DNA from: Ceratodon purpureus
Lineage: Eukaryota; Streptophyta; Bryopsida; Pseudoditrichales; Ditrichaceae
Direction of reading: 5' to 3'
DNA length: 64,000 nt
NCBI GenBank assembly: GCA_014871385.1
Contig: CM026426.1
Coordinates: forward strand, 87,322,852 to 87,386,851
The stretch's first letter is position 1, and each line of letters starts with the position of its first letter. Made by a program: the position numbers and the translations under genes. Under the pieces are notes generated by a model that ran no database searches, had not been told where the DNA came from, and saw only the letters and a program-made list of their open reading frames with translations. Of the stretch, positions 1 through 64,000 are shown piece by piece.

Positions 1-1430
1 AATCCATATATAATCAAAAAGCAATACCAACTGTACATAATGCAAGCATGTTTTGAACCATTGTAAAAAATTACCAATCCTTTTCATCTGAATAAAAAAA
101 AAATGAGTTCCCTATCCTGTTTAGTTTTCATTGAAACTCACACTGGGTTGGTAACCTCAACCCCATTCACAGTACACATTAAGGGTCATGGTTCTCCAAT
201 CCCATGTGAGTTATTAGAGCCATCATGGTGAATTCTTCTTAAGGTAAGAAAGAGCAGGTTTACCGAACCATATGGGGTTAACAATTTGGAGACTGAAGCG
301 CACTATCTATCTTTAAAGTAAATTCCTATAAAAAGTTATTTTCACTTTCTCACTACCCGAATCAGGTTCATAAAAATAAAATCAAAAAAGGGACAGTAAT
401 ATTTAACTCGCAATTCTTACAAATATTAATAATACCATTTAGTGATTCTGATATAACTCAAATTATTATTCCGTAATGAAAATAAAATTTTTGAATTGCA
501 GTATCTATGTACATACTTGTATATGAATTCTGAATTATCAAAATCTTTGAAATGGCATGGAATTTATTTGGAATAGAACTCTAATTCATAATTATACTGA
601 CATGCTGCAGAAGAATAATATGATGATAACATTTGCGTAAATATGTTCCCAATTAGAGTATAGTAAATTAATTTTCATTGCTTATAGTGTTTTCATATTT
701 GATGCTTTTGCAATATAATTGCAAACTATTATTTAAACTCCAATATTGTGTATTAAAATTAAATTTGTCTTTGAACAAATATTAATTTCATATATCTGGA
801 ATGATTATTATGTTAATTAGGATTATTATGTTAATTAAATTTGTAGACGTCTCATATTCAATTAATATTAATTTTTTTAAAAGAGATGCAGGAACCAAAT
901 ATTATACTTTCTTGTTATAAAGTAATAAATTTATACAAATATTTGCTTCGCATGTATATTTAATAAAAATAAAATATTTGCTTCATATGAATATATCATA
1001 AAAATACAAATTTATTAGTTTCAAATTAGAAGCAAATTTGTACGAAAATATTTGCTTCTCATGAATATTTAACGAAAGTTGTATCTTTGCTCCTTATTAG
1101 GAAGTAATAAATTTGTACGCAACTTTAATTATTTGCTTCTCATGAATAAATATAGAAATTCCAATTCCCTAGAAATTGTTAATAATTTTCCTAGTACTTA
1201 GATTGTATGCTTGCACAAGTGTCTAGACCATTACACATTATCATATGTTAATACTACAACAATCATGATCATAGATGTAAGAGGATTAATTTGAATCCAT
1301 AAAATGAGGATTGTATTTTTGGAATTATATAAAAGAGTGAAAAAAATTAAGTTCCGTTTTAGAATTTGATCAATTCGAAAAAGTATTGGTTAGGGTAGAG
1401 GTTTAAATTTCTAGGTATATATAAAAAAGA
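1..1430. other. AT-rich non-coding stretch with diverged repeats
   Basis: No credible gene is seen. Between about 940 and 1150 a degenerate motif close to ATTTGCTTCTCATGAATAT recurs four or more times with AT-rich spacers, interleaved with AAATTTRTACAAA-like pieces, so this is a decayed tandem repeat. The base composition changes abruptly near 1430, where the GC-rich leader of the next gene begins. Confidence 0.6.
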
Positions 1431-1994
1431 AATTCATTTCATCCCACGGGGACGGGGGATTGAACCCCGCGGTGACGGGGCCACGCGATTTGGCGGCGCG
1501 GTCACGGGCCCGTGCGAGGGGGAGGAACTAATCCCCACCCCGACCTCGTCCACGAAGGTGTTTGCTCCTTCGTTTCTCTGTGTGTGTCTGTGTCTGTGCT
1601 TGTTTTTGGGTGGTGGCGGGAGTGAATTCCATGAGAGAATGTGCACTACAGTGTGTTTCGCGCGAGTTTTGGGGGCGTCCTCTGTTCCGTTTGCTTCCTC
1701 CAAGGGGTGTGAGTTGTTTGTTTGAAGTAGTGTTGGTCTCTAGGGTTTAGGTTTATCTTGATGGTTTGAAGTGTTCGTGCGCGGAGGGAGTTCCAGGTGT
1801 TTGGCGCTGCGGTCTGCATTTGTTTCCCAATTCTCTTTTCCGTGTTCTTGTGCTGGGTTCTTCCTCCGTCTTTAGGGTTTAGGTTTATTTCGATACTTCT
1901 ATTCTTGTGCGAACTTCTTCGGTGCTCTGTGGAGGCGTGCGATTTGGATTGGGGTTTCTGGAGGCCTTGAAAACGCTGCTGCGCTAATTTTCAG
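1430..1994 (+). promoter_or_regulatory. Probable promoter and 5' UTR exon of the palindrome-loaded gene
   Basis: The sequence switches from AT-rich to GC-rich at 1430-1560, then becomes a pyrimidine- and TG-rich leader typical of plant 5' UTRs. Two telo-box-like copies of TAGGGTTTAGGTTTAT occur near 1741 and 1875. A good donor, CAG followed by GTGCGT, lies at 1994/1995 and can pair with the acceptor TTTTTTGCAG ending at 2717. The transcription start is inferred, not seen; ORFs in this leader are short and lack support. Confidence 0.45.
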
Positions 1995-2772
1995 GTGCGT
2001 AGCATATCGCTTTACAGGTTTCCTCTTCTTTCAGTTCAATTGCAGTGACTTTTGCGATTTAGGGTCTTCTCAATTGAGCTTTTTAGTTTATTTTCTCTTT
2101 CCATTATGAATCCTTGGCATGTTCTCGCTAGTTTAGGATAAGCATCCTGTAATTTTTTTAACGAATTCTGAGTTGTGTGTGTCTGTTTGTGTTCGTATTG
2201 TTTAGGTGATATGTGTGTGTCTGTCTGTGGTCGACTTCTGTCTTGTGTTTGTATTCTGGGTGTGTCTATTTGTGTTTGAATCCTGTGTTTCTTCGATGCT
2301 TGACTGTAATTGCTAGGTTTAGATAGGAATTCTCGTGTTATATGTTTTGGAATCAGAGTGCATGCATTTCAAGTGAATCTGAATCTGTGTTACGACTGTT
2401 TCTGCATGAGTGTCATTGCTGTGTGAAGAAATTTATAGGTTTTATGGATGAGGTGACTGCATTCAGATGTAGTTTGTGTTGTAGTTGAAGTTATGTTTAA
2501 TCACATCTTTTTCTGAATTGGGTACAATTTGGCGCCAATGCTCACATTCACATGTTTCACCGTATGCTTATTAGATCCCATTAGCTTATTATAGGAACTG
2601 TACATATGGAATCCAAGTTCATTTGTACTATTCACCCGTATTTTTCGGCACAATTCTACAACATTTTAATTATAGATGTATGTTCTGATCCTCTGCAACC
2701 ATGATTCTTTTTTGCAGGAAGAACAAATTTGACAAGACATTCCTTCCAGAAATTGAATAAATCCATCAAGAA

Positions 2773-5700
2773 ATGGCAGAGAGGTAACAAACCAAATGCC
2801 AATTTTGTATAAATCTCCATATAGAACGTCAACAATTTAGCTCGAGTCGAGCTAAACTGCAGCTTCCAAAAAAAAGTACAAAAACTGAATAAAAACAATA
2901 ATTTTGACACATTTAAACGAGAAAAATTCTGTTATACAGCCTTGCAGTTTAGCTCGACTCGAGCTAAACTGTAAGGAGCTTTGCAGTTTAGCTCGAGTCG
3001 AGCTAAACTGAACTGAACTTACAGCTAATCTGTAAGTTGTGAACTGTGGGAGCTCTGCAGTTTAGCTCGACTCGAGCTAAACTGCGGAGCACCTTACAGT
3101 TTAGCTCGAGTCGAGCTAAACTAGAGGTGTGACTCCCCTAATTTCCTAGAAGAGAAACCTACAGTTTAGCTCGAGTCGAGCTAAACTGTAAGTTCTCCCT
3201 TCTAAAGTCCTGGCAGTTTAGCTCGAGCCGAGCTAAACTGCAAGGGGATCATGGTGGGCGTCGAGCAATTTAGCTCGAGTCGAGCTAAATTTCTCAACTG
3301 CCTCAATGCTCCCCTTGCAGTTTAGCTCGACTCGAGCTAAACTGCTAGGATGCCCCGCATGATCCCCTTGCAGTTTAGCTCGAGTCGAGCTAAACTGCAA
3401 GGCTCCCATGCTGAAAGCCCAAGCAGTTTAGCTCGACTCGAGCTAAACTGCTGGGATGCAATCGGTTACTTGATTAATAGTATCAACATTTAGCTTGAAT
3501 CGAGCTAAATGGCTTTGAATTTGTCTAATGGTAAATGTGTCCTCCTCGCAGTGAGGAGAGAGCAAGGGTAACTGAGGCGCTACGACATTTCTTCAAGCCT
3601 GTTCCTATATCTGATTCAGATGACGATGACGGGGATGACTCAAGCACATACGAGCCGTGGACCTTCAAAGACCCCACGAAGGTCAAACATTGGACTCTGC
3701 GATGGGTTGCATACACCCCATATCTTACCTTCGCAACCATTTTCAAGGGAGAAGTCGATGATCCCGAGGTCATCGATATGGATACAAAGGTCACCGAGTG
3801 TGACAATAAGGGAAAAGACCAAATCAAGATCCTCTGCTCATCTACCGGGGCTAATCCATACCTCTTCTCCATAGTAGTAGACGTAGCGGAGAACCTCTTC
3901 GACCCCATTTCCTTAATGGAAAGTTTGTCCAATTCACCTTTCGAGGAGATAGTGTCCACGATGAGACAAGAAATACTGGACAAGAAATGGGCAACAAAGG
4001 ATGGACGAACTCTCGGGGCGAAATCCCTAGCGTGGAAACTGAGGAATGTTGTCTGCACCCTTGCTCTCCGCGCAACGGAGGCAAAGGTGAAGCAGAACCT
4101 CGGAAAATCTCAAGTTGACGTCTCTGGAGTGACAGCAACCGGGAGTCAAATGGGGAGCCAACAGACAGGACGCAGTAGGGGGAGAGCGATAGTTCCATCC
4201 CAAAGCCGAGGCGCTTCTGCAACTCCCACGCCCCACTCACCATTGAAGAAGAAAGGACTCGAGAAGAAAACTGACAAGCCAAAGCCCAAGAAGGACTTGC
4301 TCTTATCTGCAGAGGACTTGGCAACAAGTTTGAACTCTGTTCTCGGGGAACTCCCCAAGGTGAACAAGGCTGGAGAGATCCTGGACTTCGACAACGCCAA
4401 TCGCATTTACCAGAATTTCTTTTCTGATTGCCAGGACGAGTTCGTCTTCAAAACGAATGGGCAACCAAAGAAGTTCAGTGTGGACGTGACGCGGTGCAAG
4501 CCCGCACCGGCCGCATGGACTATCCGTGCATATGAGAAGCGGGGCATGGAGGAGATGAAGAATTACCTGGTCAACATGCCTGATAGGGGTCAAAAGCAAA
4601 CCCTGTGTCTGATGCCAGACACGAAGGCACGACCTCAACAGGAATCGGATCTGGAAGGCTGTGAATTCCACATCATCAACGGGCAACACAGCGTGGCGGC
4701 GTCCAAATCTCTCATCGAAGATAACGCCAGTGAGGAGTTGTTGAGGGACTTCAGGAGGTGGGATGCGTACATCGTCTGGACGAAGGATCATGATAAGCTG
4801 CGAAAAATCTCAGCATTCTATAATCGGGTGAACCATCTCGCACCCTTCAAGCCAACTTGGGCGAGCAATATACTTGCCGCTAGAAAAGTGTGGGAGAAGT
4901 ATGGTAAGCCCCAAAAGAAAAATGCTGCCGCTGGTGCTGCGGACCGCAGGAGTACAGGTCCGAAAAGTAATCCAGCGTCGAAGACATACGAGGTAACTTC
5001 ACTGATTCATTAGCATTAGCAGTTTAGCTCGACTCGAGCTAAACTTCCTGCAGTTTAGCTCGAGTCGAGCTAAATATTGATAGTCTTTTTCGTTTTCAAT
5101 ATTCTGGTATACCTCGATCAATTTAGCTCGAGTCGAGCTAAACAGTAGTTCCGAGACAGCATCATCTAAGGTTTCTTCTTGTGCGTATGCAGAACTTTTT
5201 GAATGCTATCAGGGAGCGCTTCGCTATGATCGATGTGGCGAAGCATCAAGCCATGGTGGCGAAGAAGGGAGGGAAGAACACTATCTCCCTAACAAACGAG
5301 CTGTTTATCATCACATCCAGTGATGAAACATGGACCTGTGGAAGGAGGGTGATCGCGTCTGCGGCATGTGGTGGACTCATTGATCCCGACAGCGAACCTC
5401 CGCATAAGAAATTCTATGAGAGGAAGGGGTTCGTTCCGGACAAGGATGGGACGCTTCCAAGGGAGTTCTTCAAATGGCTCGGGAACTTGACAGAGGCAGA
5501 TCACCAGAAGATGTGTAAGCACATCCTGCATAAGTCTGGGCCAAGTCGAAAGTACACATATCCGAAGGTTACCATCAAGCAGAATACGAGTGTATTGGAG
5601 GACTGCTACTCGGTCAAGGAGTGGGCGGAGCGGAGAAAACGTAAGGCTGTAGCTCAAGCGGAGTTCAACAACATTAATCCAACGCTCCATTTATTCAAGA

Positions 5701-8700
5701 GAGACGGCCTTGATGTACCCGCTTGGAAGCAGTTCAAGAAGACTTACTTTGTCTCTAAGGAGTCGAAGCACGTTCTGCTTGATTGGGATATTCCAGACTC
5801 GTACTGGACTAACTCCAGAGCTACAACAGTTCCGCAACAAGTCGGCCAAGGATATCTCCCCATATGCGGTTGAGTTTCTTTAAAACCTTCCTGAAGGTTT
5901 CGACATGCGTTTAAGTGTCCTTCAGCTGAGATGTGGTTCCTCCCATTCATCAGGGAGCCTCGACTCGCATTTCGGATCTTGGCCCTCCGATATATGGAGG
6001 TTGGCGGGCGGCGCAACTCACATTCGGAATCATCGACTACCGGTTCCCTCCCAACTACAAGACGAGGCAGAACTACCTTTGGAGAACCCCTTCTTCATGG
6101 AGTTTCTTCAATATGATCGAAGAGTATGGGCAGCCCCAGTTTAACGATGTTCGGCACTGGGCTTCTCATTTGCGGAGACGATGAGGACTTCGCCAAGGTG
6201 CTCACTTGGGTGGAGCGAACACCTTGAGTGGTCCGCAGAAGAGTCCATTCAGAGTATTTACCCGCTCCTAACGAGCGACTTCGGCGGACACCCCCCAAAG
6301 AGCAGAATCGCGATGGAACCCGTCTAAACTCTTGTTTCTCATTGATGATAATTTACTTGAGAACGAAGTGTCAACGCCAGAACCTCTGAGCGAGTACAGA
6401 ACTGCGGACCCCCACTGTACAAGGACAACAGGAAGTTTAACGAAAGGAGGTACGCAATGGATGGAGTCCATCCAAGTTAAGCTACCTGCAGGTCCTCGAC
6501 ACTTTCTGCAGTACTGGGAAACGAAGTCCCTCATAGCCGCCGCGGTAAGTTTCCACACTTTAGCTCGAGTCGAGTTGAATCGTTCCACTGTTTTTATCAC
6601 ATGCACCATGTATGCACACACTTCCACACTTTAGCTCGAGTCGAGCTAACCGTGTTTACCTTGTCTTTGTTTTCTTCAGATGCTCTCGATCTCGTCTTTC
6701 GTGGTCGCGGATGATAGTGACTCTCCTCATATGGTCGAAGCTCAGGCACTTGGATTAACTCTGGACCCAACCGATTTTAGTGTCGACGCTTATTTTGTCG
6801 ATAAGGAACGGTTTCCGGAATACGGCAGAGCCGTGCGGAAAGGGAAAGGCAGAGCTGCGGAGGAGGGTGACGATGTTGATCTGGAGGAGGATGCCCCCAC
6901 CGAGGAACAGACCCCCTCCCAGTGCTGCGGACATTAGCAATGAGAGCGATGCTCCGCCTTCTGATCCGGTAAGTCAGACAGCATCTGAGGGTAGAGTGGG
7001 GAGAAGACTCGAGTTTCCAGACGTCGACATTACACGTACGGACGATGAGAGACCGGGTTCTGCACCAGAGCTGGGATCCGGAAGTGGGAGAAAGACTGGC
7101 GCTGCGCGAAGTACTGGAAAGCCGGCTCAGAAGAAAAAGAGGGTCAATCCTCCAGCTCGGCAAGCCTCCCCGTTGGGGAGAGCCGCTCCCGATCCGGATA
7201 TTCAAGCTATTCTCGCAGAATTGCAGGCGTCCAATGCGAGGAATAAAGCATTACAAGATCGGATGGCACAGCAGGAAAAGGATATAGAGAAGACCGTGCA
7301 GGCGGCACTGCAGAATGTTCTGCAAGGCATGAGTAGTGCCACTCTTTTCCCGAATGCGGGTCCAGTTCTGCCCAATGTCCAGCCAATAGGTAGTGCCCTG
7401 CCTACTTCGCGAGTACTTGAGATTTTGGGCTCCCCTACTGGTGGTGCAAAATTGCCAGAGTTGGATCCGAGTCCCGCAGCAGTGCCTGAGCCAAGCCATC
7501 ATTCCACCGACCAGGTCATGCGTGACCGTAGTCCCAGTCCTCCCCGTTCTCCCTCCCACAATCAGACTCAGGGAGATGCTCCCGAGACATCTTCAGGTCC
7601 CTCCCAAACTTAGATTTTTTGAACTCGGAATTTTGTAGATGAGGTGTTAATACCGGAGTAGTTCACTGAAATGTGCATTTTGTACCAAAACGATTGTAAT
7701 TAATACAAATGGGCTGTTTAGCTCGACCCGAGCTAAACCGTTCAACTGTTTACCAATCCCGTCTATGTCAGCTTCATTGATCACTCTCTGATGATTCAAT
7801 AGTTCTCTTGCAATGCCCAGGTCACGAAGTGAATGAGGAAGTGGAATATCTTCGGGTCGTGGATGATGTTGTCATGGCCCAAACTGCGGATGAGACTGGA
7901 CGCACAAATATGGATTTAGATGTCACGGCCCAGTGCGCTCTGACCTTGCCAACGTGCGTAGAGGTCTTTCCTAGCGATCAACCTCAGAATTCATTAGGGT
8001 CGATGGGTCCTGTGGAGGATCGGGATGTTGTAGAAAGCCAAGCCGAGGATGCTCAGGTATTTCATCTATCATTATATCTCGTTGCACTATTTCCTTCGAG
8101 AATGACTTGCCTTGCAACTGTCCTTATTGTATCATTCGTATAACCCCGTCCTAGTATAATATAGTAATGTCCATCTGTCATCGGTATTTCCTCTCCAGGT
8201 GCGCGAGGCATCTGGATGTAACGTAAGTTCTAGTGAAGAATTGAGTCCTGTCCCGACAAGACCTCAGAGTGGTTGGTTGAACGTTGTCCTCGACCTTAAT
8301 GGAATACTCTGCTCCAGTACTCCTAATTGGCCTGGAAAATCATTCGTTAGCCATGACCTTAGCATCCACTCAGCGTCCAAGCCAGCAGTCGTGGGCCCCA
8401 AGCTTGTTTGTGTCAGGCCCAATTGCGCTGATTTCCTTCGTCGGTTGTCAGCATTCGCAACCATAACCGTCTGGAGTTCGATGAAGACTTCGACGACAAA
8501 AATGATCTGCGACTATCTGTTCGGTCCGATTCGTCCTGTCTATCCGCTCAGAATTCTAGGTCAAGAGGACTGTCAGAGAGTTCCTATGGGCGTAGATTTT
8601 CGAGGTCGTCCGATATATATGAAGGAACCCGGGACTCAGAAGGACATCTTCCTTAAGCCGATGTCCGATGGTCTCTTTCGTAAATTTGGTGGCATATATT

Positions 8701-10047
8701 CCGAGGCCAACACCATTTTTATCGACGACAGCCCGATCAAGCACTGTCAGAATAATTCTTACAATGTCCTTCTACTCTCCACTTGGAACAACTAGAATCC
8801 CGATGCCGCAGATGATCGTTTTTTGTTGTCGAAACTTTTGCCATATCTTGTAGACCTACACCACTTTGTGGGGACAATCGCTAGATTCAGGGCCGAGCGT
8901 CCGATCGGGAAGAAAATGTATTATGATGACCGTTCTACCTGTGAACAATACGCTAAGATTAATGAGGCAATTAGTCGTAGACCATAATTTCGCATGGTTC
9001 CGGTTCTCTACTTTGTGAATAGACATTTCATCACTGCCGCGCACCTATTAGTATGTTGTACATCTTAACCACTTGCGTAATCTTTGTATCCAAACTACTC
9101 CTTTTGTAATACGAAGATCATATTTCTTTCTTGATCTACTCTGCCCCTTGCGACGAACCCTTATCCATTGCTGAATTATTGGTGGATGTATGTTTCTATT
9201 CGCTTTGTGTATTGCAGGATAATGCATGTCGAGCCTCTGTGGATTCTTTGAATTATGCTTATGGCTGCGGGCCCTCTCTACGTAGCAGAGGGCTTCTGTT
9301 GCAATCCGTTGCAACAGCGCAGTCCACGATGGACTATTCAACTATGGCTGTCGACGAAGGGGTTGTGGACAGCCCGGTTAACCTGTCCGTTCCCAAGACC
9401 CTGAAATCCCCTTCTCCTATGTGGCCACGGACCGTACTGCATGTTCTATCTCCGAAACGACAGAGTTCTACCCCTACAAAGCGTGCTCTTTATAACAATG
9501 TGGTGGACATGCCGTCACCACCACCGGCAAAGGTTGGTTTTCATTCCTCAGTATTCACTCTTCATTCCTTTCTGATGTTTCATTCTTGTAAGTTTCTTTC
9601 ATGATGTTTCATTCTGATGTCTTTATTTTAGCTCGAGGCCACCTAAAATGATTGATCTTCTTATACTCTCGTGTAGGTCTAGTTGTAGCTTATGTAGGCC
9701 TCCTCGTTCAAGGTCCGTTCGACCTTTACAATTGCACTCAGCAGTTTAGGTCGATTCGACCTAAACCGAAATCTCTTCCCAATGCTAATTTATCCCCTTT
9801 GCAGATGCCGAGGCTGCGATCAACAACTACTGGATCCAGGGCAAGGAAGTCCGCCGACTCCCACTCTAAACCATCCAGTACCCGTCGCCACTCTCTGCCA
9901 GAGTCAAGCATCGGTGACAGGCGTAGGCAGAAGTTGCAACGTCTTCTTGATAGTCCAATGATGCAGGTTGAGGGAATGTCGTGGACACGTCAGCGCCAAC
10001 GGGAATTCGTCAAGTCAAGAATTGAGGCTTACGGAGGGACTCCATAA
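2773..10047 (+). CDS. Long spliced gene with ParB/DGQHR-like and HAD-like domains; introns full of palindromes
   Basis: I assembled this model from splice signals with matching phase. The start codon is at 2773 (Met-Ala-Glu), in a small exon 2718-2783. Later exons are 3552-4992, 5193-6544, 6680-7596, 7821-8056, 8199-9050, 9218-9532 and 9805-10047 (stop TAA). Intron phases are 2, 0, 0, 1, 0, 0 and 0, and each agrees on both sides. A poly(A) signal AATAAA lies near 10142. The product would be about 1,790 residues: a ParB/DGQHR-like region, a long disordered and coiled-coil middle, a HAD domain, and a basic Ser/Arg-rich tail. The frame is broken by indels in the third and fourth coding exons and by TAG 8793 and TAA 8985, so this copy may be a pseudogene or contain assembly errors. 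All introns but two carry copies of one 21-bp palindrome. I do not recognise the whole protein. Confidence 0.6.
2836..3509. repeat. Array of 12 palindromes in the first coding intron
   Basis: Twelve copies start at 2836, 2948, 2987, 3061, 3100, 3165, 3217, 3269, 3321, 3374, 3427 and 3489. Each has 10-bp arms TTTAGCTCGA and TCGAGCTAAA around a single G or C. Most extend to CAG...CTG, giving 13-bp arms. Copies at 3217 and 3489 carry substitutions. Six consecutive copies from 3165 to 3427 are spaced 52, 52, 52, 53 and 53 bp, close to five helical turns. Spacers are not identical, but some are reverse complements of each other: the CAAGGGGATCATG after 3237 returns as CATGATCCCCTTG before 3374. 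The whole array lies in the intron 2784-3551. Confidence 0.95.
3552..4992 (+). CDS. Exon with ParB/DGQHR-like region
   Basis: This 1,441-nt exon is fully open. It begins after CTCCTCGCAG and ends GAG before GTAACT. The N-terminal third is acidic (SDSDDDDGDD near residue 25), the middle is basic with KKKGLEKK and KPKPKKD runs, and the C-terminal third has the string FHIINGQHSVAASKS (around 4667-4711). That resembles the I(D/N)GQHRxxAA motif of ParB/sulfiredoxin-fold and DGQHR-domain proteins, which bind or process DNA or phosphate esters. The canonical Arg is Ser here, so activity is doubtful. The following helical segment ends at an acidic/Trp-rich patch. The family assignment rests on one motif and the surrounding pattern; a profile search against the ParB-like clan would decide it. 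Confidence 0.5.
5023..5142. repeat. Three palindrome copies in the second coding intron
   Basis: Copies at 5023, 5054 and 5122 match the same 21-bp unit exactly, with central C, G and G. All three fall inside the 200-bp intron 4993-5192 and none touches the flanking exons. Copies one and two are only 31 bp apart. Confidence 0.93.
5193..6544 (+). CDS. Exon with several frame breaks, function unknown
   Basis: The exon starts with AACTTTTTG after TATGCAG and reads NFLNAIRERFAMIDVAKHQ in phase 0. It stays open to 5873, but the natural-looking sequence moves to another frame near 5810 (SAKDISPYAVEFL). It shifts again near 5930 and 6005 (LTFGIIDYRFPPNYKTRQNY) and between 6180 and 6330. The exon ends at GCCGCCGCG before GTAAGT. 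Its length is not a multiple of three for a phase 0 to phase 0 exon, which itself shows a net indel. No domain is recognised. Either this copy is decaying or the assembly carries indels; reads or a transcript would separate the two. Confidence 0.4.
6559..6650. repeat. Two palindrome copies in the 135-bp intron
   Basis: Copies at 6559 and 6630 sit in intron 6545-6679. Each is preceded by the same TTCCACAC, so a unit longer than the palindrome was duplicated. Each has a degraded right end (GAGTTGAA and GAGCTAAC). Confidence 0.9.
6680..7596 (+). CDS. Exon: acidic, proline-rich and coiled-coil segment
   Basis: It begins ATGCTCTCG in phase 0 after TTTTCTTCAG and reads an acidic segment (GDDVDLEEDAPTEEQTP). 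A one-base shift in the run ACCCCCTCCC near 6906-6915 is needed to reach the frame that continues as PPSAADISNESDAPPSDP. A heptad-rich stretch around 7198-7310 (ILAELQASNARNKALQDRM) predicts a coiled coil, then Pro/Ser-rich sequence follows. The donor CAG|GTCCCT at 7596/7597 is phase 1 and matches the acceptor at 7820, so the TAG at 7611 lies in the intron. No known domain is seen; a scaffolding role is only a guess. Confidence 0.45.
7717..7737. repeat. Palindrome copy in intron 7597-7820
   Basis: One copy with a C-C-C centre (TTTAGCTCGA then CCCGAGCTAAA). It is intronic in the splice model, although an ORF-only reading would place it between genes. Confidence 0.85.
7821..8056 (+). CDS. Short acidic exon before the HAD domain
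   Basis: The exon opens phase 1 after CAATGCCCAG and reads HEVNEEVEYLRVVDDVV, then a Thr/Cys/Pro-containing linker to VESQAEDAQ. It ends at CAG before GTATTTC, phase 0, matching the 8198/8199 acceptor. It is acidic and low in structure and looks like a linker. Confidence comes only from the clean phases and open frame. Confidence 0.4.
8199..9050 (+). CDS. Exon encoding FCP1/NIF-like HAD phosphatase domain (DLNG type), two in-frame stops
   Basis: The exon encodes a HAD-superfamily domain of the FCP1/NIF kind. Visible motifs in order are WLNVVLDLNGILCSS (motif I in the plant DLNG form rather than DLDET), ADFLRRLSAFATITVWSS (motif II region), KDIFLKPM, and TIFIDDSPIKHC (motif IV DDSP). After DDSP the normal family tail is NxxxxxWxxxxxDDxFLxxLLPYLxxL. 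Here that tail continues in the same frame after a TAG at 8793-8795 (DAADDRFLLSKLLPYLVDL), so the stop replaces a residue, most simply CAG. A second in-frame TAA at 8985-8987 precedes about 20 more codons and a good donor, GTATGT, at 9051 in matching phase. DLNG-type members occur widely in plants; substrates are mostly unknown. Catalytic competence is uncertain. Confidence 0.6.
9218..10047 (+). CDS. Last two exons: Ser/Pro/Arg-rich C-terminus
   Basis: Exon 9218-9532 follows GTGTATTGCAG and reads DNACRASVDSLNYAYGCG, then a Pro/Ser-rich stretch (PKTLKSPSPMWPRTVLHVL). It ends at AAG before GTTGGT. Exon 9805-10047 follows CCCCTTTGCAG and reads MPRLRSTTTGSRARKS, then a basic Ser/Arg tail to the TAA. 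Both junctions are phase 0. The intron between them (9533-9804) carries two diverged palindrome copies. The tail resembles basic, possibly nuclear, C-termini, but nothing is recognised. It could instead be a separate downstream gene starting at 9805. Confidence 0.45.
9627..9765. repeat. Two diverged palindrome copies (hybrid and GGTC type)
   Basis: The copy at 9627 has the old left arm TTTAGCTCGA but a right half ending CCACCTAAA. The copy at 9745 has both arms of a new type, TTTAGGTCGA and TCGACCTAAA around T. Both lie in intron 9533-9804. A partial GGTC-type inverted pair (AAGGTCCGTTCGACCTTT) lies at about 9709-9728. Confidence 0.85.
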
Positions 10048-10141
10048 CCATATAGAGGATACTATGTACTGTATAGCAATGGCGCAGACAATATAGACGA
10101 TTATAAGACTCCTCTGTGTTATTTCAATGTAATTATGTTTT

Positions 10142-10148
10142 GAATAAA
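10142..10148 (+). terminator. Poly(A) signal of the palindrome-loaded gene
   Basis: GAATAAAAC follows a T/G-rich stretch about 95 bp after the TAA at 10045-10047. Spacing and composition fit a plant near-upstream element. Confidence 0.45.
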
Positions 10149-10355
10149 ACGATTGATCTGTTTGTCATATTTTCTCGTCTGCTATTTTTGCCTCATTGTC
10201 TTGCACACTTTTTGTGTTATTCAAGTTTCCAAATGTAATTTATGTAATTTATGGACATTGCCTTTTATTGAAACCTTGGTTTAGAAAAGGTAACGGATAG
10301 TTACTACTAATATTACAGGGGACGTGGTATATTCTTTTTCCTTGTTTATATTGCG

Positions 10356-10478
10356 TTTAGGTGTGATCGACCTAAATGACTTAATCATCATCTCTATTTA
10401 AACATGTTTTTAATGAATCAATGAACATTACTAAGTTTTCTCCTGTATGTTCGTGCATTTAGGTCCACTCGACCTAAA
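10356..10478. repeat. Two GGTC-type palindromes downstream of the gene
   Basis: Copies at 10356 (TTTAGGTGTG A TCGACCTAAA) and 10458 (TTTAGGTCCA C TCGACCTAAA) carry the new right arm and partly decayed left arms. They lie beyond the poly(A) signal near 10142, so they are flanking or in an extended 3' end. Confidence 0.8.
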
Positions 10479-11379
10479 TGACATGGGCCTCATTGTTCCT
10501 TTAAGGTGTTATTAATGATTCAATATTGATTTCCGCAAGATTGAAGTAAATGGGAGATGACGAATGTCGCCATTTCTCTGCACTCTGATTTCCCAAAATC
10601 AAGAATATCTCCCAAAATAACGAATATGGTGTTCCCATGGCTGGAAAGTCAACCCCCTTATTGTCATCACTGCCAGCGCCATAGCCACCACCCACATTCC
10701 CTCCATGAATCTTCTTGAAGATAAATTCAAAACCCCTCTTCCTACCATCAAAAATACCTTCAAAAATATTAATACTATTGCCATACATTACGCCATGTCT
10801 AACCTCCTCCACAAACGCCGCCTCAAAAACCACCAACCATTACCACAAAACCTCGACGCCCCTTAAGAATCCACTCTCACATTTCACCACATCTTTTACA
10901 CACTCTCCCTCCCCCTCTCTATGCATCCTTGCCATATTCATCCGCCTTTTTCTGTTCACTCTTCTTGCTTGTTGTCTTGGTTACCAGTGACTAAAGTGTC
11001 TACTCTCGAAAGGGGGGAGTAGATCTTTACTCTCATACCTTTGTCCTGTGGTCTCTTGCTTGGGGGTGGATCAAACAGACACTCTATTCACGTCGGTCTC
11101 CTCCGGAGTCCGAAGTTTCTCTCTCTCTCTGTGGGACATGGAATGATGTGTTATATGATTGTTGTGAGGGAGTAATTTAGTCATGCTTGCTTATGCTTGC
11201 TTATGCATCTTGAATGATGTGGATGTGGTTATTCTTACTAGGCTAAACAATGTGCATGTGGTTATTTCTAATGGACAAAATGCTTTGATTCAGTGACTGA
11301 TTCTGTATAAAATTGTTAATACTACTAATGAAGGTTTAAGATTTTGTTAGCCTACTAAAAGAAAGTTCAACATATTCAG
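10479..11379. other. Intergenic, no gene supported
   Basis: Open frames on both strands at 10501-10990 overlap each other and resemble nothing known. The plus strand is C-rich (ACACTCTCCCTCCCCCTCTC near 10900). I see no repeat or domain worth naming. Confidence 0.4.
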
Positions 11380-12330
11380 ATGGCAATTTTTGATGAAATT
11401 TGTGCACGTATAATAGGTATGAGTGAGGGAGGGAAAACTCAAGTTCATATTGCAGCTACTATCAAAGTTTTCGTTAGAAGAGCTAAGAGGTTGGTGAAAA
11501 AATCTAGAGAAACTGGAACTTACAGGCATAAATCTTGTGGTGGAAGTCACACCACAAAACTTAGTAATAGAGATGTGCGTAATATTTTGCATTTCTCAAA
11601 ATTAATTGTTGCACGTAAGTATCAGAGATTGTTAGTGTATGCCCTACTCTTATGTGTGGATGTACCATACAAAGGCTCTTACATAGAAGTGACGTTATGA
11701 GTCAAATTGCAGTAAAACCTTTTTTGACACATCGTCACATATTTCAGAGGCTGGTTTTGCTCAGAGGTATTGTGGATGGAGTGCAAAAGATTGGGTGCAT
11801 ATTATTTGGACAGATTAATCTATCTCTAAAATTGGAAAGAATTCTAGACAAGTTTGTGTTTGGAGAATTGCATATGAGCAGTATTCATCAAATTTAATAG
11901 TTCCTACTTTGAAAAGTAGACGGACTTCTTTGATGATTAAGATTGCATTTGCAAGAGGCCAAAAGTCAAATCTTGTTTTTATGCTTAAATAATAACGCTC
12001 TGCAAAGGATTTCGTGGAAGTGGTTTATGAAAGAAAAGTATTTCATTTCATGGTTAATATTCCACATGCAATGCTCATTAAAGATGGCGTGCATGTCCAT
12101 TCCAACAAAGTATGTTAAGAATGGAGACAACTACGCTTTCTTGAAAGCTCAATTTACCTGCATACTCTCTTGATCTAAATTCAATGGATAACTTGCAAAT
12201 GATTCTAAAAGATCACGTCCTATGTATAAATCATAAAGAAATTCCTATCCAAAAATCCCATGTGAAAAACAAAATTCTCCAATTCTTGAGAGGGCGTCAA
12301 AGTTGGCAGCTGTAAAGTATTTCTAACAAC
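11380..12330 (+). mobile_element. Degenerate Tc1/mariner transposase
   Basis: The first ORF (11380-11700) reads ARIIGMSEGGKTQVHIAATI and then a second helix with KRLVKKSRETGTYRHKS, the paired helix-turn-helix DNA-binding region of Tc1-type transposases. Downstream, in another frame around 11765-11925, comes YCGWSAKDWVHIIWTD followed by SISKIGKNSRQVCVWR. This is the Tc1 catalytic-core signature HxxWTDES with the first Asp retained, then the RTSLM and AFARG block. A third piece near 12070-12130 (MLIKDGVHVHSNK) matches the second catalytic Asp block. Frameshifts and stops make it inactive. Terminal inverted repeats were not found by eye. Confidence 0.75.
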
Positions 12331-12484
12331 TATCCCTTGTTAGTATCTCTTAAATATCTTTTTCTTATATCAATTTTTATTATAATTTGGTTATATGTTG
12401 TCAACATAACAATTATTTTGTGTCTAAAATTTCATGAATAAATAACAATTCTCCGGCGCTCAAGAGGGTGTCAAAGTTGGCAGT
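12281..12484 (+). repeat. Short direct repeat downstream of the Tc1 relic
   Basis: The sequence GAGAGGGCGTCAAAGTTGGCAG (about 12290-12311) recurs as AAGAGGGTGTCAAAGTTGGCAG (about 12463-12484), each preceded by AATTCTCC. The two copies are about 173 bp apart, flank an AT-rich core, and may be element ends. Confidence 0.5.
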
Positions 12485-15400
12485 AGTGTGGACACTATCT
12501 CTAGAATTGCACTAGGTGCCAATGTGGGTGTCACCCCACTGTTCAATTCATTCATGTGCATGTTGACTATTGCATAACATGCAATTTGATCTACAAAAAA
12601 TTTAGTTTTCTCAAGTATAGGTTCCTTGCTCTACTCTTCAAAATCCATAAGTTCAAGGACATTGCTTCAGGAAATTTGTAAGGGCCCACAAAAACCATAT
12701 GTGATCCACAGTGACAATGCCTATGCAATATCAATCAAATCTTGTGCACTAGATGATAGTTGCTGCAACCTTGTTTTGAATTCTGTAAGTGCTAGAAAAA
12801 TTTGTTTTGTTGTCTTTTTTAGAGATTGAGTAATATGACAATTGCGGTTGCATGACTCTTAGATGTTAAGCTTTAATGCTGTCACTATATAGAGATAGTC
12901 TAGCTTTGAAGGCATTGGCAACAATAGTGGCTTATGCACTCCAATTTTGTGTAATTGTGTTTCAATGGCTAGGAACTTATTCCTTAACATGTTCCCACAG
13001 AAGAACCTTGAAAAATGAGGAACAATTCCATGTGATGTCCTTGACTTCTATTTGTTCTCAATGATCATAGAATTATAGCTGATGTTGTACATGGGTACAA
13101 TAAACGTCTTCAAAGGCAAGATTCAAGGTGAGTTACCTCACCACATATTGTGAATTTGATGCTAAACATGTCAAGTAACTCCACAATTTTGCAAGCTCTA
13201 TGGTTGTTCTCCATATGTTTTCCTATAAGATGTACGAATTCTAGGGCTTCACGGACATCGTTACAAAATTCATGGCTACAGTGTGCGGTTTGAATGCTTT
13301 TCCTTTAGCTTGAAAAGGCAACCTTTGACAGTTAGATTACTACACGTTGGGCTAGAACATGGTACACATTTTCTTCAAGTAGCAGTTGTTTCATCGCCTA
13401 ATGCTTGTTTGGCACTACAATTTAGTTGACACCTTTGTTGGTACTACACATTTTGTGACATCTTTATCTTCTTTATATCTGATCCTAGGATACAATAAAA
13501 TGGACCAAAAAAAGTATCCAATAAAAACACTTCGTCTCTTTGAGATGCCCTAGGTGGAGCTGTAGATGCATTGTTTAGAAAATCTAAGTTGTTTTCCATT
13601 TGAAATGATCATGAATTGATAAGAGGAAGGTATAGATTCAAGTACTTGATTATTATATATTATCAATATAGATATCCATCAATGCACTAAACTTTGACAA
13701 CGTGTTTAATCAAATAATAATCAATACTTAATATAATTGTTAGGGTTTAACGCCACCAAACATCTGAACAAGAAATTTTGGATCTTTAAGATCAGATTAT
13801 AGTTCCACCATATGTTGAACAATATTAAAACAAAATGTCACAAGAAAAACATGTCTAACTATTCTCGTTTCCAGATAATCTTGTGATCTTTTTTAGAAAA
13901 TATGAAGTAGTATACTATTCGTAGATGTTAGTTATGTTTGACTCAATTGGCATTTAAAGGGTCTGATTGCTTCTATTTTCTTAGCTCAATGATCACCAAA
14001 TCAAGTTTGAGAGTAGATAGAGAAGTTAGAAAGACCATTGAAAAATAGAGGCACATCAAGAGAAAGTAGAGGTTAGAAACTAAAGACAATGTAGTGACGT
14101 CGTACAACTTGTAAAGGAAAAAGGAATGAGGTGGCAGGCTAAGTTTGAGCTTTCTTAGAGCATCTGCACCTTAACTATGAAACCTGGGCTTGGGATATTG
14201 GTTTTGGCAAGCCTGAGGCAATGACTCTGAAGGTGGGGACATGTGGACCCACACTGTTTCTTGGGAAATATCCACTCGCAATGTTCGATTGGATACATAG
14301 ATGCGAGTGAGTGGCTGCAGTTCTCGGAAGTCACAAGGCTCCTTTGCACCTTCTTCCAAGCCTTGTCATGTTGTACATTGCTTATCCACTAGAGCTACCT
14401 TCATCCTCAACTTGTGCTACTTTAAGATCCCTCATAAAGGGAGCTCTCTTTCAATTGTTGATTCATCTAGCATTCAATCTTGTCTTGTCAATTCTAATTA
14501 GTATATGTTTTCTAATCTTGATCAATGTACCAACTCTTTTCACTTTTTAATATAAAGAGCTTGGTATTTGATTCCTCTTCTCCAACCAGATAACTGAAGC
14601 AAGTCTTCTATGCGTATGCTGTACATATGATTCTGTGGATGTTGTGTGCATATTCTAGCAATATTCAAGGCTCACACTAGGTTCTTGTCTTGTCAACTCA
14701 CAATAATTTTAATCAGTAGGAGGATTAATCACTATCAGATTTTTATTTTTTATTTTTTTTTGCATTTTTCATAAAGTGCTGAAGTGGCAATATAAAATGT
14801 TATAGTAGTGCTACACATTTCAACATTCATCGACATATTACTATGCCTCAACACTTCATCACTGGTTATTTCTTACTTGTAAACCCATTGTCATGGAGAG
14901 AATATATATATGCTATTAGTACAAGATCGCAAGTTGATCGTCTACGAAGCTTGGTAACCATTGGCATTTACAGTGCCTTTCCTTCAATCCTCTTGTTTAG
15001 TACAAATCTCAAAACCTTTGATCAAATGTCTCAACCCTTTGACTATTCTCGCACATTAAACTACTTCCTTCAATTGTTATTCATAGGTTGTCTTGCACAC
15101 GTAGTACTTCAAAAGTATCTAAAATCTCTCAACGACATTCCAACAAGTCACAGTCCTTCAAATGTGTTCATCTACATTAAATAGAATGACAATGATAAAT
15201 TTCCTCGGATGTAAATTAACAATAAAAAATAAAAAATGCAAAAAGTAGGAGGGCTGAAGTATAATGGACCAGCATATATGCCATTCACAAATGTATGAGC
15301 AACATCACAAAGATAGGACATCACTAGTGTCACCGTTGCTGAACCATTGTCCGGAACATCACTAGCATTACTTGCACACTGTCCTCCCCAATGCCAACAT

Positions 15401-17366
15401 TGAGAAAGTTTTAGTCTACCAAGCATTGCACGACACCAGAGTACGTTAGATACATCAAAATCTGAAATTACGGCAAGATGATCTTGCTACATATTATAAG
15501 TCAAAGTACTAATGTTGTTACATCAGTCTAAGCAAAACAAAAAACACATAGACAATATGATTTCACATAACCCTCAAAGGTATGTGTACCCAAAAGACAA
15601 ACTAAAATGAGTGAAAATGAATAAGAGAAACATACCCCTTTTTGCACTCTGCGAAGTTTTTGCATCTTGAAAGCAAACCAAGAGCTCCAAACTCTATTTC
15701 ACGCCGTCACTCTTGAGGCGTCCCAACACCACAATTTTGCAATTGAGGCGCCTTTCCACCGAGAGCTCCAAACCACAAAAATCTTGATCTTGCATTTCGA
15801 ACCCTTGAAGGGACAACACGTGAGAATCTTATAAGTGTGGCACCTTCCTACTCAAGGCTGCAAACTCTTTTTCAGACTGACACTCTATAGGCGTCTTGCC
15901 AACTGGGATGTCCTATTCAATTTCCAAATACACTATCTCCTTAAAGAGAAATCCAAAAGATGTAATATGTTTGGAAATGAAACTCAATATTAAAGAAATA
16001 GAATTGTTTTCAAAAAATATGGATTGTTCCATACAAACTCTGAATTAGATCAAATACTAACATGTGCATGGAGAAATGTGTTAGCCTAAAATTATCAACT
16101 TCAAATACAATGTACCTTCTGTGAAATTTCCTAAATTTACCATGCACAAGGTATAATGAAGGTGCAAAGAGGTGTATAGAAGGTGTATTCAAGGCATTAA
16201 AAAGTGCATAAAAGGTGTGTAGATGGTATATATTAAAGGTATATAAAAATATATTTTTATATGTATAAAGAAAATAGAAAGAAATATTTATATGTATACA
16301 TTTCTCTATCATTACAAATAATTTTTTTATCTTTAAGATAATCTTTCCTTTGTTCATGATGCTTTCTTTATCATTTTAAACTTTTTTTTCCTTTCAATGA
16401 TATTAATATTCCCAATTTATCAAGTTTCAATTTAATTTTTTGATGATTTAGTCATCAGTGCATTATGCTAATGTAACATTTTTGTGTTTTCAGGGAATCA
16501 CACAATATTCAAAGACCAATATAATCGATATTGGCCATTTTAATGTATACTCCATTTAGCATTTTGGGACCAAAACACCACATCCACATTAACAATCATA
16601 CTTCTACGCAAAACTCTTGAAGTAACTATTTACCTCTTCTAAATAGCATACCACTTCTAAATACCATGCGCAATTAGTGTGGCCATGTTTGCACCTTGAA
16701 GACCCACACTAATCCTTGTTGTAATCAACTCTTTCCAAGCTCCGTTGGATTTGCGCAATCATGTCTACTTCCAATTATTAAAATTGCATATTACCACAAA
16801 ATCAATCAATACTTGACAATGCTAATCACTGAGAATCATCATTCAAACCTGATGCTCGGTTCCATTCGAAGTAGATACACATGAAAATGCCCATGTTTGA
16901 GCCTGCATTCTTTGCCGTACATCCTAGAACAGATTGCAATAGCCCTTCGTGCATGAGCAAAAGAATGAGTTCATAAGCCCAGTTTAAGGGCATATAAGGG
17001 TGGCATGTGCGTGCCAGCAAGGCATTGAAGAAGCATCCTACGACAAGTTTGCTTCCTCACCTTTGTATGCTTAGTTGCAGTACTTTCTAGAAACTACTGC
17101 AATGGGACTTATTCCCAAGAGCTTCAAAATGTGAAAGTAAGTGAAAACCCTCAATAAAATCCCTTCGTGAACCTCTCGTGTCCTCTCTCACTAAATAGTG
17201 CTCATGCCGTATAGTTGCTGGAAGGTTTGGAGTTCAGGTTTGCTGTTCCACATCCATTTATAGGGTTTCTTTTGGAAGGAATTGTAGTGGCTTCCAAGTT
17301 AAAGTTGTTCATACCCAGAGCAATGAACGAACTTGGTCCTCTTATTGTTTCCAAAAGCTAATAGAC
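12485..17366. other. Long AT-rich stretch without a supported gene
   Basis: Only short, unrelated open frames occur on either strand. Notable bits are T/A-rich runs near 14745 and 16200-16330, and the repeated phrase GAGCTCCAAAC near 15680 and 15760. The minus-strand ORF 16826-17020 is open but unlike anything I know. The stretch is probably old transposon debris. Confidence 0.4.
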
Positions 17367-17541
17367 ATGGCTGCAAAGAAAAATTGGGAATATGATAGAA
17401 AAGCTTTTAGAAAGAGTAACTGGAAGGATTTTGCTAGGATTTTGAATGATCATTTTTGTGATCAGGTGCACAAGACATGGACACAAGTTAGAGACAAATG
17501 GATGAAGGAGAAGAGGATATATGGTAATGATAAGGCAAAAA
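17367..17541 (+). pseudogene. Truncated Myb/SANT-like DNA-binding ORF, cut by an LTR
   Basis: The ORF reads MAAKKNWEYDRKAFRKSNWK, then FARILNDHF and VHKTWTQVRDKWMKEKRIY. Tryptophan spacing and the VRDKW motif resemble the Myb/SANT-like domain of plant Harbinger-associated and related proteins. Coding sense ends at 17541; the remaining codons of the apparent ORF come from the LTR that starts with TGTTAG at 17542. The other half of the gene is not found beyond the element, because the element is truncated at its far side. Assignment is tentative. Confidence 0.45.
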
Positions 17542-17940
17542 TGTTAGGATTCTGATTCGTCGAACGAGATTTTGTCGACACTCCAAGTGGTCATGCAATC
17601 TATCGGTACGGAAACTCAGTACTTCAGATCGTTGAACACTCTTCGGCGGGAACTACTTAGCAATGGAGCATGCTTATGGTGACAACTTGTTAATCCTGGT
17701 TATCCTGAATGTATGCTCCCAATTAACATCAATGCAGTGAGACATCACAAGAGATTAGCAGTACCGAGACTTGTATTAACACGATGCTAAGTGAGGGACA
17801 TTGCCCCCCTCATGGAGCTTTAAGCAAAGTGACTAACTGTATCTGAGCTTACTGTTATTAGTAACTGTCCTAGTATTCCGCAACCGCTAGCCAAGTAGTT
17901 TGTGGTGACCACGTCCAGCTGTTATGACGGAGTTGTAACA
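17542..17940 (-). repeat. 3' LTR of a Ty3/gypsy element
   Basis: On the minus strand this 399-bp block begins TGTTACAAC and ends CCTAACA, with the canonical TG...CA ends and a 5-bp inverted terminus TGTTA/TAACA. Immediately inside is the polypurine tract TAGAGGGGGGG (17943-17953), just downstream of the pol stop codon at 17967. The adjoining five host bases are AAAAA. Confidence 0.85.
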
Positions 17941-17966
17941 ATACCCCCCCTCTAATGTGTTGAAGG

Positions 17967-19285
17967 TTAAGATTTGAAGTGAGCCGGGGCCAGTGCTTGT
18001 GGATGGCGTTGGTGGAACTTTTCAAGCACATCCGGAGCATTTTGCAGATTTTCAGCTGATTCCCAAGAATTTTGTTCAGACCTGTACCCTTCCCAAGATA
18101 CCAAGTAATGTAGTTTCCGGCCTCGGCCTGAAAAATTTGGAATCAAGAACGTCGTGGACTTCCCATTCCATATCACATTCCGCAGGTATGGTTGGTGAGG
18201 GTGGCTTCTGTAACCGCCCATGTATTGTATCTTGTCGATATTTTTCCAGGAGTGACACGTGAAAATGTCATGAATCCGGATGTTCGAGGAAGCTTAAGCT
18301 TGTATACTACATCTGATAACTTTGAGATGATCGGAAAAGGCCCTAAAAACTTAGAAGCCAACTTCTTTGATGGTGACGTGGTCGGTATCTTGGCGTGGCG
18401 CAACAATACTTTGTCGCCCACTTGAAAGTTTGGTTGAAGCTGAAACCCACGGTCGTAATTTCGTTTAGCTTGATCCGAAGCAATCTGCATCATGATTTTG
18501 ATTTCCTCATGGATTTCCTTTAAATGTTGGATTCTTTCCTCCGCAGCCGGAACTGTTGACGAAGTTGGTGTGTCAAATGATAGTTGTGGAAGGTATCCAT
18601 ATGTCGCATAGAATGGGGAGAATCCTGTGGCGGAGTGGACAACATTATTGTATGCGAATTTTGCCAAGGGGAGTAATTCTGACCAATCATCTTGGCCGCG
18701 AGTTGTGAACATGCATAAAAATTGTTCGAGTATTTGGTTTGTGCGTTCCGTTTGACTATCTGATTGAGGATGGAATGCCGTCGTAGGACAAGGTTCAATT
18801 TGAAAAAGCTGACATAATTGTCTCATGAATTTTGAAATAAAAACCGCACCCCTATCTGAGATTATTTTGTCTAGCGTCCCATGGTGTTTGTAGACGTGCT
18901 GAAGATACAACGTGGCTGCTCCCTTAGAATCCACCGTTTCTGTTGTTGGAATGAAGTACGCCAATTTGGTGTTATTGTCGAACACCACCATGATGGAATC
19001 AAAACCACTACTTCTTGGTAATTTGACAATGAAATCCGTCGTCACCCTTCTCTAGGGTGCTTCAGCAGCTCGGATTGGTTGTAGAAGGCCATAGGAGCCA
19101 TGACGTGATGCTTTGAATCTTTGGCAGAGGTTGCATCCATCAACATATCGATTAGTATATCGCCGTAATGTTGGCCAGTAAAGCGTTCGAGATACCAACT
19201 CCACCGTTTTTCGCATGTCGTGGGTGGCCCGTGGCCAGGGTTGTCATAATAGACGGACGGGCCATAAAATTGTTGTGTAGTCACG
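17967..19285 (-). pseudogene. Ty3/gypsy pol fragment: integrase plus chromodomain
   Basis: Reading the minus strand from 19284, a frameshifted copy of the integrase zinc-binding region comes first. The main ORF from 19045 is the integrase core: the first Asp in TTDFIVKLP, FDNNTKLAYFIPTTE, the second Asp in IISDRGAVFIS, and the catalytic Glu in SDSQTERTNQI. A GPF/Y-like module follows (KLASKFLGPFPIISK). A further frameshift near 18170 leads to the chromodomain (LHYLVSWEGYRSEQNSWES), which in such elements guides integration to heterochromatin. Gag, protease, reverse transcriptase and the 5' LTR are missing, so the element is truncated near 19285. At least two frameshifts make it inactive. Confidence 0.88.
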
Positions 19286-19347
19286 GGACGGACGTGACGG
19301 ACGGTTATCGGACGGACGTGACGGACTGTTATCGGACGGACGCTTAT
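19285..19347 (+). repeat. 24-bp tandem repeat at the truncation point
   Basis: The unit CGGACGGACGTGACGGACNGTTAT occurs two and a half times (19285-19308, 19309-19332, 19333-19347). It lies exactly where gypsy homology stops and the CpG-rich array region begins. Confidence 0.8.
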
Positions 19348-19394
19348 CAGACAGGCTCCACCGCGCCAGCAAAATTACTATCCTCACAGTTTAC

Positions 19395-19815
19395 TGCTGT
19401 TTACCATAGGGGGCGCCCGTCATCGCGTCCGCGCGCGTATCCGCGCCTGCTCGCGCCTGTCAGCTGTAGTTGATCGCACCCGTCGTCTGTCTCGCGCGTG
19501 CAGTGATCACGCCTGATTACCCTCGCCCGATCAGGGTCGCCTGCGCCCGTCGGTTGTCTCGCGCGCGCGCAGTGATCGCGCCCGATTACCCTCGCCCAAT
19601 CAGGGTCGCCCGCGCCCGTAGCATAGGATGAATCTGCTCGCGCCCGTACCAGCCTGCGCGCGCCCAACCTGCTCGCGCCCACACTGTCGCCCCCGTCAGT
19701 ATAAATTGCTACCCTCCTCCACTGATTCGCACCCCCCCCCCCCCACTTTGTGCATTTTGCCTTCAACAGCTCGAGGGTAGGTGATTGCTTAGTGTTACGG
19801 TGGGTTTCACAACAA
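19395..19815 (+). promoter_or_regulatory. CGCGCCCGT array, TATA box and leader for the small ORF
   Basis: Degenerate copies of CGCGCCCGT fill 19410-19690 and include a roughly 66-bp internal duplication (CAGTGATCACGCCTGATTAC, then CAGTGATCGCGCCCGATTAC). A TATA box, TATAAA, lies at 19700-19705. At 19759 a leader, GCCTTCAACAGC then GGTAGGTGATTGCTTA, follows; it is clearly homologous to the leader at 20785. The layout array, TATA, conserved leader is what marks it as a promoter. Confidence 0.6.
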
Positions 19816-19832
19816 TTGCTGTACCGTCCAAC

Positions 19833-20237
19833 ATGAATTCCAACGCATGCAATTGCCAACAAACCAAGTCGTACATGAGTTTAATGAATGGTGCCACCCC
19901 ACCGGGCACTGCGCAGCAAACGGACACAATTATTTGGTCAATGCTGGAGCGACTCCGGAAACTGATCGAGTTGTTCGAGGATTGGATCTCTTGCCGTGAC
20001 AAATTGGTGGCCTACGCAAAGAATGGACGCCCTCTGCCTCCAACCACTTAAAAGCAGTTGGCAATCCAAGCAACTGTCGAAGAACTTGACTGTGAGATTG
20101 GCGATCTCATCAAAGAACTGAAGAAGGAGATGGCAATACTTTGTGTCCCCAATATTGTCTTGAGTGCTCAAACAAACCATTTCGAGACGCACTTGAAAGA
20201 CCTAGAGGACTGGTACCTAGAGTGCATGGCACTGTAA
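19833..20237 (+). pseudogene. Small ORF with one in-frame stop, function unknown
   Basis: From ATG 19833 the frame reads MNSNACNCQQTKSYMSLMNG, continues through a helix (MLERLRKLIELFEDWISCRD), and meets TAA at 20049-20051. The same frame then stays open for 61 more codons (KQLAIQATVEELDCEIGDLI and on) to a TAA at 20235-20237. The downstream part is again helical and acidic with heptad spacing, so the stop most simply replaces CAA in one coiled-coil protein of 134 codons. It sits 130 bp behind a TATA box and shares leader sequence with the larger gene at 21013. No family is recognised. Confidence 0.45.
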
Positions 20238-20365
20238 TTGACATTACAATGAAGTGATTAATTTTCAAAATAAATAAAGTATTTTTTTAACCCTGAATTT
20301 GCAAGTTCTCTTTGGTTTACTTTGATATTTAACAAAGTTCTAGTTTGTGGTGGCGCCTGTTTTCG
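20238..20365 (+). other. 3' flank of the small ORF
   Basis: Contains AAATAAATAAAG at about 20268-20279, a plausible poly(A) signal, then ordinary sequence up to the next CpG-rich array. Confidence 0.35.
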
Positions 20366-20840
20366 GGAACGCGCGCGCCCGTCCTGGACCAATGCTCGAG
20401 CCCGTCCATCCAGCGATCGCGCCTGTGCAATTCAGATCGCGCCCGATCAATATCCGCGCGCCCGCGACGACGTCCACGTGTGCGCCCCTTCGGTACCCGG
20501 ACGACGCCCGCGCGCGCCCGATGAAGACTGGATCGCTACCCGCGCGCGCGCGGTAAAACCCGCTCGCGCATATCATATACCCACCATGGGAACCGCTCGC
20601 GACCGTTGATACCTGCGCGGGCGTGGAAATATACACGGCCGAAATCCCGCCTTCGCTGCCCGCGCGCGCCCGTAGGGTCTCTGCTCGAGCCCATAGCAGG
20701 ATGCTCACGCCCGTTCCCTGGCGCTCGTGACTATAAAAGGGCGATCCGCCTCCTCATTTTGCACTCCCTTCCTTTGAGCACCTCGCCTTCAACAGCCTCC
20801 GGGTAGCTGATTGCTTGGTACTCAGGTGGGTCCCAACATT
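20366..20840 (+). promoter_or_regulatory. CGCGCCCGT array, TATA box and leader for the coiled-coil/RING-like gene
   Basis: Array 20366-20722 holds repeated CGCGCCCGT, GCTCGAGCCCGT and CGCGCGCCCGA forms in the plus orientation. TATAAAA lies at 20732-20738. The leader at 20785 (GCCTTCAACAGC then GGTAGCTGATTGCTTG) matches the leader at 19759, with 53 bp versus 59 bp from TATA to leader. The promoter unit was therefore duplicated about 1.03 kb apart. Confidence 0.65.
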
Positions 20841-21012
20841 TTCACACTTGTTATCGCTTTTATTCTTCAGGATTCTATGGTAGTTGTGTGGTACTTTTGA
20901 GAATATTGTAGATGTTTATAATTTGTAAATGTGATTGAGGTTTTGGGGTAGTCGTAGGCTTTTAATTTTGCACTTTTGGAAGACTTCGAAGAACAATCTA
21001 CCTTGAGCAGAT

Positions 21013-23520
21013 ATGGAACAGCAACGACCAAATCTGCCCACGGCAGCAGAACAGAGGAAAAAGCTAAAGGATGCAGGACGGCCCAGGCATGGAAGCCTCC
21101 AACATAAGAGGGTTCACGTCTTAATGAATCCTGCAAAGCTAGCATTCAGAGGGTGGGAAGCCGCACCGCAACCGTGGACTCTGGCTACGTGTGAGGAATT
21201 CATTGAATGGTGCCACATTGGGAAGTTTTTCCCGTTGCATCGCCATAACAAAAATCATACTTCAAACAAGGCAAACATGAAATGGTGCAAGAACCGTCAG
21301 TTCGGGAGGTGGTGTTTGGAGGTGTACCACGTTCTATACAACCAGACGATGAATGATAGAAACGAGGTTCCGCTCTTTATTTGTAGAATGGTATATGCTG
21401 AGGTAATGGTTCATAGGCAAGGGGATTGGAGGACCATGCGGTTGACTCCTAGCGTCCAGCAGCGTCCACGAGAGATGGCGATACCTACAGGGGTCCTAAC
21501 ATTTCCAGATCATGACTGGGCATACATGGATGATCCTGAGGATCATGCGCCTGTTGATTGGAGTGACTCAGAAGCGGATAATGATTCTGATGGTACGGTA
21601 GACCGTCCCCCTCAATTACAAACAAGAGCAGCGACTAATGCTAGAATCACACGGTTAAAAAAGAAGGATCCTGAGCTAGCTGTGTGTTTGTCGACGAGGA
21701 ATCGTGCACCGCCTGCAAATCCTATTCGGGTGGGTATTGCTCATCAGGCTCCTCTAGCAATTGTTGGGGGCCCAAGCAATGTTGATGTAGCTCCTCCTAT
21801 ATTGATTTCACAGATTGCGGGCCCGAGCAATGTAATGGAAGATGATGACGATGGGTTTGCACTTGAGTTGGAGGCTACAATAGCCGCCGTTGATGCCCAA
21901 GGCCAGCAAGGCAACGCATTGCGTAACGAGCTGGAAGTAAAAAATGTGTTGATTTCCGAGATGGAAAAGACTATCCAGAACTTGTACGAAGAAGCTGACA
22001 GGATGAATGAGATTATCCGGAAGCAAAATGAAGCGATTTCGCAACTTAAATGTGCGAGGACTCCGATTAACGTACCCGAGGTGAGCCAAGCTCCAATTCC
22101 TAGTAGCCTTGGAATAAACGAGGAAGACGTGAATGCCATCATTGAATCAGCCACGCACGGTCTCGTGGAAGATACTCCGGTCCGAGTTCTCCGTAAGCCA
22201 ATCATCCCATTCACATCAAGTCAAGTGATGCGCCCCCCCCAGCGGCAAATCATGTTCGTGGATTCTCAAGAGACGGAGGACTCTTCGGGATTTCAACAGT
22301 CAGACGTACCCATTGTCTCCGAATTGCAAGCTACTAACGGGATGCTCAGAATATATCTGATCCAGATGTGCAGACAGTACTACCAATGGAAGATTGCATG
22401 CATTCTGAATGTTGACCGTCACAGAGAGATATACAGTGAGTTCAAGAGGATTGACAGCGACTACCTCAAGCTTAACTCCAAGAGAGATTTCGGACTTACC
22501 TCGTGGGCAGATCCAGATGAAATGTTCCTTGACGACATACCGATGATTGGTAAGGCAATAGATTGGACGCAGTTGGAGAGGGAGTACAAGAACGCCAAAT
22601 CTAATGAGAAGATCCCTGAGAATAGTACTATACAGCCAAGATTGCTCTCGCCCAATCCATAAAAGTATGTGTTGGATGGAACCAAGTGTCCTGTTTGTTG
22701 CAATCCATTTGGGCCAGAGGGGGGCTGGTCATTGGGATCCTGTCAGTGCATGTATCATCCACAATGCTTGATTTCCCATGCCATGATACGTCGGTGGTGT
22801 GCAATATGTAAGGCCCCCTTACACAAGCGTTTTTATGAGCAGTTAGGCTTAGCGACCATGATGCCACCGCATTGGAAGCAAAATGAGGAAAATACTCCTG
22901 GATTTCCGAACAAGTGGGGTGAGGACTTGATTTGGAATTGGCTAATGGGAATGCACAAGACCTATGCTATAGAAATGAGCGCGCAGTGGGGGTGGGACCA
23001 GGATCCTGCGGAGATTGTAAGGATCTGCCACGAACTCATCAGGGGCGCGACAGACGACGAACTCGAGGGAAGGTTGAATTTCTTCTACCAAGTGCTACGA
23101 GGGCACTGGGATGTTCAAACTAGTACATTCCAGTACGGCGCCCATCCTCTTGGATTTAGGTGGAATTCCAAAGGGAAGATGGTGGTGGATCAGCACAAGG
23201 AGTTGCACGAAATGACACAGGAGGAACTCGAGATCGCTAATGACTTACAAGCCGCAGAATCTGAATGGGATATATTGTTCAAGGCTCAAGCCGTGGATTT
23301 CCTATGCGCGCAACATACTCTGGAGACCCTAACAGTGCTCCGTCGAATGCGCGACAGCAACTTCATGGAAGCAATGCTTGGAGGAGATGGCATAGCGAAG
23401 AGAACCCGTTCTGCGAAGCGGAAACTCATCACTAGCGATGGGGCAGAAAGTAGTGCAGCGGGGAGCTCTCGTGCACGACACGATGAGGGTGGATTGAGTT
23501 TCTCTACATTGGGCACGTGA
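21013..23520 (+). pseudogene. Coiled-coil and RING-like protein gene with one in-frame stop
   Basis: From ATG 21013 the frame runs 549 codons to TAA 22660-22662 and then continues in the same frame, without an ATG, for 285 more codons to TGA 23518-23520. The first part has a Trp-rich N-terminus (RGWEAAPQPWTLATCEEF), an acidic patch (DHAPVDWSDSEADNDSDG), and a coiled coil near residues 300-345 (ISEMEKTIQNLYEEADRM). Just past the stop is a zinc-binding region: CPVC, then SCQCMYHPQC, then WCAIC, i.e. C-x2-C-x14-C-x-C-x2-H-x2-C and a final C-x2-C, RING-like or PHD-like. A C-terminal basic stretch (KRTRSAKRKL) may be a nuclear signal. The stop splits the predicted E3-like module from its coiled coil, and one C-to-T from CAA explains it. 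Readthrough of a living gene is possible but less likely. Confidence 0.55.
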
Positions 23521-23930
23521 CGTCGTGGAGATCCATGAGTGAAGACAACGTTTTGTAAAAAGATATCGGAATATAAATGCATGTAGAAGGAATAGGGAAT
23601 TGGATAGGTTTAGGATTACATTCACATATTTAATGTTTGTTAAACTCAAACAATGGATGTTAATTTTCTTTCCGGAATCATTGTCGTGGTTCCCAAGACG
23701 CTTTTATTCTCCCTACATTGGTCTCCCGTTTTTTGATTGCCAAACATGTTGTCCATTCCGTCTGTTGTCTCTTCTCCTTCCATCGTATGATAAGTGTATA
23801 AATAACTCTAGTACACACCAAAATGTTTTGCATGGTAAGTGGATTTAAGTCGCGGTAAGAAAATTTAATTTACGGTAAGAGTATTTAAGGTATGGACTGG
23901 ATTTTATGTTACGTGGATTTGAACGGTGGA
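23521..23930. other. 3' flank, AT-rich, no gene
   Basis: Holds the likely 3' UTR of the preceding gene and a stray TATAAATAA near 23799. A short TTTAAG-type repeat (GGATTTAAGTCGCGGTAAGA, then AATTTACGGTAAGAG) is seen at 23841-23885. Confidence 0.35.
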
Positions 23931-23931
23931 C

Positions 23932-24520
23932 CCGCCCGCATGCACGCACGCGTTTGCGCGCGCCCGTAGTGTGCGTGCCCGCGCGCGCGCACACCAGTCC
24001 CCGGCGAAGGTGAACACAGGAACGCGCCCGTACGCGCGCGTGCGAACTGCTAAAGCGCCCGTCGAACCAACAGCGCGCGAACGGATACCAAATCGTGGAA
24101 CACCCGACAGTGTCTCCCGCGTTCTGCTCGCGCCCGATGTTGCACGCGCCCAACTGCTCGCGCTCGTCATTGCACGCACGCAAGCACTGCAACCGTACCA
24201 TGCAACTAATTTGTCCCCTCGAACTCCCTTTCTCCATTTGCACGCGCCCATACGCGCGTGCGGGAACCAATCGCGCCCGTCGAACCAACTGCGCGCGCAC
24301 GGATACTGAATCGTGGAAACTCATTCTCCCCCCACAATGTCTCTCGCGTTCTGCTCGCGCCCGATGTTGCACGCGCTCGATTGCTCGCGCCCGTCATTGC
24401 ACGCGCGCGAGCACTGCAACCGTATCACGCAACTAATTTCTCCCCTCGACCTCCCTCTTTCCATTTGCATGCGCCCGTGTGCGCTCGCGCCCGTCAGTGC
24501 TTGCCCCCGTTTTGCATGCG
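23932..24520 (+). repeat. CGCGCCCGT array with a 227-bp tandem duplication
   Basis: CpG-dense and in the same orientation as the arrays at 19.4 and 20.4 kb. The block GTTCTGCTCGCGCCCGATGT occurs at 24121 and again at 24348, within a duplication of period 227 bp. No TATA box follows, so this copy looks like an orphan array rather than a promoter. ORFs through it are composition artefacts. Confidence 0.75.
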
Positions 24521-24548
24521 CCCAAGCACTCCAACAAGATTACTGAAA

Positions 24549-24925
24549 TAATTTTTCTAATTCCATCACTCCCTCATCCTATCCCCTTGTTTTTATTTAA
24601 TACTCCTACACTCTTTAATTTTTTTATTTTTTTTTTCCCCTTCTTGGAACACTATGCTTTCATTTAATTCCTTCTCTCATTTTGTCCGTTCATTTTTCTA
24701 ATTCCACCATTCCTCCATCCTAACCCCTTCTTTTTATTTAATACTCCTACACTCTTTAATTTGTTTTTTTTTCCCCCCCCTTTCTTGGAACACTATGCTT
24801 TCATTTAATTCCTTCTCTCATTTCATCCGTTCATTTTTCTAATTCCACCACTCCCCCATCCTATCCCCTTGTTTTTATTTAGTACTCCTAGACTCTTTGC
24901 TTTGTTTTTTTTCTTTCGTGGTTAA
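24549..24925 (+). repeat. 141-bp tandem repeat, about 2.7 copies
   Basis: The phrase TTCCAYCACTCCCTCATCC begins at 24561, 24702 and 24843, exactly 141 bp apart. Copies share TTTTTATTTAATACTCCTAC and a T-run. The repeat is AT/pyrimidine-rich, sharply unlike the CpG arrays on both sides. Confidence 0.9.
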
Positions 24926-25039
24926 CATTATTTTATAATTTGAATGCATATTCGATTTATTTTTTCTTTTTTACTAAAACTAATCTCCCATACTAATGAA
25001 TTATATTTCACTGTAGTCCATTCTCTCCCTTGACTTTTT

Positions 25040-26150
25040 TTAATGTTTTTTCTTTTTGAAATTTTGCTTTTCAACTTTATTGCGCGCGCCCGTTCGATCG
25101 CGCCTGTCCGTCCGCGCCTGCAGGCGCCCTCGCGATCGCTTCCGCGGTCGCCCCATTGGACCTGCCAACGCGCGCGCATAGCCGCCCACGCGCGGTCGCG
25201 CCCGCAAGTACTTGCGCTTGCCTGCCTTCCACGCACGATCGCGAGCCCGCCCAACTGCTCGCGCCGTGCTCGCGCCCAACTGCTCTCGCGCGACTGCTCG
25301 AGCCCGTCCCTAACTACGCCGCGTGCGCGCACGCTCGTGGTTTTGTCTGGATTAACGCGGTAACTAGTAAAATTTTAGTTAACTCTGCCCGAGGTTAGCT
25401 TAAAACAACTTACTTTCCACTGAGAGGGCAGACACATGGAGAGCCCGTGGACCACTTGCCCCAGTTCTTAGTCATGTGTGAATGGGATGAGTCGTTGACG
25501 AGCTTTAAATATGTCTCAATCTTAAATCTAAGAAGGGATTCCGATTATTTTTTTAAGATGTTAACCTATATAGAGCTTACACATTCTAAGTATCTAATTT
25601 TTTTTTTAAATTTTTTTCTTTCATTATCATTTCTTCTTAGTGAATTGCGCGCGCCGGTTCGATCTCGCCCGTCAGCTCGCGCCCGCGCATGCGCGCTCGC
25701 GACCGCCCGTCAGTGCGCGCCCGCGACCGCCCGCTTCGTCCCGCCCAACTGCTCTCGCCCAACTGCTCGCGCGCGATTGCTCGCGCCCGTCCCCAACTAC
25801 GCCGCGTGGGCGCGCACGTGCGATTTTGACTCGATTAACGCGGTAATTAGAAAAATTTAACCCATAGTTTTAGTTAACTCTGTTCGAGGTTAACTTAAAA
25901 TGACTTACCCTCCACTGAGAGGGCAGACACATACAGAGCCAGTGGACCAGTTGCTCTAGTTCTTAGACATGTATGAATGGGGTGGGTCGTTACCTGGCTT
26001 TAAGTGTGTCATAATCTGAAATCTAAATAGGATTCCTCTTATTTTTTGTAGATGTTCACGTGTTTGTAGTTCACACACTTTAATTTTTCTAAATTTTATT
26101 CATTTTTCCCTCTCATTGTTATTTCTTCTCAATGAATTAAGCGAGCCAAA
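25040..26150 (+). repeat. About 490-bp tandem repeat, each unit containing a CGCGCCCGT array
   Basis: Landmarks recur: GATTAACGCGGTAA at 25350 and 25833, and ACTGAGAGGGCAGACACAT at 25419 and 25914, a period of 483-495 bp. Each unit has an AT-rich lead-in, a CpG array (25080-25335 and 25648-25820), then the shared non-CpG tail. A third, partial unit leads into the hAT promoter array at 26150. Confidence 0.85.
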
Positions 26151-26460
26151 TCGATCTTGCATGTCTGCTCGCGGTCGCTCATGCACGCTTGCACTTGATT
26201 GCCAGTGCGCGCCCGCGCCCGCCCGCTTCGACCCGTCTACGCTCGCGCGCGCAACGCATCGCGCACGTGCGCAGCCGTCCTCCAGCACTCGCGCCCGTGT
26301 TCCCTCGCGCGCGCAATCCGCCACGCGGCCTGCAATCGCGCGCACCCACCTGCGCCCGCCCGTTCGCTTTGGAGCGCGCCGGATCTCCTGGTGCGCGCGC
26401 GCCCGTTCGATCGCGCCCGTCCGGACAGTACTCACCCGGTCGAGGGCGGCAGTATATAAA
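26150..26460 (+). promoter_or_regulatory. CGCGCCCGT array and TATA box upstream of the hAT gene
   Basis: The array runs to CGCGCCCGTCCGG at about 26425, then TATATAAA at 26453-26460. The hAT start codon follows 244 bp later. In hAT elements, clustered subterminal motifs are transposase-binding sites, so these arrays could be promoter, subterminal repeats or both. The matching array on the right (30477-30805) is inverted. Confidence 0.6.
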
Positions 26461-26703
26461 CTGCCCCCTTGTTTGACATCCACCTTACCTCCTTGCGTGT
26501 TTCATGACCTGGGTCTCCTTGAGGGCTCCTTGCTTGAAACCGTTAGCTTGGGGAGACACTTGGTTTGGGTGGGGGGAATGTAAAAATTCTTCTCTCTATA
26601 AATCAATTTGTCAAGCATTTTTCGGACACACTAAGTTATATCAGATAATAATCTTTTGGTTCACCAGGTCCTATTAGTCCAGAGACTTCCCTAATCATTC
26701 ACT

Positions 26704-29700
26704 ATGGATCCGGTTGAAGCGGTTGAACCGGTTGAAGTGGTTGCTCCGGTTAGAGCCATTTCGAGACTCGGTACAAGAGAGTGGGCACCATGGTTTACGG
26801 TCAAGCTCAAGGAAGGGTCACTGTCAAATAAGGAAGCCCAATGTGTGTATTGCAGGACCAAGCTTTTGTACGTGAAGTCTAGGTGCCTTCAGCATTATGG
26901 TTGGGACTAGCCTAATCTCTCGAGGGTTTGCCAAAAGGCGCCTACCGTAGTAAAGAGGAAGTTTCAGTTTTGCGCTGGAAAGATTCCCGGCCCTTTGACA
27001 CAGGAGGAGATGGATGGTACGAGGCGAACATACCCCGCGTCAGTTCAACGTCCGTGTTCCAATGCTTCCACACACATCACTGTGTACGGTGGATCCGAAC
27101 CCTCATACAATGATACCGAAGAGGACCGAAATGTCTCCAGTGCTGCACCTAGTAGGGCCGGTTCGAATACCATTAGGAGCTTGCGGCAATAGGACATGAG
27201 TGAAGCACTCCAGATCTCCAAGTGAAAGGAGCTGGACATGTTGTGGTCATCCTTCTTTTACGAAGCCAACGTCGCAGTCAACGTGGCCAAGCACCCAGCA
27301 TTTATAAAGGCGGTGAGCACAACGTCGGCTGCCGGATTTGACTACAATCCCCCTTCCTATAACGCGATGCGAACAACGCACATCAAGGAAAAAAAGAAGC
27401 AAGTCAAGGCAAAGATTGATGAACGTACGAAAACTTCGACCGAGTTATACGGGGCTACCATTTGCTCTGATGGTTGGGATAATGTGAATCGCCGACCGTA
27501 GATGAATGTCATGCTAGTATGTCTGGCAGGCGGTGTATTTCTTGGGTCTGTTGATACGACCGGCGAGAAGAAGTCAATGGGATACATTGCAGGGGAGATG
27601 AAGAAGTATATTCGAGAAATTGGCCCTCTGAATGTTGTCCAGATTTGTATGGACAATGCAAGCAACATGCTTAGCGCCATGGATAATATCCTAGAGGAGT
27701 ATCCTCACATGTACAAGCAGGGATGTTGTGCCCATATTCTAGATCTTCTTATAGAGGACTGGGGCAAGGAACGCTTTGTGAAGGATTTGGTTGCCAAAGC
27801 TAAACACGTGTGTCATAACATTCGGAGACATCATGTTCCTATGGCCCTTTTCCGCAAATTTGAACCCAAGTTGTCCTTGGTGGTTCCCGCTGAAACCAGA
27901 TTTGCTTGTAACTATCTGATGATAGCGCGCCTTATGGAGGTTAAATTTTCTTTGGAGCAAGTGGTCATGGCATCGGAGTGGTTCGAGTATGTCGACGGTC
28001 TATTCAACCAAACCGAGGGGGTGCGTAATCATGCACGCGCAAGCCTAGTGCGTCAAACAATTCGTGATGATGGATTCTGGCATCAGTGTGACAACTTCAA
28101 GCACCTGGTGAAACCAGCCCTGGTAGCACTCAGAACGTTCGATGGAAACCAGCCGGCAATGGGCAAGGCATGGGTTACAATGAGCAACCTAAAGGACCAC
28201 GTGTACAGTCTCCGAGGAGACCCTTGCTTTTTCCCACCGGTCATGGCAACAAAGATGGAGAGGCAATTCGACCGTAGATGGGACATGATGCACACCAATC
28301 TTCATTATGCCGTGGCGCTCTTGAATCCCTGGTGCAAAAAACATAAGGGCTTATAAGCCATAGGAGAAGCGAAGGCGGCTCTCAATCGGGTGTTTTGTCA
28401 GGTGGGTGGGCAAATGGGAATTCCATTTGCCGTTCTTATGAAAGAGATGATCGAGTTCGACGAGGAACGTGGCCCTTACAGCCCCGAAGTGACCATCGAT
28501 ATCAAAGGTTTGAATCTGGAACCCCATCAATGGTGGCAGAGGATTGGAGGAGGGCCCTTGGCAATCATTGCGAAGCGCATTTTATCTCAGGTCTGCTCCG
28601 CCTCATCGTGTGAACGGAATTGGAGCATGTATTCGTTTGTCCACAACAAGGTACGCAACCGCCTGGGGTTGGAGAAGTCTGAGGCCTTGGTGTACATTTA
28701 TACGAACAGCAGACTCCTCCGTGAACGCCCAAAGCCCAACCCCCTCAGATGGTACGAGAACAATGCATGGTCAGAGGAGTCAGATCAGGAGAGAGATCCA
28801 AGCGAAGAGGACGGAGATGACGACAATCATTACATACCAGTTGACTACGCAGACGGTGGGGATGATGATGTCTGGGGACATGATAACGATGACGTTAACA
28901 CGAATGGGCACAACGACAGTAATGGCAACGGGGGAGATGACGCTAACCGCAACAATCCTCGTGACCACAACAACCACGATGATAACGGTGATGTGTACGA
29001 CTTCAACAATGAACGAGAATAGAACCAAGGAAACCCGGACATGAAAATCTACGGAGACGAATAACCCACACTCCCGGTTTTTGATGAAGCGGCTAATGCA
29101 GAAGAAAGAGACGCACGTGACGAAGGAGATGCTATTCTAGTCCATATCAATCCCGATAACAATGACGGGGTTGCGGATGATTCATCTAGCGAGGACCATC
29201 TTGGCAACGATATCCATGCTGGAGATGATGACGAGGAAAATGACGAAGGGGGTGATGGAAGTCATGGACGGGCTGCAGATGGACCTCATTGGACCGGTCT
29301 CGTTAGTGGGGAGGGCAACTGGGGAAGAGGTTCGGCACAAGGAGACTCAAGCTTGCTTCAAGAGATTCCTCCAGCTCAGGAGAGAAGGACCGTTCACGTA
29401 ATCCTTGCACAGACTATGCCTCCATCGCAACCCACTGATATGGGGGGTAACAAAGCAAATACAATTGTGGATGGAGGCCTGGCTCGAAGGCCCACGGGTT
29501 CAATGGACGCAAAAATAGCTCGACTCCTTAGATCATCTGCAGCGGCGAGGCCTCCACTGATTTGAGCTGGTGGTAGTCAACGTGGTGCCTCCACCGTCAA
29601 CCAAGACGCCGTGGCGCCAGCTAAAGACGACGCCATACAGAGTGTGGCCCAGCGTGGTGCAAAGAAGTCCACAGACAGGGTTGTTAGGAAACCACCATCA

Positions 29701-30150
29701 CAAGAACCCCGTGGAGGAACACGAAAGACAAGCAAAAGAACAGGACCTGATCCCCTCCCATTCTATAGAGGGTACACTGAAGGTAGGCCATCTTCTGGAA
29801 CTGGGGTTGTTTGCACACGTGTAATTAGTGAGGATGGCATCACAGCCATCGGTAATGGAGGGAAGAAGAGGCCTATGAAGCGCCCAATAAGTGCTAGAGA
29901 TGGCGATACAGGGGAAATTTCCATCCAAGTGCGCAATATTACATCCGAGGTGGAAGGAGAGGTACGAGCTGCAGTGGTCGGTGATCGTGAGCATGAAGGT
30001 GACGACGATCGCTCAGACGAAGAAGACCCGGATTGCGATGAGGCACCAAATGACGGGGATGTGATAATCCGGCACGAATTGGGGCCCACTTTGGCTCGAA
30101 AAAGACAACCTACACGCAAGGAAAAGCCCCGCAAGACAAGGAGAGAGTAG
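26704..30150 (+). pseudogene. hAT transposase in one uninterrupted frame broken by eight stops
   Basis: One reading frame of 1,149 codons runs from ATG 26704 to TAG 30148, with no frameshift but with in-frame stops at 26908, 27190, 27223, 27499, 28354, 29020, 29062 and 29563. Domains in order: a BED-type zinc finger (CVYC near codon 47); a DUF659-type catalytic region with SDGWDNVNRRP (about codon 257), QICMDNASNML and CCAHILDLLIEDW (about 342); and the hAT C-terminal dimerisation domain (PHQWWQRIG near 607, then SASSCERNWSMYSFVHNKVR with the catalytic Glu). The last 460 codons are unusual: an Asp/Asn/Gly/His-rich acidic tail, then a basic disordered region ending KRQPTRKEKPRKTRRE. Every stop can come from CAG, CAA or CGA by one transition. 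The element is dead, but its decay is substitution-only. Confidence 0.85.
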
Positions 30151-30476
30151 ACTGTGGTCACCATTTTAGCGCACGAAGTAGCAGTAATTCTAACCATAAA
30201 ATCTACCAGCTAAAACCCCAAAAAGAATACCATGTTATTCTTAAGTTTTTTTTTTTTCTGCTAGTACCTTCTTATTACGTAGACATATACTGTTACTTAG
30301 AGACAACCTAGTTCATTATCTCACACTCGAAGGAATTGTATGGTTGTGCTTTGTATTATTTTTTGAGCGCTAAATGCGGTTAATATATTTCCATTGAGTC
30401 ATTGAGCAGTGATTTTTTTTGTATTCTATTCAATATATGAGTATACCGTAGTTGAACATGTATGTAACGTTGCATA

Positions 30477-30820
30477 TCCGGGCGCGTGCAAGGGGACGGG
30501 CAAGTACAAGAAGGCGGGCGAGTGCACGAAGACGGGCACGTGCACGGTCACGGGCGCCTGACGCAAGCAGGCGCATACAGATAACCGGCGCGTGCAGGGT
30601 TACGGGCGCGAGCACGCAGGCACGGGCGCCTGCGGCGTTGTCGGGCGCGCCTGATGTGGGCTGACGGGCGCGCACGCCGGCACAGGCGCGGGCAGTCTCC
30701 CCGGGCGCGTGCGAACGCGGCCAACGGGCGCGTGTAGAGTCCGTGTTCAAGCGCGTGTGGAGGCCCTGTACGCGCACGTGTACGCGCTTACGGGTGCGAT
30801 CATCCGAGGGGAGCATAAAA
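30477..30820 (+). promoter_or_regulatory. Inverted CGCGCCCGT array followed by a TATA-like box
   Basis: The array reads ACGGGCGCG on the plus strand, i.e. opposite to all six arrays on its left, and spans 30477-30805. CATAAAAGG lies at 30814-30822 in the plus direction. Relative to the hAT gene this is the right-hand member of an inverted array pair, as expected for subterminal repeats. No ORF follows within 2.5 kb. Confidence 0.6.
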
Positions 30821-30822
30821 GG

Positions 30823-32112
30823 CTCTCCTTAACCCTTATTTTCTACTTTTCAAAGTCTCCTCTTCCAGATGGCTCTTTGTCCTAGCTCGTGACTCCACGT
30901 GCTCTGCTTGGAACTCCAGGAAGTGGGAGCAATCAGATTGGGTGATGGGGAACTTTTATTTTTATTTTTTGGGTGTCCAATTTATTATACCAACTATGTC
31001 GCTCTCTCGTGGATCCGGGAATCGTCCTGCGTACTTAGATCTTGGGGTTAATGTACGCTAGACGTAGTGCAGTTTTGGCAAAACAATTGTGTATTGTTGG
31101 GACTTAGAAGTACAAATATGTACTTCTTGTACACTATCACTGTCGATACTAGCCGTTCATCGGATTTCTCGGTAGCTGGGTTTCAGGATTAAGTTCAGCC
31201 AATGGAAGGAAGCCAAAACTGACACAAGTGGATTTGTCGTGATCTGGGAAGCCCGTGTTCCAGCTCGACGGAAGTTGGCGCCGGCTAAATTTAAAGACTG
31301 TGGCTTGGCGGGAGGGGAGTTCAAGCCTTGGTAGTGGAATCAGATTTGAATGGGGTTGTAAGCATCCTAGATTTTCTATACCAGGTGTCACTGTACTGTT
31401 ATCCTACACAATCATCCCCCGCATATAATGTATTCTCATCCTACTTCTAAAAACAATGGATTCAATAAACATCTTAGAGCTATGGATAAGTGACACCTTC
31501 ACCAGTTTTCTAAGATGAATTTGGGATGAAAAATATTTTAGTAGAGTGATTGGATTTTAAAAGTATTATGGAGATAAGAATTGATATAAATTAAATTAGA
31601 GTAATATAATGTAATGTAAATGAATTTTGAAAAGGAATTTGGGGATCAATATGGACATTCTATTGTGATATTTAGTAATGTAGTGAATGTCTTAGTTATT
31701 AGTGATAGAGGAAAAGGCATTCTAAAGAATTATATGAAGCAATTTTAATATTCTATATTTGTATAATTAGTTATTTTCTATACGTGAGGTAAATATGACA
31801 AGAAGAGTTTTCTTTTCCGATCAAAAATTAAGTGCATGATTAATTGAAGTATTCTATTGTTTATACTTTATGCTAAAAAAATGCATTTAAAAAAACTATA
31901 TTCATTAGTATGAAAAAAAACTATATTCATCAAACTATATTCATCAATGTTCATCTACATAAGGGGTTGGAAAAAAATAAAAATAAAAATAAATTAAAAA
32001 ATTAAAAAATAAAACTAACAAAATCAAATACATAAGGGATAGATTTTTTTTTAAAAAGCAAAAAAATAAATGGAAAAAGCTATCAAAATGAAATACATAG
32101 GGGGTTGAATTA

Positions 32113-32143
<31 letters not shown>

Positions 32144-33356
32144 AAAACCCGAGTAAGCTATCAAAGTCAAATACGAAAGGAGTTGAAAAGAAATGATGAA
32201 TTAAAATAAGATAAATTAAGTTGAATTTGAAAATAAGCTATCAAAATGAAATACATAAGGGGTTGAATTAAAAAAAACAATAAAAAAATACAAATACAAA
32301 TACAAATACAAATAGAGAAAGCCATTAAAATCAAGTACATAAGGGGTTGGAAATTAATTTTAATATGATTAAAAGAATAAGCTATCAAAATCAAATACAT
32401 GAGGAGTTGAATAAAAAAATAAAAAAATAAAAATGCTTCCCCACCTTGGTGTCTTTTTTTCCAATGAATAATGATACCTTTGTATTTTTTGAAAATAAAG
32501 TAGACATGGTTAACATGTATCGTTTAGAAGTAAGGAAGTTATAGTATTTTTAGAAATTAAACAAGTGATTTAGAATGTCAACTTTGGGCATTAAAAAATG
32601 AGGCAACGAAATATTTGACCCTTCGTGCTATAATTAAATGTATATACAACATTAAAATTTTTATATGGTACAAATTGTTTGGATATAATTTAGATAAGTT
32701 ATTTGTAGTTTTATGTGGAAGGTTTTGCCACATTTACATTTTAAAAAAGGGGTTTGAAGGTGACTTTGACGAAGGTTTAGCCAATTTTATTGGACTCTAC
32801 AAAATTTACTTTGAAGTATCTTTAGGCAAGGAAATTTCCTCACTGAACATCTAGTTTTTTTCCATTCTAAAGAACTCTTTATTAATCTTTCCTTTCTTTC
32901 AATTTTTTTTAAATTTTGTTTTCCTCATCTTCTATCACTAACAATATTTTCCTTCTCTTTTATTATTACTTATTTATTTTCTTTTCAAATTTGTTTTTCG
33001 TCGGTTCCCTCTTCTTATTATTTAGTTATTTATTTTTCTCTTTTTTTTTTTGGACAAAGGATGCTATGAATCATTGATGAATTTGGGGGTCAAATTGAAA
33101 GAACATTCTAAGGTACTTTACTTACATGTCAAGATGGCGCTAAGGGAAGGACAGAACTTTGTGACTGATGTGGACGGCTTAATACCGCACCCAAGGTTTA
33201 AGAACTTGTGATCGGAGGTTACCATCCGGGTTCATCATGGACGCAACCGGTGATCACCAGTAAGCAAGGCTCCTCAGAGTATTGGTGATTGGTGACCGCA
33301 GGTAACCTTCGTCTCGCACCTCGCCTCAGAGTCTCCAGGGTTTTGCAAGCACTAGG
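30823..33356. other. Mostly AT-rich non-coding region
   Basis: No gene is supported. A cluster of three GTAC sites within 30 bp lies at about 31090-31125. From about 31450 the sequence is AT-rich and contains the diverged tandem repeat listed separately. Sequence near 33130-33310 becomes GC-balanced and probably belongs to the promoter of the next gene. Confidence 0.4.
31960..32420 (+). repeat. Diverged tandem repeat, about seven units of 55-90 bp
   Basis: The phrase TCAAAATSAAATACATAAGGGGTTGAA recurs near 31960, 32024, 32086, 32160, 32240, 32328 and 32383, separated by A/T-rich spacers such as (AAAT)n at 32115-32142. Unit length varies because of the simple-sequence spacers. Confidence 0.8.
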
Positions 33357-33440
33357 AAGCTTGGTGTGTGGGCGGGGAGGCTCGGTGTGTGGGCGGGGAG
33401 GCTTGGTGTGTGGGTGGAGAAGCTCGGTGTAGGGGGAGGG
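33357..33440 (+). repeat. 21-bp tandem repeat
   Basis: Four copies of a unit close to TTGGTGTGTGGGCGGGGAGGC start at 33361, 33382, 33403 and 33424, the last degraded. They keep frame with the downstream gene, giving a heptad LGVWAGR, but precede its first ATG at 33540, so they are probably leader sequence. Confidence 0.8.
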
Positions 33441-33539
33441 GAGAGATGTGTGGGGCGAGGGGGATTAATTGTGATTTTTGGAGCCATTGCGTTGCCCAAG
33501 AGCTGTAGCATTGCTCTTGATCAGTTCGGGTTTCTAGCT

Positions 33540-36500
33540 ATGGGCCAGGAGTGTGCACCGAGAGAAGGGGGCAGCATGGATCGATCCATGAGCGGGAAGT
33601 CTAGCAGCATTGCGAGTGCTCGTGCCGGGAGAAGCGGTTCGGTGAGGGCGAGAGGGAGGCAGGGCGAGTACAGCGACGAAGACGGCGAGTTGCGGTCCGC
33701 GCGCAAGAAGGCGAGGTCGGGGGTGAAAGGAGGAGGAGCAGGCGACAGCTTCAAGGACAATGTAGCGCCGAAGAAGGGAGCAGCATTGGCTGAGGAGCCC
33801 TATGAGAGAGAAGGAGGAGCTACTGCAAGGGGCGAAGGAGGGGGAGCTCTTCATGAAGTCGGAGGAGCTGCAAAGGGTAGCGCGAAGAAGAGGGGGAAGT
33901 CCGTGGGGAGGTCTGAACGATCTATCAACAGCGTAGAAGATGTAGACGAGGAAATTGCAAGGTTGAAGAAGCCACCCAGAGAGCTGAAGAGACGGGATTT
34001 CGAGGACGAATTTGGGCTCCAGAACGAAGGGGAAAATCCGCATCACTTTCAGAGGGGTACTGTTCCCGCTGATTCGTTGCGGAAATTGTTTGGGAAGCCG
34101 TATGGAGATGGTGGGCGCAGCGGCTTTTACTGACAGGATTGTGACAAGGTTGAGGTCGTCGATAGAGTTAAGTACCTGCATCCGATTCTCTACCAACATG
34201 GAGAAGGGGAGACCCCCAACCTCATCACGGTGCGGTTTGCTGAGGGGGTAACTCTTGAGTATGAGGAGGGTGGGGGCCGCGTCAATTGGTGCGCGTTTGG
34301 AGAAGAGACAAACAAGCGACAGAGTAGTCGCTATCAACTGGATCGGATCAAGCTGGATGAGCTCCGCAAGAAGATCGCAGAGTCCAGGACCGTGGAGGGG
34401 AAGGGAAGGATTGACGTGCGAGGGAACGAATGGCGGGGAATCAAGGTCGAGGGCGGTTTCAATGTGAAGATGGAGCAGGGCAGCGATGGAAGGGAGCAGG
34501 GTCAACGGAAGGTGGGGGAGGGAGCAGGGTCTGAGGGAACAGTGCGGAGTGGAGGAAAGCTTCGCTATGGTGAGGGGGATGGTGGGCTTGAGTCTGCAAG
34601 GGAGTCGGGGATATGTTTGCAGGAAGACGTGGGAGCTGGGGGGAGGGGTATAGAGCTGAAGAAGGGTGTAGCTTTGGAGCGAATCTGAGTTGTTGAAGGT
34701 CTGATGGCAACAATACACTCGGAGCTGAAGCACAAGCGAGAGGAGACGAAGAAGGCGGCACAGAGGCTTGATGGCGCGGTTTGGAGGAGCAAACAGTGGG
34801 AATGGGATGTAGAGACGCTGAAGAAGCAAGAGGAACAAAAGGCAGCACTGATCAAGGGACTAGAGGAGCAAGGGGCCGATGTGTACAAGGAGAAAATCAA
34901 AATGGAGGGAATCCAAGAACAATTAGCGGAGGAGGATGTGAAGGCTGCATCTCCGAGGGAGGAGTTAAATTCCGCGGAAGCTGAGGTCCGGTTGCTGACA
35001 AGGGGATTAGAAACCGGACAGCTACAATTCGATGCTCTTGTAGCAGAGAAATTTGCCCTCAAACAGGGAAGGAGTGGTGCTAATTTCAGCCCCCAGCTAA
35101 TGGTGTATGCACTTGGAGATCCGGCTATAGTAGAGTTTGATGTCACTGATGAGAGCAAGTTCATTTGAATTACTGTTTGTAGCTTGTGCGATTTTCCATT
35201 TCCTTAGAATGATATAGTTGTTAGCTCTTGTAAGCATCTGTACCATCCCTACTGTGCCTTGGTGTTGTATGTGCGAAGCTGCAAGTGTGTGGCGGAAGGG
35301 TGCGGAGAGTTGGCCCATCCAGACTGGCATCGGAGCTTCTCTTGGGGGGAGCCACCTGCAGAGCTACTAGAGAGGGCGTTGATGTTGGGGTTGGCTGAGG
35401 AGAGAAGAAGATTGCTACAAGAGAGAACAAAGCAAGCTGGGGCGCTGGTGCCCTTGGATGGTATGTTTACGTGACTTCCAATCTTTGTTATTTTCAGTAT
35501 TTAACCTTCACAGCAGGCCACTGCTTTCAGATGCTTTGCGGTTTAGGTGTTCTAGACTACAAGTTCTTTGGTGGTCACTAAGTGCCAATTGTCCCCAGAG
35601 TTATGTGTACATGGCCTCGGTTACTCGTTTGAGTAGTCTAGCCTTGTCTATTGGTACATAGTGTAACTTATGGAATGAAACACTAGGTAAAACCAGGAGT
35701 CCACTCTGTAGGGAATATTGGAAAGTGAGGTAATGTACCTTCTCCCTTGTACTTGTGTATCCTGTCATTTCCATTTGAGTCTGCAATGTCTTAGTGAACT
35801 TGGAGTTGTGGTAGTTTGTCCTCAGATGTATGGTTAATACAGGGTTGGCTTCTAAGAAGGGTACACAGAGTTCTCTAGTAGTACTAAAGGTGCACTCAGA
35901 AATTACAATGTGTACATAAACTGCGATGGAAGAGTTAAGGGTTGAATTGGGGTCATGGAGAGTATGTGTCCACGAGATGTCTTAGTGTACTAGCCTAGAA
36001 GAAAGTGTATTCCAAGGATGTACTTCGATGTGATCCACAGATTAGTGTACATTGCAAAGTACGTTTTGGTTTAAAGTAGGTATTGCAATTTTCTCTTTGT
36101 ACACAGTGTTTAGTATTTAGGTACATGCAACCAACTACAACAAGTACTTTGTGTACTCTAGATCCAAAGTCTGGGCTGAAAATGTACTAACTTCCCTTGT
36201 ACGCAGTGAGCACTGTACTTGACGGAGCTACAACAGGTATTTTTTGTCTTCTATCCACTTTGTACTAAAAGTCGTCTAGGTTAGTCACTAATCCAGTAGG
36301 GTTTAGGGAGTACAGTAAATACTCCGGCTTAGTACAGAAGCACCATTAGTGTGGTTCTTATAGGTAGACATAGTACTAGTTCATTAGTACATCCTAGAGT
36401 GCTTGTGTATTTTAGTACATTGGTTACAACATCTACCAAGTCTAATGTTGTGTGTTATGGCAGGCTCGAGCTTGAGGTTTGCACCAACTCCTTTGAAGTT

Positions 36501-37998
36501 GAGCAACTCAAGCCGCGGCGTGGAGGCACAGACAAGTCAGGCAAATTGGTCGAGAAGGGAAGGTGAGGGATACAGGGAGGCATCGCCTTTGATGGCAAAG
36601 GCAGCGCGGCCTCAAGAGAGGCGAGAAAGAAGTGAAGTGAAGCCGGTTGAGGGAATGGTGATGGAGGCCTTGACGGGTGGGAATCCTTTGAAGGGATCGG
36701 AACCCGATTTGAAGTCTGGGGAAGATTCTTCGGAGGATGAAGAAGAGATAAAGATGTCAAGAGATCATTCTAGCTCTGGCACTACGATTTTAGGTACCAA
36801 CGACAATGACGACGCAGATTCCGAGGAGGCAACGGGGGATGGTGAGGATGGAGGTTGTGACGACAGTGATCAAACTGAGCAACCCGTCTTGGTAGCCAGC
36901 CCAGCCAAGCCTAGAGACACTCTCACGGCACCATCTCCACTGGATGGCATTGAGTATTAGAGGGTTGTCCAGATCGGCCGTCCAGCGGGAGGAGGCGTAC
37001 AGATACTGGTAGGAGACGGCGAGCTAGCGGGATGAGATGATATATTGGCAAGAGGAGGAGGCAGCAGCCAAGGGGAAGGAGGGGGGATTAGGCCAGCAGG
37101 AGGAGGGGGCAGCATGCAAGGGGAAGGAGGGGGCAACAGGCCAGTAGGAGGAGGGGGAAGGAGCCCACTGGGAGGAGGCGGTAGCACCCCAACGGGAGGA
37201 GGGGGCAGCACCTGAGCGGGAGGAGGGGGCAGCACCCCAGCAGGTGGAATTGGCAGCACCTCAACCGAAGTTACCATGTGTTTCTTGGTAGGGGGAGGCA
37301 GCCTACTGGAATTAGTGATGGAGGCCTCGGGAGCGGGCCATAGTCCAGCACATCAGAGGGATAATGAGAAGGGGGTTCAGGGGAAGTTGGAGGTAGAAGA
37401 GGGGGAGAAGGGCAAGGAGAGGAAGTCATCACCGCAGGTTCTAAAGAGCATCCCAGCGAAACCAGGATCCCAATGCTTGCCAGGACGCAAAGCAAAGGGG
37501 GGGAAGGAAGGGGAGCCCGCGGCAAAGGTAGCGCAGCCGGCTTTGAAAGGAGGAGAGCCATGCGGGAAGGAAGGGGAGCCAGCCACGAAGGGAGGATCTC
37601 CCGTAGCAAAGCAAGGAGAGCCTGAGTCAAAGGAAGTGGAGCCCGCAGCAGCAGAAGAAGGAGAGCCTGCCAGAAAGGAGGGGGAGCCCGCATCGAAGGG
37701 GACGAAATCGGCAGTGGAGAGTCCTAGGTCTCCTTTCAAGCTAAGGGCAAAGAGGGCGCGCGGTCCAAGCGTGTCAGATGACACAACACCAGGGGATCTT
37801 ACTGCACTAGAAAACATGTACTTGGCTCAGAAGACAACCTATAAGGAGCTTACAGAGATTGCCGGAGGAGGGGGCAGCAGCCCAATCGTTGCAGAGGGAC
37901 AAGTGCGGACCAGAGCACGCACTGCAAAGGAGGCCCAACCAACATCAGAAGAATCTCCTTCTTCGACCAAGGTTAAGACTAAACGGGGGAGAAGGTGA
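33540..37998 (+). pseudogene. Two-exon coiled-coil and RING-like gene with seven in-frame stops
   Basis: Exon 33540-35460 and exon 36464-37998 join in phase 1 across a GTATGT...TTATGGCAG intron. The frame is never shifted, yet it carries TGA 34131, TGA 34686, TGA 35166, TAG 35205, TAG 36958, TGA 37033 and TGA 37213. The N-terminus is basic and Gly/Arg-rich. A long coiled coil follows (34704-35090; MATIHSELKHKREETKKAAQ and on). A RING-like zinc pattern spans two of the stops: CSLC, then 13 positions, then CKHLYHPYC, then further Cys. Exon 2 is acidic (SGEDSSEDEEEIKM), then Gly-rich GGGGST repeats, then KEGEPA-like repeats, ending in a basic tail. The order matches the gene at 21013-23520, so the two are probably one family. 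Function unknown. Confidence 0.55.
35461..36463 (+). promoter_or_regulatory. Intron packed with GTAC sites
   Basis: Within this 1,003-bp intron I count 24 GTAC tetramers between 35607 and 36418. About three are expected by chance in 812 bp. Many are TGTACTT, AGTACA or TTAGTAC forms. GTAC is the core bound by plant SBP-box (SPL) proteins, including copper-response factors. Whether these are functional sites or the relic of a repeat is open. Confidence 0.6.
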
Positions 37999-38414
37999 AG
38001 GGTGATAAGGTAGGTGGCGCTCTCTTACTAAAGAGACGGAGAGGTGCCACATAGAATGAGGGTCAGAGTGTGGACTGTCGTTAAAGTTCATTATTTTTGT
38101 TATTTTTGGTTTTTGTTATCAAGCAGTTTAGCTGCACCAGTATGCTTGGATAAATTGGCATTGCAGGTACTTCCATGTATCATACTTCATCTATGAGGCC
38201 CCTCTAACGAGAACTGTTCACGGCTGAGATTTTCTGTTTATCCATTAGCATTGATGTTATTTTTTATAAGTTTTTTCCTTGATGAATTATTTCATGTTTT
38301 TAGTTCTTGAATAACTGTGCAGTAGGTGGTTGGTTGCTCCGATGTTGGATATTTTCTTGCACTTCGTTTTTTTCGCATCATGACTTGGGGAAGGTGGTCT
38401 GGTGGGATGTGATT

Positions 38415-39472
38415 CAACTAGGCCGACAGTTGGTATGACCCTGAAGATCTGTCTAATGGGCTCGAGAGGGTGCCTATCCTTGTTGGTCAGTCTGATATTG
38501 CTATGCGTTATTTTCAGTATGTGAACTCTAGTATGGTCTATGACCAGGCCTGGGTACCTACCATCCTAGAGATTTTCCGCCTCGGGGACTACTGCTTGTG
38601 TTCCTCGGAATATCTCCGTGGGATGGTACGTGTGCATGCCAAGAGCAGTCCCTAGGTGGAGTCGGCTACAGCGATGGAGGACTTCTGGAGGACATGGCTT
38701 TTGATCAATTCAACACCGGCGATGCTAACTACTGTAAGAAGGGTTCAATGTGTCTAAATGGAAATGAAGTTTGTGAAGGTCATGTGCCTCGCCCATTTGT
38801 TAAGGAGTGCAATGTTAAGTGTAGGTGTCGTGGTGATTGTGGGAATCGTGTTGTTCAGCAGGGGATGAAGTATCGAGTAGAGGTTTTTCGTACAGCCCTT
38901 ACGGGATGGGGGATTCGGACATGTGAGCATATACCTAGAGGTGCGTTTGTTTTTGAGTTGATGGGAGAGATTTTAACCAATGCTGAGCAAATGTTTAGAA
39001 ACTCGGGGGTAGATGGGGGTCAGTCCTATAGCTTGCAACTCGATGCTGATTGGGCCACAGAGCGGAATTTGGACGACAACAATGCATTGTGCTTGGACAG
39101 TGCTCGATTTGGAAATGTTGCCAAATTTTTGAACCACAGGTTAGAGTCTGATTCCATTTTCTCTACATCGGCCTCCCCTTCCTTGTGTCCAATTCAATGT
39201 GACCTGGCCGTGGGCCTTTGTCCTACAGGTGTGAAGATTCTAACTTAGTGGACATTCCAGTGTCAATAGAGAGTGTTGATCGCCGATATTACCATGTGGC
39301 ATTCTTTGCTAGTCGAATTATAAATCCTGGAGAGGAACTAACATGGGATTATGGCACAGACTTTTCTAAAGAAGATCCAGATTTGCCTAAATGCAAAAGT
39401 GCTAAGTGTAGAGACGGTACAATACCACTTGCAGTCCGAAAGCCCCCCCGCACACCGCGTAGGAGTAGATGA
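38415..39472 (+). pseudogene. SUVR: SUVR-type SET-domain methyltransferase fragment
   Basis: Coding sense begins near 38420 (WYDPEDLSNGLERVPI) and enters a pre-SET-like Cys region (DYCLCSSEYLRG). It then needs a one- or two-base shift near 38620 to reach the next frame (GTCACQEQSLGG). The SET part is clear: FVKECNVKCRCRGDCGNRVV, then TGWGIRTCEHIPRGAFVFEL, MGEILTNAEQ, LDADWATERNL, GNVAKFLNHR. Across an 89-bp intron (39140-39228, phase 2) it continues CEDSNLVDIP and PGEELTWDYG. These are the SUVR1/2/4 landmarks, including the NHRC and WDY catalytic motifs. The post-SET region keeps only part of its cysteines (KCKSAKCRDG). The N-terminal WIYLD half is absent. Histone H3K9 methylation is the family role; this copy looks truncated and frameshifted. 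Confidence 0.75.
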
Positions 39473-40529
39473 CTTCGGCATTGTGCTTGAACTTTATCAT
39501 TTTCCCAAGTATGCACACATTTGCACATTCTTGTATTTTTCATGCGGCTGCCCTTAATGTATGTACAGACGAGATGTAATTCAAGTGACAGTCAGCTTAT
39601 CTATTGTTTGTAGGGCTGTAGACTTTATCTTTGCACATGTTTTGGATATATTGTACTTACAAATAGGCCAGCTGCAAAATGTTGAGCACTTAAGCAAGTA
39701 GAATTCATCTACAACAAACATCATATACTCCAGTAAAATAGAGAAGAATTTAAATTGAGTTTATAAACTCAGGCAATAATTCGAGGTAGCGAATCAATAT
39801 TTCAAATCCTAAAAGTACTTTCGATGGTATTGCTTGAGTATTCTTAGTACTTGTCAAAACACCAACCAGTACTTCTAAAACCAACCCCAAATGAGAAACA
39901 AACCTCTCACCATGGTCTGATAGCTCCCAATTCGCACCATCCGCATATCACTGCTATCCTCAGATATGAGCTCTTGAGGTACCGCTATCCAGTGCTCTCT
40001 GTAAAAGGGCCAAAAAAATAGGAAAAAAACTAGAGTACCTAATATCCAGCAAAATGTAGAACTATGATCGTCCAGCCTGACTCGAAATGAAAAAAGAAAA
40101 GGCACACTGAAAAGGCACGGACTCAAAAGAGAGTGACATTAGAAGGTACAATATGAAATTAAAACAAGAAGATTAGAAAGAATAAAAAAAAAAATGGATT
40201 GTAGGTTCTCTTAATCACAGACTACTATGCCAGACAGTAGATGACTGAAGCAAAAAAAGTGGGAGCACTTGGATAGCGGGACATCTCTAGAGCTCACTTT
40301 CAGTCAGACAAATACCCAAGCATTTGTTTGACTTGTATCATCACGGGACCACTACTTCTAAAACCAACGTCAATTGAGAAACTATCCTGAAATCAGAGTA
40401 CAGAGTGGACCAACTTGTACTTAATCTGCATTGAACACCTTTTACCGATGACATTTCTATAGAAGTTTGCGAGGAATGAAAAAGAAAATCAACTCTTGAA
40501 GATGATGGATGTAGGTCAATTATAAATGA
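39473..40529. other. Intergenic, no gene supported
   Basis: Probable 3' UTR of the SET fragment, then ordinary AT-rich sequence. Four more GTAC sites lie between 39650 and 39875. Open frames on the minus strand here resemble nothing known. Confidence 0.4.
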
Positions 40530-42330
40530 CAACATTAATGATGTAGACAATATCTTAAGTAGGCTGGAAGAAGTCGATTTGGCTTTTTCTTTTAAGAAGT
40601 CCAAGTTTGGAACCAATGAAATTTTGGTGGATGGGCACCAATGTTGATGGTACGAGAAGAAACCTAATCTTGAAAAAGTAGATGCTATTGGGAAGATGAA
40701 GGCTTGTAGTAGTACCACCAAAATAAGGAGGTTCCTGAGAGCATATGACTTTTATCAAATCTGGATTCCTTACCAGGTCATATATCAAAGGCTTTTTATA
40801 AATTATTGAGAAAGAAGATCAAGTTTCCTTTAAAACATGAAGAAGATTTGGCTACGGAAGAATTGAAGAAAACTTTGAAGTCACCACCAATCTTGAAGCA
40901 AGTTGAAAATGAGAGTGACATACTGGTGATTGTAATAGTTGATACAAGTCCAATAGCCCTTGCATGGGCTGTTGGCCACAATGAGGAAAAGAAGAATCAA
41001 TATGCTAACCGATTTGGAGCAAGAATACTTACTCAGAACTTTAGAGTATATCTTCAATATAAAAGAGAACTTTTGAGAGTACCTACAACTTTGAAGGCAC
41101 AAAGAAACTACTTGATTAGAACAAATGTTGTGTTCAAAATTGATTGCATTTGGTTGGCATCATTTTCAATTGCATTTATTTAGACATTGCAATGCATTGA
41201 TGGATAACATATATCAAACCATTGAATCCAATTTTGAAGCATATTACTGTTACAATGAATCCCAAGGCAGATATGCTATCAAGAGCGAGGTATTTTAATG
41301 AAGGAAAAATGATGGCTGATGGAGAAAGTGAAGATTTCACAAGTGAAGATTGTGTGTTGGCCATAGACACAGAAAATGTAGTTGATGAAGCGTTGTCACT
41401 CAAGATTGAGCTTTATGCATGAAGACTGAAAGATATTGATTTATATTTGAACAATTTAAAGAGTCAAGAAGGATGGGTGGATATGACCTTCAAAGAAATC
41501 AAACATCAAGCCTATGGCTATCTTCTTTGAGATGAATTTTTGTAGTAAAGAGCAAACATGGCTACTGAATTGTGAGTGAGAGTGGTTGATGGTTGTGCGA
41601 CCACAACTCAAGAGTTTTATGATGCTCTTAACACTTGTCATATAGGAGTTTGGGCCACCAATACAAGAATCAAAGAGCTTCTATGAGCCCTTCTATGAGA
41701 AGATTTGGTAGAGGAATGAGTGGCATCTTCCTTATTCTCCTATCTATTTTCAATAGGTAATTGATTTGGTTATGATGTTAGTTGGAATTCGCGGCATAAA
41801 ATATCTTAATTTGGCAAGAGAAGAACTCTCAAACTTTGTTGTAGGAAGAACTTTGAGAATCAAATCCATTGAATGGATTTGTCGATTCATTCTTGAAGAT
41901 ATTTTCAAATGAAAACTTACAAAGGAGAGCTAAATGTTGCTAAGGTACAAAACATTTTCAAAGATATGAAGTAAGTTGGCATTGACAACTTATAATCTTA
42001 AGGCCAATTGCAAAACTGAGAGTTGCCCTCTTATCATTTATGCATTGGTTAAGGCTTATAAAACAAGGCTAGTCAATGGCTTAGACTACTTCCATTTACT
42101 TAGTAGGCTGATAAAACCATTCATAGTACAATTTACTGATTATATGCTTATTGGGCTTATGCATGAATACAAAACCCGTAATGCTTGAAGAGGAGCTGAT
42201 TTCAATATAAGTATTTTTGTTTTAGAAATACAATATTAAAAAAATAAATTGTTCAAGCCTCTTGTTCACTAGCAAGGAAGATTGCCAGAAGATATAAAAG
42301 TGGGCTTTGAAGAAAGACAAGGCTTGTAGT
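40530..42330 (+). mobile_element. Degenerate Ty3/gypsy element: RT tail, RNase H, integrase
   Basis: Around 40565-40800, in shifting frames, are the end of reverse transcriptase (DLAFSFKKSKFGTNEI, then KVDAIGKMKACSSTTKIRRFL). From 40806 comes the RNase H region (LATEELKKTLKSPPIL, DILVIVIVDTSPIALAWAVG, and at 41230-41300 ILKHITVTMNPKADMLSRAR, the usual DMLSRA end). At 41755-42180 comes the integrase core (LVGIRGIKYLNLAREELSNF, then ALVKAYKTRLVNG). Stops and frameshifts are frequent, and LTRs are not recognisable. It is much older than the gypsy element at 17.5-19.3 kb and belongs to a different subgroup. Confidence 0.8.
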
Positions 42331-43217
42331 TTCAACAACAAATATTTGAGAAGACTTACTAGTTAAGAATATAGATGATTTAGAAGGGGGTTGGACATTA
42401 GACATTGACAGGATATTGGAGCATCAACATAGTACAGAGAAAAAATTTACAAGAAAATTATTTTGACTATGATAGAGAATTAATGACAATGCTGCATATT
42501 TGTTTTATACGCTATCAATTTCAAATCTCACCGAGCAAAAGATTCCAAGTCTAATCACCATGCAGAACAAGCAACCTCTATTCTCTTAGTAAACCTTTCA
42601 CTAGAACTAGCATTTCAATGATTCAATTTAATCACACTAGATTACCAAGCTACCTTAAGCCAAAGAAAATACATGTTTCCTCAAAACCACTCAGTCATCA
42701 CTGTAATCAACCAAAGAATCAAATCCACATGTACATTTACATGTATCCTGTGTATAATACAAACAATGATAAATATTTCATCCAAATATGACCTGCCACA
42801 AATAGATCTATGCTACACTATACTAGGGCACTAGTGGAACAAGACATGTAGGATACACAAAAACATCAAACATGGCCATTATAAATAACATGTTAATTAT
42901 ACAAAAGAAAAAGCTCATGCTTTGGAAGTAGGTCTATAAAAACACAATATATAAAAATCACATTGAGCCAAACGAACGTCATCTAGAGTATTTAAAATTA
43001 CGATTAGATACTACATAAAATACGAAGGCCCACTTGGTGGTCTAAACGACAGACTAAGTGAATTCAGAAGGACCTTCCAAATTTACAAACTATTTCATAA
43101 GATTACGTTGGCCCCTTCTCATTCCCTATAAAGAAGAGGGTACGAAAAGCACACATGCCAGAAATATACCAGACGTCAGAGCATTAGAATTAAAAGTTAG
43201 AACAGCAAAATAAGTTC
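42331..43217. other. Intergenic, AT-rich
   Basis: No gene or repeat is supported. It probably includes the 3' UTR of the minus-strand MPC gene at its right end. Confidence 0.4.
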
Positions 43218-45125
43218 AGTTGACCTTCTTAAGAGGCGCATCTGGGACACCCATATAATCTTGCCTGCAATTCAAAGACCGTTGAATAAGACAATGTTTT
43301 GGAACACAGCTAGGTATTCAGCGTTCTATGTTAGCGAAGAAAGACAGAACCAGAATTATTCATGTCACCCATGTTTTCTAAAGAAGCATAAATATGGCAT
43401 CCACAGCAGAATTTACAGAGAGCAGTAGCTTACTGGAGCTTGCGTGAAAGCTGATATATCCCTGTTATAGCCATTGCAATATTCACAGCAAACAAGTTGT
43501 AGTTTTTCTGGGAGGATCCCAACCCACTACTAAATTCATTCATATACGTGTGCGTGATATTACCTTGTCCAGTTCGCAGTGCATAATTTTTATGCAAACA
43601 ATTCAAGCACCTTGATAACGCATTTAAGTTGAATATTATACATGACATCTAAGTTCAAGTCCAAGGTCACACCATTTGAAAAATCAAACAATATCCATAC
43701 TGAACATAAGCAAACATAATAAAGATTGTAAGTGATTAGGAAACATACCGGAACAATAACCATTGCATAACGCGACCAAACTGTGCCCGTGCATGTTACA
43801 GCTGCAGACAGAAATATCAATAGCAGATTAATGGTTATATTCCTTGATTGTAAAATCTACTCAAACTCCAATATAAGATAACGACAAACACCATGTCTCA
43901 TATCGTAGTTTATTAGTGTGCATACTAAATGGTTAAAGTTATGACAATGGATATAGGACTCTCACAGAAAAGGAGCAAAACATGTAGAAGGGCATGCACA
44001 ACTTAAACTGCACAAACATTTCAGAAAAATACCCATTTGCTGTGCATATGAAATAGTCTCAGGTGGTTTAGAAAAGTCAGCAACATTGGCTATAGAAATG
44101 CCCCATTTAAATGTTGGAGCCCAGAAATGAACTGCAGATCAGAAGCAGAATCAATGTCAGAAAAGCTCGAATGCTTGCTAAGTTTGCGACACAACATCCA
44201 AAGGATAGCATTAACAAGAACAAGTCGAGACTCGAGATTCTGATCTGAAACAAATTATGTTTTGACGAATTGAGAAGAGAACGAATCTTGCTTCACTAAG
44301 CCCACATCTAACTTATGCCTACTTTATGCCTCACTGCAGAAATCTGAGTCTGGATGATAATATTTTACAGTCATGTCTTCAACCTATCCTTACACCACAG
44401 AGGACTCATAGCAAACGCACTCAAAAGCAGTTTGCGGTAGAACAGACGGAGGCCTGCACTTAGTATCTCACATGCTTACATTTCCAAGACACCTTTTGGG
44501 GTGTATCATTACCAATTCACAAAGATGCCGCTACGCTACACAGTAACAATGAAATGCTTCTGCCGATTTGTACAATTCGTACAGGAATAAAATTGTCCAA
44601 TCCAAGCATTTTCCTGTGTCTGGACGAAACAAGAATACAAACTCTGACGCTTCTTAAGGGACAATCACTGCGGAAAACAATCTCAAGATTCACACAACAA
44701 TTCTAAATAGTTCAAAACTGCAGGCTCCAGATCATGATGTACCAACTCACCACTAGTTGAAAACAGATATACTTTGATCAGACATGGGCTGCAATTTGAG
44801 AAAGCAAATTTAAGTCTTAAACAAGAAGAAAAACCATCAGCAACTGGCAGCATAGGGTGAAATGGAAAGCAAAGGTTCAGCTCCCATGAAAACGGAAAGA
44901 CCGCACGCACATCAACAACAATGTAGCATTCGAGCTCAATCAATGAACTCAAGAATGAATCCCCGACATCCAGAACCAAAAGTGTTCAACACAGACGAAG
45001 AAAAACAAAAGTATCCTAAATCGACACAAACACGAGAAGTCCAACCGCACAGGCGAAGCGATCGGCCACTCACTAGTCTTGGGGCCGGCAGGGTGGTTCC
45101 ACAGCGCGCCAAGTTTAGGGGCCAT
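43218..45125 (-). CDS. MPC: Mitochondrial pyruvate carrier, MPC2 type
   Basis: Five exons on the minus strand: 45074-45125, 44033-44131, 43749-43801, 43434-43507 and 43218-43266. They give a 108-residue protein with every junction in phase and canonical GT-AG. It begins MAPKLGALWNHPAGPKT, continues IHFWAPTFKWGISIANVADF and KPPETISYAQQMAVTCTG, then TVWSRYAMVIVPKNYNLFAV and NIAMAITGIYQLSRKLQ, and ends DAPLKKVN. These are the hallmark strings of plant MPC2-type subunits, and the length is normal (about 108-110). The product sits in the inner mitochondrial membrane with two or three short transmembrane helices. It pairs with MPC1 to import pyruvate. It has no internal stop or frameshift, which makes it a clean control against the decayed genes around it. 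Regulatory sites upstream of 45125 were not resolved. Confidence 0.95.
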
Positions 45126-45729
45126 CGGGGCATGCGAGTAGAGAAGCTGGTAGACGCATCTGCATCCCAATGAAACCCTAGCAATGAAGCTCCAACACCG
45201 ATGACAGTTATGAACTCGCACCAACTTCGACATCAGAGCGCAGCTGAAGACTCCAAGCTCTCCAACCCAGTGTATCTCCCCTGGATGACCTTCATCCGCC
45301 CGTTCCACCTCACTTTACACAGCACTTGGACTTCCCACCAAATCTTTCCTGTATTTGATATTCCACTCTGTACAGTACAGAGCTTAAGCATGATCCTGCA
45401 CCGATGCATCCATAGTCTGTTAGAAGTTGATGTGCTCTATTAGAAGTTAAGGGAATGTTTGGAAGCCGAGTTTTTGTGTTCATAAGCTTCCAGCAGTGAT
45501 TACGAAGTGAGGAAGCCATTAGCAGGACGTTCTATTGTGATTGTAGATGTCGTGGGGTCTTGATGTTATGTGTGCTTTGAGATTAGTTTGTATCTATGGT
45601 GAAGGTGGTCTGGTAAGATGTTGTGGGTGGACAAGTTCCGGCCTCGGACTTTGGACAAGGTCATAAGGTGGTTCCCCATTCCCAACTGAATAAGAAATAC
45701 AGATATGAGCCATTGATATTATTTGGTGT
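45126..45729. other. Upstream region of MPC
   Basis: GC-balanced near 45130-45330, consistent with promoter and 5' UTR of the minus-strand MPC gene. No TATA box is obvious. Nothing else is supported. Confidence 0.4.
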
Positions 45730-45739
45730 TGTTATTTTT

Positions 45740-45900
45740 TAGAGGTACGCAAGAAAAAATGGAATCCAACACAAGTTGAAAAACGACACGACTTGTTGCC
45801 TCGACGAGTGAGGAATCGAAGTCACAGGTGACAAGGTTGTTGGTAGTGTAACCAACTCACCAACTTCTTCAGGTCCGTCGCCTGCTCTTTGTGCACTAAG
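45740..45900 (-). mobile_element. tRNA-derived SINE-like unit
   Basis: On the minus strand a box-A-like segment TTGGTGAGTTGGTTACAC (near 45855) is followed about 30 bp later by a box-B-like segment GACTTCGATTCC (near 45816). This is the internal RNA polymerase III promoter layout of plant SINEs. Ends and target duplications were not resolved. Confidence 0.5.
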
Positions 45901-46263
45901 GTGCTCTTTTGTTGGTTTTAGCACATGTAAGTGTGGTTATGGATTTGCTGTAGTTGGTTTAAGCATCTTCAGTACACAGAAAGAGGGGCAACAAGGGGTA
46001 CTTGTTCCTTGTTTTATGGGGCAACAAATGTCCTTTTACGAGCGTAGCGAACCATGTTTCTCCGTAAACTTGTAGTTTACCACCTGTTATCTACGTCGCA
46101 TTTTTTACCTCAAAATCTTGCCATACTGGTCTATTACTTCACCGGACCAGTTCTCACCTTCGTGTGGGACGCGATTAAACCGGAAGTAATGGAGTCTTTC
46201 TCCGTGCAGTCCCGAGGTTACCTTGGCCTGACTTGGGAGGGGCTGCCACCTCACCACCCGGGC

Positions 46264-46306
46264 TCCGCCTCCCCTCGCCTCCCCTCGCCTCCCCTCGCCT
46301 CCCCAG
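46264..46306 (+). repeat. 10-bp GC-rich tandem repeat
   Basis: CCTCCCCTCG is repeated about four times. The minus strand reads as purine-rich and could form unusual structures. The ORFs reading through here are artefacts. Confidence 0.75.
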
Positions 46307-46882
46307 CCCCGCTTCCGCCTCAACACAGGCTCTGCCATGAGCAAGTATGCTGCCGATTGCTGCCATTTCTGGTGGAAATCGATTACGAATGAGCGCTGGG
46401 ATGAGCAATCCTTTGTGCAAGGTATGCCGTGAGTTTTACCTCGCGGAGCTGGTGCATGAGGTGGTGAATTTTGATCTCTTGTACCCTCGCAATAATGCGC
46501 AGGTTGTGCGACAAAGGTTTTTTGGTAATCTGCTCTGTAATTGGAATGAACAAGAGTTTAGTACAACTGGGGTGCCTGATGAGAATTACTCATTTTGAAG
46601 GCCACAATATTGTCGCTCCTCGCATTTGTGAGCTCTGAGCATGTAGCTTTCGGAAGTTGGAACCAGGTTGGCAAGGAATCATGGACACGACATGAAGCTT
46701 GGAATCAAGCGCTTGAGATCAGCAACTTCAACTCCTTAGTTGAGGGATTATGCTAGTCTGCTACCTTATAACACATCGAAGGCTCAAAACTTGTAAGTGC
46801 TTCTGCACGCGCAGATGAACACGTGCTGAGGAGCTCCACGAGAGCTGACAAATGCACGAAGTTGATGTAAACTGAAACTGTC

Positions 46883-46899
46883 ATGGTATGATACCATGC
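46883..46899. repeat. 17-bp palindrome
   Basis: CATGGTAT, a single G, ATACCATG: 8-bp perfect arms with an odd central base, the same geometry as the palindromes at 2.8-10.5 kb but unrelated in sequence. Confidence 0.7.
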
Positions 46900-46929
46900 T
46901 TCTTTTGCAAATGAGCTGCTACCATTATT

Positions 46930-47085
46930 CCGATTGAGATTGTTGTCCCGAGAGAGGAGATGAATTCTGATCGCGGGGCAGAGGGGGAGGCGGAGCTCGG
47001 GAGAGAGAGCGCGGGGGCGCCCCGCCCACGAGATTAGGGTTCCGGGGTAGGGCGGCCTGTGGCCGCTTTATATACCCGGAAACCC
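46930..47085 (-). promoter_or_regulatory. Promoter-like GC-rich segment with TATA box on the minus strand
   Basis: The minus strand reads GGGTATATAAAGCGG (47066-47080). Downstream come AACCCTAATCTC, a telo-box-like element, and a CT-rich leader (CTCTCTCTCCCGAGCTC). This is a textbook plant promoter layout, but the leader leads into no supported ORF; a non-coding transcript or a dead gene are options. Confidence 0.45.
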
Positions 47086-47245
47086 GGTTTAAGGTCTCAG
47101 GGTTTTGTTGGGACCGCATTCAGGCCCTCGCCTATGTCTCATTGTGAAGGTGACATACTCATGAGACTTCGTTTCGGAATCACGAGTAACCAGTAACCAT
47201 GAATCCATTCATATGTCTCACGTTCTATTCCATATCTTGTAGGTG

Positions 47246-47681
47246 TAAGGTAGACGACCTGTTTCCGATCAGGCCCCCAATAACGCAGTATAGGCCGACC
47301 TATTTCCAACCATAGGCTCGCATTATTTTTGTATTCATTTGTAAATGGCGACATAGTATAAAGTTCACAAGTGTTCAATTCCAATTGGAGGAAAGTTTGA
47401 CTTTTGGATATCATTTGTTCTTGATATCAAGTAGCACCAGTATTGGAATGTAGTTTTTCAGTTCTTGGAAATAGATCAGCCTATATAACAAGAATGGGTT
47501 GGAGAGAATCTTCACTTTGAAAATTCATAGTAAATTCAATATTGCTCCAAAATTTGTTCAAAAATATATGATCTTCCTCAAATCTATTTCCCTATGCTCC
47601 AAAATTATTTGTGTGTTTGATACTTCACTGGAAGTATGCTGAATTGCTTAAGGTAATCAGAAATAGGTCGTCTACCTTAGT
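47246..47681. repeat. Inverted repeat pair, possible MITE
   Basis: TAAGGTAGACGACCTGTTTC (from 47246) recurs inverted as GAAATAGGTCGTCTACCTTA (ending 47679), 22 of 24 positions identical over the core. A weaker outer match (TCTATTCCATAT against ATACGGAATAGG) extends it. The enclosed roughly 390 bp is non-coding. Confidence 0.65.
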
Positions 47682-48429
47682 CCTTTACATTGTTCATTCA
47701 AATACGGAATAGGAAAAACACACTTGACAAAATGGAGTTCATGTTTCTCCAAATAAGCATTAGAGATTTGTACTTTTTGTAAACGTGTTATTAGAGATGC
47801 ATTGTGATGTCATTCAAAATTTAAAGTTGCTTATACTATGTTACTAAATAAAACCAGAATACAAAGTGTTTTACTTGTCTGCCTAGGTCTCGTAAGAAGA
47901 CTAATTTCTGGCTATTATGTACACATAAAACATCGACACTATGGATGTCTCCGCACTGATATACTCGGTTCAATACTGACTGATTGTGTCGTCATTCTCT
48001 GAAACGACCTTATTTCTGACGTCCGTCATCTATAGATAACGCCTACCGAGGTATCTGTTTCGGAGTTTGCGATTTTGTAATGCGAGTCGCTGTCCGTTCG
48101 GATGACTCCAGGATTGGTATGTGCCAGTGGAGCGCTCGGAAGGTAGCCGTAATTGTTAAGGTTCTTCTCCAGGAAGAACCACCTTGGCGATCGCGACGGA
48201 TTCCTAGAAAGGTCTCCTCGGAGGGACGACATCTATACGTAACCCACTTTTGCAAATTTCTCCATTCTCCCCGACGCACCTCCCGCCGCGGAATCGTCCG
48301 CGACGGTTGGGGCGCCGGGGTTTTCCCCAAAACCCCCCCCACGCCCAAAAGCCCGCGGGGCTAAAAACCCGGGCAGGGGGGGTTATTTTTACAGGCCAGG
48401 CGGGCAGCCCGAAGGAGGTAATCGCCGGC

Positions 48430-48530
48430 GAGGTTCGAACTCTCGACCTCCTCCGAGATACTGAGAGCGACTACGACTACTAAGATTGGATAGTGCCTGC
48501 CACTGATAACCAAGGTAATTCCAATGAACA
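48430..48530 (-). mobile_element. Second tRNA-derived SINE-like unit
   Basis: The minus strand carries GTGGCAGGCACTATCC (box-A-like, near 48505) and GAGAGTTCGAACCTC (box-B-like, 48430-48444, with the TTCGAAC loop). The spacing of about 60 bp is at the long end for a SINE. A functional tRNA is excluded because no paired acceptor stem or anticodon arm can be drawn. Confidence 0.4.
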
Positions 48531-48578
48531 CAGTTAGGGCTGCCCTAATCTAAATGTTTGCAACGTGGGTTACGCCGC

Positions 48579-48698
48579 GTGAGCCCCCCGCAGGGGGGGC
48601 TCACGCGATGGGAGCCACCTACGCCTCGGGCCGGGCTACCGCCCTTGCCCTACGGCTCGGGGCTCCCATCGCGTGAGCCCCCCCTGCGGGGGGCTCAC
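48579..48698. repeat. Perfect 38-bp inverted repeat with GC-rich hairpins
   Basis: Left arm 48579-48616 (GTGAGCCCCCCGCAG...GATGGGAGCC) and right arm 48661-48698 are identical over all 38 positions in inverted orientation, with a 44-bp GC-rich spacer. Each arm itself contains a palindrome (GTGAGCCCCCC/GGGGGGCTCAC around GCAG). The composition is very different from the surrounding AT-rich sequence. Confidence 0.95.
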
Positions 48699-48810
48699 CC
48701 TATACAATGTGCAGTCGTGGCTGATTTTCCCGACTAACTGCGGTGCTGGACATTCAACCACACGACGTTAACGATCGCACACTCCTTATAGCCACACATT
48801 TCAAAATAAT

Positions 48811-50371
48811 GTACAGTTGGGTACAACGAATTTTTCCTTGGAGGAGGATGTTTTATATAAAAAGTTTGAAAATTCATTGTGAACTCAAGAATGACCAGAT
48901 TTGAAAGCCGTAAAGTGTTTGAGAATCACTTCAACATGTACCAAAGAATTTAAATGGAAAACTCTTTTCATCATTTGAATATTCACTTAACCCCTAGAGC
49001 ATTTGGCCATAAAATCCCAAATTCTGCCTCAATTCTGCCATGTTTTAGTTCAAAGTAAAATTATGCAAATTCAAACGTATTATAAAGAATTTAACCGTAG
49101 GATCTAGTACCTAACTTGTACATGTATGTGTACACAAAATTTTAGATTGTAAATTTTCGCCGTTTAGAAGATCATAAGGTTTGAACTTGAGAGAAAAGTT
49201 TTTTTTGGTATTGCCTGGCATGGACATCCACCCTTCGGAGAGTGAAACAACCATTTTTTTGAGATTGTGTGGTTAGAGGCTCTTCAGTTTTGGATTCTAA
49301 AGTGAGTTGGGAGTATGCTTAAAAAAATTGAAGACAATACAACATTCAGAAGCATTGGAAAACCACACTTCTAGTGACAGGAGTCAAATGAAATGCATAG
49401 ACACTAGCTCTTTTTCCACACTACAAATGCCTAAAAAGATCATTTATTTTTGAAATCCGAACGGTGTATACATGCATTTGTACGGAAAAGAAATTGTTAA
49501 GGAAAAAAATCAAATAAATAAATAAATCCAAAATAGATATGAATTTTACAGTGGTTTAGAAGGAAAAAATGGTGAAGGAAAAATGGGTGACGAAGGTGAC
49601 CCAATCATTGTAGACCTGTCTGACAGTTTTTATAAAACTTAGAACTTTGACTGAATATATCTCAAGATCCGTACGGTCAAAATTTACAAAACTTGGAACG
49701 TACACTAATTGGATGGCTCTGAACAATCAACAAAACGTACACTACGATTGGATTTTTCAAAATCAAGTTTCAAAAAAAAATTTAAAACAATTTCAGAAAG
49801 GATCATTTGGAGGCCACTGTAGAGTGTCACAGATTTGGTACACCACTCCAAACCTGCCCGAGCTGCCCTGAATTGAATTTTGATCTTTAAACACAAATTA
49901 TTTCTTAACTATGGACCCGATGAAAATAAAATTTGGTCTTGTTAGAAAGATATGACAACTTCCCATGCTATGCCGAAGTTACAGCCACATCCTATAAAAT
50001 TTGACTCATAGGGAGCCCGACCGGACCCAAAATCATACCAAAACTATTGAGTTGATGCTTTAGGGGTTAAGTATTCCAAGAACAACTTCGTAAGCTCATT
50101 TTCAATTTGCAATTGAACTGTAAATTGTAATTGAAACAAAAGGTAGGAGTAGTTAAAGGTAGATGGTGTATAAAGTAATTCTAATATAATAAATGATATC
50201 ACAAAAATATATTGATATTTTGTCATAATATTGTAGTACACTCTGATGTGATTTCAAAACACTTTACGATTTTCAAGTCCGATTATTTTTGAGTTCAAAA
50301 TGAATTTTCAAACTTTTCAAAAAAACTTCCTCCAAAGAAAAATTTGTAAGCATGTTGTACCCGAGTGTACA
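48811..50371. mobile_element. Foldback-type element with long, diverged inverted ends
   Basis: Left end 48811-48931 and right end 50248-50371 are inverted relatives. Examples: GTTGGGTACAACGAATTTTT against AAAAATTTGTAAGCATGTTG read inverted, and AAAGTTTGAAAATTCATT against AATGAATTTTCAAACTTTT. An inner pair, CTTAACCCCTAGAGCAT (48987) and ATGCTTTAGGGGTTAAG (50055), is inverted too. The middle encodes no recognised transposase; open frames there are short. It is probably a non-autonomous DNA transposon about 1.56 kb long. Confidence 0.7.
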
Positions 50372-50559
50372 CCAACAACTGCCCTGCATTAAAGTTAGCC
50401 TAATTCTACTCCCAACCTATGTGGAAAGTAGTTATTTGCCACCAATTACACAAATCCTAGAACATGCCGGATACACAATGCAAGGTTTCGATACCCACGG
50501 AAATTTACATACAAGTAGCCTAAAGACCACATGCAAGTTGACATGGAAATGGGACACGG

Positions 50560-50625
50560 GGGTTCTTTGAAAACAATATATTACGTTGAAAACAATATAT
50601 TACCTTTTGACTCAAGCGACGAGGT
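50560..50625 (+). repeat. 24-bp direct duplication
   Basis: GAAAACAATATATTAC occurs twice in direct succession near 50569 and 50589. Minor, possibly an insertion footprint. Confidence 0.6.
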
Positions 50626-51021
50626 TGCCGGCAAAGGGGTTCGCGAATCCAGAGACAGGCTTCGGCTCGGTTAATGCTTGTTAGCCACCTCTCTGCCTCG
50701 ACGCCTTACGGTAAACTGTCAAGATAAAGGTGAATCTGAGACAGAGAGAGAGAGGAACTCTGGCCCGAAGGGCCACCGTGAATAAAGGGTTTGTTGGGGG
50801 AAGTGCTACTAGTATGGTCACCAGGACCAGGCTGCGGCGGGCTACCCTTGATGCCTCCTTTCGAAGGTGAACCCTATGGACCGACTGAAGACTAAAGACA
50901 AAAGACTGGATGAGTGGAGAGAATTGGTGGCTGCAGAGGATCTGGAAGGGTGGGTGGTTAGATGAAATGGGGATGGGGGTATAGAGATGGATAGATATGT
51001 AGATAGAGATGTGTATATATG

Positions 51022-51023
<2 letters not shown>

Positions 51024-51105
<82 letters not shown>
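51024..51105. repeat. (AT)n microsatellite, about 41 units
   Basis: An unbroken alternating A/T run. It accounts for the Tyr/Ile-repeat ORFs on the minus strand, which are not genes. Confidence 0.97.
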
Positions 51106-51109
<4 letters not shown>

Positions 51110-52049
51110 ATGAATATTTGTGTAGAGAGGTGTAGGGGGAAGGAGTGAATCTGAGACATGCTATTCCATACAGTGACAGACTCTCTTCTACATGTCGACG
51201 TAACAAACATGGAGGCAGACAACTTGGGCATCACAAGTGAAAGAACCTTGTTGTTGGGCAAGTAAGTGATAGTAGAATACAATGGATGGCTCCGAGACAT
51301 AAACAAGGACAAATTAGCAGGAGAGAGGAAGACGTACCTTTCACATGACTACTATACAAGGCCACTCCAAATGTATGATGACGTTAGCGAATCCACAGCA
51401 TTGTGTCCAGCCGTCCGTTGCCCAAGATCGAAGAAGTCGAGATGCACTCTGAAGATGGCAAATACGAAACGCAGACAAGAGGGTTCGGAAGCTAAGCTGC
51501 AATAGAGTCAAGGCGCAGTTCGAAATGAAACATACACACAAAGCCGGACATGGAGAAGAGGATCTTTATAGACCCAATTTAAGGTTTAGAGATAAGCAAA
51601 GCGATTGGACTTGATAGGTTGCTCCATCCTTAAATGCTCACATCATGGAATGCGCAAGTATTTTAGCCCAGCCTAGATGGATTGGACTCAAACGTGGTCT
51701 CCACTCCAATACTGAGCCGTCATTTCCAGCATGTATTGTTCAATTCCATGATGTGGTGTCTAATCACATCAGTCCCTCCCAAGCATAGCTGATTTTTCAC
51801 AAAGTTTTAACCCGTCCATGTCCAAAAACCTTGAATTGAAAGGCAAAAAAAAAAAGAATCCGTTCCAATATTGGTAATTTTAAAACCAACTTGTCCATGG
51901 AAAGGTTAAAAAAAAAACAACCTGTCCGAAAACCGGTTCAAAAGAATTGTACCCGTCCCTGTAGTATTTGTATTCTTTACTTAAAATAAATAAATAAAAC
52001 AAAAAAAAAAAACAAAAAAAAACATAGGCTCTGTTAACAATGCCTAGCT

Positions 52050-52150
52050 TCAGGGTCTAGCTTTGAGGCCTGGTCCAGGCCTAGCTCAAAAGCCCGGCCC
52101 AGCCTTGCCCCATGGCCCGACCCGGCCTGACTTTTCAGCCCGGCACTACT
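52050..52150 (+). repeat. GCCCGGCCC-rich segment
   Basis: Clustered AGCCCGGCCC, GGCCCGACCC and CAGCCCGGC motifs after an A-rich run. Such clusters are common near ends of plant hAT elements, and a hAT-like ORF begins about 320 bp downstream. A TIR and 8-bp duplication were not identified. Confidence 0.4.
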
Positions 52151-52467
52151 GCTCTATTGCTCTAGTCTGCGAGTTGCAAGCAGACAGAGAGCAGGCTGTA
52201 AGGATGTCGCGCAGTGCGCATCATTTTTCAAGTGCTGCGGTCTCCAACAGTGGAAGGGGGACTTCTTTAGTTGTTTTTTGAGTACTTTGTAGCTTGAGGA
52301 CGAGGTATGTTTGTTAACATTTTATTACTTTATATTCTTTCAAGTTTTAAACAAGTAATGTATAGAAGAAATGAACATAAAGTCTACGTTTAGGGCAAGT
52401 CACACATTTAGGGTTTTTGTATATCATGTGAGTGGTGATTGATGTGTTTTGAATATGCATTGCAGTC

Positions 52468-53045
52468 ATGTCTTTGGTAGTGTCTGGAGTATTCAGACAA
52501 AGGAGAGATGCCCGACAACAAACCACTCTCCATATGTTTATGGCATCTTCTTCTTCTCAAACTTTGAGTGATGGGAGTAATGAAGTGCCTGAGTTGTCAG
52601 AATCCTCTGTTAGGGGTTCTCCATGAGGATAGTGTAGGAGTACAGGTTCCAAATCATGGTGGTTGAGGGCGGCCTCCAAGGAGGAAGAACTTTATGTCGG
52701 CATGGCGTCAAAGAAGGCCCTCGTTGATGCACATTGCTCACCCTAGACAAAAGCCCTACATGAAGTGTGCAACATGTCAAGCAACTGGCCAAAACTCACG
52801 ATGGGGGACAAGAGGAGAAGGTTGGAGTCATTGCAACTTTCAGCTGTGAAGGAGCACAAAGGATCAACCCTTCATGCTCATGCCATGCACAGGTAGAGAC
52901 TGGTGAGAGATAACCATGATGCACTTGCCATGACTAGACATGCACTAGTAGAAATTCTGTCCATGTGCCCTGTCCCACAAATGACATTGTGTCCGTTTTC
53001 AGCTCTTAATGACAGTCAAAATGATATGAAGCATTGTGGGGATTA
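52468..53045 (+). pseudogene. hAT-type ORF with TTF/ZMYM-like zinc finger remnant
   Basis: ATG 52468 reads MSLVVSGVFRQRRDARQQTT, then Ser-rich sequence, with stops from 52624. In a second frame comes NFMSAWRQRRPSLMHIAHPR and KPYMKCATCQATGQNSRWG, the Trp plus C-x2-C start of a TTF-type zinc finger. Back in the first frame comes RRRLESLQLSAVKEHKGSTL, the LxxHxxSxxH half. The two halves are split by a frameshift. The catalytic region is missing. The N-terminal part of a dead hAT gene is the simplest reading. Confidence 0.4.
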
Positions 53046-54195
53046 ACTATAGTAGGGTGCAGTGATGTGGCAAACGTAGAGGAGTTTGTAGCAGATTCTC
53101 AAGTTACTCTGCGATTTACTGTGCGCATCGGAAAACCATTTCGCATTTGAGATGTAATCAGCTGCTACATCGGTCGTAACCTAGGCTTTGCAAACATTTC
53201 AATTCTATTCATATTCGCAGGATTTCACTGAGTATGTCTCTGCGCGGTTTCATGCTCAGCACACAGGGTCAGGTTCTGCACTACACGTTCCAGTTCTGTC
53301 TCGACATCTAGGTTTCCTCCAGTAGAGCGTTAAAACATACTCTTCCTCGTACGACTCTGTAGATCACATTATCCAGAAAGTGTTCCCTGATTTCAATGGT
53401 CCTGTGCACGTGTTGAAATGATGTGACAAAGAGTATGTCTATCTACCTATTTTTTCCCTCACATACATGCAACAGGATGATGTTCTAAACCGCCCTAGTA
53501 TGTTCATATGCGAAAAGATTGATACAAAGTGCTTTCCGTCTTGCTTTTATTTGCACAATCAGCTACATTGTACCTTCATTAATGGCAAAGTTTTTGATAT
53601 GAAAAGAGAAGCATCAACAACAGCAATTATCTTCGCACACAGAAGCAAATGTCAGTTTGCTTAGTATAATCTTTCTTGCTACACTTACATCTTGAAATGA
53701 TATACAAATCTTTGGAATCCTCTGTTTCTTATGAGAAAGCTATAGAGGCACACTGAATTGACAGACAGATCTTAAAAATCCCTTCTTTCCTGTGCGGAAG
53801 CTAGGTAGACAGCATTGATTTACACCCTTAGTGCCTACTTAGGTTCATTAGCAAGGATTCAAACTTATTACAATCTCCTATCAAGTCTTTATGCCCCTGC
53901 CTACTCCATATCCACTTCCTACTCTCTCTTACAGGTATAAGAGCGTAAACACACACCAGAAACACGTAGTCTCTGTCTTGATGTTTGAGTTTGCACATTG
54001 TTTACGCTAGGAGAGTTCTCTATTCCTGCCATACAATACCGAATTCAAGTTAGAATATTACATACAAAAATGTAAGAAAGAGGCATTTTCAAATTGTACT
54101 GTAGATTTTATAAGAGGACAACGAGTAGTTACAGATCCATTCGAAAATTTATGTCAAAAATCTGTTTCTCAAATCCTTAATGTAAACGGCGGACT
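53046..54195. other. No gene supported
   Basis: Ordinary sequence with short ORFs on the plus strand only (for example 53467-53664). Nothing recognised. Confidence 0.35.
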
Positions 54196-57100
54196 TTGGA
54201 TTCGCAGATTTATTTACAGTTGCGAGACATATGTACAATAAGAACTGAATCAGGGATAGTTCTTCGTACCTCACATTCTAAAGAATCTTCATCAGACAAT
54301 AATGGCAAAATTCTTTCCTTGCATTTGCACATCCAGCTTGGTAGCACTCGCATTGTCGTCCATCTGCATGTGCATCGCAGACGTTGTTCTCGCACCGCAG
54401 AATCCATTCCCCGAGTTCTACTTACCCATAGTGGAGAGATGCACCTGGGTGTCAAGCTTCCCCACCTATTCATGCAACAATCTTCACAAGTGCAATTGCA
54501 CGGTTTGTTCGTTTTCAAGCAGATGATCTCACGCTGCGCAACATTGTCGCCCCACATACGATATTTTCAGCATGCACGATCCTTATGTTAATAGCATCAC
54601 GTTCTTGAACAAATTGAATGAAAGCAAATTAAAACTGGATATGCCAAAATTCAGAATACTTTAGTGACCTACGCCATGCAGAGTGGTTTAGCGATTGCGA
54701 AATGTACCTCAGCCTTACTACGTTGGAAACATTCAAACTTCAAATCAGAACCCAAAAAGACTCCAACAATGTGAAAATTGACAAAACTGACACGATGTGC
54801 AAATTCTCTGGAGCATGTGTAACTCACAATTCATGTCGACCTCCACCTGAAGAACTCGAAACATTTGATACGGATTGTAAAATAGGTTCCTCACGTTTTT
54901 CCCCATTTGGATTTGGAAATTCCTTGGTCTGAGGTCTATTTTGCAACAGTGAGGACTCTGCGACATCAGTTACGGATACTTCATGTATTGCAGTCTTGGT
55001 ATCCAGACAGTCATTATCATCAACCACATTTCATCCTTCTCTCCTTCTTGATGCCATCGAGTTCTAATGTACTTCAGATATAGAATAAAAAATTAGAAAG
55101 TTGTCACTACTTCTACAAAGGTACAATGAACTACGTTAAGGAGCACAGAGCATCTACCTCACAACATCTCACATTTGGAAGACAATCACGAAAACCAATT
55201 ATATGATTGTGAAGACAGACTACATGCATTTCATCTTTGAGTGTTGCTCACAGTTAACGGTTTCTCATCACTTTTGAAACTACAGTAAACAATAACAAGG
55301 GGGGCAATCCTAGGTAGACTTATCGAAAAAGAGCCTATTTTATCTTCAGTTCGAACACTGGACAACTTTAAAGAGATATTGTTCAAAATATCTGACTCAT
55401 CATTCTAAAGTGATATTTTACTGATATGTTTGTCTACTTCAATTTCTAAGCATAAACAGATAACTATTTTATTTCGAAACAAACCAAATTATTTCACTTC
55501 CAGTCGGCAATGGTTAAAACATACCGTGCTTTTCAGAGTCCTCATCTACAGCAAGCTTTCTCCTTCCTTTGTTGAATCCCAATGAAAGACTTCGGAATAA
55601 GAGGAAGTCCTCTACTTCTGTAAAACTTCAAACTTGATCGTACAGCTTAGGAAGTCGTTTCAAAGAAGAAAAATATGTTGCACAGTTAATGAGAAACTTA
55701 CACTTGCATACCGTTCAATGTATTTGATTCTTTTTCATTTCACTTCTGATACTTCTCAATCTCACTCTTGCGCAATATCCTTTGAGCAACTGAACAAACA
55801 TCCTCAATATGTATCAAAGTACGATTTGGAAACCAATCATTCCGACTACCAGCAACATAGTGCATGCTACTTGCGCATCATAGATGTCTGACAAAACATT
55901 TTTCAAACTTTATTTTCATCAAACTGCTGGAACAACTTCTTCTGAACTGCCTATGTAATCCACAATTCGCATGTATAACCTTTCCATTGAGTCTTCAAGA
56001 AATGCAAATTCTCTGACATTAAACTAACGTAAGACAAACTGCGAGGTCACGAAGATAAGTCATTGCAGGTTGCTCACTCATTGTCTAGAACTTGTCTACA
56101 CTCGAGCCAGCTCAATTATAGGTGCGTGACAAACTTCCCTTGTTACCTACTCCACAGCCTCTAGACTCACAAGCTCCTTCTCAGCCACTCGGATCATGTC
56201 CCGTAAATTCTCTGCTCTAAATTCTATGGCACCTTCACTCTTATATCGGTCTTCTACATTGACACATTTTAGTAAATAGAGGCATGCATTGCAATCGCCA
56301 GCAACGAAATGCCCTGACTCACATATACTATCATTTCTCAAGTCCACTAGGAGTTCAGGCTCATTTGCCCATGTTGGATCATGTACACTTCATCTGTACA
56401 TGACGACATCCTTTTCATGCAAAGAAGACGTGGTGATGTGGAAACATTACTGTTCACTGGTCAGATTGAACTATACTCTTTCATTTTATTTTTTAAAGAA
56501 ATTACACCTAGTGGTCTTTTAGTTCTAAGTCAATTCCATATGAACTGTACGCTACACAAAATGAGAGATTTAGGATGTTAAATTTGAACATTACCTTATA
56601 CAGAGAATTCCATCACTACCTCTGTCGACACGTTGAATTTGTTCAACGCTCTATCTGCACATGGGAGAATGGTTTAAATCACACAGCAAGTTTTGAAACG
56701 ACAAATTCCATGAGGGATTCGCTTAGACAAGGGGATTGCAGACTGTTCCAGGTCATCATGTGAGAGAAACAAATTGGTTTACCTACACTCTGTTGCCGCA
56801 TTGACGCATGGTGAGTGTGCCACGACATGTTCCGAACTCCCAACTTTAAACCTCCTCGAATGTCAATGCAGCAGACCCATGTAGAACTAGTCATATAAAT
56901 TGTGTAAGTTAAGCATAAAAAAAAAGAGTAGACTTGAAATTCTCAATGACGTAGAGAAATCCAAGTCACAAAATTGAATCCATTATGAATAAAACTGGAC
57001 ATGACTTCGCCTTTCTACAAGGGTCTCAGCACATATGCTCCACTATTAACAAAATCTGATTCCATAAAGGGATCTTTATTACGCATGCACTCCTAGATAG

Positions 57101-58560
57101 ACTACCACTATAAGTGAAGCGAACATGGAGTAGTGATCTCACCTTCGGATAATATTCTGCTTTCTTCTTCCTTCTCTTCCACTTGTGGCATTAGAGAAGA
57201 TACAGGTCCGATTCTGCAGTTAACAGTTAGTGTACCTTCATCTAATACTACACAGTGATCAATTCAATCCTTGGCCACGTTTCTACAAATTCACACAAAC
57301 TTTCAATAAAAATGTAATTGACATTCCATCCAATAGTCCTACCTAGCAGATTCTTAGAGTTAAGTTTACTATTATTTAAACAACTCAGAAACTTACAAAT
57401 CCTTTAACCTACACATCAAAAATACTAATGTCTAAGACGAAGACTCTATTGACATTAGACAAACCCATTAATCCAAGAAAAAAACTATTAGATATTTAGT
57501 ACGAATTATCATATACCCATAACGCACTCATTCTATTTCATGGCAAATTTGCATTACATGCAAATATACAAAGATGTCGAATCAGTAATCACATGGGCTT
57601 CATCTAAGTGTTTAAGGCTCGATGGAAGTTTGAGGCTAAGGTCCTCGTACGTGTAAGTCGGGATCTCCACGAAGATCCCCAAAGACTCTGCCAGCGTGTG
57701 CTTCAAGTGACGGGGCTGTGATTGGGCTCTCAACACATATCGTTACAGCCGTGTTTGGTTCCGCAGACGTGTGCACTGTGGGCTGTGTCCCCCAGCGACA
57801 ATTGAAAAGTGGAACTGGATGGTTTCGATGAGGATGAGGACGAGATCGGACAAAAGTACGACTGTTGTTCAAAATACCAACGACTCGAGTGATTTCCTCC
57901 AATTGTGCGTGATCTCCTGGCCTCACTGCGATGAAACAAATTGACAACATTAGGTTTCACAAAAACAAAACGCTCAAATCAAATCCGTTACAGTTTCATC
58001 TGTTGAGAAGCAAAATATATGTAAGTTATTCTAGAGTCGCCTCACATTGTATGTCATAACTTTTTGTTTATGTGAAGACGATAAACAGAATCCTACTCAA
58101 AGACCCGATTGAGCATCTTAAGACTTCTATGTTTGTCGTCTAAAGTTGCTGAAATTTGTGACTACTTATGCCCTATTTTTCAATTAACTAATTCGGCTAT
58201 TCCTCACTTCATTCCAACTTAAGCAAAGCCACTACTCTTATAAACAATTGAACTTCGCAAAACGATGTCAACAATAAGATTTATAGCACACAACACCACT
58301 ACATGTTCCGATCTACTTGCTGGTATACTTGTAATTAATTATTACCAACAAGACTTTCCTAACAAATTCAATTTCTAATGTGATGCATCAGCACGTACCT
58401 CTCGAAGCGGAAGTCACTTCCCCTTATGACAAAGAAGACAGGGAGATCCCGAAACGCACCATTGTGGGACTTTGATGCTGCGTGCGCTTGAAAAAACTCG
58501 TCCACGGTTAACTCAATTGTGAACTTACTTATAAAACGTCTAAATACCATATAATGCAAG
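54196..58560 (-). other. Possible minus-strand spliced gene, fragmentary and unassigned
   Basis: Several minus-strand stretches look like exons but could not be joined. At 58394-58540 there is TIELTVDEFFQAHAASKSHN ending at a GAGAG|GTACGT donor. At 57640-57935, after TTTCATCGCAG, comes VRPGDHAQLEEITRVVGILN. At 54830-55060 comes VVDDNDCLDTKTAIHEVSVT, with one in-frame TGA after MASRRREG. At 54290-54420 comes a Cys-rich piece, CDAHADGRQCECYQAGCANA then EFCHYC, which looks like a zinc cluster. They could be one gene, several, or decayed transposon ORFs. No family is recognised. Confidence 0.25.
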
Positions 58561-60308
58561 CATATAACCTCCGTCGCAAGAAAACCTCATTCCCATCCGA
58601 GATCATTACAATTAGAGTTTACCACATTACAGTCGTCGACTGTGTAGAAAACAAACGAGACCCTCTTTTGGCATGCTACTGTCCCTAATTAACATGTGAA
58701 ACTCAGTAAAAAATATCTGCCAACTGGACTAATGCATTCCGCTCGCTATCTCCTTAACAACAAGGCGTCCTGGCTCTCGGAACAGAAGGCGAGACAAAGC
58801 ATACTCCATGAAACAAGACACGCTACACTATGAACACAGAACTAAGAACCTCGAATATAAATTGGATTAAGACGTACTGAAACAACGTGAGACTTGAAGC
58901 TAATGTGAAGAAACAAGCTATAGAGACAGAACAAACAGGTAGCGCTCTTCTCGATTGCGGAGCGACAGGGAAACAAGCGTTGTCACAGACAAGGTTGCCG
59001 AAGAAAAGATAACAAATAAATCACCTCCTCTAGAATATATCGCACAATGACTCTCAGGGGGACCTTCAAAAACACATACGCGTCACGAGGTTTCTAATCC
59101 TGACACAAGGTACTCAAAGGCAACAATGTTCACTGAACATAAGGGGCTACCTGATGAAGACCATGATTCGAGACAGCTTGATACAAAACACGACCGTTCA
59201 AAATCATCGCAGGACATCATTCAGGTGAGTGGCTAACGACATGAAGTCAAGGACTATGTCCTACAACATAGCCTCTCTAATTCCTCCCTACGTACTTTCA
59301 TCATGGGTTCTGATACCTACTCTGATCAGTGGGAGTCCACTCAGATAAAGTTATATAATGTCTCTGATTGACGTGGACTAAAGAGTAAGCCCTACTTCTT
59401 AAAATCCGAGGAAACATGTTCCACACATTCCAAGTCCCCTGGATCACTTAAAAATAATCTTTCTCGCAAAATTATCACTATCGTGTAGAACAGTTTCAAC
59501 ATTTCCTTCAATTTAGAATTTTGTTACTTTGAGTGACATGGAATACACGATTAAATGAGGTTAATTAGATTATTTTTAGTGGAATGCTCTGTACACAGCT
59601 CCAACATTTCAACTGCTCTTGTAGCATTCTAACTGTTGAATTAGTTGATTCATTACTATTTTGAAATGAAAACATAATTATTAGTACAAATTCTGCATCA
59701 CTACAAATCTTTGTGTGTTACCATATGCTACGGATACAACATTCACAGTTAGCAGTTCTGTGTTTACAAATATCCTAATCACTTCTACCTTCTGTTAAAC
59801 GTTCTCCTTGTATTTCAATACAGTTTTAGACTTGGAAATATGGACTGAAATATGAACAATATATTAGAAACAGATTATGAGTGTTATGTCCGTTTCAGCA
59901 AATTTTTTCAACATTAACTTCAGCACAGTATTGTTTGAAGTTTTGAACTCGCACTAACTTGTAAGTCCACAACCTCACAGTGTTCGAACAATAGGTGTGA
60001 GGACCGGCTTTAGGGTTTAGGGTTTAGATCCTCTTCGTCTATACCAATCCTGTATTCAATTAACATAAATGGGAGCTTAATTGAATGTAAGGAACACTGC
60101 ATACAATTCCTCTAGCATTATTGTTTGACATCGTTTACTTGGGTGAGCGTCTTGTACCAGAATTGAAGTTATTTTTAGTGTCCTGATCCGCGGATTCTCA
60201 TGTATATTCATTCTTGAACAACATGAGGTACTTAGATTTTATTGAGGGAATTCACTAAGTGACGAAGGTCTCAATGTATAGTGTTCCGCATTCAAGGATA
60301 AGCAAGTC
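58561..60308. other. Intergenic, no gene supported
   Basis: No domain or repeat is seen apart from the short telomere-like motif at 60009. Confidence 0.4.
60009..60027 (+). repeat. Interstitial telomere-like motif (TTTAGGG, 2.7 copies)
   Basis: TTTAGGGTTTAGGGTTTAG is the Arabidopsis-type plant telomere unit. At under three copies it is better called a telo-box than a telomere remnant. Confidence 0.8.
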
Positions 60309-60321
60309 AATTTATTCTTGA

Positions 60322-60360
60322 CACTACGAAAACGATCAACTAATTGGCGGTTTCAACAGC
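60322..60360 (+). mobile_element. Possible CACTA element terminus
   Basis: CACTACGAAAACGATC then TTGGCGG resembles the CACTACAAGAAAA...GGCGG ends of plant CACTA (En/Spm) elements. It faces into the DUF4216 ORF at the expected side. The matching right end was not found inside the window. Confidence 0.4.
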
Positions 60361-60814
60361 TAGTGACACAGTCCAACAACTACGTGAGTACTGATAATGA
60401 GAAAACATAGAAGTGATGCCAAGGATAATTCCATGTGGCCTAAGTGTACTACAGTGTATAAGAAATACAACTATTGCTTTTAAATCAACACAAGGATGCA
60501 TTCCAGAAATACTAATAACACTGAAGTTTCCTACATTTGTTTACACTTATAAGGATGTATTTAATCAAACCAAACTAACTAGAATGAGGCATGTCAAAAA
60601 TAATATAATTAATACTGTATATAGTTTCCAGCCGTGACAATATTCACTGTGTTGGTTGACTTCGACATCTTGCAATTTGTCACCATCATAGCATTGCAAA
60701 GAAAAAAAACGTAAATGACTATAATGATAATGTACAAACTAAAAATATTGCAGATGAACACAATTCATAAACTTACCATAGAAAAACAAAATGCTTCGTC
60801 CGACTTCGTTTTCT

Positions 60815-61624
60815 CTAATTTCTGGATGTGTCACTGTTGTTTGCATTGCCATCGCGTCGCGATTTCCCACCAAGCCTTTCGAAACTCTGCAACGCCAAAG
60901 CGTTTTCTGTGTTGTTCAATAATATTGCTCCCGCAAGATTCTGTTCATCAAGGTGGTCTTGGAACGCGACACTTGGAACATCCCCAGTGCAATCTACGTT
61001 TGTGGTTATAAAAATGTCGTCATCATCTTCTGTCATCGTCTTGGATCAGGCTTCCTTCCGCAAAATGACCTTCCACTAGGAACCTACTGGATGCAGATTA
61101 TCCGTTGCAAAAAACACCTGTGCGCACTGACTAGGTAATACGAATGGATCAACTGTCTTGGAGGTGTTGTGTTTGAAATTCACAACAAGAAACCCGTCCC
61201 CATCCCTGATGTATGTGTTATTCCCGTGGTTATCATGTCGCTTCTTCCACTAACAACTAAATAGCGCAATAGGTGTTTTCAGTTCTCCATAGTCTAGAAC
61301 AAATATATCTCTGAGTATCTCAACATAATCTTTCCCAGCACCTGCTGAATGTGTGTTAGCTTTGAAGCAAGCAACTCCACTGTCATAGGTCCCACAGGTA
61401 TTGTTTGTGTCATCGTCCACTCTCCAATGGTTCCCATAAGCTTTCATTTTAGCATACCTTTTGCATGTCAGTGAAGGAGAATTCGAAATCAACACGGTAT
61501 CATGTTCGTCTGGAACTGTCATGTCGTTCACTACGGAGTGAACTTTGTGTTTAAGCCAAATCTCCACCGGACCTACTTCGTCTCCACGCCTTTCTCTTTC
61601 ACGCTCCCATTCACTACTTATCAA
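60815..61624 (-). pseudogene. CACTA-type DUF4216 protein remnant with three in-frame stops
   Basis: One minus-strand frame from 61624 to 60815 reads VEIWLKHKVHSVVNDM and SLTCKRYAKMKAYGNHWRVD. It then gives the DUF4216 hallmarks: TYDSGVACFKA, DYVEILRDIFVLDYGELKTP and IALFSC, then WKKRHDNHG, GFLVVNFKHNTSKTVDPFVL, PSQCAQVFFATDN, and WKVILRKEA. In-frame stops are TAG 61250-61252, TAG 61076-61078 and TGA 61046-61048. DUF4216 is found C-terminal to the transposase domains of plant CACTA elements. Upstream TNP2 domains are absent. The C-terminal tail is acidic (TEDDDDIFITTNVDCTG). Confidence 0.7.
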
Positions 61625-62314
61625 TAAATAATCAAATTAAGTAAAAATTAAAACAACTCAGGGACTGAATGATCAGATATACCGCAATAGAATGATTTGT
61701 AGTTCAATTCCCTCATCAAAGTTCTCTGAATGGATTCAGTAACTGACAAAGGTAGTACACTAATAGCAACTTAAAAAGGTCTTCATACTATAGACGTTCT
61801 AAACAATGGAGCCAAAAATTCACTGAATAAAAAAACAATGAATAAAAAAACAATTTAATTAAAATTAAAAAAAAGTCAAAGACTGAATGAATATAGAATC
61901 GAGGAATGCAATCTTGTGAGCAGCGAGCAGCGAGCAGCGAGCAGAGTACTGTTCATTGGGCAGTTTCTGAATTTTTTGAGAATTTTCGTTTTTTTCTGAA
62001 AAAAATAATAAGAGCGCCTATTACCGTGGAATCTTAAAAGAATCTAAAGGGAATCTTTGGGATTCAATGGCCGTTTCGGCTGGTCCCGGGATCGTTAATA
62101 TCGGATTTTTTTAATTCGAAGACATGTATAGATATACGTATCCGGTAAATTATATACTTTATAGATAGAATGGAAAAATGTACAAAATTTAACTGCCTAT
62201 ACATCGGGTATATTTAACAAAGTATATTGAAACTCGAATAATACATCCAGTATAAGTACAAATAAAACTGGATGTACATACGAAGAAGCTAACTAACTAG
62301 AGTCAAGGTAAAAT
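61625..62314. other. Non-coding stretch between two minus-strand ORFs
   Basis: AT-rich. A 7-bp repeat (AGCAGCG)n with about four units lies at 61917-61942. It could be an intron or intergenic space; no splice pairing was established. Confidence 0.4.
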
Positions 62315-62914
62315 CTAGAAGTAATCAGGGCTGCGCCAAACTTGGCTATCATCGGTATCAGTCTCATTGAACATAATCGGGTAACCCTCATTATCTCCCC
62401 AGCCGTTGGACTCGGTCGAGGCTTCATCATAATCAGAGGAAGCTCCATCGTGAAAAAGGCGCTCCTCTGGTGCTGGAGGAGCCTCGTAGCTGTAGTCAAT
62501 CTGGCCGCCAAAGTACTCCTCTAAACCGTCGGAGTCGTAGCCATCACCAGGACAATAGTCATCACCAGGGGCGCCATGAACATCCAACCCCCAGGGATCC
62601 TTGGGCTTCGAATCTCCATGGTCTGAGTGGGGAACCTCAACACAGATGTTGGTGTTCCCCACTTCAACCACCTGGATGGTGAGCTCATCGTCGCAGCCTC
62701 CAATGTCAATTCCTGCCTCCTTAAGATAGTCCAAAGCTCCGACAGGCTTGCGGACTGGAGGTGCCTCTGGATCCACCGGAGTACCCTCCTCTCCGTTCTC
62801 TGGCATTGATAAAGGGGTCTTCAAAGGAGTGCGATCCGATGCAACGCCTGGGAGGAGTTCCGGAGCAATTCCGAGATCAGAGAGCCTTCTATGCCGAGCC
62901 CGTGTGAGCACCAT
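62315..62914 (-). CDS. Acidic protein of 199 residues, unknown function
   Basis: From the ATG at 62914, MVLTRARHRRLSDLGIAPEL opens a basic N-terminus. A Pro-rich linker follows (TPVDPEAPPVRKPVGALDYL), then an acidic, Gly/Asp/Ser-rich body (GDDYCPGDGYDSDGLEEYFG) with no hydrophobic segment. The frame is open 69 nt upstream of this ATG, but a plausible acceptor (GGTTTTCAG before GTACTCC, near 62932) suggests a 5' UTR or upstream exon joins there. It lies upstream of the DUF4216 remnant on the same strand and might belong to the same element, but no known family fits. Confidence 0.5.
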   Translation of the reverse strand: MVLTRARHRRLSDLGIAPELLPGVASDRTPLKTPLSMPENGEEGTPVDPEAPPVRKPVGALDYLKEAGIDIGGCDDELTIQVVEVGNTNICVEVPHSDHGDSKPKDPWGLDVHGAPGDDYCPGDGYDSDGLEEYFGGQIDYSYEAPPAPEERLFHDGASSDYDEASTESNGWGDNEGYPIMFNETDTDDSQVWRSPDYF

Positions 62915-63663
62915 GGTGGTGTGTAGGAGTACCTGAAAACCCGAATCAACAGGAAAGAGAACAAAGTCAGTAAATATGAGCACAAGAATAAAGGAGACAA
63001 AACCCGAAAGTGTATTCTCCTAAAACCCGAAACTAGAATCCGACAACAAATCCCATTAACTAACACTTCACAAACTAACATAAAACCACTAGCAAATCCG
63101 CAAACAATGAACATAAAATATATCCGAAAGATGTTCACATACTCCATCTATCAAAGCAATGAAGTTCCAGAACAAAGGCCGAGAAGGAAATCGTATGAAG
63201 CAGGTATATATAAGATATCCATAGAAGCAATGTTCATCACCAAAGTCAGTATTGAAAGTAAGAAAATGGGGAACAACGAAGACGACTTACCGTTTAGTAT
63301 CCAACAGACAGTTGGGAAACGGTGGAATATACTTCGCACTAGAATACTGTTCAGACAGAAAGAGAACAAGATTAGTTCAACATCTGAAGTAAACTGCCGC
63401 GACCACTGAGTTGACAAAGTCCATTGTCGGGTGCAAGAAATCCAGTGACTGTTGGTGGTTGACTCAACTGTCAACCGTGCAAGCTAACTAAGTCCAGGGC
63501 GAAGACAAAGATAACCAAAGAACAACCCAAGTCGAGGAAGACTGAGCGCCACTTAAAAACTGCCATACATAACCCGAGAGTGACAATACATTCTACATAG
63601 CAAGAGCGATCCGATACAATATAGAAGTTGTATAAAGTAACAAGGACCAAACTAAGATTCAAA

Positions 63664-63745
63664 CAAACAAATACCGAACTACGAATCACAACAACAAATA
63701 CCAAACTAAGAATTGCAACAACAAATACCGAACTAAGAATCTAAC
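63664..63745 (+). repeat. 28-bp tandem repeat, three copies
   Basis: The unit CAAATACCGAACTAMGAATC plus ACAACAA recurs three times with few changes. Non-coding. Confidence 0.8.
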
Positions 63746-63887
63746 AAACTCAGTCAACCATAATCAGAAACTAATATACTATGAATCGAAGAAGCTAAAA
63801 GACTAATAGAAAAAGAGAGTACTACCCATCAGCACGAGAATGGCGCAAGAGAAAGAGGGAGTTTAGAGCGAAACACGGTCCCTCTAT

Positions 63888-63913
63888 ACTGGCTCTCGGA
63901 TCCGAGAGCCAGT
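63888..63913. repeat. 26-bp perfect palindrome, extended to imperfect 30-bp arms
   Basis: ACTGGCTCTCGGA followed by TCCGAGAGCCAGT is self-complementary over all 26 bases, centred on GGATCC. Outer arms AAACACGGTCCCT (63871) and AGGGATCGTGTTT (63919-63931) pair at 12 of 13 positions. A related half, GGATCCGAGA, recurs at about 63986. Confidence 0.92.
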
Positions 63914-64000
63914 AAGGAAGGGATCGTGTTTCAGGCGGCGGCTTCAGGGTTAGGGCAAACATGGGAGGGTATGGGACGTGTCCTGGATCCGAGACACTGT

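Follow-up and report, generated by a model that had tools for sequence, protein, structure and literature searches.

Organization of the locus

The window, the whole stretch of 64,000 nucleotides of Ceratodon purpureus DNA that was analyzed, contains a block of short palindromes; this block forms the right half of a DNA transposon of 19.1 kb on the V chromosome. This copy occupies positions 1–10633 on the forward strand (10,633 of its 19,107 bp), as delimited by blastn between copies with unrelated flanks, and its left end, at G000:C6:87314378, is beyond the window. The right terminal inverted repeat is located at 10607–10633 on the reverse strand (left form AACACCATATTCGTTATTTTGGGAGAT) and is followed by the target-site duplication CCCA (10634–10637), which matches the left flank, CCCG, at three of four positions.

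The genes of this right part are read on the forward strand. The ParB-fold gene is modeled with coding exon 1 (2773–2783), the weakest part of the model; intron 1 or a leader (2784–3551); exon 2 (ORF1, 3552–4992), the C-terminal third of which is predicted to adopt the ParB N-terminal fold; intron 2 (4993–5192); exon 3 (ORF2, 5193–6544), which is open in copy E1 and loses its frame past ∼5873 in the window copy; intron 3 (6545–6679); and exon 4 (ORF3, 6680–7613), its last coding exon. An intron, or possibly an intergenic spacer (7614–7821), separates it from an exon upstream of the NIF domain (7822–8056), the NIF/FCP-type phosphatase exon (PF03031, 8199–8987; early stop at 8793–8795 in the window copy), a further exon (9218–9532), an intron (9533–9804) and the last exon (9805–10047). 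The boundaries of the exons at 7822–8056 and 9218–9532 are defined by open frame and GT/AG only.

The splice model of the ParB-fold gene is supported, not proven, by these sequence comparisons. In copy E1, four exons (11+1441+1374+936 nt), separated by GT-AG introns of 650, 200 and 136 nt, would encode 1,253 residues with a single terminal stop. A marker for exon 1 matches E1 with 3 mismatches and was not found in copies E2 and E3, and a marker for the intron 2/exon 3 junction was not found in E3. If exon 1 were wrong, the 12 palindromes that follow it would lie in a leader or promoter, not in an intron.

Distribution of the palindromes in the window

There are 22 palindromes of 21 bp in the window. 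Intron 1 holds twelve (2836, 2948, 2987, 3061, 3100, 3165, 3217, 3269, 3321, 3374, 3427 and 3489), in an array showing local tandem spread with a spacing of 52–53 bp; three lie in intron 2 (5023, 5054 and 5122), two in intron 3 (6559 and 6630), one in the following spacer or intron (7717) and two in the last intron (9627 and 9745). Two subterminal copies of the GGTC type complete the set, at 10356–10376 (degenerate) and 10458–10478. The initial annotation had reported these 22 copies, their numbers per intron (12, 3, 2, 1 and 2, plus two in the 3′ flank) and their absence from coding exons and from the rest of the window; each copy was found where it had been placed, and the description holds, except that some of the "introns" may be spacers. 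In the splice model, 20 of the 22 lie between coding exons and none is exonic. Searching all 64 kb of the window with the combined form TTTAG[CG]TCGA-N-TCGA[CG]CTAAA returned the same 22 at up to 3, 4 or 5 substitutions, and no further site even at 5. The confinement to a single block holds only inside the window, as the element runs 8.5 kb further left and carries 8 extra sites there (≤3 mismatches).

The palindromes belong to a transposon family

Copies of the element have unrelated flanks and share the same 27-bp inverted repeat at both ends, with the right end recognized in four copies and the left end in two. Genome-wide, we identified 192+200 = 392 ends (≤3 mismatches; control 0), corresponding to ∼196 end pairs on the autosomes and the V chromosome. 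The target duplication is TTGT in copy E1, and 4-bp duplications are perfect in all seven further copies with both ends found (10 fetched). Among 680 candidate ORF1 copies, 87 were scored, of which 65 lack internal stops. Inverted repeats and a duplication of fixed length identify a class II DNA transposon. A host gene with its own palindrome array is ruled out because of the 392 ends with inverted repeats, together with the duplications.

About 4950 palindrome sites are present genome-wide (≤3 mismatches), compared to 3 for the reversed pattern, and a chance origin is therefore excluded. In the 17 stretches (of 20) that have a recognized end, 33,014 bp of element hold 60 sites, compared to none in 45,503 bp of flank (of the three set aside, one has 2 sites). 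Among the first 50 genome sites listed, 49 are inside copies E1–E3; among the first 50 of 139 A/T-centered sites listed, 49 belong to the transposon family. The latter were assigned by end pairs (41 sites, compared to 1.8% of random places), by blastn (7) and by an ORF2 relative (1), the 23 end pairs having been chosen by eye as neighbors 17–20 kb apart, with other neighboring ends lying further apart. As the two sets overlap by 2 sites, 98 different sites were sampled, of which 2 (L037 and L046) are solitary, with no recognizable element. One solitary site lies in an intron of a gene resembling a host HIT-family gene.

These results support the initial view that the array is linked to one gene. 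The accompanying argument, that a transposon-like repeat would scatter and this one does not, has to be abandoned, as the block is itself a transposon: the genome-wide search that had been suggested (3 mismatches allowed) does link the palindromes to a gene family, but that family is a transposon and the copies are scattered. Being transposon parts, the palindromes are therefore dispersed while remaining bound to a single gene family. Intronic repeats that seem "gene-specific" can, as here, be parts of transposons.

VANDALs are Mutator-like elements, the hallmarks of which are a Mutator-type transposase and a duplication of 9–10 bp; CACTA elements have CACTA ends and a 3-bp duplication. No Mutator-type transposase domain was detected by Pfam in the 8 frames of copy E1 scanned, and this result and the 4-bp duplication do not fit a VANDAL of Mutator type. 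Further VANDAL traits are family-specific motifs in non-coding DNA, which the moss element shares, and a motif-binding protein that removes DNA methylation. The ends (AACACC) and the duplication length do not fit a CACTA element.

Proteins encoded by the element

The transposon codes for a DUF7869 protein, the modeled 1,253-residue protein with a predicted ParB fold at its start, and a NIF-type phosphatase. The DUF7869 protein (PF25273, 1.4e-41 in a Pfam scan) is the probable transposase; it has many invariant Asp and His residues, and its structure model is poor, with no clear transposase match. The ParB N-terminal (CTPase) fold is assigned from the predicted structure of ORF1 (mean pLDDT 70.5; Foldseek match with low TM-scores) and was not recovered by sequence profiles. 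No DNA-binding domain was found above the Pfam cut-off in ORF1 or ORF2, and neither a helix-turn-helix nor a partner ParA exceeded the cut-off in the Pfam scans; in ParB-parS systems, a helix-turn-helix reads the palindrome and ParB binds and hydrolyzes CTP. NGQH occupies the place of the GERR of ParB.

Symmetry and private variants of the sites

A second arm that matches in at least 7 of 10 places accompanies 313 of the 324 one-arm seeds (both strands counted). When the first arm is variant (89 strand hits), the second arm is the same variant in 38, the main form in 11 and neither in 40; the site searches are biased towards palindromes. The palindromes are less diverged than intron sequence in 6 of 6 pairs of four copies (0.9–3.5% vs 2.4–8.4%), the pairs being non-independent and the intron-1 array represented by one site only.

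A sister element is 58% identical to the main element in DUF7869, 27% in ORF1, 32–36% in ORF2 and 37% in NIF, and has related ends and the target duplication AAAT. Its sequence, examined on either side of C3:25501–38500, has a palindrome of its own, TTCAACTCGA-N-TCGAGTTGAA, at the corresponding places relative to the genes. At ≤1 mismatch, the 21 genome sites of this palindrome all fall at C3:17399–53076, within the sister element; at ≤2 mismatches there are 38 (reversed control 1). Contigs L015 and L016, from another organism (ORF1 32–33% identical), carry TTCAGCTCGA-N-TCGAGCTGAA at 8 sites each (≤3 mismatches), and L038 has the variant TTTATCTCGA. In addition, the reading frame continues beyond the exon in 12 of the 32 ORF1 relatives and in 14 of the 120 ORF2 relatives listed, and the palindrome is encoded in this extension (reversed controls 0). 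Intronic, intergenic and terminal non-coding DNA all harbor family-specific motifs. The arrangement is kept across families, the site sequence is family-specific, and the symmetry is retained despite the change in sequence. Since relatives have their own palindrome at matching places, the palindromes look like address labels for self-recognition.

Proposed role of the palindromes and alternatives

We propose that the palindromes are probably recognition sites, specific to each family, at which a dimeric protein encoded by the element binds, with a VANC-like anti-silencing function. A dimeric protein-binding array was among the possible roles named initially, and we retain it as the leading one; the binding protein, dimer binding and anti-silencing role are inferred. 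Each palindrome, with its two-fold symmetry, would accommodate a homodimer of a DNA-binding protein of the element, the likeliest candidate being the fast-evolving ParB-fold protein. Binding would mark the transposon DNA as self, and its most likely effect would be to counteract host silencing so that the element promoters stay active, like VANC in VANDAL; it may also bring the ends together for transposition.

Both end regions carry sites, as do the stretch just upstream of the DUF7869 start, the stretch that directly precedes ORF1 of the ParB-fold gene and the majority of the remaining spacers. Those of the GGTC or mixed type lie at near-constant distances from the left end (505–520, 659–674 and 815–830 bp, in all 8 copies whose left end was recognized) and from the right end (176, 278, 886–889 and 1004–1007 bp, in 9 of 9 copies), which favors binding of all palindromes by the DUF7869 protein for transposition only, like the subterminal repeats of En/Spm or Ac. 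We regard this explanation as doubtful, as 22 of the 30 sites of the window copy (≤3 mismatches) are 3.9–7.8 kb from the nearer end, and the site differs between the two families although conservation is highest for the DUF7869 protein (58%).

Pre-mRNA hairpins that regulate how the element is spliced, its retention in the nucleus or its production of small RNAs would account for the position of 20 of the 22 window copies between coding exons and for the frequent covariation of the arms. Coordinated change of both arms is also required by RNA hairpins, which counts against the dimer-site reading, and the one-arm changes at 3489 and 6559 retain a G-U pair on the sense strand, as judged by eye. 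Other one-arm changes break the pair, however (E3 at 3489, 5023, 5054 and 6630), and a single-base loop is awkward for RNA. Moreover, sites are also present within ∼1 kb of both ends, and one array precedes the DUF7869 gene, which has the opposite orientation; at such places one would expect a promoter or leader, not an intron. Hairpins are an unlikely explanation.

A eukaryotic ParB-parS-like system, in which the ParB-fold protein loads at its own palindromes and spreads as a clamp, appears quite unlikely. Such a protein might be gated by a nucleotide and might be attached to a degenerate methyltransferase-like region in ORF2, and would keep the element unsilenced or its ends paired; protein and palindrome would diverge together and form private pairs, with no cross-reaction between families as a result. 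A tiny functionless repeat spreading in the tolerant non-coding DNA of the element would fit the tandem spread in intron 1 and the two solitary copies, including that in the HIT-like intron, but is highly improbable given the matching gene positions with different letters in three lineages, a divergence lower than that of introns, and solitary sites numbering only 2 of the 98 sampled.

Comparison with known systems

CACTA elements (TNPA sites) and hAT elements have subterminal repeats near both ends that are bound by element proteins. The moss element also has repeated sites near both ends; in contrast, most of its sites are far from the ends and mostly intronic, the ends read AACACC and the duplication is 4 bp.

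Bacterial ParB-parS and Noc systems combine a palindromic site (∼16 bp for parS), several per replicon, with a protein of ParB N-terminal fold, which has GERR in ParB. The moss element similarly pairs several palindromic sites per element with a protein predicted to have this fold. However, it is a plant transposon and not a plasmid, and neither ParA nor a ParB-type DNA-binding domain was found in Pfam scans. With a candidate ParB-fold protein beside palindromic arrays, a eukaryotic ParB-type clamp becomes testable.

In the Arabidopsis element VANDAL21, a short motif specific to the family occupies intronic, intergenic and terminal non-coding regions; it is located upstream of VANA21 and in the introns of VANB21 and VANC21; VANDAL motifs undergo rapid local tandem repetition, and a related family has another motif (PMC5735166, PMC10398659). 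The VANC21 motif has 9 bp (YAGTATTAY), and the main text of these two reports does not contain the string "palindrom" (PMC5735166, PMC10398659). Compared with VANDAL21/VANC as described there, the moss element differs in its 21-bp palindromic site, DUF7869 transposase candidate, 4-bp duplications and candidate protein of predicted ParB fold. It resembles that system in its family-specific motifs throughout non-coding DNA, their local tandem repetition and the different motif of its relative. Mosses may provide a second, apparently independent case of transposons with private self-recognition sites throughout their non-coding DNA. At least three site variants (main, sister and other organism) are open to cross-binding tests, the outcome of which would reveal whether anti-silencing of a sequence-specific kind represents a general strategy.

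Association of the palindromes with a transposon family

All 22 palindromes listed in the initial annotation were confirmed at their places, with 12, 3, 2, 1 and 2 lying between coding exons, two in the 3′ flank and none within coding exons; the rest of the window contains no further copy of the combined form at up to 5 substitutions. The genome-wide search that the annotation had proposed (362 Mb, up to 3 mismatches) returned 4950 sites, compared to 3 for the reversed pattern, and most sampled sites lie in a family of DNA transposons. The chromosome carrying the window (C6:87322852-87386851) is the V sex chromosome of Ceratodon purpureus.

Family membership was judged on two samples of 50 sites, with 2 sites in common. 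In the first (the first 50 listed of the 4950), 49 fall within E1, E2 and E3, three further copies of the transposon. The exception, C1:15616582, is a solitary palindrome (position 683 of G000:C1:15615900-15617200) in an intron of a gene resembling the host FHIT/HIT family, as read by eye from the translation; a half-site remnant lies ∼70 bp away, and no similarity to the element was found beyond these two. The second sample, the first 50 of 139 A/T-centred exact sites, is biased towards ORF1 of the ParB-fold gene because this variant often directly precedes it; 41 of its sites have a scored ORF1 less than 3 kb away or an exact transposon end less than 20 kb away, compared to 1.8% of random places. 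Seven more are in diverged copies detected by blastn, one (stretch L038) adjoins an ORF2 relative with 53% identity over the part compared, and one (stretch L037) is solitary.

The copies share a block with unrelated flanks, which terminates in a 27-bp inverted repeat, AACACCATATTCGTTATTTTGGGAGAT. Four copies (E1, E2, E3 and the window copy) carry this repeat on the right, and two of them, E1 and the window copy, also on the left; the E2 match stops inside the left part, and E3 was covered in part. The window copy spans C6:87314378-87333484 (19,107 bp), with its right 10,633 bp inside the window. Ten further copies were examined at both ends: two lack the left repeat, one lacks the right, and all seven with both repeats are flanked by perfect 4-bp target duplications, read by eye (TGGA, ACCT, ATCA, AAGA, ATTA, AAAC and ATTA). 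E1 has TTGT on both flanks, and the window-copy duplication (CCCG/CCCA) matches at 3 of 4 bases. Genome-wide, 192+200 ends were found with up to 3 mismatches (control, 0), and 23 adjacent exact pairs selected from the listing are spaced 17.6–19.9 kb apart, with other neighbours more distant. ORF1 is free of internal stops in 65 of the 87 copies scored among 680 candidates.

The gene interrupted by E1 resembles a Harbinger-type transposase (L005:727-1068; HTH_Tnp_4, E 0.04, below cut-off). The element in this stretch also has a 245-aa reading frame (L005:7322-8056) that gave no Pfam match and contains, by eye, two copies of an internal repeat of about 75 residues. Outside the element, the window holds an Integrase/Tf2-type fragment (18176-19045, minus strand) and DUF659 (27502-28356) and SET-domain (38598-39248) reading frames, both on the plus strand.

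Placement and conservation of the sites

In the window copy, three sites of GGTC or mixed type lie 520–830 bp from the left end, and five lie directly upstream of the start of DUF7869, the probable transposase gene (3.9–4.1 kb from the left end). Twelve precede ORF1, within intron 1 provided that exon 1 is right, where they are locally repeated at a spacing of 52–53 bp. Further to the right, sites recur in introns 2 and 3, at 7717 in a spacer, in the intron spanning 9533-9804 and finally at the right end. Two spacers, 8057-8198 and 8988-9217, are free of palindromes. At up to 3 mismatches, 22 of 30 sites are 3.9–7.8 kb from the nearer end. Over the recognised ends (8 left, 9 right), subterminal distances are constant within about 15 bp. 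In the 17 stretches with a recognised end, the element carries 60 sites in 33,014 bp versus none in 45,503 bp of flank, a count that leaves out three stretches without such an end, one of which has 2 sites. Ahead of the ParB-fold gene, the element also contains a 39-bp A/T-rich repeat (AAATATTTGCTTC...) in four imperfect copies (window 937-1165).

Across the right halves of four copies, the palindromes have diverged by 0.9–3.5%, compared to 2.4–8.4% for the rest of the intron sequence, and are the less diverged in 6 of 6 copy pairs; the sample is small, with pairs that lack independence. In 313 of 324 strand hits, the second arm agrees with the given arm at no fewer than 7 of its 10 places. 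Where the first arm is unlike the main form (89 strand hits), the second is the exact variant in 38, the main form in 11 and neither in 40; this test is partly circular because the stretches were selected for holding sites.

Among public relatives, the palindrome is spelled past the exon end, in any one of its three frames, in 12 of 32 ORF1 relatives and in 14 of the 120 ORF2 relatives listed of 127 found, always near the C-terminus (reversed-protein control for both, 0). The motif occurs in 1 of the 120 DUF7869 relatives listed of 166 found, near the N-terminus.

Related elements with palindromes of their own

A DUF7869 relative with 58% identity (C3:53134-55974), the sole close copy when 48 of 1761 candidates were scored, belongs to a sister element (C3:16058 to 56825) whose ends are related to those of the main family and whose duplication, AAAT, is perfect. 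Its two halves are separated by a long gap, probably an insertion, 13 kb of which lies outside the sequence examined. Gene order is the same, with identities of 27% for ORF1, 32–36% for ORF2 and 37% for the NIF-type phosphatase. Its palindrome, TTCAACTCGA-N-TCGAGTTGAA, is arrayed ahead of the DUF7869 start, precedes ORF1 seven times, and recurs between ORF1 and ORF2, after ORF2, and before and after NIF. These are the same kinds of location as in the main family, with splice sites inferred from reading frames. All 21 genome sites within one mismatch fall in this single element; at two mismatches there are 17 sites, 3 in the sister element and 14 shaped like main-family site 6559 (reversed control, 1). 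Beside the element, a reading frame that contains the motif GNHR (L047-L049 reversed, 1183-2148; about C3:56853-57818) may, by eye only, be a member of the ParB/sulfiredoxin group.

Contigs L015 and L016 carry the same intron-split genes (ORF1, 32–33% identity) with another palindrome, TTCAGCTCGA-N-TCGAGCTGAA, in corresponding spacers; each contig has 8 sites when up to 3 mismatches are allowed. They are filed under an uncultured Synechococcales (cyanobacterial) genome; with intron-split transposon relatives, they are probably eukaryotic contamination. In Ceratodon, WTCAGCTCGANTCGAGCTGAW is matched exactly at 1 place and with one mismatch at 14, and L038 contains one TTTATCTCGA-N-TCGAGATAAA next to the main form. 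Perfect palindromes in the compared stretches show six arm variants in total.

Proposed role and comparison with known systems

A self-recognition array would show the features seen here: symmetry that survives change, privacy to each family, local repetition, and sites at starts and ends as well as in introns. Based on these features and the likeness to VANC of VANDAL21, the palindromes would most likely serve an element-encoded dimer that counteracts silencing or activates promoters, and they could possibly also take part in transposition. Sequence comparison tentatively favours the ParB-fold protein as the candidate binder: from one family to the other, ORF1 is the most divergent (27% versus 58% identity for DUF7869), and the site differs too. 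Three less probable alternatives to this self-recognition are that the palindromes act as hairpins in RNA, that they are sites for the transposase only, or that they are functionless micro-repeats.

In the literature searched, a moss transposon group combining DUF7869, a predicted ParB-fold protein and private palindromes appears to be new. The closest known case is VANC of VANDAL21. As described in PMC5735166 and PMC10398659, the motif bound by VANC21 is family-specific and occurs in introns as well as in intergenic and terminal non-coding regions. Tandem repeats lie upstream of VANA21, and introns of both VANB21 and VANC21 also contain them; VANC6, a relative, uses other motifs. By its candidate transposase and its duplication length, the moss element does not belong to VANDAL; VANDAL/VANC is a precedent for the working principle.
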